Source: a bacterium (GTDB lineage Bacteria > Deinococcota > Deinococci > Deinococcales > Deinococcaceae). Taken from it: DNA of 64,000 nucleotides. The translations under genes were made by a program, and so were the position numbers. The stretch lies in NCBI GenBank assembly GCA_021810505.1, contig JAJZIR010000005.1:62001-126000 (forward strand), in the 5' to 3' direction. Positions 1 through 64,000 of the stretch are shown here, piece after piece (position 1 is the first letter of the stretch; each line of letters begins with the position of its first letter). A model generated the notes under the pieces. That model saw only the letters and a list, made by a program, of their open reading frames with translations. It searched no databases and was not told where the DNA came from.

Positions 1-557
1 TGACCACCCGGCAGTGCTTGCTCGAACCCCACCGCAATCCCGGGTGCAGCCAGGGCCAGCTGGAGTCGGAGCTGCGCGCCGCCCTGGGGGTGGACTTGAT
101 CTGGCTGGAAGAGGGCTTGGAGGGGGACCACACCGACGGCCATATCGATACCCTGGCTCGCTTTGTCTCTGAGCGCCAGGTGGTCTGCTGCCGAGAACGG
201 CGCCGCTCTGACCCGAACTGCGAGGTCACCGCGGGCAACTGGCAGGTCCTGAGCCGCTTTCAGGACGCCCAAGGTGGCCTCGAGATCACCGAGCTGCCTC
301 TCCCGCAGCGCCGCCTGGAGCAGGACGGCGCCCGCCTGGCAGCCAGCTACGCCAACTACTACCTGGCTGGCGACCTGATCCTAATCCCGCAATACGGCGA
401 CCCCAATGACTCTCTGGCCCTGGATATCCTAGCCGGCCTCTTTCCGGACCGCAGGGCCATCGGGCTTTCCGCTCGGGCGTTGATCACCGGCGGCGGCGCC
501 TTCCACTGCGTCACCCAGCAGCAGCCGGCCGGCCGGCTCTGGAGTATGCGTGGCTGA
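1..557 (+). CDS. aguA: Agmatine deiminase, C-terminal part (5' end outside window)
   Basis: This is the C-terminal part of a peptidylarginine-deiminase-family agmatine deiminase, which converts agmatine to N-carbamoylputrescine in the cytoplasm. The open frame enters at position 3 with TTRQCLLEPHRNP, the family motif that precedes the guanidine-binding EGDHTDGHID. The stretch GGGAFHCVTQQ near the end holds the catalytic cysteine. The frame is open to the window edge, so the start is missing. The stop overlaps the GTG start of the amidase gene by 8 nt, and the two genes together form the agmatine-to-putrescine route. Confidence is high because both signature blocks are intact. Confidence 0.93.
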   Translation, partial: TTRQCLLEPHRNPGCSQGQLESELRAALGVDLIWLEEGLEGDHTDGHIDTLARFVSERQVVCCRERRRSDPNCEVTAGNWQVLSRFQDAQGGLEITELPLPQRRLEQDGARLAASYANYYLAGDLILIPQYGDPNDSLALDILAGLFPDRRAIGLSARALITGGGAFHCVTQQQPAGRLWSMRG

Positions 558-1419
558 CACCCTGCGGCTGGCGGCCGCGCAGCTCTCCATGGCCGAGTCG
601 GTCGAGGAGAACCTGGGCCGTGCCGAGGAGGCGGTGCTCCGTGCGGCTCGGCTCGGGGCCAAAGTGGTGCTGTTGCCCGAGCTGTTCGCCTACCGCTACT
701 TCCCTCAGCGCGAGGACGAAGCCTGGTTCTCTTGGGCCCACCCGGTGGAGGGCCACCCCTACTTGGGCCGCTTCGGGGACCTGGCCCGCCGGCTTGGACT
801 GGTCCTGCCGGTGAGCTTCTTCGAGCGGGCCGGGCAGGCCTACTTCAACAGCCTGGCCCTGCTGGGCCCGGAGGGTCTGCTCGGGGTCTACCGCAAGGCG
901 CACATCCCCGACGGCCCGGGTTACGAGGAGAAGTTTTATTTTGCCGGCGGCGACCGCGGTTTCCCCTGCTGGGAGACGCCGTTCGGGCGTATCGGTACGG
1001 CGATCTGCTGGGATCAGTGGTTTCCGGAGGCGGCGCGCTGCATGGCCCTACAGGGCGCCGACCTGTTGCTCTACCCCACGGCGATCGGCTCGGAGCCCGA
1101 GGAGGCCGGGGAGCTGGATACCCGGGCGATGTGGCGTTTGGCCATGCTGGGCCATGCTGTCAGCAATTCCTGTTACCTGGCCGCCGCCAACCGCGTCGGC
1201 CAGGAGGGCGCGGCCATTTTCTACGGAAACTCCTTCATCGCCGACCCCAAGGGCACGGTCCTGGCCGAGGCTTCCTCGGAGGCGGAGGTGATCTTCGCGG
1301 ATCTGGACCTGGCTTGGGCCCGCCGCTTTCGAGCTGGGATGGGGTTCTTCAGGGATCGTCGCCCGGAGCTCTACGCCCCTCTGCTCACCCTGGATGGGCG
1401 CGGCGGGTCCGCTAAGTAA
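550..1419 (+). CDS. aguB: N-carbamoylputrescine amidase
   Basis: This 289-residue nitrilase-superfamily enzyme hydrolyses N-carbamoylputrescine to putrescine, CO2 and ammonia. The Glu-Lys-Cys triad is visible: Glu in [12 protein letters not shown], Lys in [18 protein letters not shown] and Cys in [15 protein letters not shown]. The last two are typical of the AguB branch. It starts at GTG 550, inside the end of the agmatine deiminase gene, so the two are almost certainly translationally coupled. The length is normal for the family. Confidence 0.93.
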
Positions 1420-1462
1420 CCCCTGCGCTCGGTATCCCGTCGGGATGGCTCGGGGCGCGGTG

Positions 1463-1468
1463 TAAACT
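1463..1468 (+). promoter_or_regulatory. -10 element of a probable leaderless promoter (ppgK)
   Basis: TAAACT lies 5 nt upstream of the ATG at 1474 and no Shine-Dalgarno sequence is present. This predicts that the mRNA begins at or next to the start codon. No good -35 hexamer is visible. Confidence 0.6.
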
Positions 1469-1473
1469 CAGCC

Positions 1474-2220
1474 ATGCCACATCTGGTGCTCGGCATCGAT
1501 ATCGGTGGGAGCGGCATCAAGGGGGCTCCGGTCGACTTGGAGACCGGAGCCCTGCGGGCCGATCGCTGGCGTATCCCTACCCCCCAACCGGCCACTCCGG
1601 AAGCGGTGGCCCAGGCGGTAGCTGAGTTGGTCCAGCACTTCGCCTGGAGCGGACCGGTCGGCTGCGCCTTCCCGGCCGTGGTGATTTCTGGGGTGACCCG
1701 CTCGGCAGCTAACGTCGATGCCGCCTTCATCGGCCTGAATACTGGACAGCTGTTGGCCTCGGCGACCGGTTGCCCGCTCCATCTGATCAACGACGCAGAC
1801 GCAGCTGGGCTGGCCGAGGCCCGCTGGGGTGCCGGAAAAGGCTGCTCCGGGCGCATCTTGCTGCTCACTTTCGGCACGGGGATCGGCAGCGCGCTGATCG
1901 ACAGCGGGCGCCTGATCGCCAACACCGAATTGGGCCACCTCCAGCTGGGCAAGCATGAGATAGAGCCCTGGGCCTCCGAGCAGGCCAGAGAAGAGCAAGG
2001 TCTGAGCTGGAAGCGCTGGGCCAAACGCCTGAACAGGTACTTCGCCCTGCTGGACCTGCTGTTCTCCCCGGATCTCTACATCTTCGGCGGAGGTGTCAGC
2101 AAGCACTTCGAGCACCTGGAAAAATACCTGAAGGTGGCTACCCCGGTGGTCGCTGCCCAGCTGCACAACGACGCTGGGATCGCCGGCGCAGCCCTGTCCT
2201 GGCAGCTGTTCGGGTCCTGA
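1474..2220 (+). CDS. ppgK: Polyphosphate glucokinase (ROK family)
   Basis: This 248-residue ROK-family kinase is predicted to phosphorylate glucose using polyphosphate (and probably ATP). The N-terminal phosphate-binding loop reads [15 protein letters not shown]. The middle has [13 protein letters not shown] followed by NTELGHLQL, a combination characteristic of polyphosphate glucokinases rather than general ROK kinases or repressors. There is no helix-turn-helix domain. It follows aguB after a short gap and has its own leaderless-type promoter. Confidence 0.9.
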
Positions 2221-2231
2221 GCGGCCGGCCC

Positions 2232-2837
2232 TCAGTGGACCGTGACGGTGCGGGCCCTCCCCGCCGCATTGATCGCCTCGATGGTCATGCTGCTGCCTTG
2301 CGCTTGGGCGTAGAAGGGGACCCGGCGGCCGGGGGTGACCGGTAGGGGGGTGCCGTCGACTCGGATCTGGGTGACCTCGGTACCGTCGGAGGCGATCCCG
2401 CTGACCTGTAGGACCTTCCCGCTCCGGCCGATCCGGCTGATCTGCAAGCTGGGCCGACTGCTGCGGAAGCGGATCGGCAGGACCTCGGTCGAGCTCAACC
2501 CGTGACCGTCGGTCGCTTTGATGGTGTAAGCGGCCGGTCCGCCTGCGCCCGCTGTCTTGAAGGCGAAGCTGACGATGTTCTTGCCCCGCTCTGCGGCGAA
2601 CTGCGGGAGCCGGAAGAGGTTATGCCCGTTGACGGTCAGCGCGCGCACCCCGCCGTAAGCCAATACCTTGCCTTTGACCTCGGTGACCCCCGAGCTGGCT
2701 ACTGTCCCAGCTCGGGGGCTGGTGATGACGATGACCGGGTTGAAGGTATCGGTGGGGAGGGCGCAGCCGGCCAGCGATCCGGCGAGGAGCAGCGCTCCTG
2801 CACCGTGGATGCAGCGGGTCAGCAGGCGGCGTCGCAT
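2232..2837 (-). CDS. Putative lipoprotein with Ig-like fold
   Basis: This is a 201-residue predicted lipoprotein of unknown role. A basic N-terminus and hydrophobic stretch lead to the lipobox LAGSLAGCALP, so it should be lipid-anchored and exported. The rest is beta-rich and reads as two Ig-like or bacterial-Ig segments, one around VITSPRAGTVASSGVTEVKG and one around LQVSGIASDGTEVTQIRVDG. It ends 12 nt from the end of the convergent ppgK gene. No catalytic motif is visible, so no function is assigned. Confidence 0.75.
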   Translation of the reverse strand: MRRRLLTRCIHGAGALLLAGSLAGCALPTDTFNPVIVITSPRAGTVASSGVTEVKGKVLAYGGVRALTVNGHNLFRLPQFAAERGKNIVSFAFKTAGAGGPAAYTIKATDGHGLSSTEVLPIRFRSSRPSLQISRIGRSGKVLQVSGIASDGTEVTQIRVDGTPLPVTPGRRVPFYAQAQGSSMTIEAINAAGRARTVTVH

Positions 2838-2844
2838 ACCCTAG

Positions 2845-2850
2845 AGTTTA
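2845..2850 (-). promoter_or_regulatory. -10 element of a probable leaderless promoter (lipoprotein gene)
   Basis: TAAACT on the minus strand lies 7 nt before the ATG at 2837, with no ribosome binding site between them. It is the same hexamer as in front of ppgK. Confidence 0.6.
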
Positions 2851-2885
2851 GCGCGGCTCCATGAGAGCGGCGCGCCTCCAGCCCG

Positions 2886-2891
2886 TATAGT
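2886..2891 (+). promoter_or_regulatory. -10 element for hisZ-hisG
   Basis: TATAGT lies upstream of the hisZ GTG at 2903, with GGAGGAGAG between them as a ribosome binding site. The -35 region is weak. The site lies in the short divergent spacer shared with the lipoprotein gene. Confidence 0.5.
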
Positions 2892-2902
2892 GGAGGAGAG
2901 GA

Positions 2903-4009
2903 GTGCCCGTGCCGATCATCCCTGAGGGAACCCGCTACGTCCTTCCCCCGGAGTGGGAGAGGAGAGAGTCGTTGCGGCAAAGCCTCCAGGAGCACTTCGC
3001 TACCTGGGGCTATCAACCCATCCAGACTCCGGCCTTGGAGTTCTACGACCCCCTACACCCCCTGGCCGAGCGCGCTTTCAAGCTGATCGACCGCGACGGT
3101 GAGGTCTTGGCCCTGCGCAGCGAGTACACCACCGCCCTCGGCCGCCTGATCCGCTCTGACCTTTCTGCCGGCCAGCTCCCGCTGCGCCTGAGCTACGCGG
3201 GGCAGCTGTGGTTGCGCGACCAGATCAGCGAGCTCGGCCGTATGCGCGAGTTCAGCCAGGTGGGGGTAGAGCTGATCGGGCCCAGCAGCCCCTTGGCCGA
3301 CGCCGAGCTCCTGGAGATGGCCGCCGGCGCCCTGGAGCGCGCCGGCGTGCGCTTTCAGCTGGAACTGGGCCACCCCGGTTTCGTCCACGCGGTGCTCCGC
3401 TCCACTGGCCTTCCTGAGGCGGCGCTGGCTGACCTGCACCGGGCGGTCGACGGCAAGGCCCAGCCGGAGCTAGCTGCACTGCTGGACCGCTGGTCCGTCT
3501 CCGGCTGCAAGCGGGCCGATGTCCTTCGGCTCACCGACCTCTACGGTGGGGCCGAGATCCTACCGGAGGCCAGGGCGCTCTGCTCCACCGATGAGGCCTC
3601 CTCCGCGCTGGACTGGCTGCAGGAGACCATCGGGCTGCTCGGCCCAAGCGACCTTCTGTTGGACCTGGGGATGTCTAGGCGCTACGGCTACTACACCGGC
3701 CTCACCTTCCGAGCGCATACCCCGGATCTCGGTCTGCCGCTTCTCGGCGGAGGCCGCTACGACGCGGGGATCCCCGGGGCCGGTTTCGCGATCGGCCTGG
3801 AGCGCCTGCTCGGGGCGCTGGGAGAGCCGCCGGTCAGCCCCGGCGCCGAGGTTCTGGCGGCCGACCTGGCCAGCGCCCGTTGGGCCCGGTCACAGGGTCA
3901 CCGCGCCGAGCTAGCCCACTGCCCGCCGGCGCAGCTGATCGATGAGGCCAGGCGTAGGGGGGCTCGTTGGCTGGCTCAGGCTGGCCAGCTGGTCCCGGTC
4001 CGGGCATGA
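2903..4009 (+). CDS. hisZ: ATP phosphoribosyltransferase regulatory subunit HisZ
   Basis: This 368-residue paralogue of histidyl-tRNA synthetase lacks tRNA charging and forms the regulatory subunit of the hetero-octameric ATP phosphoribosyltransferase, the first step of histidine synthesis. It begins [19 protein letters not shown], contains the class II aminoacyl-tRNA-synthetase-like core (PALEFYDPL and [13 protein letters not shown]) and ends with [22 protein letters not shown]. There is no anticodon-binding domain, as expected for HisZ. It starts at GTG 2903 behind GGAGGAGAG, and its stop overlaps the ATG of hisG (ATGA). Confidence 0.92.
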
Positions 4010-4677
4010 GCGGCCCGCCGCTGACCATCGCCCTTCCCAAGGGCCGGGTCTTCGAGGAGAGCGTGGCGCTGCTGGCGCGCGCCGGGTTGCCGCTCGCGCT
4101 GCCCAGCTCCTCCAGGGCGTTGCGCCATCAGCAGGGGGAGCTCGCCTTGCTGGAACTGCGCAACACTGACGTCCCCATCTACGTTGACCTGGGCGTGGCT
4201 GACCTGGGCGTGGTGGGAAAGGATATCTTGCTGGAGAGCGGCCGGGAAGTCTATGAGCCGCTCGATCTAGGTTTTGCCCGCTGCCGGATCGCGCTGATCC
4301 GCCCCAGAGGCGCCGAGGGGCCGGTCGCTAGGGTGGCGACCAAGTACCCCAGGTTCACCAGGAGCTACCTGGAAGCCAAGGGGATGACCGCTGAGGTGAT
4401 CTACCTGAGCGGCAACATCGAGCTGGCTGCCGTCACCGGGTTGGCCGACGCAGTGGTGGATATCGTGCAGACCGGTGAGACCCTGCGAGCCAACGACCTG
4501 TGCGAAGTGGAGGTCATCGCTCCCTCCAGCGCCAGGTTGATCGTGGCCAGGGCTAGCCTCAAGCTGAAGCGCCAGGCCATCCGCCCGCTCATCCATCGTC
4601 TGGCTCAGCTAACGGCCGCCACAGCCGCTGCAGAGCTAGGAGTGCTGGGCTATCCGATGGATCCTGGCCGTAGCTGA
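4006..4677 (+). CDS. hisG: ATP phosphoribosyltransferase, short-form catalytic subunit HisG
   Basis: This 223-residue enzyme condenses ATP and PRPP in the first step of histidine synthesis. It starts [14 protein letters not shown], has [15 protein letters not shown] in the middle, and carries the PRPP-binding region around [18 protein letters not shown]. It lacks the C-terminal regulatory domain of long HisG, which fits the adjacent hisZ. The ATG at 4006 overlapping the hisZ stop is preferred to the upstream in-frame start at 3967, which would add a Gly/Pro-rich leader. Its last 89 nt overlap the convergent SIS-domain gene. Confidence 0.93.
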
Positions 4678-5512
4678 GCGCTAGGTAGAAGCTGGTCCAA
4701 GCGCCCAGCGCCCACAGGTAGAGCGCCTCCCCGTAGCTGCTGAGCCCTGGGGGGGCACTGACTCGCTGTACCTCGTCGACCCGGCTGGAGAGCACTTTCT
4801 CTAGCAGCGCGCTGCCTGGATCGTCTCGTCCGATCAGCAGGGCGACCATCTGGTCACCGGTTTCGTGGCGGGCCTCGAAGCCTCCGCTCAGAACCAGGGC
4901 CGGTAGGTGCTCGATGACCACGCTGAAGCTTTTGCCGATCCGGGCGATCAGCGTCTGCCAGCCCCAGGCCGGTAGCCAGCTCCCCGGGCTGGAGAGCAGC
5001 ACCGGCAGGCGGGTCCAGAGCTGCCAAGCCAGCTGCTTGGCGGGATTCACCTCGCTGGATACCGCGAATTGGCAGCGCTCGGCCAGCTCGGTCAGCGCTG
5101 CCTTGGCCTGCTCGGCCTCCTCGGCGTGGCCGGTGGCCCGCGCCAGGTACTGGGCGTAGCGGTAGGTGCTCAGCGGTCCAGCTTCGACCCCTAAGGACAG
5201 AGGGATTTCCTCGGTCGGCTGCCCCAACCAGCAAAACCTCGCACCTTCTAAGCCGGCCAGGTGTGCGAACTCAGCGGCTTCGCCGCCGTCAGAGCCGTCG
5301 CTCAGGATGAAACGGGTTCCAGGGCCGAGGCCTGCGCCGATCCACTGCTCGCAGAGGCTGAGTGCGAGCTCCGGTTCGCCGTAGGCCACGCCCCCGTAGG
5401 GGCCAGGTAGGGGCTTGAGTTCGGCCTCGCCGGCGTCGCTGGCTGCGAGGGCCAGCAGCTGCCCGTGCAGGTCAGAGCGGTCGTGGCGCAGGATCTCGGC
5501 CTCATCGAGCAT
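4589..5512 (-). CDS. SIS-domain protein resembling bifunctional phosphoglucose/phosphomannose isomerase
   Basis: This 307-residue protein matches the archaeal-type bifunctional phosphoglucose/phosphomannose isomerase family mainly in its C-terminal half. The recognisable parts are [20 protein letters not shown], then [14 protein letters not shown], and the closing [20 protein letters not shown]. The N-terminal half is poorly conserved, so catalytic competence is uncertain. It starts at ATG 5512 with a leaderless-type -10 element. Its 3' end overlaps the end of convergent hisG by 89 nt. Annotation as an active isomerase would be inference; the SIS fold is the safer call. Confidence 0.68.
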
Positions 5513-5518
5513 GCCTTT

Positions 5519-5524
5519 AGCTTA
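5519..5524 (-). promoter_or_regulatory. -10 element of a probable leaderless promoter (SIS-domain gene)
   Basis: TAAGCT on the minus strand lies 6 nt upstream of the ATG at 5512. There is no room for a ribosome binding site. Confidence 0.5.
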
Positions 5525-5652
5525 GCGCCTGAGCTGGCCTGGACTCCTTCTCATCAAAAGGCACCTCCCCGCTCAGCGGCCTGCGTGCTAGAATCCCCTG
5601 CGTGCCGGAGAAAAGTCGGGTCGCGCGCTGCTCTGCCCAAATCGACGGAGAA

Positions 5653-5729
<77 letters not shown>

Positions 5730-5737
5730 GCGGCGTC

Positions 5738-5767
5738 AGGCTAGCACGCCCTCAAGGAGGAAGTCAA
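5738..5767 (-). promoter_or_regulatory. Promoter of the tRNA-Arg gene
   Basis: On the minus strand TTGACT (5767-5762) and TAGCCT (5743-5738) are separated by 18 nt, ending 8 nt before the tRNA 5' end. The -35 box sits next to the ribosome binding site and start codon of the divergent isomerase gene. Confidence 0.65.
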
Positions 5768-7669
5768 GTGAAATCCAGTCCGCTCGCCGTTCGGATCATT
5801 CTGGCCATCTTGGCGGTGGTCTTGTTGGGGGGACTGATCTACCAGTTCACCCCGGCGCTGAACACTCTGACCGCTGGGACCAGCAGTTCAACGCCGGCGA
5901 TCAAGGTGAACGGCCAGACCGTCTCGGTCCAGACCCTCGATCAGCTCCGCCTCAGCAACCCCGTCTACTCCATTGCCAGCGGCGGTCTCCTGGGAAGCGA
6001 CCTCAGGCAGGTGGTGTTGGCGACAGCGATCCAACAGCAGGTGTTGGCGCAGGACGCCAGCAGCATTCCCGTCTCCAACTCCACGGTCAACCAGCAGGTG
6101 AGCGCCATCCGCAAGCAAGACGGCCTCACCAGCAACAAGGCCTGGACCCAGGCGCTGCAGCAGCACGGCCTGACCGACCTGGAGTTCCACCAACTGATGC
6201 GGGAGAACCTGCAGATCCAGGCCCGAGCCAACCAGATCACCAAGGGCCTCAAGCCCACTACCGCCGAGGCCAAGCTGTTCTGGGAGATCAACCCCAGCCA
6301 GTTCCAGAAAGGTGCGCGGATTGCTGGCCGCGAGATCGTGTTGTCCAGCCGGTCCAAGGCCCAAGCGCTGCGCAAGCAGCTGCAGGCTGGGGCTAGCTTC
6401 TCCAAGCTGGCCGATCAGAACGGTTCCAAGGACGGTGGAGCCCTGGGGACCCCTGGCAAAGGCGGCGCTCTGCCCCTGGTCAGCAAGCTGGCTCTGCCCA
6501 GCGCGGTGGCCACCCAGGTCTTCGCGCTGGGTAAGCCGGGCCTCTCTCCAGTCATCGCCGACGGGGGTAAGTACTACCTGGTCGATGTGGTGCGCTACGT
6601 TGGCAAGCACGCCGAGAGCTTCGCCAGCGCTAAGACCAAAGCCTTGGCGGCGGTCAAGCAGGAGCTGCAGAACGCCGCTCTGGAGAAGTGGATCGACCGG
6701 CTCACCCAGCAGGCCAAGGTCAAGACCATCGACCCCACCTGGAAAGTGTTCAACCCGGTGGTCGCGACGGTGAACGGCCACAAGATCTACTACGCCGACG
6801 TCCTATCGGCGCTCTACAGCAACCAGCAGATCGCCTCGGTGCTCCAGCAGGGCGGTGCTCAGGCAGCTGGCTTCATCAACGCCTTCTTCAAGCCCCAGGT
6901 GCTCAACGGGTTGATCGACCAGTGGGTGGCGGTCCACCAGGTGAAAGCCCAAGGCCTACCGATCGTGGGCAGCAGGGCCGAGGTGTTAGCCAACCTGCTC
7001 GCCTACCACACCCGTAACCTCAAGGTCACACCGGCGCAGGAGCGCGCCTACTACCAAGCCAACCTCAACCAGTACAAGACCGCCGCTTCCGCCGACCTGA
7101 CCGAGGCGACTTTCAAGACCAAGTCCGCAGCCAACGCCTTCCGGACCGCTTTCCTCAAGCACCCCAGCGGGTTCACCGCGGCAGCCGGCGCAGTGCACGC
7201 CAACGTCAATCAGTTGGGCCGGGTGAGCCAGGGGGCCAAGACCTTAGCCGCCTCCCTCGGTTCGGCTGTCTTCGGGGCCTCGGCCAAACTGACCTCTGCC
7301 GGGAGCGCGGAGCTGACCCCAGTGCTGGCCCAGGGCAAGCAGTTTGTGATCCTAGAGGTCAAAAAGCTCAAGCCAGCCGGCCAGATCCCCTTCTCCCAAG
7401 TCCAATCCCAGATCGCCGCTACGGTCCTCCAGCAGCAGCAGACCAAGGTGGGCCAGTCCTACATCGCCGCCCTGGCAGCCAAGGCTAAGGTGGTGAACCA
7501 CCTGCAGCAGGTTTTGGCGGAGCAGCAGAAGCTCTTCGCCCCGGCCAGCACCCCCAGCGCGGCCACCAGCACCCCCAGCGCCGGGAACCAGGTGACCATC
7601 CCCAGCTCGACCCAGCTCACCGCTCCGGTGAAGCCCAAGACGCCCTCCTCGGCAGCGCACGGCGGCTGA
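5768..7669 (+). CDS. Membrane-anchored SurA/PpiC-type peptidyl-prolyl isomerase with two modules
   Basis: This 633-residue envelope chaperone has one N-terminal membrane helix (about residues 8-28), so it should be anchored with its bulk outside the cytoplasm. Two SurA_N-like plus parvulin-like modules follow. In the first, the rotamase stretch includes GASFSKLADQNGSKDGGALG and the PG/LV region near KYYLVDVVRYV. The second starts near VATVNGHKIYYADVLSALYS and is more degenerate. The C-terminus is a Ser/Pro/Thr-rich tail. GTG 5768 is chosen because AAGGAGG (5754-5760) precedes it; the longer open frame upstream runs through a tRNA gene and is false. Confidence 0.82.
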   Translation: MKSSPLAVRIILAILAVVLLGGLIYQFTPALNTLTAGTSSSTPAIKVNGQTVSVQTLDQLRLSNPVYSIASGGLLGSDLRQVVLATAIQQQVLAQDASSIPVSNSTVNQQVSAIRKQDGLTSNKAWTQALQQHGLTDLEFHQLMRENLQIQARANQITKGLKPTTAEAKLFWEINPSQFQKGARIAGREIVLSSRSKAQALRKQLQAGASFSKLADQNGSKDGGALGTPGKGGALPLVSKLALPSAVATQVFALGKPGLSPVIADGGKYYLVDVVRYVGKHAESFASAKTKALAAVKQELQNAALEKWIDRLTQQAKVKTIDPTWKVFNPVVATVNGHKIYYADVLSALYSNQQIASVLQQGGAQAAGFINAFFKPQVLNGLIDQWVAVHQVKAQGLPIVGSRAEVLANLLAYHTRNLKVTPAQERAYYQANLNQYKTAASADLTEATFKTKSAANAFRTAFLKHPSGFTAAAGAVHANVNQLGRVSQGAKTLAASLGSAVFGASAKLTSAGSAELTPVLAQGKQFVILEVKKLKPAGQIPFSQVQSQIAATVLQQQQTKVGQSYIAALAAKAKVVNHLQQVLAEQQKLFAPASTPSAATSTPSAGNQVTIPSSTQLTAPVKPKTPSSAAHGG

Positions 7670-7681
7670 GCCGCTCCGCTT

Positions 7682-7717
7682 GCGGCGCTGAAGGGGGCTA
7701 GCCCCCTTCAGCGCCGC
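7682..7717. terminator. Perfect 18-bp inverted repeat, likely bidirectional terminator
   Basis: The 36-nt sequence is a perfect palindrome with arms GCGGCGCTGAAGGGGGCT and its complement, and no spacer. It lies between the convergent isomerase and M20 peptidase genes. The TAG stop of the M20 gene (7700-7698) falls at the centre of the palindrome, so the hairpin includes that gene's last codons. There is no strong U-tract. Confidence 0.75.
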
Positions 7718-9080
7718 TTCCGGGGAGGGCGCTGGCCAGCTCGGCCAGCAGGCGAACGTAGCCGAGGACCCCCATTCGGAAGGAGTCCAGCCTCAGGAAC
7801 TCGTCCGGTGCGTGCAGGGCGTTGTCCATCTCGCCGAAGGCGAAGTAGATCAGGGGGAGCCCCAGCTCCCTACCGATCAGGCTGGCCGCGGGGACCGTAC
7901 CCCCGGAGCGGACCAACAGGGGCTCCGTCCCGTAGAGCTCGCCCAGCACCTTCTTGGCTGCCCGGGCCGCCGGGTGGTGGCTGGGGACCGAGTAGGGCCA
8001 CTCCCCCTCTCCGCGGGTCTCCAGCCGGACGGTCGCCAGGGCAGGGCTGTTTTGGGCCACCCAAGCTGCCAGCAACTCCGCGATCTCGCCGGGGTCCTGA
8101 TCTGCGACCAGGCGGCAGGACAGCTGCGCGGTCGCCCGGCTGGGGACGCTGGTGTTCAGCCGCACCGGGTCGAAACTGCCTCCGACGCTGTGGACTTCCA
8201 GGGTGGGCCTCCACCACAGCCGCTGCAGGGGGGTGAAGGCCGGGTCCCCACCCCAGCCCGGAACGCCGGCGATCTCGGCCTGCTGAGCCTCGTCGAAGGG
8301 GATGGAGTCTGGCTCAGGGGGGCGGACGCGGTCGTAGAAGCCGGGTACGCGGACGCGCCCCAAAGGATCCACCAGCCCGGCCAGCAGCTGGATCAGAACC
8401 TGCAGCGCGTTCGTGGCTAAGCCCCCGTAGTGCCCGGAGTGCAGGTTCTTGGCCGCAGTGGTCACCTCCAGGCTGAAGGCCAGCAGCCCCCGGCTGCCCA
8501 GCCGCAGCGAGGGCGGCCAGGCGCTCCACATCCTCCCGTCGGAGCTGAGCGCCACCTCGGCGGCCAGGCGGGCGCCGTGGCGGCGGAGCTGGCCACCGAG
8601 GTGGCGGCTGCCCACCTCCTCCTCACCCTCCAGCAAAACCTTGACCCGCAGCGGGCAGCCTCCAGCGCGTTTCCAGGCGCTCAAGGCTGCCAGCGGCATG
8701 AGCAGGCCGCCCTTGTCGTCGCTGGCCCCGCGCCCGTACAGCCTGCCGCCCCGCTCGCTGGCCTGGAAGGGCGGGCTAGACCACTCGCTGAGCGGCCCGG
8801 GCGTCTGGACGTCGTAGTGCCCGTAGATCAAGGCGCTGTGGTCCCCGCTGCCGCCTTCGATCAGCAGCAGGGGAGCCCCCTCTCCGCGGAGCTGCTCGGC
8901 CCCTAGGCCCTCTTCTAGGGCCAGATCGCTGAGCCACTCGGCAGCGCGCTGCAGGTCCCCTGCGTGCTCCGGATCGGGGCTGACGCTGGGGATGGCGATC
9001 AGCTCGGCCAGCCGCCTCTCCCACAACGGCAGGGACCGCTCGGCTTCGGTCAGCGCTCTCTCTAGCCGCTCCCCGCCCAT
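7698..9080 (-). CDS. M20-family metallopeptidase (dipeptidase)
   Basis: This 460-residue cytosolic zinc peptidase probably cleaves dipeptides or small amide substrates. The metal-binding motifs are in order: IYGHYDVQTPG (His), GRGASDDKGGLL (bridging Asp) and LEGEEEVGSRHL (Glu-Glu). The central dimerisation domain is present and the C-terminal part includes NALHAPDEFLRLDSF, with a His ligand. The ATG at 9080 overlaps the stop of the upstream phosphoesterase gene in a TGATG arrangement, so the two are coupled. Confidence 0.9.
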   Translation of the reverse strand: MGGERLERALTEAERSLPLWERRLAELIAIPSVSPDPEHAGDLQRAAEWLSDLALEEGLGAEQLRGEGAPLLLIEGGSGDHSALIYGHYDVQTPGPLSEWSSPPFQASERGGRLYGRGASDDKGGLLMPLAALSAWKRAGGCPLRVKVLLEGEEEVGSRHLGGQLRRHGARLAAEVALSSDGRMWSAWPPSLRLGSRGLLAFSLEVTTAAKNLHSGHYGGLATNALQVLIQLLAGLVDPLGRVRVPGFYDRVRPPEPDSIPFDEAQQAEIAGVPGWGGDPAFTPLQRLWWRPTLEVHSVGGSFDPVRLNTSVPSRATAQLSCRLVADQDPGEIAELLAAWVAQNSPALATVRLETRGEGEWPYSVPSHHPAARAAKKVLGELYGTEPLLVRSGGTVPAASLIGRELGLPLIYFAFGEMDNALHAPDEFLRLDSFRMGVLGYVRLLAELASALPGSGAEGG

Positions 9081-10030
9081 CAGGAACCCCCCCAGAAAGC
9101 CTTCAGGCTGCGCGCTCCCCGGGCGTGTCCCAGCAGGGGGAGGCCGAAGGAGAGCTCCAGGGTGCGCAGCAGCGAGTAGGGGGTGTAGAGCAACCCTGAG
9201 CGCAGCGGGCGGCGCCCACCTCGGACGATCAGGATGGTCGCGATCCGGCCGCCCCCAGCTGACGGGCTAGGGGGGGTTCGGCGGCTGACTAGGCCCTCGT
9301 CGAAGGTGATGACGATGAGGGCGTGCCCGGTCCAGGCCTTGGAGCGGCGGATCGCCGCCACCCAGTGGGCTATAAAGCGGTCCCCCGAGCGGTTCAGCCT
9401 GGGCCCGGCCGGACAGGAGGGCGCGCCGTGCAGGTCGTGGCAGACATCCGGGATGATCAGCGAGAGCTTAGGGACCTGGCCGCGGCTCAGGTCCTTCCCC
9501 AGCTGGTGCAGCGGGACCACCTGCTCGGCCAGCGCGCTGCCGGCGATGGCGGGGAAGAGCATGGCGGGATCGTGCTTCTTGGCGTAGACGATGGCCGTTC
9601 GCCCGGCGTAGTCACCTCGGAATCCTGGGTTGGGCAGGCTCTGCTGATAGGATTTCCAGCTCAGCCCCGCTGCGCTCATCTGGCTGAGCAGATTGGGGCC
9701 GAAGAAGCGTTGGGAGGGATTGTCCGAATGGCTGCCGAAGGTCCTGCCGGCGATCAGAGCTACGTAGTTGGGCAGGCTGGGGTGCGTCGCCGCGTAGAAG
9801 CGGGTGGCCAGGTCGTAGTGCGAAGCCAGGCGGTTGAGTTCTGGGAACTGCGGATTTCCGATGACCTGGCGGTAGCCCCGGTTCTCCAGGATGAATAGGA
9901 AGACGTGGCTGAATCGGGGGATGGCCGCTGCCCCGGCCAGGCCCAGCAGCCCCAGCAGCAGCGCAGCCAGCGGCCTCAGCAGCAGCGCAGCCAGCGGTCT
10001 CAGCAGCGCGGCTGGGAACCCGCCGCGCAT
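9080..10030 (-). CDS. Secreted phosphoesterase (acid phosphatase/phospholipase C-like)
   Basis: This 316-residue protein belongs to the alkaline-phosphatase-like phosphoesterase family (PF04185 type). After a long hydrophobic leader it has FLFILENRGYRQVIG, THPSLPNYVALIAG, LIIPDVCHDLHG and VITFDEG, which hold the expected metal-binding Asp/Glu/Asn/His residues. It is probably exported. The leader contains an in-frame 24-bp tandem duplication. The start ATG overlaps the stop of the epimerase gene (TGATG). The substrate is unknown. Confidence 0.85.
   Translation of the reverse strand: MRGGFPAALLRPLAALLLRPLAALLLGLLGLAGAAAIPRFSHVFLFILENRGYRQVIGNPQFPELNRLASHYDLATRFYAATHPSLPNYVALIAGRTFGSHSDNPSQRFFGPNLLSQMSAAGLSWKSYQQSLPNPGFRGDYAGRTAIVYAKKHDPAMLFPAIAGSALAEQVVPLHQLGKDLSRGQVPKLSLIIPDVCHDLHGAPSCPAGPRLNRSGDRFIAHWVAAIRRSKAWTGHALIVITFDEGLVSRRTPPSPSAGGGRIATILIVRGGRRPLRSGLLYTPYSLLRTLELSFGLPLLGHARGARSLKAFWGGS
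9956..10003. repeat. Two tandem 24-bp repeats inside a signal-peptide region
   Basis: Units 9956-9979 and 9980-10003 differ at one base. They encode the repeated octapeptide LLRPLAAL in the hydrophobic leader of the phosphoesterase, which is therefore longer than usual. Confidence 0.85.
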
Positions 10031-10437
10031 CAGAACTCCTCGGCCAACTCCACCAGCTCCAGCAGCGTTCCGCCGGTCGCTTGGGGGTGGACGAAGGCTA
10101 CCTTGGTGCCGGGGCGGCCCGGCCGGGGCTGGCGGTCGATCAGCTGCGCCCCCAGGCCGGATAGCCGGCGTAGCTCATCCTCGACGCTGGCTACCCGGAC
10201 CGCCAGGTGGTGCAACCCGGGTCCCCTGCGCGCCAGGAAGCGGTGCAAGCTCCCCTCCTGCATACCCCCCAGCGGGGCGATTACCTCGATCAGGTCCTCT
10301 CCGAGCTGCAGCAGGCGGACTGCGACTCCCTGGTCGGGGATGGCTGCGTCGCCCAGCCAGGAGGCCCCGGCGGAGCGATAGAAGGCGCTGCCCTGATCCA
10401 GCTGCCAGGCCGCGATCCCGACGTGGTCGATGTGCAT
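10030..10437 (-). CDS. mce: Methylmalonyl-CoA epimerase
   Basis: This 135-residue VOC-superfamily metalloenzyme interconverts (R)- and (S)-methylmalonyl-CoA. The metal ligands are visible in MHIDHVGIA (His), GPGLHHLAVRV (His) and GGTLLELVELA (Glu), in the expected order. ATG 10437 is chosen because the long frame upstream only reads the opposite frame of the methyltransferase gene and shows no domain. The gene lies 20 nt after that methyltransferase, in the same minus-strand run, and overlaps the phosphoesterase start by one base. Confidence 0.88.
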   Translation of the reverse strand: MHIDHVGIAAWQLDQGSAFYRSAGASWLGDAAIPDQGVAVRLLQLGEDLIEVIAPLGGMQEGSLHRFLARRGPGLHHLAVRVASVEDELRRLSGLGAQLIDRQPRPGRPGTKVAFVHPQATGGTLLELVELAEEF

Positions 10438-10457
10438 CTTCCCAGTATGCGCCGCTC

Positions 10458-11645
10458 TCAGCGGATCCGCTCCACCAAGATGGTCTTGAGGTAACGGGTC
10501 TCCGGGACCCCCAACAGCTCCGGGTGGTCGGCGGACTGGGCGCGGCGCTCCAGCACCCGCAGGCTCTGCCCGAGGTCGGCGGCGGCTTCGGCCACCAGCT
10601 GCTCGAGCAACGTCGGTGCTAGGTGGAACGAGCAGCTGGAGCTGCACAGCAACCCGCCCACGTCCAGCAGCGCCAGGGCCCTGCGGTTGAGTTCGCGGTA
10701 GGCCCGGTAGGCGGCCGGCAGGTCGGCCCGCTTTCGGGCCAGGGCCGGCGGATCCAGGTTGATGGTCTGGAAGCGCTGACCCTTGGCGGCTAGCTCGGGC
10801 AGTTCCCGGAAAGCGTTGGCTCGGACCAGCCGGGCCCGCTGCGGCCCCACGCCGTTCCTCGCCAGATTGGCAGCGGCCTGACGCAGCGCCGGCAGTGAAG
10901 TGTCGACGCAGCGCAGCGACCGCACTGCGGGGGAGCGGGCCAGGTGCACCGCGAAAGCCCCCTGGTAGCAAAAGACGTCCAGGGCGTCGCCGTGGGCCAG
11001 CTGGCCCAGCCGCTGCCGGGTCTCCCTCTGGTCCAGGAAGGCTCCGGTCTTCTGGCCACGGTAAGGATCGACGAGCAGCTGCAGGCCGGCCTCCCAGACC
11101 TGCAGCTGCTGCGGGACTTCCCCCAGGAGCACTCGGCACTCCCGGGGCAGGCCCTCGCGCTCGCGGCTGGCCTGGTCATGGCGGGCCAGAACGCCCCTGG
11201 GTGCCAGCCGCTGCGCCAGCCAGCGGATCACCCCTTCCAGCTGCGGCTCGAAACCGGCCGCTCCGTTCTGAATGACCAGCACCTCGCCGTAGCGATCGAT
11301 GACCAGACCCGGTAAGCGGTCCCCCTCGCCGTGCACCAGCCGGTAGGCGTCGCCGTCGATGTGCAGGGCGGAGCGCAGCGCCAGGGCGCGCTCCAAGCGC
11401 TCCTCCAGGGCGCGCTCGCTCCAGTCGCGTCCCAAGTCACGCACCGCGATCTGGCTGTCGGGATTGAGCAGGGCGGTGGTGAGCACCTCCCCGTCCGGTG
11501 CCAACACTGTGCCGATTCCGGCGCGCTGCGGGAGCTCTAGCAGGTCGGAGCGGTAAACCCAGGGGTGCCCCCGGCGCAGCCGCTGCTCGCCCCTGGGGGC
11601 GAGGATGGCCCTAAGAGCGGGCAAGGGGCTCAGGGTCCCTTCCAA
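10458..11645 (-). CDS. rlmI: RlmI-type 23S rRNA cytosine methyltransferase
   Basis: This 395-residue SAM-dependent methyltransferase has an N-terminal PUA-like domain (LRRGHPWVYRSDL), a central EEHEA-like region with LVIDRYGEVLVIQ, and a C-terminal Rossmann domain (ALDVFCYQGAFAVHLA and a catalytic-loop-like INLDPPALAR). It should make m5C in 23S rRNA like RlmI of E. coli or RlmO of Thermus; which site cannot be told from sequence. The start is a TTG at 11645, only 26 nt from the divergent gene, and is uncertain. Confidence 0.82.
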   Translation of the reverse strand: MEGTLSPLPALRAILAPRGEQRLRRGHPWVYRSDLLELPQRAGIGTVLAPDGEVLTTALLNPDSQIAVRDLGRDWSERALEERLERALALRSALHIDGDAYRLVHGEGDRLPGLVIDRYGEVLVIQNGAAGFEPQLEGVIRWLAQRLAPRGVLARHDQASREREGLPRECRVLLGEVPQQLQVWEAGLQLLVDPYRGQKTGAFLDQRETRQRLGQLAHGDALDVFCYQGAFAVHLARSPAVRSLRCVDTSLPALRQAAANLARNGVGPQRARLVRANAFRELPELAAKGQRFQTINLDPPALARKRADLPAAYRAYRELNRRALALLDVGGLLCSSSCSFHLAPTLLEQLVAEAAADLGQSLRVLERRAQSADHPELLGVPETRYLKTILVERIR

Positions 11646-11671
11646 GCTGGTAGCCTGGTCCAGGAGGGAAG

Positions 11672-12469
11672 GTGCAACTAGCTGTCAACGGCATCGCACA
11701 ACTCTACCAGCTCCCCTTGGAGCAGCTGCCCATCGACCTGATCAAGTGCCCGCTCAGCCCTGATTCCAGGCCGGAGGTGCAGCGCGCCCGCCGCCACCGC
11801 CCGGTGCTGCTGCACGGCTGGGGACCCCCCGAGTACGCCATCACCCAACCCGAGGTGCCACAGCCCGAGCTGCTGGCCGAGCTGCTCAGGCTCAGCGGCA
11901 GCCCCGCGCTGTCTGTCCACCTGGACCTACGCGGACCGGCCGGCGAGGCCGGCGAGGCGCTCGCCCGCGTGGCCAGGGGGGCTAAGGAGCTGCGCACCCA
12001 CCTCTCCTCCCTGCCGCTGCGGATCGAGAACGTGCCTTACTACCCAGAGCGCCCCCGGCCGCGCTACCTCAGCGATCCGGACTTCATCGAGGCCGCCTTA
12101 GACGCTGCCGGTGCCGATCTGCTGCTGGACTTGGCCCACGCCAGAGTGTCAGCGGACGGCCGCAGCGAGGACTTGGCTGCTTACCTCTCCTCCCTGCCGC
12201 TCGGCCGGGTCCGCGAGCTCCACCTCTCGGGGGCCCGGCTGGAGCAGGGGCGTTGGCTGGACCGCCACATGCTCCTGCAGCCGGCGGATCTCGAGCTGGC
12301 CCGCTGGCTGCTCCAGCGCTGCCCGGGCTTAGAGGTGATCACGCTGGAGTACATGGGCCGCTCCAGCTACCGCCGGGCCGATGGGTCTCTCTCGGACCCT
12401 GAACCCAACGGCCCCGAGGTGGTCTGGGAGCAGATCCTGCTCCTGGACGCCCTGCGCCGCGGCGCTTAG
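11672..12469 (+). CDS. MNIO-type (DUF692) iron-dependent TIM-barrel protein
   Basis: This 265-residue protein looks like the DUF692/MNIO family of multinuclear iron-dependent oxidases, which modify cysteines or aspartates in peptides such as methanobactin. The likely metal and core residues lie in SVHLDLRG, RIENVPYYPERP, LLLDLAHARVSA, VRELHLSG and DRHMLL. Known MNIO proteins usually sit beside a small precursor-peptide gene, and none is obvious here, so a stand-alone member is inferred. It starts at GTG 11672 behind AGGAGGG. Its stop overlaps the convergent permease stop. Confidence 0.68.
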   Translation: MQLAVNGIAQLYQLPLEQLPIDLIKCPLSPDSRPEVQRARRHRPVLLHGWGPPEYAITQPEVPQPELLAELLRLSGSPALSVHLDLRGPAGEAGEALARVARGAKELRTHLSSLPLRIENVPYYPERPRPRYLSDPDFIEAALDAAGADLLLDLAHARVSADGRSEDLAAYLSSLPLGRVRELHLSGARLEQGRWLDRHMLLQPADLELARWLLQRCPGLEVITLEYMGRSSYRRADGSLSDPEPNGPEVVWEQILLLDALRRGA

Positions 12470-13335
12470 CCGACCCGCTTGAGCTTGCCGTGCCGCTTGG
12501 CCCAGCGCTCGGCCACGGTGAACACCGCCAGGCCCAGCGGGACGGTGAGCAGGCCGAACAGCAACAAGATCCCCAGGTCGGGGAGGACGCTGACCAGGCT
12601 GGCTCCTCGTACCAGCTGGGCCTGTCCCGGGACGATGCCCAGCAGCTTGCGGCAGGCGCTCAGCGCGTAGGTGGCGGGGCTGAGGCGGGAGAGCGGCTGT
12701 AGCCAGGTCGGCAGGTACTTGACCGGCGCGTAGATCCCGCTGATCAGCAATAGAACCCCTTGGACGATGTTGGTGGCCTGAGCCCCGTTCTCGGTGCTCA
12801 TCAGCGGCAGCACCGCCGCGATCAGGCCCAGCCCCATGAAAGCGATCGACGCCACCGCCAGCACCACCAAGCAGCCGAACAGGTTGGCCTGCCCGATGGC
12901 CACGTGGGTGAAAGACAGCAGCGCCAGGGAGACGATGACTACCCGGACCAGAGCGTAGACCCCCGCGAAGGAGGACACCCCCAGCAGGTGGGTGAGCCGG
13001 GAGACCGGCGCCATGAAGGTGTACTCGATGGTCCCCTCCCAGCGCTCATAGGAGATGCTGTTGGCGATCTCGCCGAACAGCCGCGACAGGAACGACCACA
13101 TCAGCACGCCGAGGATCAGGGTCAGGGTGAGCCCAGTGCTCCCCCCGGCCACCCCGATCAGCACGATGGTCGCCGCGTTGACGATGTCGTAGAAGGCGAA
13201 GACGATGAACCAGGAGGCGTAGCGGCGGGTCAGGTGGTAGTCCCGGAAGACGAACGCGCCGCCGGCGCGCAGCTGCCTGAGCAGCCACCCGGTCCAGCGC
13301 CCGCGCCTCCTAGATGCCTCGGTGATCTCTTGCAT
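12466..13335 (-). CDS. ABC-2 type transporter permease
   Basis: This 289-residue membrane protein has about six hydrophobic helices, for example around FVFAFYDIVNAATIVLIGVA and NIVQGVLLLISGIYAPVKYL. The ABC-2 permease signature region, ISGIYAPVKYLPTWLQPLSR, is visible. It pairs with the upstream ATPase: the ATPase stop overlaps its ATG (TAATG). The transported substrate is unknown; this subfamily exports drugs, lipids or polysaccharide. Confidence 0.85.
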   Translation of the reverse strand: MQEITEASRRRGRWTGWLLRQLRAGGAFVFRDYHLTRRYASWFIVFAFYDIVNAATIVLIGVAGGSTGLTLTLILGVLMWSFLSRLFGEIANSISYERWEGTIEYTFMAPVSRLTHLLGVSSFAGVYALVRVVIVSLALLSFTHVAIGQANLFGCLVVLAVASIAFMGLGLIAAVLPLMSTENGAQATNIVQGVLLLISGIYAPVKYLPTWLQPLSRLSPATYALSACRKLLGIVPGQAQLVRGASLVSVLPDLGILLLFGLLTVPLGLAVFTVAERWAKRHGKLKRVG

Positions 13336-14171
13336 TAGCCCTCCCCGGTATCTGACTCCAGGTCGTCTCCGGTCAACTTGAGAAAGGCCTCTTCCAGGTC
13401 AGCGGTCCCGGCGACGCCGCAGAGCTCGCCGGCGGTCCCTTCGGCGACGAAACGGCCGCCGTGAATGAAGGCGATCCGGTCGCAGAGCCGCTCGGCTTCG
13501 GGCATGTCGTGGGTGGTGAGGATAATGGTCGCGTCGTGGACGTTACGCAGCTCCAAGACGAACTCCTGCACGTCGCGGCGCGACTTGGGGTCGAGCCCCG
13601 TGGTGGGTTCGTCCAGCAAGACGATCACCGGGGAGACCAAGAAGGCCCTGGCGATGGCCACCTTCTGCTGCATCCCCCTGCTCATCTCCTCGAGCGACTC
13701 GTAGAAGGCGCTCTCGCGCAGCCCCAGCCGTTTGAGGATGGCCAAGCTGCGCAGCTCAGCCTCCCGCGGATCGAGTCCGTAAAGCCTGGCCGAGTAGAGC
13801 AGGTTTTCCCGGGGACTCAGCTTCTTGTAGAAGGCGGCATCGACCGAGACCCGGCTGAGCAGCCTGCGGATCCTAGCCTGGTCTTTGACCAAATCCAGGC
13901 CGAAGATCCGCACCTCTCCGGAATCCGGGATCAGCAGCGTGCTGATCGCCCGGATCAGGGTGCTCTTGCCCGAACCGTTGGGGCCGAGCACGCCGTAGAT
14001 CTCACCTCGGCGCACCGTGAAGCTGACCTGGTCGACCGCCACGAAAGGCTCCCTGCTCTTGCGGAATAGGCCCGATCTCCTGGCAAAGCTCATGTGCAGG
14101 CGGTCCACCGAGATGGCGCGCTCGCGGTCCGGCAAGTCCGCCGTGGCGGAGATTTCCCCGCTCAGGGGCAT
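13335..14171 (-). CDS. ABC exporter ATP-binding protein
   Basis: This 278-residue nucleotide-binding subunit has Walker A GVLGPNGSGKSTLIRAIST, the signature SRGMQQKVAIARAFL, Walker B VIVLLDEPTTGLDP and the H-loop in LTTHDMPEAERLCD. An N-terminal extension of about 30 residues precedes the ABC fold. ATG 14171 has AGGAGGG at the right distance. It forms a two-gene exporter operon with the downstream permease. Confidence 0.93.
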   Translation of the reverse strand: MPLSGEISATADLPDRERAISVDRLHMSFARRSGLFRKSREPFVAVDQVSFTVRRGEIYGVLGPNGSGKSTLIRAISTLLIPDSGEVRIFGLDLVKDQARIRRLLSRVSVDAAFYKKLSPRENLLYSARLYGLDPREAELRSLAILKRLGLRESAFYESLEEMSRGMQQKVAIARAFLVSPVIVLLDEPTTGLDPKSRRDVQEFVLELRNVHDATIILTTHDMPEAERLCDRIAFIHGGRFVAEGTAGELCGVAGTADLEEAFLKLTGDDLESDTGEG

Positions 14172-14182
14172 AGACCCTCCTG

Positions 14183-14211
14183 GGTGTATGAGTTTTCTAA
14201 AGACAAACCAA
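14183..14211 (-). promoter_or_regulatory. Promoter of the ABC-2 exporter operon
   Basis: On the minus strand TTGGTT (14211-14206) and TACACC (14188-14183) are separated by 17 nt. The ribosome binding site follows directly. Confidence 0.45.
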
Positions 14212-14389
14212 CCCGGGTCCGTCTGGACGGACCAAAACCAGCGGCCGAGCAGCCGCCGACCGTTCTCCTTGTGGTGGATCGCGCTCCTATAGCATGAAGG
14301 GCACCCGCTGCAAGAGACCGCCGGCCGGTGCCAGACCAGGGCCGGGACGTGCAGGCTGACTCAGTCTAGCACGGGCGCCGGCCCCTCGG

Positions 14390-15208
14390 TCAAGCCGCCC
14401 TGGCCACCCGCCGCTTCTGGCTGCCCTTCCACCACAGCAAGGAGAGGGTCGCGGCCAGGTAGCCCAGGTATAGGGCGACTTGCAGCGGCTGCGGCCTAGG
14501 GTCGTAGCCGAAGATCCCGTGCAGCAGGTTGCCGAAGAGATTGTCCCGAGCCAGCAGCCGGGAGCTGTCCCACAGCGGGTGCCCGGTCGGCAGCACGCCC
14601 AACGCCTGTAGGTCGGAGGCGGCGTTGGCTAGCAGCCCAGCTGCGCTGAGCAGCAACAGCGTCCCCATGGTCAGGAAGAAAGACTTGAGCGGCAGGCGGC
14701 GGCCTAGCCGGCCCGCCAAGTGGGCTGCCTCCAGGCCGGCACCGAGCCCCAGCGCCGCCCCCAGGATCAGCCAGGGGGAAGGCGTCTGTAGGGCGATGGC
14801 CAGGGTAAAGACCACCGTCTCCAGGCCCTCGCGCCCGACCGCCTGGAAGGCGATCAAGCCTAACGACCAGCGCGAAGTTCCCGCCCTGGCCACCTGCTCC
14901 CCCAGCTTGCCCGTCAGCCGGCCGCTCTCCCGCTGCATCCAAAAGGTCATGTAGGTGATGACGGCTGTCGCCAGCAAGAAGGTGGCTGTCTCGAAAGCGG
15001 TCTGTAGCCTTGAGCCGTCATACTGGCGGATCAACCAGAAAGCCAGCGCCCCTCCGGATAGGGCCAGGGCTAGGCCGGCCGCTACCCCCAGGTAGACCTC
15101 TCTGGCTCGCTCTGCACAGCCCAGCCGCCGCAGCATGGACAGCAGGATGGAGACGATCAGGCTAGCCTCCAATCCCTCTCTCAGGAAGATGACTAAGGTG
15201 CCCAGCAC
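14390..15208 (-). CDS. FTR1-family iron permease
   Basis: This 272-residue, roughly seven-helix membrane protein has the FTR1/EfeU signature twice, FLREGLEASLIVSILLS at the N-terminus and VGREGLETVVFTLAIA in the middle, both on helices where REGLE carries the iron-binding glutamates. It should import iron (ferric or oxidised ferrous). No EfeO or EfeB partner lies beside it. The start is GTG 15208 and an AT-rich promoter segment lies just upstream. Confidence 0.88.
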   Translation of the reverse strand: MLGTLVIFLREGLEASLIVSILLSMLRRLGCAERAREVYLGVAAGLALALSGGALAFWLIRQYDGSRLQTAFETATFLLATAVITYMTFWMQRESGRLTGKLGEQVARAGTSRWSLGLIAFQAVGREGLETVVFTLAIALQTPSPWLILGAALGLGAGLEAAHLAGRLGRRLPLKSFFLTMGTLLLLSAAGLLANAASDLQALGVLPTGHPLWDSSRLLARDNLFGNLLHGIFGYDPRPQPLQVALYLGYLAATLSLLWWKGSQKRRVARAA

Positions 15209-15254
15209 GGGTCACCCACCGGCCGGTACAGAGCAGCTCGCATGGCTGGATTCT

Positions 15255-15290
15255 AGCATATACTAATGTAATCCGATTTAGATACTTGGG
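15255..15290 (-). promoter_or_regulatory. AT-rich promoter/operator region of the iron permease gene
   Basis: This is an AT-rich patch in a GC-rich spacer. On the minus strand TATGCT (15260-15255) could be the -10 box about 50 nt before the GTG. It overlaps an imperfect inverted repeat (TATCTAAAT and ATTAGTATA). A Fur- or DtxR-like site is possible but does not match a consensus well. Confidence 0.3.
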
Positions 15291-15471
15291 ATTACCGGTA
15301 CCTGTGCTGCAGAGCCCGGGAGGCGGCCGGCTCGCCCCCGAGGTCTGAGCGGCCCGCGGGCCGGCGGCGTCCAGTCCAGCTGGCTGAAAACTGGCTAAGA
15401 AGAGGCTCTGAGGTAGGCCAGTCCGCGGCCAAGGACGCCTTCGGGAGCTGCGAGGCTAGCGCCCGCGCCGC

Positions 15472-17064
15472 CTAGTACCCCGCTGCCTGGCCGTCGGTGC
15501 GCCCCTCCGATCCGGCCACCAAGGCCTTCCCCTGGCGCCAGATGATCTGGCCGCGGCCGAAGCCGCCGCTCTGTGCGGTCACCAGGACCTGGTGCCCCAA
15601 GTCCTGTAGGGCCAGGGCCAGATGCTGCCCGAAGGCCATCTCCAGCTGCACCTCCCTCCCGCCGGTCCACTGCCAGCGCGGAGCGTCCAGCGCCTGCTGG
15701 GGGTCCATGCCGTAGTCCAGGGTGTTGACCAGCACCTGCAGGTGGCCCTGTGGCTGCATGAAGCCTCCCATCACCCCGAAGGGGCCGACCGGCTGACCCG
15801 CCCGGGTCAGGAAGCCAGGGATAATGGTGTGATAGGGCCGTTTGCCCGGGGCCAGCGCGTTGGGGTGCGCCGGGTCACAGGAGAAATTATGGCCGCGGTT
15901 TTGCAGGGCGATCCCGGTTCCTGGGATGACGACGCCGCTGCCGAAGCCCTGGTAGTTGGACTGGATCAAGCTGACCATTCCCCCCTGGCCATCGGCGGTA
16001 GCCAGGTAGACCGTCCCGCCCGGGCCGGGCCGGCCCCGGGTCGGCTCCCCGGCCAGCTCCCCGATCTGCCCGCGCCGCTGCTCCAAGTGGGCGCGGCTGA
16101 GCAGCCGCTCGGTGGGCACCTCTACCTGGCGCGGATCGGCGATGTGGGCCAAGCCGTCGGCGAAGGCCAGCTTGATCGCCTCGATCTGCAGGTGCAACCC
16201 CTCGACCTGTTCGCGCACCCCGGGCAGGGTCAGACCGTTCAGGATGCCCAGTGCTTCCAGGGCGACCAGCCCCTGCCCATTGGGTGGTAGCTCCCAGACC
16301 TGATGCCCTCGGTATTCGGTGCAGATGGGATCCACCCACTCGCTGCGGTGTCCGGCTAGGTCGCCTGCGCGCAGCAGGCCGCCGGTCTCTTCGGCGAAGC
16401 GCAGGATCTGCTCGGCCAAGCCGCCTGAGTAGAAGTCGTCGGCTTGGGACTTGGCGATCGCCTCCAGCGTCCTCGCGTGCCCCTCGCTGGCCCAGAGCGC
16501 CCCCGCCCGCGGCTCAAAGCCCTCGGGCAGGAAGGTCGGCGCCCAGCCGGCGTACTCGGGGCCGCGGCGCCTGGGGTAGATCTCCGCGGCCCGCTTCCAA
16601 CCCCTGGCCAGCACCGGCGAGAGGGGGTAGCCCTGCCGGGCGTAGCGGATGGCCGGCTCGAGCAGGCGGCCGAAGGGCAGCTTCCCGAAGCGGGCGTGCA
16701 GGTCGGCCCAGGTCCTGGGCGCCCCGGGTACGGTGACCGGCCACCAGCCGCTGCTGGGCAGTTGCGCCAGCCCGGCTGCGTGCAGGGCCTCCAGGCTCAG
16801 CCCGGCTGGCGCGGCGCCTGAACCGTTGATACCGCTGAGCTGCCCGTCCATCCAGACCAGGGCGAAGGCGTCCCCGCCGATCCCGTTGGAGGTGGGCTCT
16901 ACCACGGTGAGGGCCGCCGCGGTGGCGATCGCCGCGTCGACGGCGTTCCCCCCCTCCCTGAGCACGAACAGCCCAGCCTGGGTGGCTAGGGGCTGCGAGG
17001 TGGCGACCATCCCCCCGCTGGCGTAGATGGGTTGACGGGATCCGGCGTAGGGCATCTGTGGCAT
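15472..17064 (-). CDS. Gamma-glutamyltransferase family protein
   Basis: This 530-residue N-terminal-nucleophile hydrolase precursor cleaves gamma-glutamyl bonds, as in glutathione or poly-gamma-glutamate. The N-terminal part has GGMVATSQPLATQAG and ATAAALTVVEPTSNGIGGD. The self-cleavage site is the Thr in GGTVYLATADGQGGM, followed by SNYQGFGSGVVIPGTGIALQ, typical of this branch. No signal peptide is evident, so it may be cytoplasmic. It precedes nothing obvious downstream and follows a shikimate-dehydrogenase-like gene in the same direction. Confidence 0.9.
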   Translation of the reverse strand: MPQMPYAGSRQPIYASGGMVATSQPLATQAGLFVLREGGNAVDAAIATAAALTVVEPTSNGIGGDAFALVWMDGQLSGINGSGAAPAGLSLEALHAAGLAQLPSSGWWPVTVPGAPRTWADLHARFGKLPFGRLLEPAIRYARQGYPLSPVLARGWKRAAEIYPRRRGPEYAGWAPTFLPEGFEPRAGALWASEGHARTLEAIAKSQADDFYSGGLAEQILRFAEETGGLLRAGDLAGHRSEWVDPICTEYRGHQVWELPPNGQGLVALEALGILNGLTLPGVREQVEGLHLQIEAIKLAFADGLAHIADPRQVEVPTERLLSRAHLEQRRGQIGELAGEPTRGRPGPGGTVYLATADGQGGMVSLIQSNYQGFGSGVVIPGTGIALQNRGHNFSCDPAHPNALAPGKRPYHTIIPGFLTRAGQPVGPFGVMGGFMQPQGHLQVLVNTLDYGMDPQQALDAPRWQWTGGREVQLEMAFGQHLALALQDLGHQVLVTAQSGGFGRGQIIWRQGKALVAGSEGRTDGQAAGY

Positions 17065-17077
17065 GGAAACCTCCGGT

Positions 17078-17854
17078 CTAGAGCGCCCGCTCGGTGGGCC
17101 AGTGTCGTCGGATGGCCATCAGGTCGACCTGCCAGCCCAGCAGCTGCTCGAGCTGGCGTTTGAGCCGCCAGGACTGCCAGACCGAGGGGTCGACCCGCTG
17201 CAGAGCGGCTCCCCCCAGCTGCTGGCCGCTCAGGTCGATCAGGGTGTGGTAAGGCTGCAGCAGGTCGCGCCCGGGCGCGGCGGCCAGCGCCACGACGTCG
17301 CACTCCAAAGCCAGCTCGGGCAGCAAGGGGTCTTTTTCCCAGAGCACGCGCACTCGGGGGCCAGGTGGGACCGTGGCGGCGGCGCGCTCGCCTAAGGGGA
17401 GCTCCGGGGTGGCCAGGATCACTGCCGAAACGCCCAGCCGGGCCAGGGCCAGGGCGGCCCTGGCCCTGGCCCCTCCGCCGAGGACCAGCAGCTTGGATCC
17501 CTGCAGGGCTAGCCGGACCTCCAGAGCCGCGTCCACCAGCGCGGTGGCCAGGGTGTGGTGGCCCGAGAAGCCCAGGTATCCTCCCGGGGGGACGCTCAGG
17601 GTATCGGTGGCCTGGACTGAGCGCGCCTCGGGCGAAGTCCTGCCCACGTGGGGGTAGAACGCCTCCGCCAGATCGTCGCCGACCAGCGCGCCGGCGAAGC
17701 CGAGCTGGTGCAGGCTGAGCAGCGCCGAGGCTGGTTCGGGGTCGGGTAGATGGACCGGTACCAGTGGCCACCCCCCCTCCTCGCAGAGCGCGCGGAGTAG
17801 CTGCCACCAAGAAGGGTCTAAGCCCCATAGGGCCAGCGCAGCGGGAGGGTTCAC
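17078..17854 (-). CDS. Degenerate shikimate dehydrogenase-like protein
   Basis: This 258-residue protein has the two-domain AroE layout. The NAD(P)-binding loop KLLVLGGGARARAALALARLG is intact. The substrate side is not: the usual NTDG motif is replaced by GHHT in GGYLGFSGHHTLATAL, so the catalytic Asp is missing, and the N-terminal Lys region is not recognisable. I see a shikimate dehydrogenase fold but doubt the activity. It lies between the gamma-glutamyltransferase and FemAB genes on the minus strand, with a 13-nt gap to the former. Confidence 0.65.
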   Translation of the reverse strand: MNPPAALALWGLDPSWWQLLRALCEEGGWPLVPVHLPDPEPASALLSLHQLGFAGALVGDDLAEAFYPHVGRTSPEARSVQATDTLSVPPGGYLGFSGHHTLATALVDAALEVRLALQGSKLLVLGGGARARAALALARLGVSAVILATPELPLGERAAATVPPGPRVRVLWEKDPLLPELALECDVVALAAAPGRDLLQPYHTLIDLSGQQLGGAALQRVDPSVWQSWRLKRQLEQLLGWQVDLMAIRRHWPTERAL

Positions 17855-17873
17855 CGAGGGCCTTCCAAACCGC

Positions 17874-18941
17874 TCAGAGGATATCCCGGACGGTGCCCCG
17901 TTGGCGATAGTTGAGGGCGTTTTTGCGCAGCCGCAGGGCCAGGTAGGTCGGGGCAGCCAGGGCGCTGAGCCGGGCGTCGTAAGCCGGGTACCACAGCCGA
18001 TCCCCGCCGAAGTTCTCCTTCATGCGGTAGACGCCGTAGCTGTGGCTCTGGGGGTCCAGGACCCGGGGGATTCCCCAGAAATCGAACAGGCGGTACCCCC
18101 GCCGCCGGGCGTCCAGCATGGCTTGCCAGTAGAAGGCGGTGGGCGCTTTGACGTCCTTGCGCCCTCCTTCCCCCTCGGCCTTGGGCTCCCGCAGGCTGCC
18201 ACCGTAGAGGTAGTAGCTGCCCTGGCCCATGCCCAGGAAGAAGCCGCCGGCCAGAGCTCGCCCCTCGTGGCGGGCCATCACCAAGTAGGCCTCGCCGCCC
18301 CGCCCGCCGAAGCTGTCCCAGAGAGTCTGGTAGTAGGCCCGGGGGAACTGGCCCAGCTTGGAGCGCAGGTTGGTCTGCTCAAACAGCGCGAAGAATTCCT
18401 CGAAGCTGCCCTCGTCGCTCTCTCTGGACACCTCCACCCCGCAGCGAGCAGCTACCTTGAGGTTGCGGCGCACCATCGGGTGCAGCCGGGCTAGCAGTTC
18501 CTCCTCGCTGCGCTCCAGATCCACCGCGATGGTGTGCTCGGGCTGCTCGCTGCTCGAGCGCTTCCAGGGCCCGTATGCCGGCGGGATGGGGCCGCCTTCT
18601 GGGACCGGTCGCGGCGGTTCGATCTTGATGCTCAGGTCGCGCGGCGAGGCCCACTCCCGCAGCGCCGGCAGCAGGTCGGGCAGGTCGGCCGGGTCGCGCA
18701 GGGCCGGTCCCCTGGGGGCGTAGAGCAGGCTGGCCCCTAGCGGCAGCGGCTTGCGCAGCAGCTGCAGCGCCCCCACCACCTGCTGGCCCCGCTGGAGCAG
18801 GAAGCGGTAGGGGAGCTGCCCGAGCTCTCTTCGGGCTTCCCCGAAACCCCAGCCCTGCAGCGCGCTGCTCAGGGGCAGCTGCGCCACCAGCGCGTCGTAC
18901 GCGCAGGCGTCCTCGGTGGGGTGGAGGCTGAGCGCGGGCAC
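17874..18941 (-). CDS. FemAB-family aminoacyltransferase (peptidoglycan cross-bridge)
   Basis: This protein of about 355 residues shows two GNAT-like halves typical of FemAB/FemX enzymes, which add amino acids from aminoacyl-tRNA to peptidoglycan precursors. Visible blocks are SALQGWGFGEARRELGQLPY, HPMVRRNLKVAARCGVEV, ALAGGFFLGMGQGSYYLYGG and YRLFDFWGIPRVLDP. The GTG at 18941 with TGGAG upstream is preferred, since the first 16 residues of the longer form look like intergenic sequence; ATG 18989 is the alternative. Confidence 0.85.
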   Translation of the reverse strand: MPALSLHPTEDACAYDALVAQLPLSSALQGWGFGEARRELGQLPYRFLLQRGQQVVGALQLLRKPLPLGASLLYAPRGPALRDPADLPDLLPALREWASPRDLSIKIEPPRPVPEGGPIPPAYGPWKRSSSEQPEHTIAVDLERSEEELLARLHPMVRRNLKVAARCGVEVSRESDEGSFEEFFALFEQTNLRSKLGQFPRAYYQTLWDSFGGRGGEAYLVMARHEGRALAGGFFLGMGQGSYYLYGGSLREPKAEGEGGRKDVKAPTAFYWQAMLDARRRGYRLFDFWGIPRVLDPQSHSYGVYRMKENFGGDRLWYPAYDARLSALAAPTYLALRLRKNALNYRQRGTVRDIL

Positions 18942-19030
18942 GGCTCCACTGTAGCACCGGTTGGGAATCTGGCCCGGTGGCTCGGGCAATGTCGTGGCGC
19001 TGACAGTCGTCGGGCCCTACCACCTTTAAC

Positions 19031-19041
19031 CTACCGGTAAG
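19031..19041. promoter_or_regulatory. Candidate TetR operator
   Basis: The palindromic core TACCGGTA (19032-19039) sits directly in front of the TetR ATG and downstream of a possible -10 TAACCT (19027-19032). An autoregulatory site would be expected here; the palindrome is short, so this is tentative. Confidence 0.35.
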
Positions 19042-19042
19042 T

Positions 19043-19588
19043 ATGGATACCAAGACAGCACTGTTAGAGGCGGCCAGACAGTCTTTCCTGGAGCGGGGCT
19101 ACGCGGCCACCTCCCTGGAGACGCTGGCGGCCGGTCTGGGCCTGACCAAGGCAGCCATCTACCACCACTACGCCAGCAAGCGGGCTCTGCTGGAAGCCCT
19201 CTTGGAGGAGTCTTCCCGCGCTGCCGAGCAGGCTCTAGAGGGCCACGCCGACATGGAGCAGGCCTTGCTGGCCTTCGCCGATGCCTACCGGGAGCGCTTG
19301 GAGCCGCTGACCATCGTGATGACCGCGCTGTCTGGGCGGCGGGGAGGAGACCAGGAGGCTGCTGGTCTGGCCAGCCGGGCCATGCAGCGGGGCATGCTGG
19401 CTCTGAACCGCTACTTCGCCGAGCGCGGTTACTCGAAGCCGGCCGAGCTCTCGGCCACGCTGAGCTCGATCGTGCATGGCGCCTACATGCTGGCCAAGCA
19501 CCTCCCTGGCCTGGAGCTGCAGCCCCTGCTGCGCCGCGGGGTCTCGGTCTTCGTCCGCGGCCTGTCCGCCGAAGGAACTCCCCGGTGA
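19043..19588 (+). CDS. TetR-family regulator of the adjacent MFS transporter
   Basis: This 181-residue repressor has an N-terminal TetR helix-turn-helix: FLERGYAATSLETLAAGLGL followed by TKAAIYHHYASKRALLEALL. The ligand-binding C-terminal part is generic. Its stop overlaps the GTG start of the MFS gene (GTGA), so the two form an operon, and it most likely controls that transporter. It lacks a ribosome binding site. Confidence 0.88.
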   Translation: MDTKTALLEAARQSFLERGYAATSLETLAAGLGLTKAAIYHHYASKRALLEALLEESSRAAEQALEGHADMEQALLAFADAYRERLEPLTIVMTALSGRRGGDQEAAGLASRAMQRGMLALNRYFAERGYSKPAELSATLSSIVHGAYMLAKHLPGLELQPLLRRGVSVFVRGLSAEGTPR

Positions 19589-21057
19589 GCCCCTTGCTGC
19601 TCATCTCCCTGATGATCGGCGTCTTCATGGGGGCGCTGGACAACTCCATTCTGGCCCCGGCCATCGCCGCCATCGGCCACAGCTTCTCGGTGAGCCCGGC
19701 GGCGGTGGTCCTGGCCTTTTCCATCTACTCGGTGTTCTACGCAGTAGCTGTCCCGGTCCTAGGTAAGCTGGCCGACCGCTTTGGCTACCGCCAGATTTAC
19801 GCCTTCTCCATGGCGCTGTTTGCCCTGGGCAGCGCCGGCTCGGCCCTGTCGCCCTCGCTCAGCTGGCTGGTCGCGGCCAGGGTGGTGCAGGCGGTGGGCG
19901 CGGGCGGCCTCTTCCCGGTCGCCCAGGCCATCATCGGGGTGACCCTGCCGCCGGAACAGCGCGGCCGCGCGCTGGGGGCGGTGCTAGGGGTCTTCGCTCT
20001 CGGAAACGTGTTGGGCCCGAACCTGGGCGGGCTGATCGTGCAGTACGCCAGCTGGCACTGGGTGTTCTGGATCAACGTGCCGATCGGAGCCGTGGGGGTC
20101 TGGCTGCTCAGCCGAGTTCGCTTGGCCAGAACGGACCGCCCACCGGCCCGGCTGGACCTCTGGGGAGCGGCGCTGGTGGCGCTGACCTTCGCCTCCTTGG
20201 TTTTAGGTATCCAGACCCTGCAGTCGGTGGCGGCTACCGGCTTCTTCAGCTGGGTGGTGGGCGGTAAATTCCTGCTCGCCGCCGCTGGCTTGGTCGCTCT
20301 GATCCTAGTGGAGCTCCGGCAGGCCGACCCTATCTTGGACGTCCGCCTGCTGTCCTCGCCGCAGCTCGCTCCGCTGCTGCTGGTCTCGGTTTTCATCGGC
20401 TACGCCCTGCTGGGCGGCATCGTCTTCAGCCCCACCTACGCCCAGATCGCTTTCGGCTCCTCGCCTTTCGCCTCCGGCGCGCTGCTGGACACCCTGGCTG
20501 TCGGCCTAGGCCTGACCAGCGCCCTCTCGGGCAACCTGATCGCCAAGGTCGGCGCCAAGCCGTTGGCGCTGATCGGTGCTGCCGGGACCGCGGCCGGCTT
20601 GGGGGTGATGAGCTACGCCAGCTCCAGCTTGGGCGGGCTGCTCTTGGGGCTGACCCTGCTGGGCCTGGGCCTGGGCCTGGTGCAGGGCCCTCTCAGCTAC
20701 CTGGCCCTGGGGGCGGCCAGCCGAAGGGATCAGGGTCAGGTCTCCGGGCTGGTCTCGCTGACCAGGAGCTTGGGGGGAGCGGCCGGTATCACCCTCTCCG
20801 GCGTCTTCCTGGGCCAGGCTAGCGCCAAGCTGGCCAGCTTGGGCGGTCCGGGTGCCGCAGCGGGCGTCCCTTCGGGAGCTAGCCTGGCCTCGGCTCCGGC
20901 CTTCGTCCGCCGGCTGGTAGTGCACACCCTCTCGGGCGGTGTGCTGACCGGATGGCACTGGGCCTTCTTCGCCGCCGGCTTGGCCCTGCTGCTCACCCCG
21001 CTGATCCCCGGCCGCAGGGAGGAGGGTGCCCAGCCGGCCAGCCGGGGTGAGGCCTAG
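19585..21057 (+). CDS. DHA2-type MFS drug:proton antiporter (EmrB/QacA family)
   Basis: This 490-residue transporter has about 14 membrane helices. Motifs of the DHA2 family are present: LDNSILAPAIAAIGHSF in helix 1, LGKLADRFGYRQIYAFSMAL (motif A) and GVFALGNVLGPNLGGLIVQY (motif C). It should export a toxic compound by proton exchange. It overlaps the end of the TetR gene and ends in CTAG shared with the convergent deacylase gene. Confidence 0.9.
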   Translation: MSPLLLISLMIGVFMGALDNSILAPAIAAIGHSFSVSPAAVVLAFSIYSVFYAVAVPVLGKLADRFGYRQIYAFSMALFALGSAGSALSPSLSWLVAARVVQAVGAGGLFPVAQAIIGVTLPPEQRGRALGAVLGVFALGNVLGPNLGGLIVQYASWHWVFWINVPIGAVGVWLLSRVRLARTDRPPARLDLWGAALVALTFASLVLGIQTLQSVAATGFFSWVVGGKFLLAAAGLVALILVELRQADPILDVRLLSSPQLAPLLLVSVFIGYALLGGIVFSPTYAQIAFGSSPFASGALLDTLAVGLGLTSALSGNLIAKVGAKPLALIGAAGTAAGLGVMSYASSSLGGLLLGLTLLGLGLGLVQGPLSYLALGAASRRDQGQVSGLVSLTRSLGGAAGITLSGVFLGQASAKLASLGGPGAAAGVPSGASLASAPAFVRRLVVHTLSGGVLTGWHWAFFAAGLALLLTPLIPGRREEGAQPASRGEA

Positions 21058-22004
21058 CGGCTTCCGGTGCCAATCCCTACCAGCGGGTCGTTGGCGTTCA
21101 TGGCCAGGCTGGTCACGATGAACAGCACCACCCCAGCCTCCGGGCTGAGCGCCTGGCTGACCGGTTCGCCCAGCAGATCGGTCAGGTAGCCGATGGTCTG
21201 CCCCTTCTCCACCTGATCCCCCGCCTGGACTGCTGGGTGCCAGAAGCCGGCCGCCTCCGCCCGCAGCCAGGCGAAGCTGCTCAGCTGCCTCGGCGGCGTA
21301 GGGACCGCCAAGGCCGGGCCGGACCACATCCCCAACTTGGCCATGACCCGCAGGGTGCCCTGGTAGAGCGCGGAGACCGCTGCTTCCGGCCAGAGACCGT
21401 TGCCCCCCGCCTCGGCCAGCACCGCCGGAAGGCCGAGGCGGGAAGCCGCCGCTACCGACATGGTGGTCCCGCTGTCGGCCAGCATCCAGGGTAGGCCGAA
21501 GGCCCCGGCCAGCTCGGCTGAGGCCGGCTGCCCAGCAGGGTAGAGGGCGAAGGGGGTCAGCTGCTCGATCAGATCCCCTCCGTGCAGGTCCAGGTAGGCG
21601 TCGGCTTGGCTCATCCAGCCACCCAGCCAGTGGGCCAGCCTGGAGGCGAAGCTGCCGGACGGGTCGCCCGGGAACATGCGGTTGAGGTTCTGGCCGTCGA
21701 CGGGATTGAGGTAGATGCTCCGGGCGAAGAAGCTGGGGGGATTCACGACCGGCAGCACGGCCAAGGTACCGCTGAGCTGGGAGGGGTCCAGCCTGGCCAG
21801 CTGGTTGGCGGCGGCGATGGAGGCGTACTCGGCTCCGTGGACGCCGGCGGTGATCAGCAGCCGGGGCCCGGGCCGCTCGCCGCGCAGCAGGTGCACCGGA
21901 ATCCTCACCGGATGGCCCAGCTCCGGCTCCAGCAGCAGGCGGGTCGCACCGGTGGGAAGGTGCTTCAGGTCGGGGATGCCTCCACGCCCTTCCTGGCCGG
22001 CCAT
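21054..22004 (-). CDS. Succinylglutamate desuccinylase/aspartoacylase-family hydrolase
   Basis: This 316-residue zinc carboxypeptidase-like deacylase has ligands in ITAGVHGAEYAS (His and Glu) and DAYLDLHGGDLIE (His), and a downstream Glu in LAEAGGNGLWPE. The C-terminal part is a barrel-sandwich-like domain (AVQAGDQVEKGQTIGYLTDL), usual in this branch. The N-acyl substrate is unknown. The ATG at 22004 overlaps the stop of the creatininase-like gene (TGATG); a longer open frame upstream is only a shadow of that gene. Confidence 0.85.
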   Translation of the reverse strand: MAGQEGRGGIPDLKHLPTGATRLLLEPELGHPVRIPVHLLRGERPGPRLLITAGVHGAEYASIAAANQLARLDPSQLSGTLAVLPVVNPPSFFARSIYLNPVDGQNLNRMFPGDPSGSFASRLAHWLGGWMSQADAYLDLHGGDLIEQLTPFALYPAGQPASAELAGAFGLPWMLADSGTTMSVAAASRLGLPAVLAEAGGNGLWPEAAVSALYQGTLRVMAKLGMWSGPALAVPTPPRQLSSFAWLRAEAAGFWHPAVQAGDQVEKGQTIGYLTDLLGEPVSQALSPEAGVVLFIVTSLAMNANDPLVGIGTGSR

Positions 22005-22705
22005 CAGGCCCAGCCTCCCTGCAAGAGCTCCCGGGTCTCCTCGACCGCGACCTGCCAGATGGCCAGCATCTCCTGATCGGAGCGCTGGTAGCGCCCGCCG
22101 TAGTTGCCGTCCCCCAGCAGCGCCCGCACCTGCCTGGGCGCCTGCGCCCGCATCCTGGCGGTGTCGGTGGCCGGCTTGACCAGATCGGGCATCTCCACTC
22201 CGGCCAACCGCGTCCAGGGGAAGTTCTCCATCCAGGAAGCGTGCGAGGCCAGGGGATCCACGCTCAGGACTTTGCTCCAGGTCTTGGATGCGTTCCACCA
22301 GTTGTGGAAAAGCACTTGGACCTCCGGGTGGTCGCCCATCCATTCGGCGGCCAAGCTCTGGGCTGGGGTGTTGCCGCCATGCCCGTTGACCACCAGGATC
22401 CGCCGGAAGCCCTGCTCGCGCAGCCCGTCTAGCAGGTCGGTGATCACCCTGAGGTAGGTCGCAACCCGCAGCGACAGGGTGCCGGGATACGCCCGGAAGG
22501 AAGGGGTGATCCCGTAGGGCAGGGCCGGGAAAACCGGTACCCCCAGCGGCTCGGCGGCCTCGCTGGCCACCCGCTCGGACAGGATGGCGTCGACCGCCAA
22601 GGACAGGTAGGCGTGCTGCTCCACCGACCCTAAGGGCAAGACGGCGCGGTCCTCCCTGCCGAGCTGGTCTTCGATCTGCATCCAGTTGCGCTCTGCTACT
22701 TTCAT
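22004..22705 (-). CDS. Creatininase-family amidohydrolase
   Basis: This 233-residue member of the creatininase/creatinine amidohydrolase family has LPLGSVEQHAYLSLAVDAIL (metal-binding Glu, His, Asp) and ILVVNGHGGNTPA (His). Members hydrolyse cyclic or small amides such as creatinine or formamidopyrimidines; the exact substrate is not evident. It is the first gene of a two-gene operon with the deacylase and is divergent from the amidase operon. Confidence 0.86.
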   Translation of the reverse strand: MKVAERNWMQIEDQLGREDRAVLPLGSVEQHAYLSLAVDAILSERVASEAAEPLGVPVFPALPYGITPSFRAYPGTLSLRVATYLRVITDLLDGLREQGFRRILVVNGHGGNTPAQSLAAEWMGDHPEVQVLFHNWWNASKTWSKVLSVDPLASHASWMENFPWTRLAGVEMPDLVKPATDTARMRAQAPRQVRALLGDGNYGGRYQRSDQEMLAIWQVAVEETRELLQGGWA

Positions 22706-22755
22706 GGAGACCCCCCTGGCTTCCGGGGCGCTGAGGCCCGGAAGCGTACGCCGTC

Positions 22756-22856
22756 ACTGTAACACTGCGCTGGCGGGGAGGCTGGATGGGTGGGCTTGTG
22801 CCAGATCCCCGCGCCCGGGAAGTTCCTTGACCCGAGGGGAGAGGGTGTGTTACAGT
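22756..22856. repeat. 10-bp inverted repeat pair in the divergent promoter region
   Basis: ACTGTAACAC (22756-22765) and GTGTTACAGT (22847-22856) are exact reverse complements. Each occupies the -10 position of one of the two divergent operons. They may be simple promoter elements or sites for one shared regulator. Confidence 0.55.
22827..22856 (+). promoter_or_regulatory. Promoter of the amidase operon
   Basis: TTGACC (22827-22832) and TACAGT (22851-22856) are separated by 18 nt. The start codon follows behind GGAGGAAGG. Confidence 0.7.
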
Positions 22857-22878
22857 CTGACAGCACATAGGAGGAAGG

Positions 22879-24246
22879 TTGTCTGAACCGGGAGTGCGCG
22901 GGATCGCTGAGCTGAGGCAGGCCTACCTCCGAGGGGAGCGCTCCCCTGGGGAGGTGGTGAGAAGCCTGTTAGAGGCGGCCAGCCGGGATGACCTGCGCGC
23001 TGTCGCCTGGCTCGACCCCCTAGGCGCCGCGCGTGGAGCTGCTCAGGCTGAGCTCCAGGCTAGTTCGGGTAGCCCCTTGACCGGGGTCCCCTTCTTTACC
23101 AAGGACATCTTCGCGGTAGCCGGTCGGCGGATGGGCGCTGGATCGCGGGCGCCCCACCTAGAAGTCGCCCGCGAGGATGCTCTTGCGGTGGCCCGGCTGC
23201 GCCAGGCCGGGGCGGTGCTGTTGGGCGGCACCGCCCTTCTGGAGTTTGCCCTGGGCTTACCGCACCCGGCTATCCCCGCCACGGCCAACCCCTGGGATCC
23301 GGAGAGAACCGCGGGCGGCTCCAGCGGGGGATCGGCCGCTGCGGTGGCCCAGGGCTGGGCCTGCTTCGCGCTGGGGACCGATAGCGGCGGCTCGGTCCGG
23401 ATTCCAGCCTCCTACTGCGGGGTAGTCGGCTTTAAGCCCAGCTACGGTTGGGTCCCCACCGAGGGCGTCTTCCCTTTGGCCCCCTCCTTCGACCACGTGG
23501 GCTTCCTGGCCCAGAGCTGCGCCGATCTCCCGCTGCTGCTGGAGCTGACCTCGGGCCGGTCGCTGGAGGACTTCTCGGCCCTGGGCCTGCGCGGCTTGCG
23601 GCTGGGCCGCCTGCGCTCGCCTGGGGACTCTCCGGAGGTGGCGGCCGCCCTGGAGCGCAGCTGCCAGTCGCTGGCAGAGCGGGGCGCGCAAGTCGTGGAG
23701 CTGGACCTGGATCCTCTGCTGGATCCGCTGCGGGCCAGCTTCGGCGGCCTTTTGCTGGCAGAAGCCGGCGCGGTACACCTGCCTTGGCTCGAGTCGGGGG
23801 AAGGCTACGGCCCGGCCACCTTGGCTCTCCTGCGCGCGGCTGCCCAGCTGCGCTCGGTCGATACCGCCAGAGCCCGCTGGCAGCTTGCCGGCCTGAGCCG
23901 GCAGTTGGCGGCGGCCATGGCCGGGGTCGACGCCCTGATCAGCCCCACGGTTCCTTTTCAAGCTCCCCGGGAGGACCCCGCCCCAGGGAGCCCTGAGGGC
24001 GACAGGGAGGTGCACTACACCGCCCCCTGGAACATGACCGGCTTCCCCGCCCTCTCCCTGCCGCCCGCCCGGGCCGGCGCGCCGCCGGGCAGCCTGCCCA
24101 CCGGCTTGCAGCTGGTTGGCGGGCCCGGTCAGGACGCCAAGCTGCTGAGGTCCGGCGCCCTGATCGAGGCTGCCCTGCACCCTGATGGACTGCCCAGACC
24201 TCGCCTCGCTGCCGCCTTCCCTTTCCCGTTTCAGGAGGATGTATGA
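22879..24246 (+). CDS. Amidase-signature-family amidase
   Basis: This 455-residue cytosolic amidase has the Ser-cisSer-Lys triad: Lys in VPFFTKDIFAVAG, the glycine/serine-rich GGSSGGSAAAVAQGWACFAL and the nucleophile region GTDSGGSVRIPAS. It cleaves a carboxylic amide of unknown identity. It is not part of a gatCAB cluster, so a catabolic role is likelier than tRNA amidation. It starts at TTG 22879 behind GGAGGAAGG. Its stop overlaps the next gene's ATG (ATGA), tying it to two substrate-binding proteins. Confidence 0.88.
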   Translation: MSEPGVRGIAELRQAYLRGERSPGEVVRSLLEAASRDDLRAVAWLDPLGAARGAAQAELQASSGSPLTGVPFFTKDIFAVAGRRMGAGSRAPHLEVAREDALAVARLRQAGAVLLGGTALLEFALGLPHPAIPATANPWDPERTAGGSSGGSAAAVAQGWACFALGTDSGGSVRIPASYCGVVGFKPSYGWVPTEGVFPLAPSFDHVGFLAQSCADLPLLLELTSGRSLEDFSALGLRGLRLGRLRSPGDSPEVAAALERSCQSLAERGAQVVELDLDPLLDPLRASFGGLLLAEAGAVHLPWLESGEGYGPATLALLRAAAQLRSVDTARARWQLAGLSRQLAAAMAGVDALISPTVPFQAPREDPAPGSPEGDREVHYTAPWNMTGFPALSLPPARAGAPPGSLPTGLQLVGGPGQDAKLLRSGALIEAALHPDGLPRPRLAAAFPFPFQEDV

Positions 24247-25907
24247 AGAGAACCCGTCTCAGAACGCCCCTAGCCCCCCTGCTCGTCCTGGCCCTGGCCC
24301 TTCCCACCGCCTTGGCTCAGCAGGCTTCTACCGTCACGGTTGCCCTGCCGCCCGCGACCAAGATCACCTACTTATTCCCGATCACCCCCTCCCAGTCGGA
24401 AAGCAACTACAACTTCCAGGTGCAGTACGTGCTCTACAAGCCGCTGCTCTGGGTGGGCAAGAACATCGCGGTCAACTTCCACCGCTCGGTCGCCGACGCG
24501 GTGACCACCAAGGATGGGGTACATTTCCTGATCCAGCTCAACCCCAAGTGGCACTGGAGCGATGGGAAGCCGGTAACCTCCGCCGACCTGCTGTTTTTCT
24601 GGAAGCTGGTTCACAGCATCAGCGCCAAGAACTCCAGCGCCTACTACGCCTGGGGTATCGGCGGCGTCCCTCAGGACATCCGCAGCCTGACCGCGCTGGG
24701 GCCTCACCGGCTCGAGCTCACCACCACCCACCCGGTCAGCGTCCAGTGGCTGGAGTTGAACGGCTTGGCTCAGTTCATCCCCCTGCCCAAGCATGCCTGG
24801 GATCGCTACCCCGGGCATCCGGCCAAGACCCTGGCCTGGCTGCAGGCGAGGGGAAATAAGATCTCTTTCTTCCGCAAGAGCCCGGTGGACGGTCCCTTCC
24901 AGGTGGGAACCTTCGTCCCCGATCAGCGCTACACCCTGCTGCGCAACCCCCATTACAGCGGTTACCAGCCCGGCTACGCCAAGCTCACCGAGCTGTATTT
25001 TACCTCCTCGGACGCTGAATTCAACGCGCTCAAGGCCGGCCAGGTCGACGTCGGATACCTTCCCGCCCACCTCTATGCCCAGCGCCACGTCCCCGGAGTC
25101 CGCTTCGCTTCCAAGTCGGTATGGGGTTTCTACTACATCTACTTGAATTTTCTGAACCCCGCTTCGGCGGCGCTGCGCAGCTTGACGGTCCGCCAGGCCC
25201 TGCAGATGGCTATCGACCAGCCGGCCATGGTCAAGGTGATCTTTCACGGCCAGGCCGTCTCCGATTACGGTCCGGTCCCCTACCGGCCCTCCACCTACCT
25301 GAGCAACTACCTCAAGTCTCAGGTGCCCTACCCCTACGATCCGGCTGCCGGCAAGAAGCTGCTCTTGGCCCACGGCTGGAAGCTGGTAGGCGGGGTGATG
25401 CAGAAGGGCGGGCAGCGCCTCAGCTTTACCTTGCAGTACGCCAGCGGAACCGCCACCATGCAGCAGCAGGCCGAACTCTTCGCGCAGGCCGCTGCCGAGG
25501 AGGGAGTGAAAATCCGGCTCAAGCCTTCGCCCTTCGACACCATCTTGGGCGAGTTGGGCAGCGTCAAAGCCTGGACCATGGTCTACTGGGGTGGCTGGAC
25601 CTACCAGCCCGACTACTACCCCACCGGGGACGGTATCTTCAACACCGGTGGCGGTTCCAACCAGGAGGGGTACTCCAGCAAGACCATCGACCGCCTGATC
25701 CAGCAGACCACCGCCTACGCCAAGACCAAGGCGGCAGCCCAGGCGGCGCTGAGCGCTTACCAGAACGCCTTTGCCAAGCGGCTGCCGGTGCTGTTCCTGC
25801 CGGTCAACAACCAGCTCCTCGAGGTCTCGAGTCGGGTCCACGGGGTCTTGTCCAGCTATAACTCCACCGTCACCAACTGGTCTCCGCAGGACTGGATCCT
25901 GCGCTGA
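24243..25907 (+). CDS. Oligopeptide/amide ABC transporter substrate-binding protein (first paralogue)
   Basis: This 554-residue family-5 solute-binding protein has a cleavable signal peptide ending LALPTALAQ and no lipobox, so it is exported but not lipid-anchored. The signature region is NPKWHWSDGKPVTSADLLFF, followed by typical SVRQA-like LTVRQALQMAIDQPAMV. It resembles the next gene over its whole length. No permease or ATPase genes are adjacent. The preceding amidase suggests that it captures an amide or short peptide for that enzyme. Confidence 0.9.
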   Translation: MKRTRLRTPLAPLLVLALALPTALAQQASTVTVALPPATKITYLFPITPSQSESNYNFQVQYVLYKPLLWVGKNIAVNFHRSVADAVTTKDGVHFLIQLNPKWHWSDGKPVTSADLLFFWKLVHSISAKNSSAYYAWGIGGVPQDIRSLTALGPHRLELTTTHPVSVQWLELNGLAQFIPLPKHAWDRYPGHPAKTLAWLQARGNKISFFRKSPVDGPFQVGTFVPDQRYTLLRNPHYSGYQPGYAKLTELYFTSSDAEFNALKAGQVDVGYLPAHLYAQRHVPGVRFASKSVWGFYYIYLNFLNPASAALRSLTVRQALQMAIDQPAMVKVIFHGQAVSDYGPVPYRPSTYLSNYLKSQVPYPYDPAAGKKLLLAHGWKLVGGVMQKGGQRLSFTLQYASGTATMQQQAELFAQAAAEEGVKIRLKPSPFDTILGELGSVKAWTMVYWGGWTYQPDYYPTGDGIFNTGGGSNQEGYSSKTIDRLIQQTTAYAKTKAAAQAALSAYQNAFAKRLPVLFLPVNNQLLEVSSRVHGVLSSYNSTVTNWSPQDWILR

Positions 25908-25924
25908 GGCCCCAGGAGGGAACT

Positions 25925-27571
25925 TTGCGCGCCGCCCAGTTTCGGTTTTCTGCCCTTCTCCTGACCCTGGGAGCCGCTTTGGCGGCCCCCAGCCAGATCG
26001 TCACCGCCCTGCCGCCTTCGGTCAGGATCACCTACCTGTTGCCAATTCAGCCAGCTCCGGAGTACACCGTCAACAACGGCCAGGTCTCCGAGCTGCTCTA
26101 CCGGCCGCTGCTGTGGGTGAACAGCCGTATCCAGATCGACTACGCTCGCTCGGTGGCCAGCTCGGTCACCACCCGAGACGGGCAGCACTACCTGATCCAG
26201 ATCAACCCGAAATGGCACTGGTCGGACGGTAGGCCAGTCACCGCCGCCGACGTGGCCTTCGACGCCGACCTCTTGCGGTCGATCGGAGCCAAGCAGGCCA
26301 GCCAGTACGGCGGCTGGGGGATCGGCGGGATTCCCAACGACCTCAAGTCGGTCAAAGTGCTGAGCCGCTACCGGTTGGAGATCACTCTCAAGCACGCCTA
26401 CAGCCCGACCTGGTTCATCTATAACGGGGTGGCCCAGCTCTACCCCCTGCCCAAGCACGCCTGGGACCGCTACCCTGGCCATCCGGCCAAGACCCTGGCC
26501 TGGCTGCAGGCCAGGGGAGATAAAGTCTCTTTCTTCCGCAAGAGCCCGGTAGACGGCCCCTTCCAGGTGGGGACTTTCTCGCCGCAGAACTACCAGCTGC
26601 TGACTAACCCCCACTACTCGGGCCATCGAGCCAGCTACCACGCGCTGGTGCTGCGCTACTTTGCCAGCTCAGACGCCGAGTTCAACGCGCTCAAAGTCGG
26701 TCAAGTCCAAGTGGGTTACCTGCCCTTCCACCTCTACGCCGAGCGCAGGATCAGCGGCTATCGCTTCACCACGACCCCGTCTTGGGGCTTCAACTACCTC
26801 TACGTCAACTTCGCCAACCCCAGGGCGGCGGCGCTCAAGGACTTGGCGGTCCGCCAGGCCCTGCAGCTGGCCATCGACCAGCCGAAGATGGATCAGGCCC
26901 TGCTGCACGGCCAGGCGGTGGTCGGATACGGCCCGGTGCCCTTCGAGCCACCGACCTACCTGAGCCCCAAGCTGAAATCCGGTTGGGTACCCTACCCCTA
27001 CAACCCGGCCGAGGGCAAGAAACTGCTCTTGGCCCACGGCTGGAAGCCGGTAGGCGGAGTGATGCAGAAGGGCGGGCAGCGCCTCTCCTTTACCCTGGAC
27101 TACTCCAGCGGCGCCGCTTCGGTCCAACAGCAAGCCGAGGTGATCGCCCAAGCTGCCGCCCGGGAGGACATCCAGATCCGGTTGGCCCCCAAGCCGGTCA
27201 ACACCATGGCCAGCGAGATGAGCAGCCCCAGCGCCTGGGATCTGATCTACTTTGGCGGGGGCTGGTTCTTCCTGCCCGACTACTACCCCACCGGTTACGG
27301 GCTGTTCAACTCCAAGGGCGGCTCCAATTCCGGCGCCTACAGCAACCCGGAGATGAACCGGCTGACCGAGCTGACCCACGCCTTCTTCAAGACCAAGGCG
27401 GCCCAGCTGCAGGCTCTTTACCGCTATGAGGACTACGCCGCCTTTCAGCTGCCGCTGCTGTGGATGCCGGAGAACAAGCTACTCAACGAGATCTCCGCGC
27501 AGCTGGTGGACGTGAACCGCCACATCAACCCCAACAGCAACTGGTCGCCGCAGTACTGGCGCTACCGCTGA
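25925..27571 (+). CDS. Oligopeptide/amide ABC transporter substrate-binding protein (second paralogue)
   Basis: This 548-residue family-5 solute-binding protein is a tandem paralogue of the preceding gene. Shared long blocks include NPKWHWSDGRPVTAADVAFD and KHAWDRYPGHPAKTLAWLQA, and the two ends are more divergent, as expected after duplication and specialisation. It starts at TTG 25925 behind AGGAGGGA and has a short signal peptide ending GAALAAP. It is the last gene of the amidase operon. Confidence 0.88.
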   Translation: MRAAQFRFSALLLTLGAALAAPSQIVTALPPSVRITYLLPIQPAPEYTVNNGQVSELLYRPLLWVNSRIQIDYARSVASSVTTRDGQHYLIQINPKWHWSDGRPVTAADVAFDADLLRSIGAKQASQYGGWGIGGIPNDLKSVKVLSRYRLEITLKHAYSPTWFIYNGVAQLYPLPKHAWDRYPGHPAKTLAWLQARGDKVSFFRKSPVDGPFQVGTFSPQNYQLLTNPHYSGHRASYHALVLRYFASSDAEFNALKVGQVQVGYLPFHLYAERRISGYRFTTTPSWGFNYLYVNFANPRAAALKDLAVRQALQLAIDQPKMDQALLHGQAVVGYGPVPFEPPTYLSPKLKSGWVPYPYNPAEGKKLLLAHGWKPVGGVMQKGGQRLSFTLDYSSGAASVQQQAEVIAQAAAREDIQIRLAPKPVNTMASEMSSPSAWDLIYFGGGWFFLPDYYPTGYGLFNSKGGSNSGAYSNPEMNRLTELTHAFFKTKAAQLQALYRYEDYAAFQLPLLWMPENKLLNEISAQLVDVNRHINPNSNWSPQYWRYR

Positions 27572-28282
27572 ATGGGCTGGCAGTTTAGCTTCCTCTGACG
27601 GCTCCAGATATCCGCGCGCCCCGGCTCCGGGTTCAGGCTGGAGCTGGGGCGCCTTGTCCTTGCAAGCAGGCCGCGCAGCAGCTTTCCAATTGAATCCGAC
27701 GAGCGAGGCGGGAGTGGACCGGCGCTTGCCTCGCTCCCGCGAGCGATTGCAGCTGCGCCGCCTCACGCCTTGCGCACGCGACTTCCTGTGAATTGCGCTG
27801 CGTAGTGCTAGCTGCGATGCATGCGTGCGGGTTTAGGAGCGCTGACGCTTGAGGCCGAGCGCTGCGCTGCGGCTGCCCGGCGAACTTGGATGAGGTGCGG
27901 GGTACCTCCAGCCAGGTGGGCGGGGTGCAGAGCCGCGCCGCTAGGGTGTTCACGCGCTGCGGCGCTAGGTAGAAGCGCGCTGGCATCCCCTCCTGACTGC
28001 GGGCAGTGTAGTCGGCCTGGTGCGACCAGTGATATGCGCTGTCCCGGGCTTGGATAACCGCCCGGCCAGGCCAGCACCCTAATCCGGCTCCTGACCGGAT
28101 GGAGGCGGTGGGAGGGTGTAGATCGGCGCCCGGCTGGGTGCTCTCGGCGCTCCGCCTTAGAGGCCGGTTAGACCCCGTAGTCCCCTGGACGCCCCGAGCG
28201 CGAGCGGCGCCTCGCCCGGCGGGATTTGGTGAGGCAGCGCAGGGGACCCAGGCTCCGGCAGGGTAGGCCGGAGCGCTGCCCC
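27572..28282. other. 711-bp stretch with no recognisable gene
   Basis: A 218-codon open frame spans most of this stretch on the minus strand, but its composition is that of random GC-rich sequence. It has many Ala, Arg, Ser and Gln residues, no domain and no ribosome binding site. No tRNA, clear terminator or insertion-sequence end was found. It lies next to the tyrosine recombinase gene, so it could hold an unrecognised recombination site or degraded sequence. Confidence 0.4.
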
Positions 28283-29233
28283 TCACCACTCCCCGAGCTC
28301 CTTCTGCAGGTCGTCGACCCCCAGCTGCGCGTAGGTTCTGGTGGTGTTGACGTCGGCGTGGCCCAGGTGCTTGGCCACCCTGGCGATGTCTTTCACCTGG
28401 GCCATCAGCCGGGTTCCGGAGTACTTGCGGAAAGCGTGGAAGCCACGGAAACGGATTCCCGACTCCAGGACCGCTCGGTGCAGTCGCTTGACCGCCCCGG
28501 AGCGGCCCCGGAAGGGGAACAGCCGCTGCTCGGCAGCTCCTCGCGGCAGCTCCCCGAGCGCAACCGCAAGCGAGCGGCTGATGCTCACCACCCGCTGCTT
28601 GCGCCCCTTGCCGCGGTTGACCCGCAGCCGGCTCCTCTCCAGGTCGAGATCCTGCCAGAGCAGGTCCAGCGCCTCGCTGATCCGCAGTCCCCCGTGGGCC
28701 AGCAGCAGGATCAGGGCCCGCTCGGTGGGGTCGGCCGCCGCCAGCAGCCGCTCCAGCTCCTCTTCGGTGTAGGGCTCGCTGCGGTCCCAGGGGTTGGTAT
28801 TCTCCACGGGAACTTTAGTGTCCTCGAAGGGGTCGCTGTTGGTGGCCTCGCACCAGCGCAGTGCCCGGTAGAGCAGGCGGACCGCTGCTAGCCGGGAGCG
28901 GACCGTCTGGATGCTGCGCCCGGCCGCCAGCAGGCTATTGATGTAGAGCTGGCCGTCGCTGCGCCGAGGCCCCAGCCACTGCCAAGAGTTCTCTCCAGCG
29001 TATTCCACGAACTGCAGCACCCCGGTCCGGTAGCTGCGCACGGTGTGCGGCGAGGTCAGCAGGGTGTTGACGCCGTAGAGGGTCAGGTAGCCCAACACGA
29101 TCGACCACAGCGCCGCGCCGTCGTTCTCCCGGCAGGCCAAGACGGCGCGGCGCTTGAGTTCCTCGGGCTGGAGCCCAGCCAGCTGGCGGGCGTGGGCGTG
29201 CTGCGAGCCGGTGTAGAGCGCGAGGTCGCTCAT
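28283..29233 (-). CDS. Tyrosine recombinase (XerC/XerD-like)
   Basis: This 316-residue site-specific recombinase has an N-terminal SAM-like core-binding domain and a complete catalytic domain. The residues are Arg in LLLAHGGLRISEAL, Lys in RVNRGKGRKQRVV, His-x-x-Arg in FHAFRKYSGTRL, His in KHLGHADVNTTRTYA and the nucleophile Tyr in the same block. ATG 29233 has TATCAT 6 nt upstream. It follows folP by 20 nt in the same direction. It may resolve chromosome dimers or be a domesticated integrase; no att site was found. Confidence 0.88.
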   Translation of the reverse strand: MSDLALYTGSQHAHARQLAGLQPEELKRRAVLACRENDGAALWSIVLGYLTLYGVNTLLTSPHTVRSYRTGVLQFVEYAGENSWQWLGPRRSDGQLYINSLLAAGRSIQTVRSRLAAVRLLYRALRWCEATNSDPFEDTKVPVENTNPWDRSEPYTEEELERLLAAADPTERALILLLAHGGLRISEALDLLWQDLDLERSRLRVNRGKGRKQRVVSISRSLAVALGELPRGAAEQRLFPFRGRSGAVKRLHRAVLESGIRFRGFHAFRKYSGTRLMAQVKDIARVAKHLGHADVNTTRTYAQLGVDDLQKELGEW

Positions 29234-29239
29234 AGCGGA

Positions 29240-29245
29240 ATGATA
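29240..29245 (-). promoter_or_regulatory. -10 element of a probable leaderless promoter (recombinase)
   Basis: TATCAT on the minus strand is 6 nt before the ATG at 29233, with no ribosome binding site. It overlaps the last codons of folP's downstream spacer, so the recombinase can be expressed separately from folP. Confidence 0.55.
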
Positions 29246-29253
29246 TCCAGAAT

Positions 29254-30171
29254 CTAGGCGGCTGGGCCGGAGAAGGCGAGCGCCCTCCAGACCGCCAGCG
29301 CCTGAGCGTGCTCGGCCACCGCGTGCACCCGCAGCAGGGCGGCGCCTTCCAGGGCAGCCCATAGGTGCAGGGCCACGCTGCCCGGATCCCTGGCCTTGGG
29401 GTCCTTCTCTCCGGCGATCGCCCCGATGGTGCCCTTGCGCGAGCCGCCCACCAGCAGGGGGTGCCCGAGCGCGGTCAGCTCGCGCAGGCCGCGCAGCAAG
29501 GTCAGGTTATGCGCCGCGCCCTTGCCGAAACCCAGCCCGGGGTCGAGCAGCACCGAGGGGATTCCGGCCCGCAGGGCCAGTGCGGCTTGCCCGGACAGCC
29601 AGGCGCTCACCTCGGCCAGTACATCCTGGTAGCTGGCTCCGCGCTGCATGGTGGCCGGTTCGCCGATCAGGTGGCACAGCGCGGCCGGGGCGCCCCGCTC
29701 CGCGCAGGCGGCCAGCATGTCCTGGCCGCGCAGGCCGCCGACCAGGTTGACCAGGTGGGCCCCGCTGGCCAGGGCCGCGCGGGCCAGCGGGGCCTTCCGG
29801 GTGTCGACGCTGATCAGCACCGGCCAGCCGCGGGCGGCCAGGGCCTCCACCAGCGGCAAGACCCTGCGCTCCTCCTCGGCCAAGGGTACCGGTTGCGCCC
29901 CCGGCCGGGTCGACTCGCCCCCCACGTCCAGCACCAGCGCTCCCGCCCTTACCATGGTCTCGGCCAGCGCCAGGGCCCGCTCTAAGCTGGCCAGCTCACC
30001 CCCGTCGCTGAAGCTGTCCGGCGTCCGGTTGAGGATTCCCATCAGCCCCGGGCCTCGCCAGGTCAGCCGGTGCAGCGCGGCGGACGGCTGGCTACCCGGA
30101 ACCGGGTAGCCGAAGTCCAGCCGGTGCTCGGCCGAGAAGGCAGCCTGCAGGGAGGCCAGCAGCGGCTCCAC
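29254..30171 (-). CDS. folP: Dihydropteroate synthase
   Basis: This 305-residue enzyme joins p-aminobenzoate and hydroxymethyl-dihydropterin diphosphate in folate synthesis. Both pterin-binding signatures are present: LMGILNRTPDSFSDGG and LVLDVGGESTRPGAQPV. The TIM barrel continues with VLISVDTRKAPLARAAL, LLDPGLGFGKGAAHN and VGGSRKGTIG. The GTG start at 30171 directly abuts the crtI stop, so it is cotranscribed with the carotenoid genes, an unusual neighbour set. Confidence 0.93.
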   Translation of the reverse strand: MEPLLASLQAAFSAEHRLDFGYPVPGSQPSAALHRLTWRGPGLMGILNRTPDSFSDGGELASLERALALAETMVRAGALVLDVGGESTRPGAQPVPLAEEERRVLPLVEALAARGWPVLISVDTRKAPLARAALASGAHLVNLVGGLRGQDMLAACAERGAPAALCHLIGEPATMQRGASYQDVLAEVSAWLSGQAALALRAGIPSVLLDPGLGFGKGAAHNLTLLRGLRELTALGHPLLVGGSRKGTIGAIAGEKDPKARDPGSVALHLWAALEGAALLRVHAVAEHAQALAVWRALAFSGPAA

Positions 30172-31644
30172 TCAGCTGCCGATCAGCCGGGCGGCGATCT
30201 TGGCGCTGGAGACCACCCCGGGCAGCCCGGCCCCCGGGTGCGTTCCGGCCCCTACCAGGTACAGGTTGGGGACGTCGTCGGAGCGATTGTGCGGCCGAAA
30301 CCAGGCCGACTGGGTCAGCAGCGGCTGCAGCGAGAAGCCGGCTCCCAGGTAGCTGCGCAGCTCGCCGGCGAAGTGGGTGGGATCGATCCAGTGCTCGGCG
30401 ACTAGGGACTGGCGCAGGCCGGGGAGGTAGTGGGCCTCCAGGAAGTCGACGATGCGGTCCCGGTACCTGGGGGCCTGTTCGGTCCAATCGGTTTTGCCCA
30501 GCAGGTTGGGTACCGGCGAGAGCACGTAGAAGCACTCCCCGCCTTCCGGGGCCATGCTGGGGTCGGTGTAGCTGGGCATGTGCAGGTAGAGCGAGAAGTC
30601 CTCGGCCAGCACCTTCTTGTCGAAGATGTCGTCCAGGAGGCCCCGGTAGCGCGGTCCCAGCAAGATGTTGTGGTGGCGCAGCGCGCCGTCCCTATAGCGC
30701 CTGTTGGTCCCGAAGTAGTAGACGAACAGCGACATGCTGTAGCGGTAGCGGGCGATGCGCCGGTCGGACATGTGCCGCCGCTGCTCTTTGGGGACCAAGT
30801 CCAGATAGGTGGAGGCGGCGTCGGCGTTGCTGACCACCGCGTCGGCCGGGCGCACTTCCCCTCCGGCCAGGCGCACCCCCACCGCTCGCCCACCGCGCAC
30901 TACCACCTGCTCTACCGGCGCGTTCAGGTGGATTCTCCCACCTAGCTCCCCGATCAGCCGGCCTAGGGCCGACACCAGCGCTCCGGTCCCGCCCATGGCG
31001 TACCAGACCCCATACTCGCGCTCCAGGTAGTGGATCATGGCGTAGATGGAGCTGCTGTCGAAGGGATTTCCCCCCACCAGCAGAGGGTGGAAGGAGAAGC
31101 ACTGCCGCAGGAAGGGGTGCTCGATAAACTGGGAGACGTAGCGGTAGACGCTCTGGTAGGAGCGCAGCCGAATCAGGTCCGGTGCGACTTTGAGCATGTC
31201 CCAGACGGTCAGGAAAGGCTGATCGGCCAGCTCGGTGAAACCCTTGTCGAAGATCGCCTTGGTGGTGGCCAGGAAGTTGAGGTAGCCGCGTTTGTCTCCT
31301 GGGCTCCAGCGGTCGATCTGCTGCAGCGTGAACATCTCGTCGTCGCTGTAGTCGAAGCTGCGCTGCTGGTAGTCGAAGATGCGGTAGAAGGGGTCGCACT
31401 TCACGAACTCGACGTAATCGGACCGCTCTCTGCCGACCAGGCTGAACAGCTCGTCGAACAGGAAGGGGGCGGTGAGGATGGTGGGCCCTCCATCGAAGGT
31501 GAAGCCATCCTTGCGGTAGACATAGGCCCGCCCGCCCAGCTGATCCCTGGCTTCGAACAGGTCGACTCGGTGGCCTTGGGCCAGCAGCCGGATGGCTGTG
31601 GCCAGGCCGCCGAAGCCGCCTCCGATCACGCTGACCTGCTTCAT
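30172..31644 (-). CDS. crtI: Phytoene desaturase
   Basis: This 490-residue FAD-dependent desaturase converts phytoene to lycopene in carotenoid synthesis. The N-terminal dinucleotide-binding motif reads [20 protein letters not shown]. The middle has [20 protein letters not shown], and the C-terminal family motif is [20 protein letters not shown]. It is 45 nt downstream of crtB in the same direction. It acts at the membrane. Confidence 0.94.
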
Positions 31645-31689
31645 ATCTCCTCCCGGTCCCGGCCTGCCGCGGCGGGCTGCGGCTTGCGC

Positions 31690-32613
31690 TTAGAGTTGGA
31701 CGCCGCTGACCAGGTCCAGGCAGGTCTTGGGGACCAAGGCCAGCTTACGCGCCATCGGGACCCTAGCCCGCCGGGAGAGGTTGTCGTAGCCGTTGCGCTC
31801 GATGGCGCCGAGGATCCCCTCGTAGGCCCGCGCGGCCAGGGCGACCGGCAGCGCGGCGCTGGGCGAGAGGTCGCGGATCCCCCGGTTGCCCTCGCGGTAC
31901 CACTGCCGAGCCAGCGCGATCAGCTCGCTGGTGAGGGCCCGCCACGCGGGGCTGTCCCCGGACTGGGCCAGAGCGTCCCTGCTGAGCCCGTGGCGGGCCA
32001 ACAGGTCCTCGGGCAAGTAGACCCGCCCGAGCCGCAAGTCCTCGCCGACGTCCCGCAAGATGTTGGTGAGCTGCATGGCCATCCCCAGGCGGACTGCCCG
32101 CTCGCAGGTCTGCTGGCCGCCGCGGTAGCCGCAGATCGGAGCGATCATCCAGCCCACCACCCCGGCCACCCGGTGGCAGTACAGCTCCAAGTCCTCCTGG
32201 TTGCGGTAACACCAGCCGTCCAGGTCCATGCGCAGCCCCAGATAGAGCTCTTCGAAGGCCGCCTGCGGTACCGGGAAGCGGTGGACCGCCCAGCGCAGGG
32301 CGCTGAAGGTGGGGTCTGGACTGGGCTGCCCCGCGAAGGCCGCCTGTACCTGCTCCCACCAGCTATCCAGCTGCTCCCTCCCAGAGCGGGCGGGGCTGTC
32401 GGCGATATCGTCGCCCAGCCGGCAGGCTGCGTAGACCGCCCAGACTGCCTGTCGCCGACCAGCCGGGAAGAAGCTGGAAGCGAAGTAGAAGGTCTGCGAG
32501 TGGGATCTGGTGATGGCTTGGCAGCGGGCCAGGGCGGGCTTGGGGGGATGGAGAACCCCGCCGCCTCGGAGTGGTCTGCTGCGCTTGCCCGTTTCCATAA
32601 GCCTGATCCTCAT
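31690..32613 (-). CDS. crtB: Phytoene synthase
   Basis: This enzyme of about 300 residues condenses two geranylgeranyl diphosphates to phytoene. Both Asp-rich signatures are present: AVYAACRLGDDIADSPA and QLTNILRDVGEDLRLGRVYL. The SHSQTFYFASSFFP block is typical. Two in-frame starts (ATG 32613 and ATG 32598) are possible and neither has a good ribosome binding site. It lies between a methyltransferase and crtI in a minus-strand operon. Confidence 0.94.
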   Translation of the reverse strand: MRIRLMETGKRSRPLRGGGVLHPPKPALARCQAITRSHSQTFYFASSFFPAGRRQAVWAVYAACRLGDDIADSPARSGREQLDSWWEQVQAAFAGQPSPDPTFSALRWAVHRFPVPQAAFEELYLGLRMDLDGWCYRNQEDLELYCHRVAGVVGWMIAPICGYRGGQQTCERAVRLGMAMQLTNILRDVGEDLRLGRVYLPEDLLARHGLSRDALAQSGDSPAWRALTSELIALARQWYREGNRGIRDLSPSAALPVALAARAYEGILGAIERNGYDNLSRRARVPMARKLALVPKTCLDLVSGVQL

Positions 32614-32626
32614 TCTAACCGGAAGG

Positions 32627-33298
32627 TTAGGTGGACATTTTGGGATTTGCTACAGAGCGCTCCTGCTTCCGATACAGCTCCAGCGTCCAGTTGCGCTCGC
32701 TGCGCTGCTGTAGCCGGGTGAGTCCGCAGCGGGCCAGCTGGGTGCCCACTGCGGCGGGAGCGCAGAAGCGCACCCCCGCCGCGCGGAAGGGCAGCTGGGC
32801 CAGCCACCCCCCGGCGCCGCCCGCCGGCTTGAGGTACATCAGGAACAGCTTGCCTCCAGGGCGCAGCGCGGCGGCGGCCCGGCTGAGGGCCAGCTCCGGC
32901 TGGTGGCACTCGTTGAGGGTGGCCCCCATGGCTATCCCGTCGGCGCCCTGGCCAGCCAGGAAGCGCTGCAGCCCTGTCCCCTCGATGTCCGCGCAGAGAA
33001 AGTCGATGCCGCTCAGGTCTCGGCAGCGCCGGGCCGCGGCGGCCAGCATGGCCGTAGAGAGGTCGACGGCGGTGACCCTGGCGCCCTGGCTGGCCAGAGT
33101 GCGGGCGTACAGCGCGGTGCTGCAACCCAAGTCCAGCCAATACTGGCCTGGACCCGCCCCGCTCCAACAGCGCAGCGCCTCCAGCTCACTGGCCAAAGAC
33201 CAGCGGCCGCCGGTCAGCCAACCGGTCGAGCGCCGCCGCCACAGCTCGTAGCCCCAGGCGGTCAGCTTCAGCTGATTGGAGCGCTGGACTGCCGTCAC
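32627..33298 (-). CDS. Class I SAM-dependent methyltransferase
   Basis: This 223-residue methyltransferase has motif I YWLDLGCSTALYARTLASQG, the acidic motif II VTAVDLSTAML and motif IV around FLCADIEGTGL. It is UbiE-like in style. Its place directly upstream of crtB-crtI makes a carotenoid or quinone substrate plausible, but that is inference from position. GTG 33298 has TACAGT 7 nt upstream. Confidence 0.78.
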   Translation of the reverse strand: MTAVQRSNQLKLTAWGYELWRRRSTGWLTGGRWSLASELEALRCWSGAGPGQYWLDLGCSTALYARTLASQGARVTAVDLSTAMLAAAARRCRDLSGIDFLCADIEGTGLQRFLAGQGADGIAMGATLNECHQPELALSRAAAALRPGGKLFLMYLKPAGGAGGWLAQLPFRAAGVRFCAPAAVGTQLARCGLTRLQQRSERNWTLELYRKQERSVANPKMST

Positions 33299-33305
33299 GC
33301 GCTAG

Positions 33306-33311
33306 ACTGTA
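33306..33311 (-). promoter_or_regulatory. -10 element of a probable leaderless promoter (methyltransferase-crtB-crtI-folP)
   Basis: TACAGT on the minus strand is 7 nt before the GTG at 33298. It is the likely start of the carotenoid operon. Confidence 0.5.
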
Positions 33312-33443
33312 AGGGTCCCTGCCTCCGGAAAACCGCGGGATCTCCGACAGTTGAGGGGCAGGCAGGCCTGAGCCGCCTTGGGAGCTCGAGGCCGGTGCGG
33401 GAAACTTAAGAGGAGGCGACGTGCAGCCGACCTGGAGATTGCG

Positions 33444-33773
33444 GTGAACGAACCGCCCAAGAGTTTGGGACAAGCCATCTCGGACGTTCTGGAAGCTCTC
33501 TTCGGCTACATCCGAGCTGAGATCCGCCACTTCGGAGAGGGCTTGGCCAGGGCGGTCCGCCGCCGAGGGCTGGGTGTCCTGCTCCTAGCCGCTGCCCTGC
33601 TGCCGATCCTCGCGGCCATCATTTTCGTACTGCTGGCGATCTATCAGGCCCTCACCCTGGCCCTGCCCCCCTGGCTGGCCTCGCTGGTGATGGCCATCTT
33701 GGCTCTGGCTCTGGCTGCCGTCCTGGTGGCCGCCGGCCTGCGCCGACTAGGGGGTGATCCGGATGTCCGATGA
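33444..33773 (+). CDS. Phage-holin-superfamily small membrane protein
   Basis: This 109-residue protein has an amphipathic N-terminus and two strong hydrophobic helices, LGVLLLAAALLPILAAIIF and LASLVMAILALALAAVLVA. This is the arrangement of the putative actinobacterial holin-X/phage_holin_3_6 family, which is common outside phages and of unknown function. GTG 33444 is the best start. Its stop overlaps the ATG of the next gene, with which it forms a pair. Confidence 0.7.
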   Translation: MNEPPKSLGQAISDVLEALFGYIRAEIRHFGEGLARAVRRRGLGVLLLAAALLPILAAIIFVLLAIYQALTLALPPWLASLVMAILALALAAVLVAAGLRRLGGDPDVR

Positions 33774-34152
33774 GCGCGAGGCGGCTAGGGCCAAGCTGCG
33801 CCAGAGCGTCGACCGCCTGACCGAGCAGGTCAGCCTGCAGGCCAAGCTGCAGCGCTCGCCGCTGCAGCTGCTGGGGGCGCTTTCTGGGATCGGCCTGACC
33901 CTCGGCTTCCTGCTGGGCCGCCGGGGAAGGAGCGCTGCGGTCAGGCGCGCTGCCGCCCGCGCGGCCTCCAAGGTGGGTAAGGCGGCGGCCGGCTTCGAGC
34001 TGCGCGGCTTGGTCCTGGGCGCGCTCGGACCTCTGCTGTGGAGGATCGCCCAGGACAAGCTGATCGCCCCCTTCCTGGAACAGGGGGCTGACCGCCTGAT
34101 CGAGCGGGCCAAGAAGCGCCGCTCCGAGCCTCCCCAGGACAGAGATTCCTGA
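33763..34152 (+). CDS. Small hypothetical protein, possibly DUF3618-like
   Basis: This 129-residue protein begins with a charged coiled-coil-like segment (EAARAKLRQSVDRLTEQVSL), then a short hydrophobic stretch LLGALSGIGLTLGFLLGRRG, and is Arg/Ala-rich afterwards. The layout resembles DUF3618-type proteins that accompany holin-like membrane proteins. The function is unknown. It overlaps the end of the holin-like gene by 11 nt. Confidence 0.55.
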   Translation: MSDEREAARAKLRQSVDRLTEQVSLQAKLQRSPLQLLGALSGIGLTLGFLLGRRGRSAAVRRAAARAASKVGKAAAGFELRGLVLGALGPLLWRIAQDKLIAPFLEQGADRLIERAKKRRSEPPQDRDS

Positions 34153-34171
34153 GCGCCCCGCTCCGGCTAGC

Positions 34172-34200
34172 TTGCACTTCTGTCTACAATCTGGCATAGT
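34172..34200 (+). promoter_or_regulatory. Promoter of the RNA helicase gene
   Basis: TTGCAC (34172-34177) and CATAGT (34195-34200) are separated by 17 nt. Transcription would start near 34207, leaving a leader of about 84 nt. Confidence 0.55.
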
Positions 34201-34206
34201 GGGGTT

Positions 34207-34290
34207 CTGACCCAGAAGGGTCACGGGGCGGCCGGTCTCCCTTTCCTCAGAGGTTTTCGGGAGGATACGGTCTCCCAGAGGAAGGGGTAC
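34207..34290 (+). promoter_or_regulatory. Structured 5' leader of the helicase mRNA
   Basis: The leader contains a small hairpin from TGACCC-AGAA-GGGTCA and a second possible hairpin from GGGAG and CTCCC around 34260-34277, next to the AGAGGAAGGGG ribosome binding site. Helicase mRNAs of this class are often controlled through their leaders; here that is inference. Confidence 0.4.
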
Positions 34291-35952
34291 ATGTTGTTCC
34301 GTGATTTCGAGCTGAGCGCTGGAGTGATCCAGCGGATGCAGGACCGTGGCATCCTAGAGCCCTCCCCGATCCAGGCCGAGAGCCTGCCGCACACCCTGAA
34401 GGGGCGCGATCTGGTCGGGCGGGCTCGCACCGGGACCGGGAAGACCCTGGCCTACGCGCTGCCGATCCTGGAGCGCTTAGAGCCGCAGAGCCGCCGTGGC
34501 CGGCTGCCCAGGGCGCTGGTGCTGGCACCTACCCGCGAGCTGGCCAAGCAGGTGGCCGGCGAGTTCGCCGCCACCGGGCCGCAGCTGCGGGTGGTGACCG
34601 TCTACGGCGGCGCCCCCTACGGGCCGCAGGAGCGGGCCCTGAGCGACGGCATCGACGTGGTGGTGGGGACCCCCGGGCGGATCATCGACCACCTGGAGCG
34701 CGGCAACCTGCAGCTCCAGGAAGTCCAGGTCGCCGTGCTGGACGAGGCCGACGAGATGCTGCAGGTCGGTTTCGCCGAGGACGTGGAGCGGATCTTGGGA
34801 GCTACCACCAACCCGCAGCGCCAGACGCTGTTCTTCAGCGCCACCCTGACCCTGGAAGTGCTGCGCTTGGCCCAGCGCTACCTGAAGGAGCCGGTTCTGG
34901 TCGATCTGGTCGGGGAGGAGCGGGGCAAGACCTCTCAGACCGTCCAGCACGTGGCTATCCGGGTGGGGCGTTCGCGTACCCACCTGCTGGCCGACTTGCT
35001 CACCGTCCACGACCCGGAGCGGGCCATCGTCTTCACCCGGACCAAGAAAGAGGCCGACGAGCTGGCCATGGAGCTGATCCACCGGGGCCTGGAGGCCGAG
35101 GGGTTGCACGGCGATATGGCCCAGTCGCAGCGTGAGCGGGCCATGGCCTCCTTTCGCAGCGGCCGGACCCGGGTGCTGGTGGCCACCGACGTGGCCGCCC
35201 GCGGCTTGGACATCCCGGAGGTGGACTTGGTGGTCCAGTACCACCTACCCAGCGACAGCGACGCCTACATCCACCGCACCGGCCGCACCGGCCGGGCTGG
35301 CCGAAGCGGCACCGCCATCGTGCTGTACGGGGACCGCGAGGGCAGGGCGCTACACCAGTTGGAGTACGCCACCGGCGTGACCTTCGAGCGCCGCGAGCCG
35401 CCCAGGCCCCAAGACGTCCAGCAGGCCGCGGTGCACTCGGCCTCTCAGCTGGTCTGCGAGGTGGATCCGGCCCTCGGCGCCCCCTTCCTGGAGGAAGCCG
35501 AGGCGCTGCTGCGCGAGCACGGTTCCGAGATCCTGGCTAGGGCCCTGGCCAAGGTGGCCGGAATCAGCGAGTTGCCCAAGCCCAGCTCGCTGCTCTCCGG
35601 GGAGGAGAGCATGACCGCCTTGCTGATGGTCGGCGAGCGGCTCAGCGTCCCCAGGGTGGTGGCGCTGCTGGCCCGCCGCCTGGATGACGCCCGCCGCCTG
35701 GGCAAGATCCGGCTCTGCGCGGAGGGCGCGGTGGTCGACGTCCCCAACGAGCTGGTGCCCGGCCTGCTGGCGCTGAGCCCGCTGGAGGGCAACATCCGCC
35801 TGGAGGTCCCCACCCAGCTGCCCGAGCTGCTGGAGAGCTCGGATGGGCGGCCGCCCAGGGAGCGGGACGGCCAGGGTATGCCCCGCCGGTCTCGCCCAGG
35901 GGGCCGTTACCAGAGCCGCGGTGAGGGGTACTTCGAGCGCCCGCGGCGCTGA
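34291..35952 (+). CDS. DEAD-box RNA helicase, Hera-like
   Basis: This 553-residue ATP-dependent RNA helicase has all core motifs: PSPIQAESLP (Q motif), ARTGTGKT (I), APTRELAKQ (Ia), GTPGR, VLDEADEM (II), FFSATLT (III), IVFTRTKKEAD (IV), ATDVAARGLDIPEV (V) and HRTGRTGRAG (VI). About 180 residues follow the core, as in Thermus Hera, whose extra part dimerises and binds RNA. The closing residues are Arg/Gly-rich (RRSRPGGRYQSRGEGYF). It probably remodels rRNA or cold-stabilised RNA. Confidence 0.9.
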   Translation: MLFRDFELSAGVIQRMQDRGILEPSPIQAESLPHTLKGRDLVGRARTGTGKTLAYALPILERLEPQSRRGRLPRALVLAPTRELAKQVAGEFAATGPQLRVVTVYGGAPYGPQERALSDGIDVVVGTPGRIIDHLERGNLQLQEVQVAVLDEADEMLQVGFAEDVERILGATTNPQRQTLFFSATLTLEVLRLAQRYLKEPVLVDLVGEERGKTSQTVQHVAIRVGRSRTHLLADLLTVHDPERAIVFTRTKKEADELAMELIHRGLEAEGLHGDMAQSQRERAMASFRSGRTRVLVATDVAARGLDIPEVDLVVQYHLPSDSDAYIHRTGRTGRAGRSGTAIVLYGDREGRALHQLEYATGVTFERREPPRPQDVQQAAVHSASQLVCEVDPALGAPFLEEAEALLREHGSEILARALAKVAGISELPKPSSLLSGEESMTALLMVGERLSVPRVVALLARRLDDARRLGKIRLCAEGAVVDVPNELVPGLLALSPLEGNIRLEVPTQLPELLESSDGRPPRERDGQGMPRRSRPGGRYQSRGEGYFERPRR

Positions 35953-36333
35953 GCGCCCACCACCTGTGGTGGACCGGTGTGTTGCAGGTTCGGTGGCTTC
36001 TGGGTAGGCCACCCCCGGCTGCATGGCACCCGCTTTGGAGTTCTTGTCCCGGTAACCTCCCGGAGGTGGTGGGGACGTCTGGATCGGGGCGCTACGAGGA
36101 ATTGCCCAGTTTACCCGCACACCGATCTGACCTGGGGTCGACGCCTTCAGGGATCTTGGGAGTGTGCAAAGTCGGCGAGGGCTTATGTTATCTGAGTGCG
36201 CACGGGTAATTTCTCCGGCCGCTGCTAGAGATAGTTCGCCCCAGGGAATGGTTGGATCTTAGGGAGGTGCAACCGCTAGGCCTTCGGGCTTATCCTCACT
36301 ATTTTCATAATAAATTCCCTAAAATGTTCTTAA
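35953..36333. other. 381-bp intergenic region with a palindrome and an AT-rich promoter end
   Basis: No gene is seen. Just after the helicase stop, CCACCAC and GTGGTGG (35957-35972) form a 7-bp stem with a 2-nt loop, which may end transcription. The base composition falls towards the right, where an AT-rich stretch (about 36298-36333) with TAAAAT probably serves as promoter for the lipoprotein gene. Small open frames here show no domain. Confidence 0.45.
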
Positions 36334-38205
36334 ATGAAGCTGAGCCTTCTGGCGATCGGGTTGGCTCTGTTCCTGGTTGCCTGCAGCCAGGGAGGGGCTC
36401 CAGCGCCTTCTGCGAACTCTCTTTCTCTGAGCGCCGGTTCGGAGATCGCTCTCTACCAGGGAGAGAGCGGGTCAGAGGTTCTCACCTTGAGCAGCCAGGG
36501 GAGTTCGAGCGGTACAGTAACTCTCGGCTATCAGGTCAGCGGAAACGGGGCTATCCTTCCGAACTCGGACTTCAGCTTCAGCCCCAGTTCGGTCACTGTG
36601 GCGAGTGGGGCTGCCGTCACCCTGCAAGTGAAGGTGACTACCTCCCTGCAAGTAACCCCTGGGACCTACCAGATTGCAGTTTCGGCTCAGGAGGGAACGG
36701 CCAAAGCCCAGACCAGCTTCCAGGTTCAGGTCAGCTCAGCGCTGTCCTTTTCGAAGGCTACCCCGCTCACGGTCGCTCAGGGAGAGAGCGGGTCAGAGGT
36801 TCTCACCTTGAGCGGTCAGGGGAGTCTGAGCGGTACAGTGACTCTCGGGTACCAGGTCAGCGAGGACGGGGTTGTTCTCCCCCCCTCGTCGGGCTTTGAT
36901 TTTAGCCTGACCAACACGACCCTGGCAGCTGGCAAAGCGGTGCAGATTCCCGTGAGCGTGAAGACTCCCTCTGACTTGGCTGGTCACTACCAGGTCAAGG
37001 TGATCGCTACCCTCTCCTCTGGGGTGAACGCTGTTGTCGCCCTCCCCCTGACCGTGGTGGGGGAACAGGTGATCCATACCTTCGGAAGCTCCCCCGGGGA
37101 TGGCGCAAACCCCCGAGCTTCTCTGATTTCTGGCGGCAACGGGGACCTGTACGGGACAACGATGCTTGGTGGTAACTCGAACTTGAGTGGCACCGTTTTT
37201 GAGCTCTCACCCAGTGGGAATACTTGGACCGAGACGGTGATCGTTAGCTTTAACAGCGGCGATCCCTTTTTGGGTTCTCAGCCCCAAACTCCTCTGGTTC
37301 TCGGCAGCAACGGAAACCTGTACGGGACGACGTCTGATGGTGGCGCAAACAATGCTGGTATCGTCTTTCAGCTCTCGCCCGCCGCTGGAGGCGTTTGGAC
37401 TGAGGCGCTTCTCTACAGCTTCGGCACCGGCAGTGACGGTGCTTTCCCCCAAGCTCCTCTGGTTCTCGGCAGCAACGGAAACCTGTATGGGACGACCTCA
37501 GCCGGCGGCGCAAATGGCAACGGTACTGTTTTCCAGCTCTCGGCCCCTGTGACTGCTGGGGGTAGCTGGTCCGAGGCAGTGCTCTATAGCTTCGGGAGCT
37601 CTAGCTCCGGCGATGGCAATAATCCTGACGCTCCCCTGACCCCCTACGGGGGGGACCTGTATGGGACGACCTCAGCCGGCGGCGCAAATGGCAACGGTAC
37701 TGTTTTCCAGCTCTCGCCTTTTGCGGGGGGTGGCTGGACTGAGACAGCGCTCTACAGCTTCGGGAGCTCTAGCGGCACTGAGCCTACCTCCCTGGTCCCT
37801 TACAACGGCAATCTGTATGGGACGACCTCAGCCGGCGGCGCAAATAGCGACGGTACCATCTTCCAGATCTCGGTTAGTGGGAACACCTTGAACGAGAAGG
37901 TCCTGTACAGCTTCCTCGGCGGGAACGACGGAGCTGCCCCTTATGCCTCCCTGGTCCCTTACAACGGCAATCTGTATGGGACGACCTCAGCCGGCGGCGC
38001 AAATGGCGACGGTACCATCTTCGAGCTCTCTCCTCCGGTGAGCGCTGGAGGTAGCTGGTCTGAGAAGGTCCTGTACAGCTTCCTCGGCGGGAACGACGGA
38101 GCTGCCCCTTATGCCTCCCTGGTCCCTTACAACGGGAACCTGTATGGGACGACCTCAGCCGGCGGTGCAAATGGCGACGGTACCGCGTTCAAGCTAGTGC
38201 TCTGA
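36334..38205 (+). CDS. Lipoprotein with tandem GloVer-type repeats
   Basis: This 623-residue predicted surface lipoprotein has the lipobox FLVACS near residues 13-18. Residues about 35-240 hold two Ig-like repeats, each starting QGESGSEVLTLS and containing SGTVTLGYQVS. From about residue 245 there are seven copies of the GloVer-type unit, whose core is GNLYGTTSAGGANGDGT followed by F.LS. Such units probably form a beta-propeller or beta-rich stalk. The last units are almost identical at DNA level, and the gene is less GC-rich than its neighbours. The role is unknown; adhesion or surface display is a guess. Confidence 0.82.
   Translation: MKLSLLAIGLALFLVACSQGGAPAPSANSLSLSAGSEIALYQGESGSEVLTLSSQGSSSGTVTLGYQVSGNGAILPNSDFSFSPSSVTVASGAAVTLQVKVTTSLQVTPGTYQIAVSAQEGTAKAQTSFQVQVSSALSFSKATPLTVAQGESGSEVLTLSGQGSLSGTVTLGYQVSEDGVVLPPSSGFDFSLTNTTLAAGKAVQIPVSVKTPSDLAGHYQVKVIATLSSGVNAVVALPLTVVGEQVIHTFGSSPGDGANPRASLISGGNGDLYGTTMLGGNSNLSGTVFELSPSGNTWTETVIVSFNSGDPFLGSQPQTPLVLGSNGNLYGTTSDGGANNAGIVFQLSPAAGGVWTEALLYSFGTGSDGAFPQAPLVLGSNGNLYGTTSAGGANGNGTVFQLSAPVTAGGSWSEAVLYSFGSSSSGDGNNPDAPLTPYGGDLYGTTSAGGANGNGTVFQLSPFAGGGWTETALYSFGSSSGTEPTSLVPYNGNLYGTTSAGGANSDGTIFQISVSGNTLNEKVLYSFLGGNDGAAPYASLVPYNGNLYGTTSAGGANGDGTIFELSPPVSAGGSWSEKVLYSFLGGNDGAAPYASLVPYNGNLYGTTSAGGANGDGTAFKLVL
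37894..38184. repeat. Near-identical 168-bp-period repeats in the lipoprotein gene
   Basis: The segments 37894-38016 and 38062-38184 match at all but a few bases and are 168 bp apart, encoding adjacent GloVer units. Shorter identical blocks recur around 37480-37545 and 37650-37715. This points to recent duplication or gene conversion. Confidence 0.85.
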
Positions 38206-38457
38206 GCCTGTAGTTCCAAATCGGGCAGATAGCTAGGAGTCCAGACCCATCACGCACCTGGGGCAGAGCGAGGGTGGCCGGTTTGGTTGGGTTTGGTCCT
38301 TTCTCCGGCGCGGGTTCTTAGGTGCTGGCGCACCTGGGTGTTTTGGGCCATCTCTGCGCCGCTGAGGCGAGCTATAGGCCCGGCCGAGGGTCTTGGCCAT
38401 GGGCGTTTAGGCGTCCCGCACCTACCCCCGGATAGCGAGGTGGTGAGCCGAGAAAGC

Positions 38458-39090
38458 CTAGGCCTGAGCGGCTGCTTCCTGGCCCCCGAGAGCGCCCCTC
38501 TCCCGGACCAGCTGGTGGTGCTGCCGGCAGCGGGCCTCGTAGCGCTCCGAGGCGCCCACCAGCACCACCGGCCCATTCGGATCGGCGGGCTCCCCGCCTA
38601 GAAGCCGCTGGGTACGGGTAGCTGTTCCCCCGCACACCACGCAGATGGCGCTGAGCTTGTCGATCTGCTCCGCCCTAGCCAGCAGGTCGGGCAGGACCCC
38701 AAAGGGCTCCCCGCGGAAGTCCAGGTCCAGCCCGGCCGCGATCACCCGGACTCCCGCCTCTACCATCTCCGAGATCAGCGCGCTCAGGTCCGCTCCGAAG
38801 AACTGGACCTCGTCGAGGGCGATCACCTGCGCCGGCACCTCCAGGCTCCGCCAAGCAGCGGCCAGCTCGGGGGTACCGGCGACCGGGATAGCCTTGGCGG
38901 TGCGCCCGGAGTGGCTGGTCACTTGGCTGGGATGGTAGCGGTCGTCGGCGGCGGGTTTGCAGACCAGAACTTCTTGGCGGGCGATCAGCGCGCGGTTGAC
39001 TCGGCGGATCAGCTCTTCGGACTTCCCGCTGAACATCGGCCCAGTGATGACTTCCAGGCGCCCCTCGGCGCTCCTCGACCCTGGCGGCAT
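38458..39090 (-). CDS. tdk: Thymidine kinase
   Basis: This 210-residue type II thymidine kinase phosphorylates thymidine in pyrimidine salvage. The P-loop is ITGPMFSGKSEELIRR, the Walker B-like region is VIALDEVQFF, and the zinc lasso has CVVC and a later Cys-x-x-His in YEARCRQHHQ. ATG 39090 is chosen because the longer frame upstream reads back through the rsmA end. It follows rsmA by 8 nt. Confidence 0.93.
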   Translation of the reverse strand: MPPGSRSAEGRLEVITGPMFSGKSEELIRRVNRALIARQEVLVCKPAADDRYHPSQVTSHSGRTAKAIPVAGTPELAAAWRSLEVPAQVIALDEVQFFGADLSALISEMVEAGVRVIAAGLDLDFRGEPFGVLPDLLARAEQIDKLSAICVVCGGTATRTQRLLGGEPADPNGPVVLVGASERYEARCRQHHQLVRERGALGGQEAAAQA

Positions 39091-39098
39091 GCCCGATT

Positions 39099-39914
39099 CT
39101 AAGCCGGGGCGCCCAGCTCCCCGGCTAGGGCCGCTAGCTGCTGCGGGCTGAGCTGTTCGGCCCGGACCGCAGCGGGCAGACCCAGCCGCTCCCAAGCGGC
39201 CTGGAGCTGACCGCTGCGGTAGCCGCTCAGGCCGAGCGCGTTGCGCAGGGTCTTGCGCCGGTGGTGGAAAGCCAGCTGGAGGAAGGCTTCCAGCTCCTCG
39301 CCGGGGTGGTGGGGGTCGCGCAGCTGCACCAGGCTGCTGGTCACTTTGGGGACCGGGAAGAAGGCGCCGGGAGGGATGTGGCGCAAAACCCTCGCCCCGC
39401 CGCAGAGCAGGGCCAGAGCGCTTAGGGCGCTGTAGGGGCGCTCTCCCGGGCGCGCGGTGAGCCGCTCGGCGACCTCGCGCTGCAGCAGGACAGTCAGCTG
39501 CGCGAAGCGCCCTGAGCGCAGCAGCTGAGCGAGCAGCGGGGTGGCGACTTGGTAGGGGAGGTTGGCGATGAACAGGCTACCGGCCGGGACACCCCTCCAG
39601 TCGAAGTCCAGCGCGTCCCCCCAGCGCAGGTCGACCGCCAACCCTTCCAGGCTGCAGCGCAGCGCTGGCTCCAGGCGCCGGTCCAGCTCGATGGCGGTCA
39701 CCTGAGCCCCCCTCTGGCACAAAGCGGCGGTGAGGCCGCCCAGACCCGGCCCCACCTCGTAGACCGTACGGCCCACCTCCGCGCCGCCCAGGTAGGCGAT
39801 CTGATCCAAGATCTGGGCGTCGGTCAGGAAGTTCTGCCCCAGGTCGTGGTCAGCTTGCAGGCCGAAGGCGGAGAGCAGGGAGCGGGCCTGGGTGGGCCGC
39901 AGGGGAGCTTGCAC
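39099..39914 (-). CDS. rsmA: 16S rRNA dimethyladenosine transferase RsmA/KsgA
   Basis: This 271-residue enzyme dimethylates two adenines in helix 45 of 16S rRNA during 30S assembly. It has DLGQNFLTDAQILDQIA, VYEVGPGLGGLTAALCQRGA (motif I), VTAIELDRRL and the catalytic motif FIANLPYQVATPLL. The start is GTG 39914. It is followed by tdk and preceded by carD in a minus-strand run. Confidence 0.94.
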   Translation of the reverse strand: MQAPLRPTQARSLLSAFGLQADHDLGQNFLTDAQILDQIAYLGGAEVGRTVYEVGPGLGGLTAALCQRGAQVTAIELDRRLEPALRCSLEGLAVDLRWGDALDFDWRGVPAGSLFIANLPYQVATPLLAQLLRSGRFAQLTVLLQREVAERLTARPGERPYSALSALALLCGGARVLRHIPPGAFFPVPKVTSSLVQLRDPHHPGEELEAFLQLAFHHRRKTLRNALGLSGYRSGQLQAAWERLGLPAAVRAEQLSPQQLAALAGELGAPA

Positions 39915-39933
39915 GCTCAGGCTGGTACCGGAC

Positions 39934-40440
39934 TCAGGCCGGCAAGCACAGCGCCAGCTGGTCCTCGACCTGCGCCTCGGCGCTGCTGACCGGGATGGTC
40001 AGGGCCACCGCCATCTCGGTCACGATGATCGACTTGGCCTCTTCGTAGATGGCCCGTTCGGTGACAGCCAGGCTGCGCTGGTGGCTGCGGCGGTGGAGGG
40101 TGCCGACCAGCTGGGCGATCTTGAAGATATCGCCCTCCGAGAGGAGATTCTGCTCCCGGCGGTGCCTGGGGGTCCAGGCCACCGGGAGGTCGATGTCCGG
40201 CGGGTCGAAAGCGCTCAGCAGTGCCGGGATGTTCTCGGCAGCGGTGATTCGGCGCAAGCCCAGCTGCTGGGCGCGGGCCAACGGGACCATGACCTGCAGG
40301 CCGCCTTTGAGCAGCTCGATCTCGAAATAGGCCTGGCGCTTCCCCATGACCTCCCGTTGGCTGAGCCGCATGATGACGCCTGCGCCGTGGTTCGGGTAGA
40401 CGACGTGATCGCCCACGTTCAGTTCCAGAAGATCGTCCAT
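39934..40440 (-). CDS. carD: CarD/CdnL-family RNA polymerase-binding regulator
   Basis: This 168-residue protein binds the RNA polymerase beta subunit and stabilises open promoter complexes, chiefly at rRNA and housekeeping promoters. The N-terminal Tudor-like RNA polymerase interaction domain reads LNVGDHVVYPNHGAGVIMRL. The C-terminal helical DNA-binding domain includes EGDIFKIAQLVGTLHRRSH and YEEAKSIIVTEMAVAL. The presence of CarD agrees with a Deinococcota or actinobacterial type of genome. Confidence 0.93.
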   Translation of the reverse strand: MDDLLELNVGDHVVYPNHGAGVIMRLSQREVMGKRQAYFEIELLKGGLQVMVPLARAQQLGLRRITAAENIPALLSAFDPPDIDLPVAWTPRHRREQNLLSEGDIFKIAQLVGTLHRRSHQRSLAVTERAIYEEAKSIIVTEMAVALTIPVSSAEAQVEDQLALCLPA

Positions 40441-40530
40441 AATCTGACCTCGGTCGTTCGGCCGCTTCGGGCCGTCAACACTCCATGGTACCAGCCGAAA
40501 GGCCGAAATGCGTGAGTACCCAGGGCCGGC

Positions 40531-41832
40531 TCAGCGCGGCTGCCGCGCCGGGAATAGGTCGGAGCGCCGCGGCAGCAGCCGCGGCGGGCGGCAGCGCAGC
40601 AGCAGCGGGAAGCAGAGATAGCTGGCTAGCAGGCGCATCCCGGTCCCCGCGGCCAGCGCCAGCCCGGCGCCGACCAGGCCGTCGGTCGGGACCAACCACA
40701 GCAGCAGCAAAGCGCTGCTGCCCACCGACAGGCCGGAGAGCAGCGTCACCACGCCGGGCCGGTTCACCGCCAAGAGGGCCTGGCCCATCAGGTTGGCCGC
40801 CCCGGCCAGGACCGCTTCCAGCAGCAGCAGGCGGAAGACCGCGCTGGCGGCCGCGAAGCGGTTCCCGTAGAGCAGGCTCAGAGCGGCCGGGCCGGCCAGG
40901 GCCAGCAGCGCGGCGGCCAGCAGCGCGGCGGCGTTGGTGACCGACAGGGCCCTGTCGGTCATGCCCAGGACCTCGTCGGTGCTGCGCCCGGAGGCCCTGG
41001 GGAACAGCACCAGGCTGGCGGCGCCCTCCAAGCTGCCGAGCAGGCGGGCCAGGTTCTGGGATACCACGTAGAGCCCCAGCTCCCGGGGGTCCAAGAAGCC
41101 CAGAACCAGCAGGCGGTCCAGCTGGCTCCCCAGGGTGCCGAGCAGGTCGGCCCCGTACGAGCGGATCCCGTAGTGCAACAGGGCTGAGAAGCTGGTCCGC
41201 CGGGGCCGGGGCCGCAGCTGCCCCAGCAGCGAGCGCAGGTTCCAGGCAGTCGCCGGCAGGCTGCCGAACAGGTAGCACAGCGCCGCGCTGCGCGCGCCCA
41301 GGTGGCCGGTCAAGGCCAGCCCGACCAGGCCGGCCAGGGTGAGCAGCGGCGCCGAGTAGCGGCTCAGGTTGAGCCTCCTGAAATCCCCCTTGCCCTGCTG
41401 CCAGGAGGTCAAGATGGACGACAGCAGCACGGCGATCGCCAGCGGCATCACCGCCTGGGCGAAGCGGACGTCTGCCTGGGAGTAGGCGTGCAGCGCCTCG
41501 GGGATCAGGAAGATCCCCGAGGCGCTGGCGACCAAGCCCAGCAGCAAGCTCAGCCACAGCGCCGCCCCCATCAGGCCGGGCTCCTCTTGGGGGCGGTTCC
41601 TGAGCTGGAAAGTCAGCGCCCGGGGGACCCCCAAGTTCAAGCCGTAGGCTAGGAACTGCGGCCAGAGCAGCATGGCGGCCAAGCGACCCCGCCCGTCCGG
41701 TCCCAGCACCCGGGCGGTGAGCAGGCCGGTGGCCACGTTGACCGCCAGGATGGCCAGGTTGGTGGCCAGGCTCTGCAGGGACGCGGCCAGCGCTGGCCGT
41801 CCCGCTAGCAGCGCCCGCACCCGCTCCCTCAC
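40531..41832 (-). CDS. Polysaccharide flippase (MATE/Wzx superfamily)
   Basis: This 433-residue membrane protein has 12-14 hydrophobic helices and the MOP-superfamily pattern, starting ATNLAILAVNVATGLLTARV and LGPDGRGRLAAMLLWPQF. It should flip lipid-linked oligosaccharide across the membrane. No glycosyltransferase genes are adjacent. The start GTG 41832 has TATGCT 6 nt upstream, so it may be leaderless. Confidence 0.82.
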   Translation of the reverse strand: MRERVRALLAGRPALAASLQSLATNLAILAVNVATGLLTARVLGPDGRGRLAAMLLWPQFLAYGLNLGVPRALTFQLRNRPQEEPGLMGAALWLSLLLGLVASASGIFLIPEALHAYSQADVRFAQAVMPLAIAVLLSSILTSWQQGKGDFRRLNLSRYSAPLLTLAGLVGLALTGHLGARSAALCYLFGSLPATAWNLRSLLGQLRPRPRRTSFSALLHYGIRSYGADLLGTLGSQLDRLLVLGFLDPRELGLYVVSQNLARLLGSLEGAASLVLFPRASGRSTDEVLGMTDRALSVTNAAALLAAALLALAGPAALSLLYGNRFAAASAVFRLLLLEAVLAGAANLMGQALLAVNRPGVVTLLSGLSVGSSALLLLWLVPTDGLVGAGLALAAGTGMRLLASYLCFPLLLRCRPPRLLPRRSDLFPARQPR

Positions 41833-41838
41833 CGGCTC

Positions 41839-41844
41839 AGCATA
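41839..41844 (-). promoter_or_regulatory. -10 element of a probable leaderless promoter (flippase)
   Basis: TATGCT on the minus strand lies 6 nt before the GTG at 41832. It is back to back with the extended -10 promoter of the PASTA gene. Confidence 0.5.
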
Positions 41845-41873
41845 GCCGGGAGCGCCGGCCGGACCGCTCGGGG

Positions 41874-41882
41874 CTGGTATAC
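41874..41882 (+). promoter_or_regulatory. Extended -10 promoter of the PASTA gene
   Basis: TGGTATACT fits an extended -10 (TGnTATACT). The -35 region is poor, as is common for this class. Transcription should start about 20 nt before ATG 41910. Confidence 0.6.
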
Positions 41883-41909
41883 TGCAGCTGCCCGCGGGTG
41901 GGCGCTGCG

Positions 41910-43643
41910 ATGACGCGAATCGACGGAAAGTACCAAGTCCTGCGCGAGCTGGCGCGCCAGGGGTCCCAGGTCGACTTCGAGGTGCAAGACGACCGGGGAG
42001 AGCACTGGAAGCTGCGCTGGTTCGACATCGCCGACAACCAGACCCGCGCTCTGTTCCACCGCTACCGCTCGGTGCTCCGGGCGCTCAACCCCCCCGCCCT
42101 GCTGGACGTGATGGCCCGGCCGGGGGCGTACTACAGCATCTGGTCCTGGCCGGACGGGCAGCCGCTCGGCGACTACCTCAAGCAGCCGGTCAAGGACCCG
42201 GAGGCCGCCGAGGGGCTGGAGGCGCTGGCTGCCCAGCTGGGCCAGCTGGGCAGCTCCCTGCAGGACGCCGAGATCTTCTTGCAGGATGGCCGCCCCCAGC
42301 TGTTCTGCCTGCAGCCGGCCGAGCGCAGCCAAGAAGAGATCGCCGAGCTCAACGCTCCCCTCCTCCAGCAGCTGCGCAGCGGGCGGATGCGCCGCAGGCG
42401 GCGCAGCGGGCCAAAGGCTGAACGCCTCCGGCTCAGCCCCTGGGCGGTGATCCCTGGCCTGGTCCTGTTGCTCCTGGCCGCTGTGGTCGGAGACCAGGCC
42501 GCCCAGATCTACCTCAACCCGCCGGTGCGGGAGGTCCCCCAAGTCACTGGGGAGCCCTACCAGCAGGCCAGCCAACGGCTGGTGGCTGCCGGCTTCTCGG
42601 TCCAGGTGACTCCCGGCAGCTCGTCCAGCCAGAAGGCCGGCGTGGTCCTGAGCAGCAACCCCCCGGCCCAGAGCGCCCTGCACGCCGGGCGCACGGTGGT
42701 GATCACCGTGAACGCCCCGCCCAGCCGGGTAGTCCCCGCGCTGAGCGGCCTGACCGCCTCGGAGGCCCAGACCGCCCTCGCCGACCAGCACTTGCCCATC
42801 GGCCAGACCGACCACGCCTACAGCAGCAGCGTGCCCTCCGGGCAGGTGATCGCCCAGTACCCCCCTACCGGGACGGTGCTCCTCCAAGGCGGGCGGGTCC
42901 GCCTGTTGGTCAGCTTGGGGCCCCACAAGGTCCGGACCTATCTGCCCGACTTGACCGGCTTGAGCTTCGCCCGGGCCCGCAGTGCGGTGCTGGCCGCTGG
43001 CTTGGTTCTGTCCAAGGTCTCGCTGCGCAGCTCCAACCGCCCGCTGGGCACGGTGCTGTCCCAGTCCCCGAGCCCGGGCACTTCGGTGCCGAGCGGATCG
43101 GCGGCCACCTTGGTGGTGGCCGAGCCGCCGCTGGCCAGCCCGCCCAGCCAGCAGCTCCCCGGCCAGATCACCGGGGCCACCGCCGGGGGTGGCTTCCTGC
43201 TCACGCCCAGCAGCACTGCGGCCCTGCCGACCGGCGGGATCGTGGTGACCAACTCGGCGGCCAACTCCCTGCCGGTCGCGACCCCTTCCGCGGCCAACTC
43301 CCAGCCGGCCGCGACTCCCTCCTCCGCGCAGCAGCTGCCTCCCACTTCCGGCAGCTCCAGCGCTGGATCCGGCAGCTCGCGGGCCAGCTCCGGCAGCGCG
43401 GGGTCCAGCGGGTCTGCGGGTTCCAGCTCCCAGACCCGTACGGTCAGCTTCGCCTACACCTTTCCCAGCGACCTCCCCTCCGGGGTGGCCACGCTGGAGT
43501 ACACCGACGCGACCGGCACCCACGTGGTCGTCAGCCAGCGCGACGCCGCCGGCCTGCTGGTCCAGGTCAAGATCCAGGTGGTGGGACCGGCGCTCTTCGA
43601 GGTGGTCGAGAACGGCCAGATCTATGACAGCTTCCGCCAGTGA
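41910..43643 (+). CDS. PASTA-domain membrane protein with a degenerate kinase-like N-terminus
   Basis: This 577-residue protein has a cytoplasmic head of about 165 residues, a single membrane helix (AVIPGLVLLLLAAVVGDQAA), three PASTA repeats outside (for example EVPQVTGEPYQQASQRLVAA and TYLPDLTGLSFARARSAVLA), a Ser/Ala-rich linker and a C-terminal beta-like domain. The head begins RIDGKYQVLRELARQGSQVD, like the N-lobe of a Ser/Thr kinase, but has no VAVK lysine, HRD or DFG, so I read it as a pseudokinase remnant. PASTA repeats normally sense peptidoglycan or lipid II. ATG 41910 is preferred; GTG 41898 is possible. It overlaps the next gene by 20 nt. Confidence 0.8.
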   Translation: MTRIDGKYQVLRELARQGSQVDFEVQDDRGEHWKLRWFDIADNQTRALFHRYRSVLRALNPPALLDVMARPGAYYSIWSWPDGQPLGDYLKQPVKDPEAAEGLEALAAQLGQLGSSLQDAEIFLQDGRPQLFCLQPAERSQEEIAELNAPLLQQLRSGRMRRRRRSGPKAERLRLSPWAVIPGLVLLLLAAVVGDQAAQIYLNPPVREVPQVTGEPYQQASQRLVAAGFSVQVTPGSSSSQKAGVVLSSNPPAQSALHAGRTVVITVNAPPSRVVPALSGLTASEAQTALADQHLPIGQTDHAYSSSVPSGQVIAQYPPTGTVLLQGGRVRLLVSLGPHKVRTYLPDLTGLSFARARSAVLAAGLVLSKVSLRSSNRPLGTVLSQSPSPGTSVPSGSAATLVVAEPPLASPPSQQLPGQITGATAGGGFLLTPSSTAALPTGGIVVTNSAANSLPVATPSAANSQPAATPSSAQQLPPTSGSSSAGSGSSRASSGSAGSSGSAGSSSQTRTVSFAYTFPSDLPSGVATLEYTDATGTHVVVSQRDAAGLLVQVKIQVVGPALFEVVENGQIYDSFRQ

Positions 43644-44772
43644 CCCGGTCTTCTTCGATCACGCCTCGACGACGCCGCTGCGCCAGGAGGCGCTGCAAGC
43701 CTACCTGAGGGCCAGCCGCGAGGTCGGTAACCCGGCCAGCCTGCACCAGCTGGGCGAGCGGGCCAGGGACCTGCTCGAAGAGGCCAGGGAGCGCTGCGCC
43801 CAGGCCCTGGGTCTGAAGCCCCGCGAGCTGCTGTTCAACTCGGGGGCCAGCGAGGGCAACACCCAGGTGCTGCTGGGCCTGGGCGGCGCCTTGGGGACCA
43901 AGCAGCTGGCGGTCAGCCGGATCGAGCACAGCTCGGTGGTGGTCCCGGCCCGCCGGCTGGAGGCCCAGGGAATTCCGGTGGCCTGGCTGCAGCCGGACCG
44001 CGCGGGGGTGGTGCGCCCGGGCGCCCTGGCCGAGGCGCTGCGCCGCCCCACCGGCCTGGTCAGCGTGATGTACGCCAACAACGAGATCGGGAGCGTCCAG
44101 CCGGTGGCCGAGCTGGCCGAGCTGGCCCACGCTGCGGGCGCCCTGCTGCACTGCGACATGGTGCAGTGTCCCGGCGTCCTGCCGGTGGATCTCTCTGCCC
44201 TGGGAGCCGACCTGGCCACCTTCAGCGCCCACAAGTTCGGCGGGCCCAGGGGAGTGGGCCTGCTCTACCGCCGCCGCGGTATCCGGCTGCCGCCGCTGAT
44301 CCTGGGCGGCGAGCAGGAGGACGGCGAGCGGGCCGGGACCCAGAACCCGGCCGGGGCTCTGGCCTGCGCGGTCGCCCTGGAGCTGGCGGTGGCCGAACAG
44401 GTCGAGGTGGCTGCGCAGCTGCGCCAGCTGCAGCGGGCCCTGCTGTCGGCCATCCGAGATCTGCCCGGGCTGCTGGTCAACGGCTCCCCTGAACAGGGCA
44501 GCCCCAAGGTCTTGTCGGTCAGCTTGGCCGGCGTCCACGGCGAGTCGCTGCTGATGCAGCTGGACTTGATGGGGATCTGCGCCAGCGTGGGCAGCGCCTG
44601 CGCGGCCCTGGCCATGCAGCCCAGCCACGTCCTGCTGGCTCTGGGCCACAGCCAGGAGCTGGCCCGGGCCACCATCCGCTTCAGCTTCGGGCGCACCAAC
44701 ACCTTGGCCGAGGTGGAGCGGGCCGCCCGCGCGCTCAGGGAGGCGGCCAAGTCTTCGGCGCTGCAGCCCTGA
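43624..44772 (+). CDS. Cysteine desulfurase (NifS/IscS family)
   Basis: This 382-residue PLP enzyme removes sulfur from cysteine for Fe-S clusters or tRNA thiolation. The N-terminal motif is FFDHASTTPLRQEAL, the PLP lysine is in TFSAHKFGGPRGVGLLY, and the catalytic Cys is in VGSACAALAMQPSHVLLALG. The class I loop layout suggests an IscS-like enzyme. ATG 43624 lies inside the end of the PASTA gene; a later start cannot be excluded. Confidence 0.9.
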   Translation: MTASASDPVFFDHASTTPLRQEALQAYLRASREVGNPASLHQLGERARDLLEEARERCAQALGLKPRELLFNSGASEGNTQVLLGLGGALGTKQLAVSRIEHSSVVVPARRLEAQGIPVAWLQPDRAGVVRPGALAEALRRPTGLVSVMYANNEIGSVQPVAELAELAHAAGALLHCDMVQCPGVLPVDLSALGADLATFSAHKFGGPRGVGLLYRRRGIRLPPLILGGEQEDGERAGTQNPAGALACAVALELAVAEQVEVAAQLRQLQRALLSAIRDLPGLLVNGSPEQGSPKVLSVSLAGVHGESLLMQLDLMGICASVGSACAALAMQPSHVLLALGHSQELARATIRFSFGRTNTLAEVERAARALREAAKSSALQP

Positions 44773-44795
44773 CGCCCGCTTCCCTAAGGGACCTG

Positions 44796-44819
44796 CCCGC
44801 AGGGAGAACGGGCTGCGGG
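44796..44819 (+). terminator. Hairpin after the cysteine desulfurase gene
   Basis: CCCGCAG (44796-44802) and CTGCGGG (44813-44819) form a 7-bp stem with a 10-nt loop. There is no clear U-tract, so it is only a possible terminator. Confidence 0.4.
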
Positions 44820-44901
44820 GCGCATAGGGAGAGAAGCCCCGGACCGGTGCTGGTTTCAGAGAACTCGGCTGCTCCCTGGGGGCCTTGGGGGTTCTCCCTG
44901 G

Positions 44902-45627
44902 CTAGGTAGCGCCGAGGGCTGTCCCGGCGAACTTCCTCAACTTCTCGGCTAGGCGGTCGTAGCAGCTAGCCTGCATGTCCAGGATTTCCGGCTTTTCCGC
45001 CTCCATCGAGAGGGGACGGTTGGGGTCCCTGTGAAGTACCGCCGATAGGCACTGGTAGCGCACCTTGTCTGAGATCTCCGCGGCCCGGGTAGGCGGCCCG
45101 GTCCCTGACCACGCCCTTACCCCCTCCGCGCACTCCAGGTACGCTTCCAAGCAACTCCGAAGGCCCGGGTATTGCGCACAGAGGTCTTCTGCGCAGAGGC
45201 TCTCCAGACTACCGGCTCGGTCGTCGTCGGGGACTAGGCTGATCTGTACCGTCAGGGCTTGTTCGCCCGTCTCCCCCGAAGCCGGGAGCGAGAGCACCTC
45301 CGGTAGGGGATACTGGAAATCCTTTCCGTCTTTCTGCAGCTGTCGGTTGGCTGCTTTGATTTGGTTCTGCAGCTTGTTCAGCTTGCTTTCCCCGTCATCC
45401 CCGCAGTCGCTGAGCAGCAAGATCCCCTGCAGCTGCTCAAACCCATCCGCCAGAAGGATCTGGACCAGTTTCTTGCCAAAATTATCTTGGCCATCTACGG
45501 CTAGGCACTGGGGACCGGAGATCTCCCGCTCGCGCAGCAGGCTCGTTAGGAAGTTGGCATCTGCCTTACCTTCACACAGGATCAGCAGCTTTTCCCTGAT
45601 CCTGAAGGGCTCGGAGGACTCGGGCAC
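44902..45627 (-). CDS. TOPRIM-type protein (DUF3226-like), partner of the ATPase
   Basis: This 241-residue protein is predicted to be a TOPRIM-fold nuclease or ligand-binding partner. Residues 14-24 read LLILCEGKADA with the conserved Glu at 19. The second acidic motif is LLSDCGDD (Asp 74 and 77/78), a shifted variant of the usual DxD. A third block, VPDDDRAGSLESL (residues 132-144), matches the PDN...G.LE pattern of DUF3226. GTG 45627 lies 2 nt after the ATPase stop, so expression is coupled. The role is inferred from family and context, by analogy with OLD and PARIS systems. Confidence 0.7.
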   Translation of the reverse strand: MPESSEPFRIREKLLILCEGKADANFLTSLLREREISGPQCLAVDGQDNFGKKLVQILLADGFEQLQGILLLSDCGDDGESKLNKLQNQIKAANRQLQKDGKDFQYPLPEVLSLPASGETGEQALTVQISLVPDDDRAGSLESLCAEDLCAQYPGLRSCLEAYLECAEGVRAWSGTGPPTRAAEISDKVRYQCLSAVLHRDPNRPLSMEAEKPEILDMQASCYDRLAEKLRKFAGTALGAT

Positions 45628-45629
45628 TG

Positions 45630-46784
45630 CTATCTTTTACGGATCTCAAGGCCGCTGGCGATGGCCTCGGCCACAGAGGGCCCCGGGGTCAGATCGGCCA
45701 GACTACGCCCGCTTCTCTGGTGGACCTGGATCAGCGCGAAATCCTCAGCGGCAGCTCTATCTGGATCTTGCATGAGCTCGGCAGCAGCCCTCAGGCACTC
45801 CTGGCTGTGGGTGCTCAGGAACAGCTGGACATCGCTGTCTTTTGCGAACTGGTACAGGGCGCTCCAGAGTTTGGGGAGCAGGCTGTAGTGCAAGCCGTTC
45901 TCGATCTCGTCGATCAGCACGACCCCGCCTTGGAAATTCCGGATCCCGCTCAGGATCAGGACCAACTTGCTCGCCGCCGAGGATACCAGGCTGATGGGGA
46001 TCTTCCTGGGCAGGTGTTGCATCGTAGCTACGATGCAGGGCGCCCCTTGGAGTACCGCGATGGACAGATCGCCGATCTCCGGGAACTCTTTTCGGATGAA
46101 GTCGGTGACCTCTTTGGCATTTTTTAGTACGTCCAGACTTGAGAACCACTGGACTGCCTGAGCGGGGTTGCTGCGGGGGTCGAAGTTGAGCACTTCCGAG
46201 ACGGGTACGAGCCCGGCCCCATGCGGAAGCTGCAGCTGCAGCTGCAGGAAACCGGCCTGAAGATTCAGGCTGGCTTCGGTCTTTTCCGTGATGCCAGGTA
46301 CGAAGTTCACTCGCTCGAAGATGATGGGCAAAATCTGTCCCGTGACCGGTGGTGGGCTGCCAGCCCAGCTGGGCTGGGGCGGCGCTCCGATCAGCTGCGC
46401 TGTCCCCCAAGCGCTGCCCATGCGGATGGTCAGCTGGGCTTGGCGGGGCTGCTCGTCTCCTATTGGCAGTAGTTCAGACTGGAACTCGATGGGCTCTGAC
46501 AGGTCAAAAGAGCCGAAGAGCGATCCCCAGAACTCTTCGAAGACCTGCGCGGCCGAGAAGACCTGCGCGGCCGGTAGGAAGGAAGGTACCCCCTGAGGGA
46601 TTCCTCGCTTCACCTGCAGCTCGTAGGCGATCTGCGCAGTTCCCCCGAGCCCCAGGCGGAGAGCCTCTAGCAGGGCAGTCTTGCCGGAGCCGCTGCCTCC
46701 GACCACGATGTTGACCCGCCGCAAGCCCCGCAGGCGGATCTCCTGGAATCCGCGGAAATTCCTGCACTCGAAACGGCTGATCAC
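45630..46784 (-). CDS. AAA15/21-type ATPase of an OLD/PARIS-like pair
   Basis: This 384-residue ATPase of the ABC/SMC-like overcome-lysogenization-defect group has Walker A VVGGSGSGKTALLEAL (residues 27-42), a signature-like LVSSAASKLVLILSGI, Walker B VVLIDEIENGLH (from residue 288) and the switch His in FLSTHSQECL (324-327). The N-terminal ISRFECRNFRGFQEIRL strand is typical. There is no fused TOPRIM domain; that activity is encoded by the next gene. Base composition is lower in GC than in the flanking core genes. It starts at GTG 46784. Confidence 0.78.
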   Translation of the reverse strand: MISRFECRNFRGFQEIRLRGLRRVNIVVGGSGSGKTALLEALRLGLGGTAQIAYELQVKRGIPQGVPSFLPAAQVFSAAQVFEEFWGSLFGSFDLSEPIEFQSELLPIGDEQPRQAQLTIRMGSAWGTAQLIGAPPQPSWAGSPPPVTGQILPIIFERVNFVPGITEKTEASLNLQAGFLQLQLQLPHGAGLVPVSEVLNFDPRSNPAQAVQWFSSLDVLKNAKEVTDFIRKEFPEIGDLSIAVLQGAPCIVATMQHLPRKIPISLVSSAASKLVLILSGIRNFQGGVVLIDEIENGLHYSLLPKLWSALYQFAKDSDVQLFLSTHSQECLRAAAELMQDPDRAAAEDFALIQVHQRSGRSLADLTPGPSVAEAIASGLEIRKR

Positions 46785-47358
46785 GGCTGAGGAGGCTCCT
46801 GTTCCGTGGGAGTTGCGCGGTTGGGGTCGCCCCCAGTAGGCGCCGTCCCACTTCCATATGCTTTCTCATCCTAACATTGCCAGAACCGCGCGCGGTAGCC
46901 CTCCAGCCGGAGGCTCTCCGGCTGGAGCCGCTAGGGACCTCGGAGCCCTGGTGGCAGCCGGATCTGGGGTTAGGCCTGGGCGCCCAGAGGTAGCTGAGCT
47001 GCGCGGGGATCCCTCGAGAACGCCCCCAGGCAGCGGCGCGGGGCCTCCCGGGCTGGCCGGTTTTCCGGACCGGGCATAGCTTCACCGACCTCCATGCAGC
47101 CCGCCACAGGTACCGCGAGTTCGCGAAAGCCGAGGTCGCTGACCGGCGCGCGGTCAAGAGCGTGGCGGCCGCCGAGACCGTCGCCTCGTCGATCTTCGAG
47201 ATGGTGCTCGCGGGTTCCCTCATCCGGACGATCGAGGGAAGCTCCGCACGTCCCAGTTGACGATCCCCCTGCGGTACGCAGGGGCGTTCGGCTCGCTCTG
47301 GCGGCGGCGATCGCCGTGTACGGGGTTCGTCCTTCAGTCCGGCCGCACGGGGACGGGT
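46785..47358. other. 574-bp region with a strong hairpin and a possible gene remnant
   Basis: This stretch lies upstream of the ATPase operon. CTCCAGCCGGA and TCCGGCTGGAG (46901-46927) form a perfect 11-bp stem with a 5-nt loop. On the plus strand about 47076-47261 encodes an open tail with RYREFAKAEVADRRAVKS and SIFEMVLAGSLIRTIEG and then a stop. It has the look of a truncated real C-terminus, but I do not recognise the family. No intact gene was found. Confidence 0.4.
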
Positions 47359-47961
47359 TCAGGCGTCGCTCACGGGTCGGGGACTGTTGAGGACACCCCA
47401 GTAGGCGAAGGCGAGCAGCAGCGCTCCGGGAACGACCGCTCCAAAAGTGGCCACTATCGTCCCCGACGCTGCTTCGCTCGCTGCGATCAGACCCGCGATC
47501 CCGGAGGTCGCGATGGCGGCGCCTAGAACATGGAACAACCGGGTCCGCCAGATCGCCCCGAGCGCCACGAAGTGCACGCCGACGACGACTGACACCCAAG
47601 CGACCACTCCTCGCCCGGGCAGATCGAGCAGCCCGGTGAGCAGGGCGCTGCCCCCGACGATGGCAGCGCCCTCTGCGGCCACGATCAGCCAGTAACCCCT
47701 TCCGAATCCTCCGGCTCCAGGGTGCTCGGTACCGGGGCGGTCCGCTCCTCGGGTAATGATGAGCAAGCTGACCAGCCCGGCGAACGCCGCTGCGCCGGCG
47801 AGACGCAGCGCCAGCGCAGCTGGCGCTGGTAGTGATCCCGCGTTGGCTTCCAGGTAGACCAGCCCGAAGACCGCCCCGATCAACGACCCGAGCCGGGGTC
47901 CGCTCAGCTGGTTCCTTGGATGTCCGGCCCGTAATTCGTCCCTGCTCGTCTCATCCGCCAT
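47359..47961 (-). CDS. Hypothetical six-helix membrane protein
   Basis: This protein of 200 residues has about six hydrophobic segments, such as LGSLIGAVFGLVYLEA, YWLIVAAEGAAIVGGSALL and ATFGAVVPGALLLAFAYWGV. The family is not recognised; similar proteins are common in actinobacteria. ATG 47961 has TACACT 5 nt upstream, suggesting a leaderless mRNA. It is divergent from a TetR gene with a perfect palindrome in the spacer, so it is probably the regulated target. Confidence 0.65.
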   Translation of the reverse strand: MADETSRDELRAGHPRNQLSGPRLGSLIGAVFGLVYLEANAGSLPAPAALALRLAGAAAFAGLVSLLIITRGADRPGTEHPGAGGFGRGYWLIVAAEGAAIVGGSALLTGLLDLPGRGVVAWVSVVVGVHFVALGAIWRTRLFHVLGAAIATSGIAGLIAASEAASGTIVATFGAVVPGALLLAFAYWGVLNSPRPVSDA

Positions 47962-47981
47962 GATGGAGTGTACATATTTAC

Positions 47982-47993
47982 TAGTGCGCACTA
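47982..47993. promoter_or_regulatory. Perfect 12-bp palindrome, likely TetR operator
   Basis: TAGTGCGCACTA is a perfect palindrome. It lies 10 nt upstream of the -10 box (TACACT, 47972-47967 on the minus strand) of the membrane protein gene and at the start of the TetR gene. Repressor binding would block both. Confidence 0.6.
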
Positions 47994-48682
47994 CGCCCAA
48001 CTATCGATACGTCAGGGACCCTGACGGTGAACCCGGTGGGGAGCAGGGCAAAGGCGGAAGAGGCCGCTACCACTCCCCGCTACGCCAGGAGCGCGCGAAC
48101 GACACCCGCCGGCGGATCACCACCGCCAGCCTGGAGCTGTTCGCCGACTGCGGGTACTGGTCGACCACCATCGCCGCGATCGCCGAGGCCGCCGGCGTGA
48201 CGGTCCAGACCGTCTACGCCACCTTCGGCTCCAAAGCGGGGATCATGAAGGCGCTCCTCACCCTGATGGAGAACGACGCGCAGGCCCCCGTCTGGAGGGA
48301 GCGCATCGCCGCCGCGGCCGAGCCCGCCGACAAGCTGCGGGCCTTCGCAGGGTGGACTACCAGTATGTTCTCCGCCAGCAAACGAGCGATTGCAGCCGCG
48401 CAGGAGGCCGGAGGCGCCCCTACCCTCAGCGAACTGAAGGTCGAAGGCGACCGCCGCCGCCGAGACGCCCTCGACCGCCTTCTCGCACCGATGGAGGGCG
48501 AAGGCGTCCTCCGTGCCGGACTCGACCGTCATTCCGCCACCGACCGGGCGTGGTTGCTCACCGGCGTCGAGTTGTACCTGGCGGCCACCACCGGCTGTGG
48601 GTGGTCCGACACCAACTACACCGACTGGCTCGGAGACCTACTCGTCAACCAACTGCTCGCCACCAGGAACATCGACCCGTAG
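47984..48682 (+). CDS. TetR-family transcriptional regulator
   Basis: This regulator of about 232 residues has the TetR DNA-binding domain: TRRRITTASLELFADCGYWS followed by TTIAAIAEAAGVTVQTVYAT and FGSKAGIMKALL. An N-terminal extension of about 40 residues precedes it, so the start is uncertain: GTG 47984 and ATG 47960 are both in frame, and the operator would lie within or next to the first codons. It probably controls the divergent membrane protein gene and itself. Confidence 0.82.
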   Translation: MRTTPNYRYVRDPDGEPGGEQGKGGRGRYHSPLRQERANDTRRRITTASLELFADCGYWSTTIAAIAEAAGVTVQTVYATFGSKAGIMKALLTLMENDAQAPVWRERIAAAAEPADKLRAFAGWTTSMFSASKRAIAAAQEAGGAPTLSELKVEGDRRRRDALDRLLAPMEGEGVLRAGLDRHSATDRAWLLTGVELYLAATTGCGWSDTNYTDWLGDLLVNQLLATRNIDP

Positions 48683-48774
48683 GAGCACCATCGTCACCGC
48701 CCCCCTGTTGCGCGCGTCCGGCATCCCAGTGCCGAGCGCCGGAAGGTGGTCGGGCTACGGGACGGTCATGATCG

Positions 48775-48951
48775 TCAGGCTCTCGGCGGAGCCGCTTCGG
48801 ACTCCTCGGAGTAATCCGCTCCCTGGTTCTCCTGGATCTGTTCGACGGCGAGTCGGTAGATGGCGTGCTCGTCTCGGATGCCGATGGCCACCACGGTCCG
48901 GGTATCACGGCCAAGGTCGCCGTAGACGAGCCGGAATACTTGTTTAGCGGA
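48775..48951 (-). pseudogene. C-terminal fragment of a RelE-like toxin gene
   Basis: The minus strand reads KQVFRLVYGDLGRDTRTV then IGIRDEHAIYRLAVEQI and a stop at 48775, which resembles the end of RelE/ParE-type toxins. The frame is cut by a stop and by the left end of the IS66-type element near 48940-48950. The matching N-terminus lies on the other side of the element at 50570-50610. About 15 middle residues seem to be missing. Confidence 0.5.
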
Positions 48952-50569
48952 TATCCACTACCCGCGAGCTGATTGCGGTAGGCATGTGTCGGAGTCGAGC
49001 GGAGCCGGGTGATCGGTTCTTGTTGTGGCGCGTGAAGCAGCGGGCAATCTGGTGGCGAGGGTGGCTGAGTTGGAGTTGCTGGCGGCGCGCCTTGAGGCCA
49101 AGTTGGCGGCACAGGAGAAGCAGATCGCCCGGAAGGATGAGCCGTTGATCGAGAAGACCAACCGGATCAAAGAGCTCGAGAAGGCACTCGAGGACGCCCA
49201 TCGCCGATCGAAGCGCCAGAGCGCCCCGTTCTCCAAGGGCGACCCGAAGGCCGAGCCGGCCCGCTCGGGGCGCAAGTCCGGCGAGGCCCATGACCGCCAC
49301 GGGCATCGCAGCGTTCCAACGGTGCCGCCCGACCGTGAGCTCGATGCGCCGCTTCCGGCCTGCTGCCCGCACTGCGGCGGCGAGGTGGAGCACGAACGTG
49401 ACGGCGAGCAGTGGCAGGTGGATGTGCCAGAGGTGCGCCCGACGACCACCCGCTTCAAGGTTGGGATGGGACGCTGTCGGTCCTGCAAGCGCCGCATCCA
49501 AGGACGCCACCCAGAGCAGACCTCTGACGCTTTGGGTGCTGCCGGCTCACAGATCGGGCCGGTGCTCAAGGGTTGGGCGATGTTGCTGCACTACCGGATG
49601 GGGTTGGGCTTCGGAAGGACCGCCGAGGTGCTGGCACGCTTCGGGGTGAAGGTGACCGCAGGGGCGATCTGCCAGTCCTCAGCGCGTGCGGTCTCGACCG
49701 ATCTGCTCCCGGTGCACAGAGAACTGGTCCGGCGGGCCAACCGCTCGGCGTCGATCACCATGGACGAGACGAGCTGGAGGGTCGGCGGTCAGAGGAAATG
49801 GCTGTGGGTAGCGGCCAACAGCGAGCTCACGCTGTGCGGGGTAGGGGACGGGCGAGGCTTCGACCAGGCGATCGAGGTGATCGGTGCCGACTACGAGGGC
49901 GTATTGGTCCGAGACGGATACGTGACCTACAACCGATACGACAAAGCTACCCATCAAAGCTGCATTGCTCATCTCGCCAGGCGCTGCCACGAGATGGAGG
50001 CCGGCCTTCCCGCAGCCGATCGTGACGTGCCGGGCGCGGCCAAGGCCATCCTCTCTGCTGCTCTGCGCGCGAGGGACCTGCCTGAAGAACGAGCCGCTGC
50101 TGGGGTCGAGCTCAAGGATCGCCTCGACGCGCTCGCCGTCACTTCCGTCGGCAACGACGCCAACCGCCTCCTCGAGCATCTGGGAAAGCAAGCGCTGTAC
50201 CTGTTCACCTTCCTCAGCGTCGAAGGAGTCGACGCCACGAACTTCCGAGGCGAGCAAGCCGTCCGGCCCTGCGCTGTGAACCGCAAGACCTGGGGCGGCA
50301 ATCGAACCTGGAACGGCACACGAACCCACGGTGTGATCACCTGCATCCTCGCGGCGGCCGCCGAGCACGGCGTCGACACCGTCGACTACCTCGCCGCCCG
50401 AGCCCGCAATCCCGACCCCCGGCCCGCTGTCCTTCTCGGCTGGCGTCCCGGCCAGCCGATACCAGTCGTGAGCTCAACGCACTCTGTCTGACCCCGGCTA
50501 CGGCGACGGGCGACGATCCACTCGCAACTTGAAACCCTGCTTCAACGCACCCTGCAACCCGCTAACCAA
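48940..50569 (+). mobile_element. IS66-type insertion sequence, single transposase gene
   Basis: The element is about 1.63 kb. Imperfect terminal inverted repeats can be seen: TTGTTTAGCGG (48940-48950) and CCGCTAACCAA (50559-50569), which agree at 10 of 11 bases. It carries only the transposase, without the small tnpA/tnpB genes of classic IS66. No 8-bp target duplication is visible, so the exact ends are uncertain or one flank was deleted. Confidence 0.65.
49025..50491 (+). CDS. IS66-family transposase
   Basis: This 488-residue transposase has a leucine-zipper-like N-terminus (AELELLAARLEAKLAAQEKQ), a zinc-binding region with CCPHCGG and CRSCKRR, and the DDE catalytic domain. The candidate residues are in SITMDETSWRVGG, LVRDGYVTYNRY and TNFRGEQAVRPCAVNRKTWG. 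Full length suggests that it may be active. It starts at GTG 49025. Confidence 0.92.
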   Translation: MAREAAGNLVARVAELELLAARLEAKLAAQEKQIARKDEPLIEKTNRIKELEKALEDAHRRSKRQSAPFSKGDPKAEPARSGRKSGEAHDRHGHRSVPTVPPDRELDAPLPACCPHCGGEVEHERDGEQWQVDVPEVRPTTTRFKVGMGRCRSCKRRIQGRHPEQTSDALGAAGSQIGPVLKGWAMLLHYRMGLGFGRTAEVLARFGVKVTAGAICQSSARAVSTDLLPVHRELVRRANRSASITMDETSWRVGGQRKWLWVAANSELTLCGVGDGRGFDQAIEVIGADYEGVLVRDGYVTYNRYDKATHQSCIAHLARRCHEMEAGLPAADRDVPGAAKAILSAALRARDLPEERAAAGVELKDRLDALAVTSVGNDANRLLEHLGKQALYLFTFLSVEGVDATNFRGEQAVRPCAVNRKTWGGNRTWNGTRTHGVITCILAAAAEHGVDTVDYLAARARNPDPRPAVLLGWRPGQPIPVVSSTHSV

Positions 50570-50610
50570 TAACCGATCTGGTAGCGCGCCGGCTTGACCC
50601 GGCGAGTCAC
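50570..50610 (-). pseudogene. N-terminal fragment of the split RelE-like toxin gene
   Basis: GTG at 50610 overlaps the antitoxin stop (GTGA), as in many toxin-antitoxin operons, and reads TRRVKPARYQIGYW before running into the insertion sequence. It should join the C-terminal fragment at 48775-48951. Confidence 0.45.
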
Positions 50611-50900
50611 TCCTGCTTGGGCTTGGAGGCCTTCTTCGCCTCAGCCAAGGCCGAGACGAGGCCCCCCTCGCTGAGCCACGGTCGGCTCTCGGCTAGCCGC
50701 CGACGGGCCAGGTCGAAGTCCAGTTGGTCTTCGGCGCGGGCGAGCAGCTTCTCCCAGAGGCGATGGGCACGAGTACCGCCTGGGCGCGACGGTGCGAGCC
50801 GAAGAAGACGGATTCGGGGTCGACGGCGTCGAAGCGCTTGGTGATCTGACTAAAGGCGGCCCGGACTTCGCTCGTTGGGACCACGTTCGCGTTGGATAAT
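50607..50900 (-). pseudogene. Frameshifted antitoxin gene (Phd/YefM-like)
   Basis: The minus strand reads NVVPTSEVRAAFSQITKRFD and FFGSHRRAQAVLVP in one frame, as in prevent-host-death antitoxins. It then continues in another frame as RLWEKLLARAEDQLDFDL to a stop at 50607. The frameshift lies near 50755-50765. The start codon is unclear: AGGAGG (around 50906-50911) precedes no proper start. It stands just before the broken toxin gene. Confidence 0.55.
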
Positions 50901-50914
50901 CTACACCTCCTGCC

Positions 50915-50959
50915 TGGGGGATTTTGGGTGACCAAAGGTGGGGGATTTTGAAGTGGCCA
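50915..50959. repeat. Two 24-bp-spaced repeats like an IS21-family end
   Basis: TGGGGGATTTTGGGTGACCA (50915-50934) and TGGGGGATTTTGAAGTGGCC (50939-50958) are similar repeats with a 24-bp period. IS21-type elements carry such multiple terminal repeats. No istA or istB gene is nearby, so this would be a left-over end. Confidence 0.45.
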
Positions 50960-51002
50960 ACGGGGATGTACTATCTATCTATGAAACAAAAGGAGGGTGC
51001 CT

Positions 51003-51206
51003 ATGCAAACACATACCGCAGGATTTCCTCACCCTGAGCTGATCGGGACATTCCGCCAGTTCGGGCCGTTTGGGGTCCCCTACCAGATACTCAAGGAAGG
51101 GCACCATACCGACAAGGGTTGGACTGTTGAAATTGAGGTGCCAGAAACCGGGGAGCGTTTGGAATATCCACTCGATGCCATCCTGGATGACCCGGAAGCT
51201 CGCTAG
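51003..51206 (+). CDS. vapX: VapX-like antitoxin (DUF5397 family)
   Basis: This 67-residue acidic protein directly precedes vapD and matches the small DUF5397/VapX type. It reads LIGTFRQFGPFGVPYQILKE and ends in EIEVPETGERLEYPL. It should neutralise VapD. ATG 51003 is preferred to GTG 50997 because AGGAGG (50990-50995) is at the right distance. The stop TAG overlaps the GTG start of vapD. The local composition is clearly less GC-rich than the core genes. Confidence 0.75.
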   Translation: MQTHTAGFPHPELIGTFRQFGPFGVPYQILKEGHHTDKGWTVEIEVPETGERLEYPLDAILDDPEAR

Positions 51207-51499
51207 TGTTCGCCATCGCTTTTGATCTGACCGTCAAGGAAACCGCCAAACATCATCCCAAAGGGGTGCCCTCCGCCTATTCGGAGATTGGGGCCACCTT
51301 GGCAGGATATGGGTTCCGATGGGTGCAGGGCAGCATCTACGTCTGTGAGAACGAGGATATGGCCAATCTGATGGATGCTATGGATGCCCTGACGGGCCTG
51401 ACTTGGTTCCCATCATCAGTACGAGATATTCGCTCCTTCCGCGTGGAGCAGTGGTCGGATTTTACCGACAGGGTGAAGCGTCGGGGTGGCTCAAAATGA
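51206..51499 (+). CDS. vapD: VapD endoribonuclease toxin
   Basis: This 97-residue protein is a VapD-family ribonuclease, distantly related to Cas2. It begins MFAIAFDLTVKE, with the conserved Asp at residue 7, and contains AYSEIGATLAGYGFRWVQGS and the typical WFPSSVRDIRSFRVEQWSDF. Length and motifs are complete, so the toxin looks intact. It is known mainly from pathogens and plasmids, and its position among broken mobile elements suggests acquisition by transfer. Confidence 0.85.
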   Translation: MFAIAFDLTVKETAKHHPKGVPSAYSEIGATLAGYGFRWVQGSIYVCENEDMANLMDAMDALTGLTWFPSSVRDIRSFRVEQWSDFTDRVKRRGGSK

Positions 51500-51574
51500 G
51501 CCAATTTTCCATGCCCAGCTTCTACCTGTCGAAATAAAATACTTTCCGCTAACAGAGTAATGATCGAATATCCT

Positions 51575-52462
51575 CCGGCCGCTCGCCCTATTGCCGATCG
51601 CCGGGTTCAGCGCGGTGGTCACCCTGGCGGCGCTGTACCTGGCGGGACGCCGGGACCTCGGCGCCGCCACGTTACCCAACCGGGCCCAGCGCAGGCCGAG
51701 GCTGCGGCTGCTCTTCGGCCAGCTCGGCCTGAGCATTCGCCTGGTCGGCTCCAGCGTCATCGGGTGGGTCTGCGCCCTGGCGATCACCGGGATGGTGCTG
51801 GGCTTGACCGCCAAGTCGGCTGAAGCGAGCATCTCCGGGTCGTCGGTGAGAGCCGTCTTCTCGCGCCTCGGGGCGCCGGGAGCTGGCACCCAAGCCTTTC
51901 TCGGCGTGTCGTTCCTCATCGTGGCCGTCCTGGTCGCCTTCCTGGCAGCCGGGCAGATCGGCGCCGCGAGGAGTGAGGAAGCCGAGGGGCGCCTGGACCA
52001 CCTGCTGGTCCGGCCAGTCGCCCGCCTATCGTGGCTGGCGGGACGGGCTGCGATCGCCGTGGCCATCCTCGTCGCGGGAGCCCTGGTAGCCGGTGCGGCG
52101 ACTTGGCTCGGAGCCGCCTCGCAGGGCGCCGCAGTGAGCTTCACCGCTCTGATCGGTGCCGGGGTGAACACCGTGCCACCGGCGCTGTGCCTCTTCGGCA
52201 TCGGGGTGCTCGCGCTGGGAGCCTGGCCGCGGGCCGCGCCGTATGTCGTCTATGCCGTGTTGGGCTGGTCGCTTCTCGCCAGATCGCCGGTTCGGCCGCC
52301 ACCAGCCGCTGGCTGGCCGACACGTCACTGTTCCACCAGATGGCCGCAGCCCCTGCAGTCAGCCCCAACTGGGCGGCAAGCACCGCCAGGATCGGGACCT
52401 GGGTCGCGTGCGCCGTCGCTGGCGCGGTAGCGTTCAGGCTGAGGGATATCCGAGGCACATGA
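51575..52462 (+). pseudogene. Truncated and frameshifted ABC exporter permease
   Basis: The frame starts abruptly within a permease (LLPIAGFSAVVTLAALYLAG) and continues through several membrane helices such as VIGWVCALAITGMVLGLTAK and EEAEGRLDHLLVRPVARLSW. Near 52270 the sensible reading moves to another frame (SAATSRWLADTSLFHQMAAA) and stops at 52462. The N-terminal half and the ATPase are missing. The style is that of actinobacterial antibiotic-exporter permeases. It overlaps the next gene (ATGA), so a former operon is preserved. Confidence 0.7.
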
Positions 52463-52953
52463 CTACCGAGCGACCTGAACCCAAGCCCGCACTCGCTGAC
52501 TGGCGGGCCGGCTTCGTCGAGGAGCTCGGCGCGCTCGGTACCGAAGTCGGTATCCCCCGGGCAATGATGCGCGTCCTCGCCCGGATGACCGTATGCGAAC
52601 CAGCCGAGCAGTCCGCCCAGCAGATCCAAGCAGCTCTCCGGCTTTCGCCAGCCGCCGTCAGCGGAGTCACGCGCCAGCTGATCGCCGCAGGTACCATCGA
52701 ACGGGTGTCGCGCCCGAGCGACCGGCGCATCCGCTGCCGCCTCGTCTCGGGGAGCTGGGAGGCGCCGATACGGGCGAAGCTCCGAGCCCTGGGCCGCCTG
52801 TGCCAGGTCGCCGAGCGAGGACTGGCTGCCGCGGGCGACCAAGCCGACGCCCGTCTCGCAGGGCTTCGGGACAGCTTCGCCTACTTCGAGGATGCGCTCG
52901 ACCGGTATGTGAGCCGGCGACAGCGACCCAAGGGGAGCACCCGCCCGGAATAG
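52459..52953 (+). CDS. MarR/GbsR-type regulator
   Basis: This 164-residue regulator has a winged-helix core, LGTEVGIPRAMMRVLARMTV then SAQQIQAALRLSPAAVSGVT and IERVSRPSDRRIRCRLV. It starts at ATG 52459, overlapping the stop of the broken permease gene. It probably regulated that exporter and may be left without a target. Confidence 0.8.
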   Translation: MTTERPEPKPALADWRAGFVEELGALGTEVGIPRAMMRVLARMTVCEPAEQSAQQIQAALRLSPAAVSGVTRQLIAAGTIERVSRPSDRRIRCRLVSGSWEAPIRAKLRALGRLCQVAERGLAAAGDQADARLAGLRDSFAYFEDALDRYVSRRQRPKGSTRPE

Positions 52954-53265
52954 GTCGTCCTGCGCTCGCCGCTATCTCCCTCACCCGCCCGGGCGGCCCG
53001 CCGCCGTGCTGACCAGCCGCTACACCCTCCGCCACCCGGAATTCCATGCCGCCGTCACCGAGCACCGCCAGCATGGGAAGGACGCCCTCCCCCTCACCGG
53101 CCTGGCGGTGCAGCTTGGCCAGCTTCGTCGATACCTCGGAGCAGTCGCTGCCGAGGTACGCCGGCACGAAGAGCAGCACCGCAAGCTCAACCGGGCGCCG
53201 TCCAAGCGGAGTGGACACCGATTTCCCCGACCCCGGCGGCGAGGCCTGGGCTCCGGTTAGCGCAT
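52954..53265. other. 312-bp stretch with no convincing gene
   Basis: A short plus-strand frame (about 53006-53260) reads RYTLRHPEFHAAVTEHRQHG and LGAVAAEVRRHEEQHRKLNR, which looks protein-like but is not recognised and has no ribosome binding site. It may be a fragment of a mobile-element accessory gene cut by the intron remnant. Confidence 0.35.
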
Positions 53266-53273
53266 AACTCGCA

Positions 53274-53307
53274 GAACCGGACCTGAACGCCTCCGCTCAT
53301 CCGGTTC
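53274..53307 (-). ncRNA. Group II intron domain V
   Basis: The 34-nt minus-strand element starts GAACCGGATGAGC and ends TCAGGTCCGGTTC. The outer 8-bp stem GAACCGGA/TCCGGTTC and the overall length are those of group II intron catalytic domain V. It stands just downstream of the reverse-transcriptase remnant, as expected. Confidence 0.65.
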
Positions 53308-53338
53308 CCATCGCCCAGCCGCCTGTTCGTACGAGCTT

Positions 53339-53720
53339 CTAGTGAGCGAAGAGGGTCGGAGATCGCCTGGTAACGGCCGCCAACCATGCCTTGGCTCGCC
53401 GGGTATGCCCCCGCAATCGCTTGTACTTCCGCATGGCCCAGCGAACGAGACCGCCGTTGATATGTCGTAGCACCGGATACAACCAGGGCTTGTAGGAGCG
53501 CCCGTAGTAACTGATCCATCCGGTCACGATGGGGTTGAACATGCGCGCCAGGTCCGAGGTTGAACATGCGTGCCAGGTCCGAGAGGGACTTGTCACTGCG
53601 CCTCGTGATGCGAGCTGCGGCCGCAGTGCATTGCCGTTGCACGTAGCGCAAGCAAAAGCAAAGGCCCCACCGGTCGGTAGGGCCCACAAGCACCGCGCTG
53701 GACTGCAATCTCCCTTTCTG
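53339..53720 (-). pseudogene. Group II intron reverse transcriptase/maturase, C-terminal remnant
   Basis: The minus strand reads RITRRSDKSLSDLARMF, then after a duplication IVTGWISYYGRSYKPWLYPV and LVRWAMRKYKRLRGHTRRAK, ending LFAH and a stop. This is the maturase/GIIM end of a group II intron reverse transcriptase. The reverse-transcriptase domain is absent, and a 25-bp tandem duplication shifts the frame. The intron is therefore dead. Confidence 0.82.
53533..53582. repeat. 25-bp tandem duplication in the intron maturase remnant
   Basis: Units 53533-53557 and 53558-53582 differ at one base. Twenty-five is not a multiple of three, so it breaks the maturase frame between the two copies of DLARMFN. 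Confidence 0.9.
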
Positions 53721-53947
53721 CGCGGTGGCCTCCCTTAGGAGGACTTGAGCCCGATGCGTGAGCAGAGCGGGGACAATGAAACTATAGAGGTTCAAAGGTG
53801 GAGCGCAGGATAAAGGGAGGCGCGCCCTGCTGCAGGTCCCCGGGCTCCTTTGGCTCCGGCCTGCGTTAGGGTCGGTCCGAGCGTCTCTCCGCCAGGTACC
53901 TGGGGCCCCGCTGCGCGCGGAAGCTGCCCGCCGGGTACCGGAGCAGG

Positions 53948-54562
53948 CTAGGGAGCGGATCCCCTGTAGTTGGTGTCGACGGCTCCCTCGAAGCGCACCA
54001 CATCGATCTCGAAGCGCGAGATGGAGTTTTCGATAGTCTGCGCCGTCACGCCGCCGCGCAGGTCCAGCTTGCTGAACAGGACCGGGTCGCCGTCCGAGAG
54101 CAGGTAGGCGTAGGAGAAGTGCCGGTCGTTCCAGGCCACCGAGCCATTCCAGTCGTTGATGGCCGGCCACTGCACCGGCTTATGCATGAGCAGCGTGACG
54201 CTGAGGTAGAGCATCCCGCAATTCCAGGTCTGGTGGTTGCAGGCCTTGAAGTCCAGAAATGCGGTGGTACGCAGGAAGTACAGCTGGTAGTAGGGGCGGC
54301 CGCTTTTGTGGAACCGTGGCTGGTACGAGGCCAAGCCGCTGAGCAGGCCCTGGATGGCCTTCTGGCTGATCTCGGTGTAAAGGCGCGTAGCTGGGGCCGC
54401 GGCTCGGCTGCTGGGCAGGGGAGAGCTGCTGCCACCGGCCAGCGGGGAGGCGCTGCTGGCCAGGGCGGCGCTCAGGCTGAGCAGGGCCAGCAGGCTGAGA
54501 CGGGCCAGCTTGGACGATGGGGGCGTGGGGTCTAGGGCTCGCTGGGGGATCAACTCGCGCAT
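53948..54562 (-). CDS. Secreted hypothetical protein
   Basis: This 204-residue protein has a signal-peptide-like segment (LARLSLLALLSLSAALASSA) and a mature part with YYQLYFLRTTAFLDFKACNH and WNCGMLYLSVTLLMHKPVQW. Two cysteines could form a disulfide. ATG 54562 with AGGAGG upstream is preferred to the longer frame. The family is unknown. It lies 28 nt after another secreted protein gene on the same strand and may be cotranscribed with it. Confidence 0.7.
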   Translation of the reverse strand: MRELIPQRALDPTPPSSKLARLSLLALLSLSAALASSASPLAGGSSSPLPSSRAAAPATRLYTEISQKAIQGLLSGLASYQPRFHKSGRPYYQLYFLRTTAFLDFKACNHQTWNCGMLYLSVTLLMHKPVQWPAINDWNGSVAWNDRHFSYAYLLSDGDPVLFSKLDLRGGVTAQTIENSISRFEIDVVRFEGAVDTNYRGSAP

Positions 54563-54590
54563 CTCGGTCCTCCTTAGGGGACGGGCGGCT

Positions 54591-56561
54591 TCATGGGAGC
54601 CGCTGGAGAGTGCTCTGGCCGGGGCCGCAGGCTCCGGTGGTGACTCCGCCACCGGAATTCAGGCAGAGGCTCTGTGGTCCAGTCTGGAACTGGGTGTTCA
54701 GGCTGTAGTAGGACCCGGAGGTCGGATCCTTGTAGAGCGTCTGTCCAGCCAGGGCGCTGTCCCACATCGCTCCCACCTGGGTGTTGGTGGCCATCTGGCT
54801 GGAAAACTCCTGCCACTGCATCTGCCGCATCTGCTGACCCCAGCTGGCGATGGTCTGATCGGTTTGGCGGAAGATCGCCAGGCTGGTCTCGGCGCTATGG
54901 ATGATGATGAGCCGCTCCAGGGCCAGCTGGATCTGGCGCTCCATGGCGGCGTAGAAGGACACCAGGCGCTGCAGCGGGGCCAGCAGCCAACGCGCGGAGG
55001 GCTGGAAGGTGCTCAGGATGGTGCCGCAGGTGGCGAGGTCGCCCTGGTTGAGGGGAGCGCCGCGGCGGCTGCACAAGCTGGCCAGCACCCAGGTCTCGCT
55101 GGCGCCAGCTCCCCAGACCGGGCTGGGCGTGCGGATCAGGCCCAGCTGCAGCTCGGCGCCGTAGACCACGCCCCCCCGCTGCAGCGCCGCGCTGAGCTCG
55201 GCCCGGTCGGAGGACTGCGCGGTGAAGTGGGGATGGCCGAGCGGGCCGAACAGGGCTGCCATGCTCTGCAGGATCAGGGATTGCACGGATTGGATCCCCC
55301 AGGGGCGGCGGTCGAACTGCTGCATAGCCTGCAGCAGGCTATGCATGCAGCGCAGACCGCTGCGCTGCTGGAAGCAGCGCCGGTACAGCGCTTGGTAGCT
55401 AGGGGAGGAGAAGGCCAGGACCGAGAGCGAGGTAGGAGGGAAAATTCTCACCTCGAGGCCTCCCCCCGGGGAGGTAGCGGCGACGTCACCGCCCCGGCCG
55501 CCCAGCTTCCAGCCTGCGGGGAGGGCGATCTGGTAACCGGCCTGGGCAGGCAGCTGGGCGGGGCGCAACACCGCGCCGAACTTGAAGGCGGTGACGGGTT
55601 CGGGCCCGGCTGTGGCCGGCCCCCCGCCCTGTACCTGCGCCGCGCTGAGGCAGCCTCCCCTGCGGTACACCGCGGCTTCTTGCTCAGCGAAGCGGCCGGG
55701 CTTGCCCAGAAAGAGCAGCAACTTCACTTCGGGCCGGGTCTGGGCCGTCGCCCGCACTTCCACGGCGGTGATTTTTGCGTCCCGGGTCTTGGCCTGTACG
55801 TGTACGGCCAGGTAGGTCAGCAGCGCCTCGGCGGTGTGGTCCCCGGGGGTCTGGCAGCGGGCCAGCAGGCGGAACCGCGGCTTGGTGTCGAAACCGGAGA
55901 TCATCCGGTCCAGCACCTTGTTAGCAGGCACTACCTTGGTCGGCTGGCTGGGCGGCAGGGCGATGAAGATGGCCTGCTCCCCCGACGGGGCGGTGAAGAG
56001 GAACTCAGAGGTTGCCGGCTCGCTGAGCTTCCAGTCCCTGGGAATGCGGTAAAGCGGCGCGGCCAGCTGGCTGGCCGCCACCGGCGCCGCCGTGCTGGGT
56101 GCGGCGCCCCTCTCCGGCTGCGCCGGCCTCAGGCAGCCTCCCCCGCGGTAGAGCGCCGCTTGGCGCTGGGGGAACGACGCCGGAGGGGCCATGAACAGAA
56201 CCAAGGCGTCTCCTTGGGGGCTGCTCATGGCGGTGACCCGCTCTTCCAGCGGGCCCTGGGGGCCGGTAAAGCTCCACAGCGCCTCGGCGGTGTGGTCCCC
56301 GGGGGTCTGGCAGCGGGCCAGCAGGCGGAACTGCGAGTTCTTCTGATAGTCGGCCAGCAGCTGGTCCAGCAGCGCGCTGGCCGAGCCGGAGAAGGGAGCC
56401 GGGCTGATCACGTCGACGGTGGCCTGACCCGAAGGAGATGTGAAGATGGTCTGGGGTCCCTGTTGGCTGTGCTTCCAGGTGTTGGGGATCTGGTACAGCT
56501 GCGCCGACGCGCTGCCCAGCGCCAGGAGAATGGCCCAAGCTACCCACCGTTGCCTCCGCAC
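54591..56561 (-). CDS. Large secreted protein with internal duplication
   Basis: This 656-residue protein has a signal peptide ending LALGSASAQ. Two N-terminal modules of about 150 residues each share FRLLARCQTPGDHTAEAL and a closing RQAALYRGGGCL or EQEAAVYRRGGCL, with conserved Cys pairs. The C-terminal part includes MAATNTQVGAMWDSALAGQT-like sequence and an Ala/Gln-rich helical region, reminiscent of phage or pilus-like domains, but nothing is recognised. It is followed by the smaller secreted protein gene and preceded by the BTAD regulator. Confidence 0.75.
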   Translation of the reverse strand: MRRQRWVAWAILLALGSASAQLYQIPNTWKHSQQGPQTIFTSPSGQATVDVISPAPFSGSASALLDQLLADYQKNSQFRLLARCQTPGDHTAEALWSFTGPQGPLEERVTAMSSPQGDALVLFMAPPASFPQRQAALYRGGGCLRPAQPERGAAPSTAAPVAASQLAAPLYRIPRDWKLSEPATSEFLFTAPSGEQAIFIALPPSQPTKVVPANKVLDRMISGFDTKPRFRLLARCQTPGDHTAEALLTYLAVHVQAKTRDAKITAVEVRATAQTRPEVKLLLFLGKPGRFAEQEAAVYRRGGCLSAAQVQGGGPATAGPEPVTAFKFGAVLRPAQLPAQAGYQIALPAGWKLGGRGGDVAATSPGGGLEVRIFPPTSLSVLAFSSPSYQALYRRCFQQRSGLRCMHSLLQAMQQFDRRPWGIQSVQSLILQSMAALFGPLGHPHFTAQSSDRAELSAALQRGGVVYGAELQLGLIRTPSPVWGAGASETWVLASLCSRRGAPLNQGDLATCGTILSTFQPSARWLLAPLQRLVSFYAAMERQIQLALERLIIIHSAETSLAIFRQTDQTIASWGQQMRQMQWQEFSSQMATNTQVGAMWDSALAGQTLYKDPTSGSYYSLNTQFQTGPQSLCLNSGGGVTTGACGPGQSTLQRLP

Positions 56562-56629
56562 GCTTCCACCTCCAGCGCCAGGCTAGCGCGGGGGCCCTTA
56601 CATCCCGCTTAAAGGCGAATTGCAGCGTC

Positions 56630-59350
56630 CTAGCGCGGAAGTTTTCCCCTTCGGCCCAGGTCGCTGAGCAGCTTGTTGGTCTCCGGGAGGGGTTCTAAGG
56701 AGGTTTCCTCCCGGAGCTGCGCGGCGAAGTCGGCGTAGCGGCGGACCGCCTCGGCGCGCTCGCCCAGGAAAAGTAGCAACCGGAGCAGCTCCTGGAGCGC
56801 GCTCTCGTTCAGGGGGTCCAGGCTGAGGGCTCGTTCCAGCCAGCGCTTGGCCAGCTCGGGGGAGTTGCCGGCCGAGCTGCGGGTCAGCAGGGAGACGACC
56901 TGGCGCTGCAGCTCTTCGCGGGCCTGGTCGACCGCCGGTAGATCGATGCCCGGGGCCAGCGGGCCGCGGTAGAGGGTGTAGCAGCGCTCGGCGTCTTCGG
57001 AGAGCAGGGCGCGCTCGAGCTCGCCTAGGTCTGAGTCCACCTGGCTGCGCAGCAGCGCGGAACCCACCAGCTCCCCTTGGGCGAAGAGCCCCGCCTGCTT
57101 CCTGAGGCGGTGGAGTTGGACGCCCAGGGTGTTGTGCGAGCGCTCCGGGTCCTGCTCGGGCCAAAGCGCCTCGGCGATCTGATCCCTGCTCAGCCCCAGC
57201 AGCGCCAAGACCAGCAGCTGCAGGGGCTTACCCCGCAGCGCGAGGGGCTGCTCGCCGCGGTGCACCGCGATCTCTCCGAGAAGGCGGACCCGCAGCGGGG
57301 GAATTTCGGAGCGATGGCGCTGCGCCGCCTCCTTCCAGCCGGCGCCCAGCACCTCTTCGGCCGGATAGGCGTCGGACAGCTCCGGGCGGTTCCTGGGGAG
57401 CTCCCGGATTGGGATGAGGGCCGGCAGCACCTTGGCCCCGCTGGCGGTGAGCGCTAGGAGCTCTTGCAGGTCCCTCGCGCGCCGGCCCAGCCGGTAGCGG
57501 GTGGCCTGCCACTCCAGCTGCTCCAGACGGCTCAGCGGTTTGGCCGGCAGGTCGCGCAGCTGCGCCCTGGGCTGGCTGGCCAGGCAGCGCAGCAGGTCGG
57601 CGCTCAGCCCCTGGGTTCCGCTGAGCACCGCGCGCGCTTCAGCCAGCTGGCCGCTGCCCAGGAGCACCTTGGCCCAGCCAACCCGGAGCTGGCCGGTCAG
57701 CTCGGCCGAGCTCCAATGCTCGCTCCTAGCCACCAAAGGCGCGAACGCCTGGCTGCTTCCCCGCAGCTGCGCGCCCAGACCCTCCGCGGCCAAGGCTTCC
57801 AGCGGGGCCCGGCGGCTCTCCTTGACCGCCAGGTCCAGGTGGGCGAGGGCGCGGCCCCTCTCGGCCAGCAGCCAGTGCAGCTCGGCCAGCTCGCGGTGGG
57901 CCTGCGCCAGGTTGTGCGGTAAACCTCGCTCCAGATCGGGTAGCGCCTCCTCCTTGAGCGCGACCCAGCCGGCCAGATCGCCGCTCTGCTCGAAGCGGAT
58001 CCTCCCTAGGTTGTCCAGCGCCGACGCCCTCTCCCCGCTGCCCTGCGGCAGGAGCTCGAGGGCCCGGCGGACCAGTTCGCCGGCTCTGTCCAGGTCTCCT
58101 CCCTCGAAGTACACCCGGGCGACGTCGTTCAGGAAAGCCCCGGCCAGCGGCGCATCGACCTGGGTGAGCAGGGTCAGCCCGGCTTCCGCTGCGGCCAGCG
58201 CCTCGGCCTGGCGGTGGCCGGCCAGCTGGAAAGCGATGTGCCCGTAGGCCTCCAAGCGCAGCGCGGGCGGCGCCTCCCCACCGCTCAGCAGCTCCCGCAA
58301 CTGGTCGGTTCCCAGCTGCAGCTGACCGGAGCGCAGCAAGGCGATGGCCCGCCGGAGCTGGCGCAGCGGGCTGCGGGGTAGGGCCGCCGCTGCCTCCCAG
58401 CGCAGGAAGCGCTGCGGGTCGGCCAGGGGGTCCTCGTCCAGCCAGGCGGCCTCCAGGAGCTCGGCCAGCTGCGCGGCCGATCCGGCGCTGCAGTAGGCCT
58501 CTGCGCGCAGGGAAGGGGGTAAGCGCCGCGCTTCCTGCGCAGCCGCCTCCCGCACTGGGCTGGGATCCGCCTCCAACAGGCTGCTGCGCAGGAAGGGGTG
58601 TAGCCGGTACCCACCTTCCAGGCGTTGCAGCAGCCCGGAGGCGTCCAGCTCTAGAGTCGCCCCGGTCGCGGCGGCGCTGGGCAGGTAATCTAAGTTGGCC
58701 AGAAACTGCGCTTCCCGCCAAGCCTCCGGGCTGACGCCGTCCCGCCAGCCGGTCAGAATCGCCTCGGTGTCGGCCAGCTCCGGGCTCCGCGAGAGCAGGT
58801 GCAGGGCCAGCGGCCAGCCGCCGGTGCGCTCCCAGGCCGCGCGCCCCTGGGCTTCGCCCCCGAAGAGCAGCCCAGCTTCTTCTGGGGTAAAAGCTAGCTC
58901 AGCCGCGCCCAGCTCCAGCAACCGCCCGGCCGCCCGCCACTTGGGCAGGGCGGGGACGGCTAGGGCGGAGCGCGAGGCCAGCAGGATGAGACCCAAGGGC
59001 GGTTGGAGCAGGGCGTCCAGCTCGGCTCCCTCCTGACCGCTCAGGTCTTCTACGACCAGCAGGGTGGGGACCTCGGAGAGCCGCTCCCGGATGAGCCCCC
59101 AAGGGGCGTCCCCGGGCAACTCCAGCTGCTCCACCAGCAGGGAGTGCAGCGGCTGGCCACCGGGTACTTGCCAGAGCACCCGGTGGCCCGAGGACTCCAG
59201 GGCTTCGGCCCATTGGGCCGACAGGATGCTCTTGCCGAAGCCGTAAGGTGCGCGCAACCAAAGCACCCAACCGGGTTCGCTGGGGAGCAGTCGGATGAGC
59301 CGGGGGCGCAGCAAGTAGCGGTCCCCGGTGCGGGGCCGTAGGTTGCGCAT
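56630..59350 (-). CDS. Large AAA-ATPase/BTAD transcriptional activator
   Basis: This 906-residue regulator has an N-terminal MalT-like AAA/STAND NTPase domain with Walker A WLRAPYGFGKSILSAQWAEA, then a long helical TPR-like region, and at the C-terminus a SARP-type DNA-binding and BTAD domain (VRLLGEIAVHRGEQPLALRG, LVLALLGLSRDQIAEALWPE and LALERALSLDPLNESALQEL-like). Such proteins activate nearby operons on binding a ligand. ATG 59350 with TACACT 7 nt upstream is the likely start. The adjacent secreted protein genes are its most obvious targets. Confidence 0.85.
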   Translation of the reverse strand: MRNLRPRTGDRYLLRPRLIRLLPSEPGWVLWLRAPYGFGKSILSAQWAEALESSGHRVLWQVPGGQPLHSLLVEQLELPGDAPWGLIRERLSEVPTLLVVEDLSGQEGAELDALLQPPLGLILLASRSALAVPALPKWRAAGRLLELGAAELAFTPEEAGLLFGGEAQGRAAWERTGGWPLALHLLSRSPELADTEAILTGWRDGVSPEAWREAQFLANLDYLPSAAATGATLELDASGLLQRLEGGYRLHPFLRSSLLEADPSPVREAAAQEARRLPPSLRAEAYCSAGSAAQLAELLEAAWLDEDPLADPQRFLRWEAAAALPRSPLRQLRRAIALLRSGQLQLGTDQLRELLSGGEAPPALRLEAYGHIAFQLAGHRQAEALAAAEAGLTLLTQVDAPLAGAFLNDVARVYFEGGDLDRAGELVRRALELLPQGSGERASALDNLGRIRFEQSGDLAGWVALKEEALPDLERGLPHNLAQAHRELAELHWLLAERGRALAHLDLAVKESRRAPLEALAAEGLGAQLRGSSQAFAPLVARSEHWSSAELTGQLRVGWAKVLLGSGQLAEARAVLSGTQGLSADLLRCLASQPRAQLRDLPAKPLSRLEQLEWQATRYRLGRRARDLQELLALTASGAKVLPALIPIRELPRNRPELSDAYPAEEVLGAGWKEAAQRHRSEIPPLRVRLLGEIAVHRGEQPLALRGKPLQLLVLALLGLSRDQIAEALWPEQDPERSHNTLGVQLHRLRKQAGLFAQGELVGSALLRSQVDSDLGELERALLSEDAERCYTLYRGPLAPGIDLPAVDQAREELQRQVVSLLTRSSAGNSPELAKRWLERALSLDPLNESALQELLRLLLFLGERAEAVRRYADFAAQLREETSLEPLPETNKLLSDLGRRGKLPR

Positions 59351-59357
59351 TGGAATC

Positions 59358-59363
59358 AGTGTA
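59358..59363 (-). promoter_or_regulatory. -10 element of a probable leaderless promoter (BTAD regulator)
   Basis: TACACT on the minus strand is 7 nt before the ATG at 59350 and no ribosome binding site intervenes. Confidence 0.55.
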
Positions 59364-59593
59364 GCAGCAACCCTGCGGCGCATACCCGGCTGAGCGGGTG
59401 GGGGAGGGCGCGGCCTCGGCGGCGCACCAGCGCTCTAGCTCGCCGCTGCCGCCGGCTTGGTAGCCGCGAAGCGAGCGCGCCGGGCCTACCAAGCGGGAGG
59501 CCCGGCCGACCCCGACTGGGAGCTGCCGGGAAAATCCCGTTCGCGCTGGCAGGCAGCGGCCATGATCATGGTTGGGCGCGCTCGGTCCCCGGG

Positions 59594-60151
59594 CTAACCC
59601 CGCGCTCCGCCCGACCTGTGCTTGGCATAGCTGCGCGCCGCACGCATCCGATTGCCGCAGCGCTGGCTGTGCCAGCGCTGGCGCGGGTCGGTGCGCAGGA
59701 ACAGGACGACGCAGTCATCCGCGCCGCACTCGGCGAGGTTCGCGGACGAGTCCGCGGCGAGCGAGATGATGGCGCTCGCCAGGGCCGCGAAGAGTTCGGT
59801 CAGGTCGCGCGGATTCGCCGATCCACTCCCGCTGAACCGAAGCGATGCCCGCCAGTCCTCGCCGAGTTGGTCCGAGCGCGGTGCGGCCGCGCTGCTCTGG
59901 TTGAGGAGGAGCAGGTCATCGGGGGCGGGTGCGCTGCCGGCCAGCCGCGCCCGGAGTAGGCGCTGTGCGCTGTCTCGCAGCGCCAGGAGCCGCGCGTGCT
60001 CGGCTTTCTCGAGGGCGCGCGCCTGTTGGTAGCCGAGTTCGTGCTCCAGCCAGGCGGACGCGGCCGCCGGGTCGCCCAGCGACTCGATCCGGCCAGAAGG
60101 TCGGTCCCGGCGGGTGTTCACGAACGCGAGCGCTGCGCCCGAATCGAACAT
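59594..60151 (-). CDS. CGNR zinc-finger transcriptional regulator
   Basis: This 185-residue protein has an N-terminal ABATE-like region starting DSGAALAFVNTRRDRPSGRI and a C-terminal CGNR zinc finger: CGADDCVVLFLRTDP, then HSQRCGNRMRAARSYAKHR. This family regulates stress or catabolic genes. It is divergent from the metallo-hydrolase gene with a shared spacer of 63 nt. ATG 60151 has TATCAT 6 nt upstream. Confidence 0.88.
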   Translation of the reverse strand: MFDSGAALAFVNTRRDRPSGRIESLGDPAAASAWLEHELGYQQARALEKAEHARLLALRDSAQRLLRARLAGSAPAPDDLLLLNQSSAAAPRSDQLGEDWRASLRFSGSGSANPRDLTELFAALASAIISLAADSSANLAECGADDCVVLFLRTDPRQRWHSQRCGNRMRAARSYAKHRSGGARG

Positions 60152-60157
60152 GCCCCG

Positions 60158-60163
60158 ATGATA
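60158..60163 (-). promoter_or_regulatory. -10 element of a probable leaderless promoter (CGNR regulator)
   Basis: TATCAT on the minus strand is 6 nt before the ATG at 60151. It is the same hexamer and spacing as for the recombinase. Confidence 0.55.
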
Positions 60164-60179
60164 TCCCTAACGGAAGACG

Positions 60180-60208
60180 TTGACATTTCTCGTTATGAGG
60201 ATCATAGT
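60180..60208 (+). promoter_or_regulatory. Near-consensus promoter of the metallo-hydrolase gene
   Basis: TTGACA (60180-60185) and CATAGT (60203-60208) are separated by exactly 17 nt, and the -10 box ends 6 nt before ATG 60215. This is the clearest leaderless promoter in the window. Confidence 0.8.
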
Positions 60209-60214
60209 CATCTC

Positions 60215-61027
60215 ATGGCAACTACAGCTATTTCCCGTGAGAAACATCGTTTGGCGATCGGCCTGATCGGCGGCTCGACCGTCGTGATCGACTACGGTGG
60301 CTTGCGCCTGGTGACCGACCCGACCTTCGACCCGCCCGGTTCGTACGGGTCCCTGACCAAGACCGAAGCTCCCGCGCTCGGTGGCGGCGAGATCGGAGAA
60401 GCCGACGCGGTGCTGCTCAGCCACGAGGAGCACTCCGACAACTTCGATAATGCCGGTCGTGCCTACGCCGCGAGAGCCGCGCGGACGATCACCGGCACAC
60501 ACGCGGCGCAGCGTCTGGGCGGAAACGCGGTCGGGCTTGCACCGTGGCAGACCGCGGAGCTGACCCGACCGACTGGCGAGCTCGTGACGGTGGAGGCCGT
60601 CCCCGCCGACCATGGACCGCGGGACGGCAAGCGCGACCCATGGGACAACGTCAATTGCGAGGTCGTCGGGTTCCTCGTCACGTCGGACGGCTTGCCAAGC
60701 CTCTATATCAGCGGGGACAACGCCAGTATCGAGCGCGTGCGCGAAGTGGCGGCGAAGTTCCCGCAGATCGACATCGCGATCTTGTTCACAGGGGCGGCGC
60801 GCGTCGATTTCAAGGACGAGGGCCGGCCGCTCACTCTGACGGCCGAGCGAGCCGCCGATGCAGCGCTCCTGCTGGGTGCGAAGCTGGTCGTTCCGGCGCA
60901 CTTCCGCGGCTGGAAGCATTACAGCCAGACCCCCGCCGAGCTGGTGGCGGCATTTGGGGATGCCGGGATCGGCGACCGCCTTCGCGTTCCGGAGCCGGGC
61001 GTCTGGACAGTACTGGACCCCGCGTGA
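60215..61027 (+). CDS. UlaG-like metallo-beta-lactamase-fold hydrolase
   Basis: This 270-residue hydrolase has the reduced metallo-beta-lactamase motif LLSHEEHSDNFDNAG (His and Asp ligands; the usual HxHxDH appears as HEEHSDN), further histidines in AVPADHGPRDGK, and the last ligand His in LVVPAHFRGWKHY. UlaG-type enzymes open lactones. ATG 60215 is chosen from the promoter; an upstream ATG in the same frame (60160) is possible but would extend over the promoter. It is divergent from the CGNR regulator. Confidence 0.82.
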   Translation: MATTAISREKHRLAIGLIGGSTVVIDYGGLRLVTDPTFDPPGSYGSLTKTEAPALGGGEIGEADAVLLSHEEHSDNFDNAGRAYAARAARTITGTHAAQRLGGNAVGLAPWQTAELTRPTGELVTVEAVPADHGPRDGKRDPWDNVNCEVVGFLVTSDGLPSLYISGDNASIERVREVAAKFPQIDIAILFTGAARVDFKDEGRPLTLTAERAADAALLLGAKLVVPAHFRGWKHYSQTPAELVAAFGDAGIGDRLRVPEPGVWTVLDPA

Positions 61028-61389
61028 CCGACCAGATGCGGCCGTGCCGAGCGGGCCACGGCTGACATCTCCGGGCTGCAGACCGCACTTCCCAAGGCCG
61101 CCGCTGGCGGCGACCGCCTCCGCACCCAGCTCCCCGGCCACGCCTACGCGGGGCGCGTTGACGCCGCCCACGGCCTGGATGGTCTCCCGCTGCGCCGCCC
61201 ACGCTTCGCCCGCGCCGGCTTGGTAGGCGCGGGCGAGCGCGCCTGACTTCCAGCTCAGGGCCTTCCCAGCTGCCGCCTCTGACCGCGGCGTCGCTGGTTG
61301 GACCCCGCGGCCCCACCTGGAATCCTATGCGGGCCCCTGCGCCCGCGAGCCCCCGTGCGGCTCCGGCTTTCTCCCAGGCCGAGCGGCAG
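61028..61389. other. 362-bp intergenic region, no gene seen
   Basis: It contains GC-rich sequence with short open frames on both strands but no domain, RNA gene or clear repeat. It lies between the ends of the convergent hydrolase and TetR genes. Confidence 0.4.
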
Positions 61390-62019
61390 CTACCCGCCCA
61401 CCCCGTCCGCACCGCCCGCACCGGCGAGGGATTGCGCTGGATCAGGAGCCCCTGCCCCCTGCGCGGCGACCCGCTCCAGCTCCTCCACGGCCGCGCGGAC
61501 GACCTGCGCTAAGCTGCGCCCCTCGCCCTGGGCCCAGGCTGCGAAGGCGACCTTGAAAGCGGCGATCCCGGCTTCGGCGGCTAAACTGGACGGCAGCTCC
61601 TGGACACCCCGCCGGCGCAGCGCGGCGGTGATGCTCTTCGCCAGAGCCGCCAGCTTGATCAGCTCGCGTTCCTGCAGCTCTGGGTTGGCGGAGATGATCT
61701 TTTGGCGCCGCCACAGCAGCTCACGCCGCTCCTCGAAAATCTCGCTGGCGGCCTTCTCTAAGGCACCTGTCACCGCGGCGAGGGGGGACGCGGTGGCAGG
61801 TGCCTCTTCGACGCTGCGCGCCAGGAATTCCTGCAAGGCCTGACTTCCCCAGAACAACACCTCGCGCTTGTCCGCGAAGTACCGGAAGAAGGTGCGTTCG
61901 CTGAGCCCAGCGCGCTCGGCGATCTCGGTTACGGTGGTGTTCTCGAAACCGCGCTCGCTGTACAGCTCCAGTGCGGCGTATTCGAGGCGCCCGCGCGCAC
62001 CAGGAGCCCAGCGACCCAT
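61390..62019 (-). CDS. TetR-family regulator divergent from an epimerase
   Basis: This 209-residue repressor has the TetR DNA-binding domain: ALELYSERGFENTTVTEIAE then RAGLSERTFFRYFADKREVL. The C-terminal ligand domain is Ala-rich. ATG 62019 has TAGATT 6 nt upstream. A perfect 8-bp inverted repeat in the spacer is the probable operator. Confidence 0.9.
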   Translation of the reverse strand: MGRWAPGARGRLEYAALELYSERGFENTTVTEIAERAGLSERTFFRYFADKREVLFWGSQALQEFLARSVEEAPATASPLAAVTGALEKAASEIFEERRELLWRRQKIISANPELQERELIKLAALAKSITAALRRRGVQELPSSLAAEAGIAAFKVAFAAWAQGEGRSLAQVVRAAVEELERVAAQGAGAPDPAQSLAGAGGADGVGG

Positions 62020-62025
62020 GGCCCG

Positions 62026-62031
62026 AATCTA
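62026..62031 (-). promoter_or_regulatory. -10 element of a probable leaderless promoter (TetR)
   Basis: TAGATT on the minus strand lies 6 nt before the ATG at 62019. Confidence 0.55.
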
Positions 62032-62053
62032 TCACGGGGCGGCAGCGGTAGTG

Positions 62054-62083
62054 TTGACAGTGCCCGCCATCATGCCTTAGAGT
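62054..62083 (+). promoter_or_regulatory. Promoter of the epimerase gene
   Basis: TTGACA (62054-62059) and TAGAGT (62078-62083) are separated by 18 nt. The operator overlaps the -10 box. Confidence 0.7.
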
Positions 62084-62106
62084 CATGGCGGTTGCTGTCA
62101 TGACTC
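62080..62106. promoter_or_regulatory. Inverted repeat, likely TetR operator
   Basis: GAGTCATG (62080-62087) and CATGACTC (62099-62106) are exact reverse complements with an 11-nt spacer. The site covers the -10 box and start point of the epimerase promoter, so binding would block it. Confidence 0.65.
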
Positions 62107-62156
62107 GGGGAGTTACCGCGTACCCTGACAGCCACCCGCGCTAGGAGGTTATGGCC

Positions 62157-63062
62157 ATGCGGGTATTCGTCACAGGTGGGTCCGGGCACATCGGATCCGC
62201 GCTCATCCCCGAGCTCACGGCAGCTGGCCATCAGGTGGTCGGTTTGGCGCGCTCGGATAGGGCGGCAGCTGCAGTGGCCGCGGCCGGGGCGGCGGTGCAC
62301 CGAGGTTCTCTAGAGGATCTCGCCGGCCTGCAGCGAGCCGCTGCGGCCGCCGATGGAGTCATCCACCTGGCATTCATGCATGAAGCGATGCGGGCCGGGG
62401 ATTTGGCCCGCGCGGCCACGGCCGATCTGCGGGTCATTCGGGCGATCGGTGACGCGTTGGCGGGTAGCGATAGGCCGTTGGTGAGCACCTCAGGGACCCT
62501 GCTGCTGACCCGCGCTGGTCTGGGGCGCGCCGGGACGGAGGCCGACAGCTTGCCTGCTGGCCCGAGGGTGGATTCCGAGAACCTGGCCGTCGCCCTCGCC
62601 GATGAGGGAGTTCGTTCCGCGGTCATCCGGCTTCCGCCGACTGTGCACAGCGCTCTCGACCACCACGGCTATATTCCGGCTCTGATCGGGATCGCCCGCG
62701 AGCAAGGCGTGTCTGGTTATGTAGGCGACGGCGCGAACCGCTGGCCCGCCGTGCACACCCTCGACGCCGTGCGGCTGTACCGGATGGCCCTCGAAAAAGC
62801 TCCGGCTGGCTCGCGCCTGCACGCTGTTGGGGATGAGGGCGTACCGTTCTACGCGATCGCTTCGGCCATCCACCGCGCCCTGGATCTACCGCTGCGGAGC
62901 GTCCCGCTTGAAGAAGCTGCTGCGCACTTCGGCTTCCTCGGGCCCTTCGTCGCCCTGGACAACCCCACCTCGGGTGCGTGGACCCGGGAGCTCCTCGGTT
63001 GGAGTCCAGTCTATCCCGGGCTTACCGACGACCTGGATCAGGGTCACTACTTCCGGGGTTAG
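62157..63062 (+). CDS. NAD(P)-dependent epimerase/dehydratase (extended SDR)
   Basis: This 301-residue extended short-chain dehydrogenase starts MRVFVTGGSGHIGSALIPEL, the NAD(P)-binding GxxGxxG. It continues with VVGLARSDRAAAAVAAAGA and VIHLAFMHEAMRAGDLARAA, and the usual catalytic Tyr-Lys pair is not obvious, as in the atypical SDR group. ATG 62157 is preferred to 62151 because AGGAGG (62143-62148) then has the proper spacing. It is under the control of the divergent TetR. Confidence 0.85.
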   Translation: MRVFVTGGSGHIGSALIPELTAAGHQVVGLARSDRAAAAVAAAGAAVHRGSLEDLAGLQRAAAAADGVIHLAFMHEAMRAGDLARAATADLRVIRAIGDALAGSDRPLVSTSGTLLLTRAGLGRAGTEADSLPAGPRVDSENLAVALADEGVRSAVIRLPPTVHSALDHHGYIPALIGIAREQGVSGYVGDGANRWPAVHTLDAVRLYRMALEKAPAGSRLHAVGDEGVPFYAIASAIHRALDLPLRSVPLEEAAAHFGFLGPFVALDNPTSGAWTRELLGWSPVYPGLTDDLDQGHYFRG

Positions 63063-63334
63063 CGGGGGCTGCCCCTGCGCTGGGGAGCCCGCCGCCGCGG
63101 CCGACCGAGCGGGAACGGCTCAACTATGAGGGACCTGCCGGGGCTGGGGGCGGCCGCCCCTCCCAAGTCCCCAGTGCCGCCGCGGCAGGGTCCCTCTGGG
63201 CGCCGCCGGACCACTCTCCCGGCCGGGCACCCTTGGCCGCGCCGCTCAGGGCAGCTGGCGCCCTAGAGGGCTGTTCTGCGGCGCTCCGGGCAGCCCAGCG
63301 CAACTCTGCCGGCACTCCCCTCGTACTGCAAGGC

Positions 63335-64000
63335 GTGGCTACTGCCTGCAGCATCGAGACCGCCGGCCTGAGCCGCCGCTTCGGCGCCGTGGTCGCTCTG
63401 GACGACCTAGGTCTGCAGGTGGAGCGGGGCATCGTCTTCGGCTTCCTGGGACCCAATGGGGCCGGCAAGACCACCACCATCAAGCTGCTCCTGGGTATGC
63501 TCCAGCCCAGCCAAGGGGAGGCTAGGGTGCTGGGTGTCCAGCTACCCGCGCAGGTCGCTAAGCTGCGGCCCCGGGTCGGCGTCCTGTTGGAGCATAGCGG
63601 GACCTACGGGCGGCTCAGCGTCTCGGAGAATCTGGACTTCTTCGCTGGCATCTACCGGCTGCCCAGGGAGCCGGCTCGGCGCAGGGGCCTGGAGCTGGCC
63701 GAGCGCTTGGGCCTGAGCGGCCTGCTCAGCCGCAAGGCCGAGCAGCTCTCCACCGGCGAGCGCCGCAAGTTGGGCCTGGTCCGGGCGCTGCTGCACAGCC
63801 CTGAGCTGCTGTTTCTGGACGAGCCGACCGCCGGCCTGGATGCCCCCAGCGCCGCGGCGCTGCGCAAAGATTTGGCCGAGCTGGTCTCGCAGAGCGGCCT
63901 GACCGTGTTCCTGACCACCCACCACCTCGAGGACGCCGAGCGGCTCTGCCAGCAGGTGGCGGTGATCCGGCGCGGCCGGCTGATCGCCACCGGGACGCCG
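63335..64000 (+). CDS. ABC transporter ATP-binding protein (3' end outside window)
   Basis: The first 222 codons of an ABC exporter ATPase are present. Walker A is FGFLGPNGAGKTTTIKLLL, the signature LSTGERRKLGLVRALL, Walker B LLFLDEPTAGLDAPS and the H-loop LTTHHLEDAERL. The start is probably GTG 63335. The frame is open at the window end. A membrane permease gene is expected to follow. Confidence 0.9.
   Translation, partial: MATACSIETAGLSRRFGAVVALDDLGLQVERGIVFGFLGPNGAGKTTTIKLLLGMLQPSQGEARVLGVQLPAQVAKLRPRVGVLLEHSGTYGRLSVSENLDFFAGIYRLPREPARRRGLELAERLGLSGLLSRKAEQLSTGERRKLGLVRALLHSPELLFLDEPTAGLDAPSAAALRKDLAELVSQSGLTVFLTTHHLEDAERLCQQVAVIRRGRLIATGTP

Follow-up and report, generated by a model that had tools for sequence, protein, structure and literature searches.

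Within the stretch of 64,000 nucleotides analyzed here (the window), two neighboring genes on the minus strand encode an ATPase and a TOPRIM protein. The ATPase gene (45630..46784; 384 amino acids, GTG start) is followed downstream by the DUF3226 (PF11536) TOPRIM gene (44902..45627; 241 amino acids, GTG start), with 2 nt between the ATPase stop and the DUF3226 start; both reading frames are exactly those of a first-pass annotation of this DNA, which had described them as coupled. It had also predicted an OLD-type AAA ATPase and a separate DUF3226-like TOPRIM protein of a different domain family from that of PARIS and OLD/Gabija, and had proposed an HMM check against PF11536, DUF4435 and AAA_15/AAA_21, which was run here and bore out these assignments. 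The ATPase, of the OLD/Rad50-type ABC class, exceeded the Pfam cut-offs of AAA_15 (57.4 bits, E 2.6e-15) and AAA_21 (56.8 bits), and the TOPRIM protein scored 36.7 bits with DUF3226 (E 5.1e-9, residues 15-233 on profile positions 3-206 of 208), for which the gathering cut-off is 27 bits. At E<=1, no Pfam family besides DUF3226 was found in the TOPRIM protein, and DUF4435 (PF14491) was unmatched. No NCBIfam equivalog was detected at its cut-off for either protein. Among the PADLOC models, the ATPase scored best with AbiLi (1e-37) and also matched PDC-M38A (1.7e-32), while the DUF3226 protein weakly matched PDC-M38B (E 9.7e-4, 16.8 bits). A promoter scan and an Rfam search at the pair returned no hits, and terminator-like sites were no more frequent than in shuffled sequence.

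The ATPase carries the Walker A motif GGSGSGKT (residues 29-36; 46677..46700, minus strand), in which K35 is invariant in 79 of 79 ATPase relatives, and the Walker B motif LIDE (residues 290-293; 45906..45917, minus strand), with D292 and E293 equally invariant (79/79). Most of the ATPases close with an ExR tail (E380 in 62/79, R382 in 76/79; 45639-45647 in the window), a possible docking site for the TOPRIM protein. Cysteines recur in both proteins, as THSxEC in 50/79 ATPases (C330; 45795-45797) and as CxxxxxxC in 48-50 of 78 DUF3226 proteins (C159 and C166; 45151-45153 and 45130-45132), and their co-occurrence was not significant when a conserved-cysteine link between the two proteins was looked for (Fisher p=0.22). 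An exact 17-bp direct repeat with 18-bp spacing also lies inside the ATPase gene (46539-46573); it encodes AAQVFSAAQVF and is absent from the aligned relatives.

In the Burkholderia OLD protein (BpOLD), the catalytic center consists of E400, E404, D455/D457, T506/E508 and K562, that is, the pattern E, D/E(+4), DxD, S/T-x-E, K (PMC6755086). The window protein holds motif 1 as EGKAD (residues 19-23; 45559..45573, minus strand), with E19 present in 78 of 78 aligned DUF3226 proteins and an acidic residue at position 23 in 69/78, and motif 2 as DCGDD (residues 74-78; 45394..45408, minus strand), with D74 again in 78/78. These are followed by GSLE (residues 139-142; 45202..45213, minus strand), in which S140 and E142 are spaced as the OLD metal-B ligands T506/E508; position 142 is always acidic (E in 75 of the 78 proteins, D in the other 3), while position 140 is not conserved across the family. 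Finally, K188 (45064..45066, minus strand; K in 74/78) matches the catalytic K562. Judging from the alignment, E19, D74, E142, K188 and the residue at +2 from D74 follow the order and spacing of BpOLD E400, D455, E508, K562 and D457, and D23 and S140 are placed as E404 and T506. By the same alignment, the OLD catalytic set is complete in the window protein except for the second aspartate of DxD, which is displaced to +3.

This displacement had been singled out in the first-pass annotation, and the departure is real: 71/78 aligned proteins have D or E at +2 from D74, where the window protein has G76 followed by D77 (LLLSDCGDDG), a DxxD in place of DxD. The same shift is found in four relatives, L018 (DSSD), L019 (DSAD), L053 (DSTD) and L020 (DTAE), and together with the window pair these form a monophyletic group, with support of 0.88 in the TOPRIM tree and 0.96 in the ATPase tree. 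All five members keep the other catalytic residues and always have an acid at +3. Outside this clade, L093 (DAGE) is similarly shifted and the +2 acid is missing from L021 (DANSD) as well; clade-specific alignments run against viral contigs revealed no further DxxD members. The change marks a small clade and, to judge from OLD mutagenesis, need not by itself mean that the enzyme is inactive or different: cleavage by BpOLD was not discernibly altered by D457A alone (PMC6755086). In the retron Eco2 TOPRIM, alanine at catalytic residues, those of DxD included, abolished defense (PMC12405507). It is conceivable, if on balance doubtful, that the DxxD/E clade is a branch of ATPase–DUF3226 immunity in its own right, carried mainly by phages, and that its repositioned metal ligand would set its substrate or activation chemistry apart from those of AriB, OLD and Eco2.

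Each protein was also modeled singly with AlphaFold2, from input alignments made of the window and fetched related-locus sequences, with high confidence (mean pLDDT of 89.4 for the DUF3226 protein and 88.5 for the ATPase). The best Foldseek match of the DUF3226 model was the C-terminal TOPRIM of Xanthomonas OLD (6njx; E 1.7e-4, probability 1.00), followed by Burkholderia OLD (6nk8), with retron Eco2 as a weaker match. The TM-scores against the matched structures were modest (0.3-0.45), and therefore point to a fold in common with the OLD TOPRIM and to no close kinship. With sequence profiles, the DUF3226 protein retrieved 2p62 (PH0156) at 1.8e-5, with AriB and XccOLD at E near 1. As for the ATPase, its model matched Rad50, GajA, TsOLD, retron PtuA and Septu PtuA, and its sequence profile matched PtuA (1e-16), TsOLD (2e-14) and AriA (8e-9). 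A search against predicted structures of viral proteins yielded no match at E<=1e-3.

To what extent the two genes travel together was evaluated on relatives collected by ATPase-alignment scans of viral contigs and of 84,980 species genomes. Alignment-based searches were needed, since neither P0001 nor P0002, used as a single-protein query on viral contigs, gave confirmed relatives; tblastn with P0001 found nothing in plasmids or phages, and an early DUF3226 alignment held no stretch conserved enough to serve as a search query. After removal of duplicates, and with the window pair and plasmid loci counted in, 91 full-length ATPases remained among the matches listed, 85 of which have a DUF3226-type reading frame directly downstream, as recognized with an iterated DUF3226 profile of our own. 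In 78 of these 85 cases the downstream frame overlaps the ATPase gene or starts no more than 5 nt past its stop, and at one additional locus (L069) the pair is apparently fused, across a stretch of N. In the subset of downstream proteins checked against Pfam, 54/55 matched DUF3226 and 0/55 matched DUF4435 at E<=1e-3. Moreover, distances in the ATPase and TOPRIM trees were correlated over 71 pairs (r=0.77, uncorrected for the species tree; permutation maximum 0.22). The sampled loci span many bacterial groups and archaea of the Methanosarcinales, and chromosomal copies are widespread. Overall, the ATPase and the DUF3226 protein are functionally coupled, probably in defense. Six further loci (L041, L109, L121, L106, L111 and L131) encode longer ATPases (590-750 amino acids), and the gene that follows is TOPRIM-like with weak similarity to DUF3226; these loci perhaps represent another split family.

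The pair is also mobile. With the ATPase query P0002, 148 plasmid records matched at E<=1e-3, mostly Klebsiella plasmids of about 4.2 kb (more than 130 Klebsiella records), and an annotated DUF3226 gene follows the ATPase in most of the annotated plasmid records inspected. Pairs on small plasmids occur in Klebsiella, Escherichia, Citrobacter and Acinetobacter. On plasmids of about 4 kb (L008 and L011 from Klebsiella, L013, and E. coli plasmids of 4.7 kb) the pair is the main cargo and is accompanied by Rop-family genes; L008 is typed as ColRNAI and has its ATPase interrupted by IS1, and L013 has the DUF3226 gene without an annotation. The phage contig L018, which together with one other locus is closest to the window pair among the matches listed (ATPase identity 38-39%), carries the pair with a portal gene on one side and a head-maturation protease gene on the other; L019 has a tape-measure-like gene farther along the contig, and L022 an endolysin gene upstream of an ATPase without a DUF3226 gene. 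Altogether, these results indicate that the pair is a coupled, mobile two-gene unit.

The genomic setting is in agreement with acquisition from elsewhere. Among 111 species of its own phylum (Deinococcota), DUF3226 exceeded the cut-off in the window genome only, and a full-length ATPase match was likewise confined to this genome, with short matches near E 1e-3 in two others. The pair is lower in GC, as had been remarked in the first-pass annotation, with 61-62% and a GC3 of 0.76 against 72-73% and 0.92-0.95 in the adjacent PASTA, cysteine-desulfurase and polysaccharide genes. The PASTA-desulfurase neighbors are conserved in two genomes of the same family without the ATPase/DUF3226 pair beside them, and no other tested window gene was found in the approximately 8-12 kb around PASTA-desulfurase in those genomes. 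On the opposite side, an IS66-type transposase gene (49025-50491) lies 2.2 kb upstream of the pair. With conserved genes on one side and IS66 on the other, a position at the edge of a mobile-element patchwork is a fair description, but no element boundaries were found when looked for around the pair. The window neighbors comprise the cysteine desulfurase, a gene for which no Pfam family exceeded its cut-off, TetR and IS66. Neighbors at 26 loci, counted without a control set, included a few strong defense-model matches (BREX PglX/PglZ/BrxH, methyltransferases and HEC-01/02, among others) but were mostly ordinary genes, which falls short of establishing an enrichment in defense islands.

Among named systems, the nearest is PDC-M38 of PADLOC, which has the same two-gene order (M38A ATPase, then M38B) and the same protein types. 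Among plasmid relatives, matches reach 6.5e-148 for M38A and 3.1e-85 for M38B, and 48/55 DUF3226 relatives match an M38B model; the window pair differs in belonging to the DxxD clade, with a good ATPase match and a weak DUF3226 one. PDC-M38 is a candidate group only, and most of the candidates in PADLOC are said to lack validation (PMC12988326). Our search of published papers found none on DUF3226, PDC-M38 or PH0156 and no experiment on any DUF3226 pair. The earlier view of an uncharacterized system thus holds as regards published functional tests, but the pairing itself is common among the matches listed and already present in PADLOC. In PARIS (AriA/AriB) too, the ABC ATPase (AAA_15/AAA_21) and the TOPRIM effector are encoded by separate genes, and the window ATPase scores above the bounds used for the PARIS ATPase (AAA_15 of at least 32 or AAA_21 of at least 27; PMC9122126); the effector is, however, DUF3226 and not DUF4435, and the AriB model of PADLOC matches 8/55 relatives, weakly. 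Identity with PARIS was ruled out on the missing DUF4435 partner. AbiL (AbiLi/AbiLii), a bicistronic abortive infection system (PMC10440598), provides the best PADLOC score of the ATPase, but its second gene is AbiLii/RloB, unmatched by the window protein and weakly matched by 3/55 relatives, and identity was ruled out on that gene. Class 2 OLD and Gabija GajA combine ATPase and TOPRIM folds, with E, D/E, D, S/T-x-E and K in like order; here, in contrast, the genes are split and DxxD replaces DxD, and this identity was ruled out on the two reading frames and the lack of an adjacent UvrD-like helicase (GajB). Phage interference has been demonstrated for IbfA/HEC-04, an ATPase-TOPRIM (PMC12111858; IbfA was compared by description), and for retron Eco2, an RT-TOPRIM (PMC12405507), but both are single fused proteins.

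Based on our and others' results, the pair is probably a horizontally transferred abortive-infection (innate-immunity) unit of the split OLD type, belonging to the PDC-M38 candidate group. The genes, their fold families, the conserved catalytic residues, the near-obligate pairing, the co-variation and the mobility were observed here. The parallel with related systems makes a sensor ATPase with a TOPRIM effector, acting by abortive infection, the most likely arrangement, and sensing, complex formation, nuclease substrate, abortive outcome and the defense role itself are inferred. In PARIS, which defends against phages (PMC9122126, PMC12409363), the ATPase hexamer holds AriB and releases it on binding a phage protein, and AriB then cuts tRNA (PMC12409363); the Eco2 TOPRIM behaves as an RNase (PMC12405507). 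Following these examples, the ABC ATPase would oligomerize, bind ATP and hold the separate DUF3226 TOPRIM nuclease inactive, until a phage protein or a nucleotide or DNA change during infection altered the ATPase state. This would free or activate the TOPRIM protein, presumably a two-metal nuclease, to cut nucleic acid and halt phage production; on the model of AriB and retron Eco2, host RNA such as tRNA is a likelier substrate than DNA. Counting against defense, not all OLD-family ATPase-nucleases are defense proteins, as the archaeal OLD protein Cran1 has a cell-cycle role and gives no antiviral protection (PMC12796447); the weak PDC-M38B match of the window protein, the displaced second DxD aspartate and the mostly ordinary neighbor genes also count against it.

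Other readings have to be weighed against this one. The pair could be an addiction-type toxin-antitoxin module, with the TOPRIM protein as toxin and the ATPase as antitoxin, kept because it stabilizes a mobile element, phage defense being secondary. AAA proteins did neutralize the TOPRIM_OLD toxins of C. algidicarnis and S. agalactiae in NetFlax toxicity-neutralization assays in E. coli (PMC10440598), and carriage as main cargo of 4-kb plasmids would suit such a module, although the widespread chromosomal copies do not; moreover, ariA deletion is non-toxic in PARIS (PMC9122126), so an ATPase-TOPRIM architecture does not require addiction. We regard this reading, which mechanistically overlaps with that of an abortive-infection unit, as unlikely. 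A Gabija/OLD-like endo/exonuclease complex acting on phage or plasmid DNA, and not on RNA, is suggested by the best structural matches of the TOPRIM model, the DNA-cutting OLD C-terminal domains (PMC6755086), and by those of the ATPase model to GajA and TsOLD. Nevertheless, fold similarity does not set the substrate, and the next match, Eco2, as well as the split AriB, act on RNA (PMC12405507, PMC12409363), which leaves this alternative improbable. A housekeeping role in DNA repair or chromosome function without defense, for which Cran1 (PMC12796447) and the Rad50/SMC-like ATPase fold provide precedent, is very improbable given the patchy presence (1/111 genomes), low GC3 and plasmid and phage carriage. 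That the clade TOPRIM is a degenerate, non-catalytic partner, as G76 and the Eco2 alanine mutants (PMC12405507) might suggest, is hardly credible against the retained catalytic residues and +3 acid in 5/5 members and the BpOLD D457A result (PMC6755086).

With the abortive-infection unit as the preferred reading, the pair joins the ATPase-TOPRIM pairs that are a recurrent architecture in bacterial immunity. The architecture and the candidate group PDC-M38 were already known; what sets this copy apart is the clade-level variation of the active site. The catalytic map and the shifted-ligand clade make direct mutants available, namely E19A, D74A, G76D, D77A and K35A, for a split DUF3226 type that in our sample spans many bacterial groups, archaea, phages and small plasmids, and for which no published function was found.
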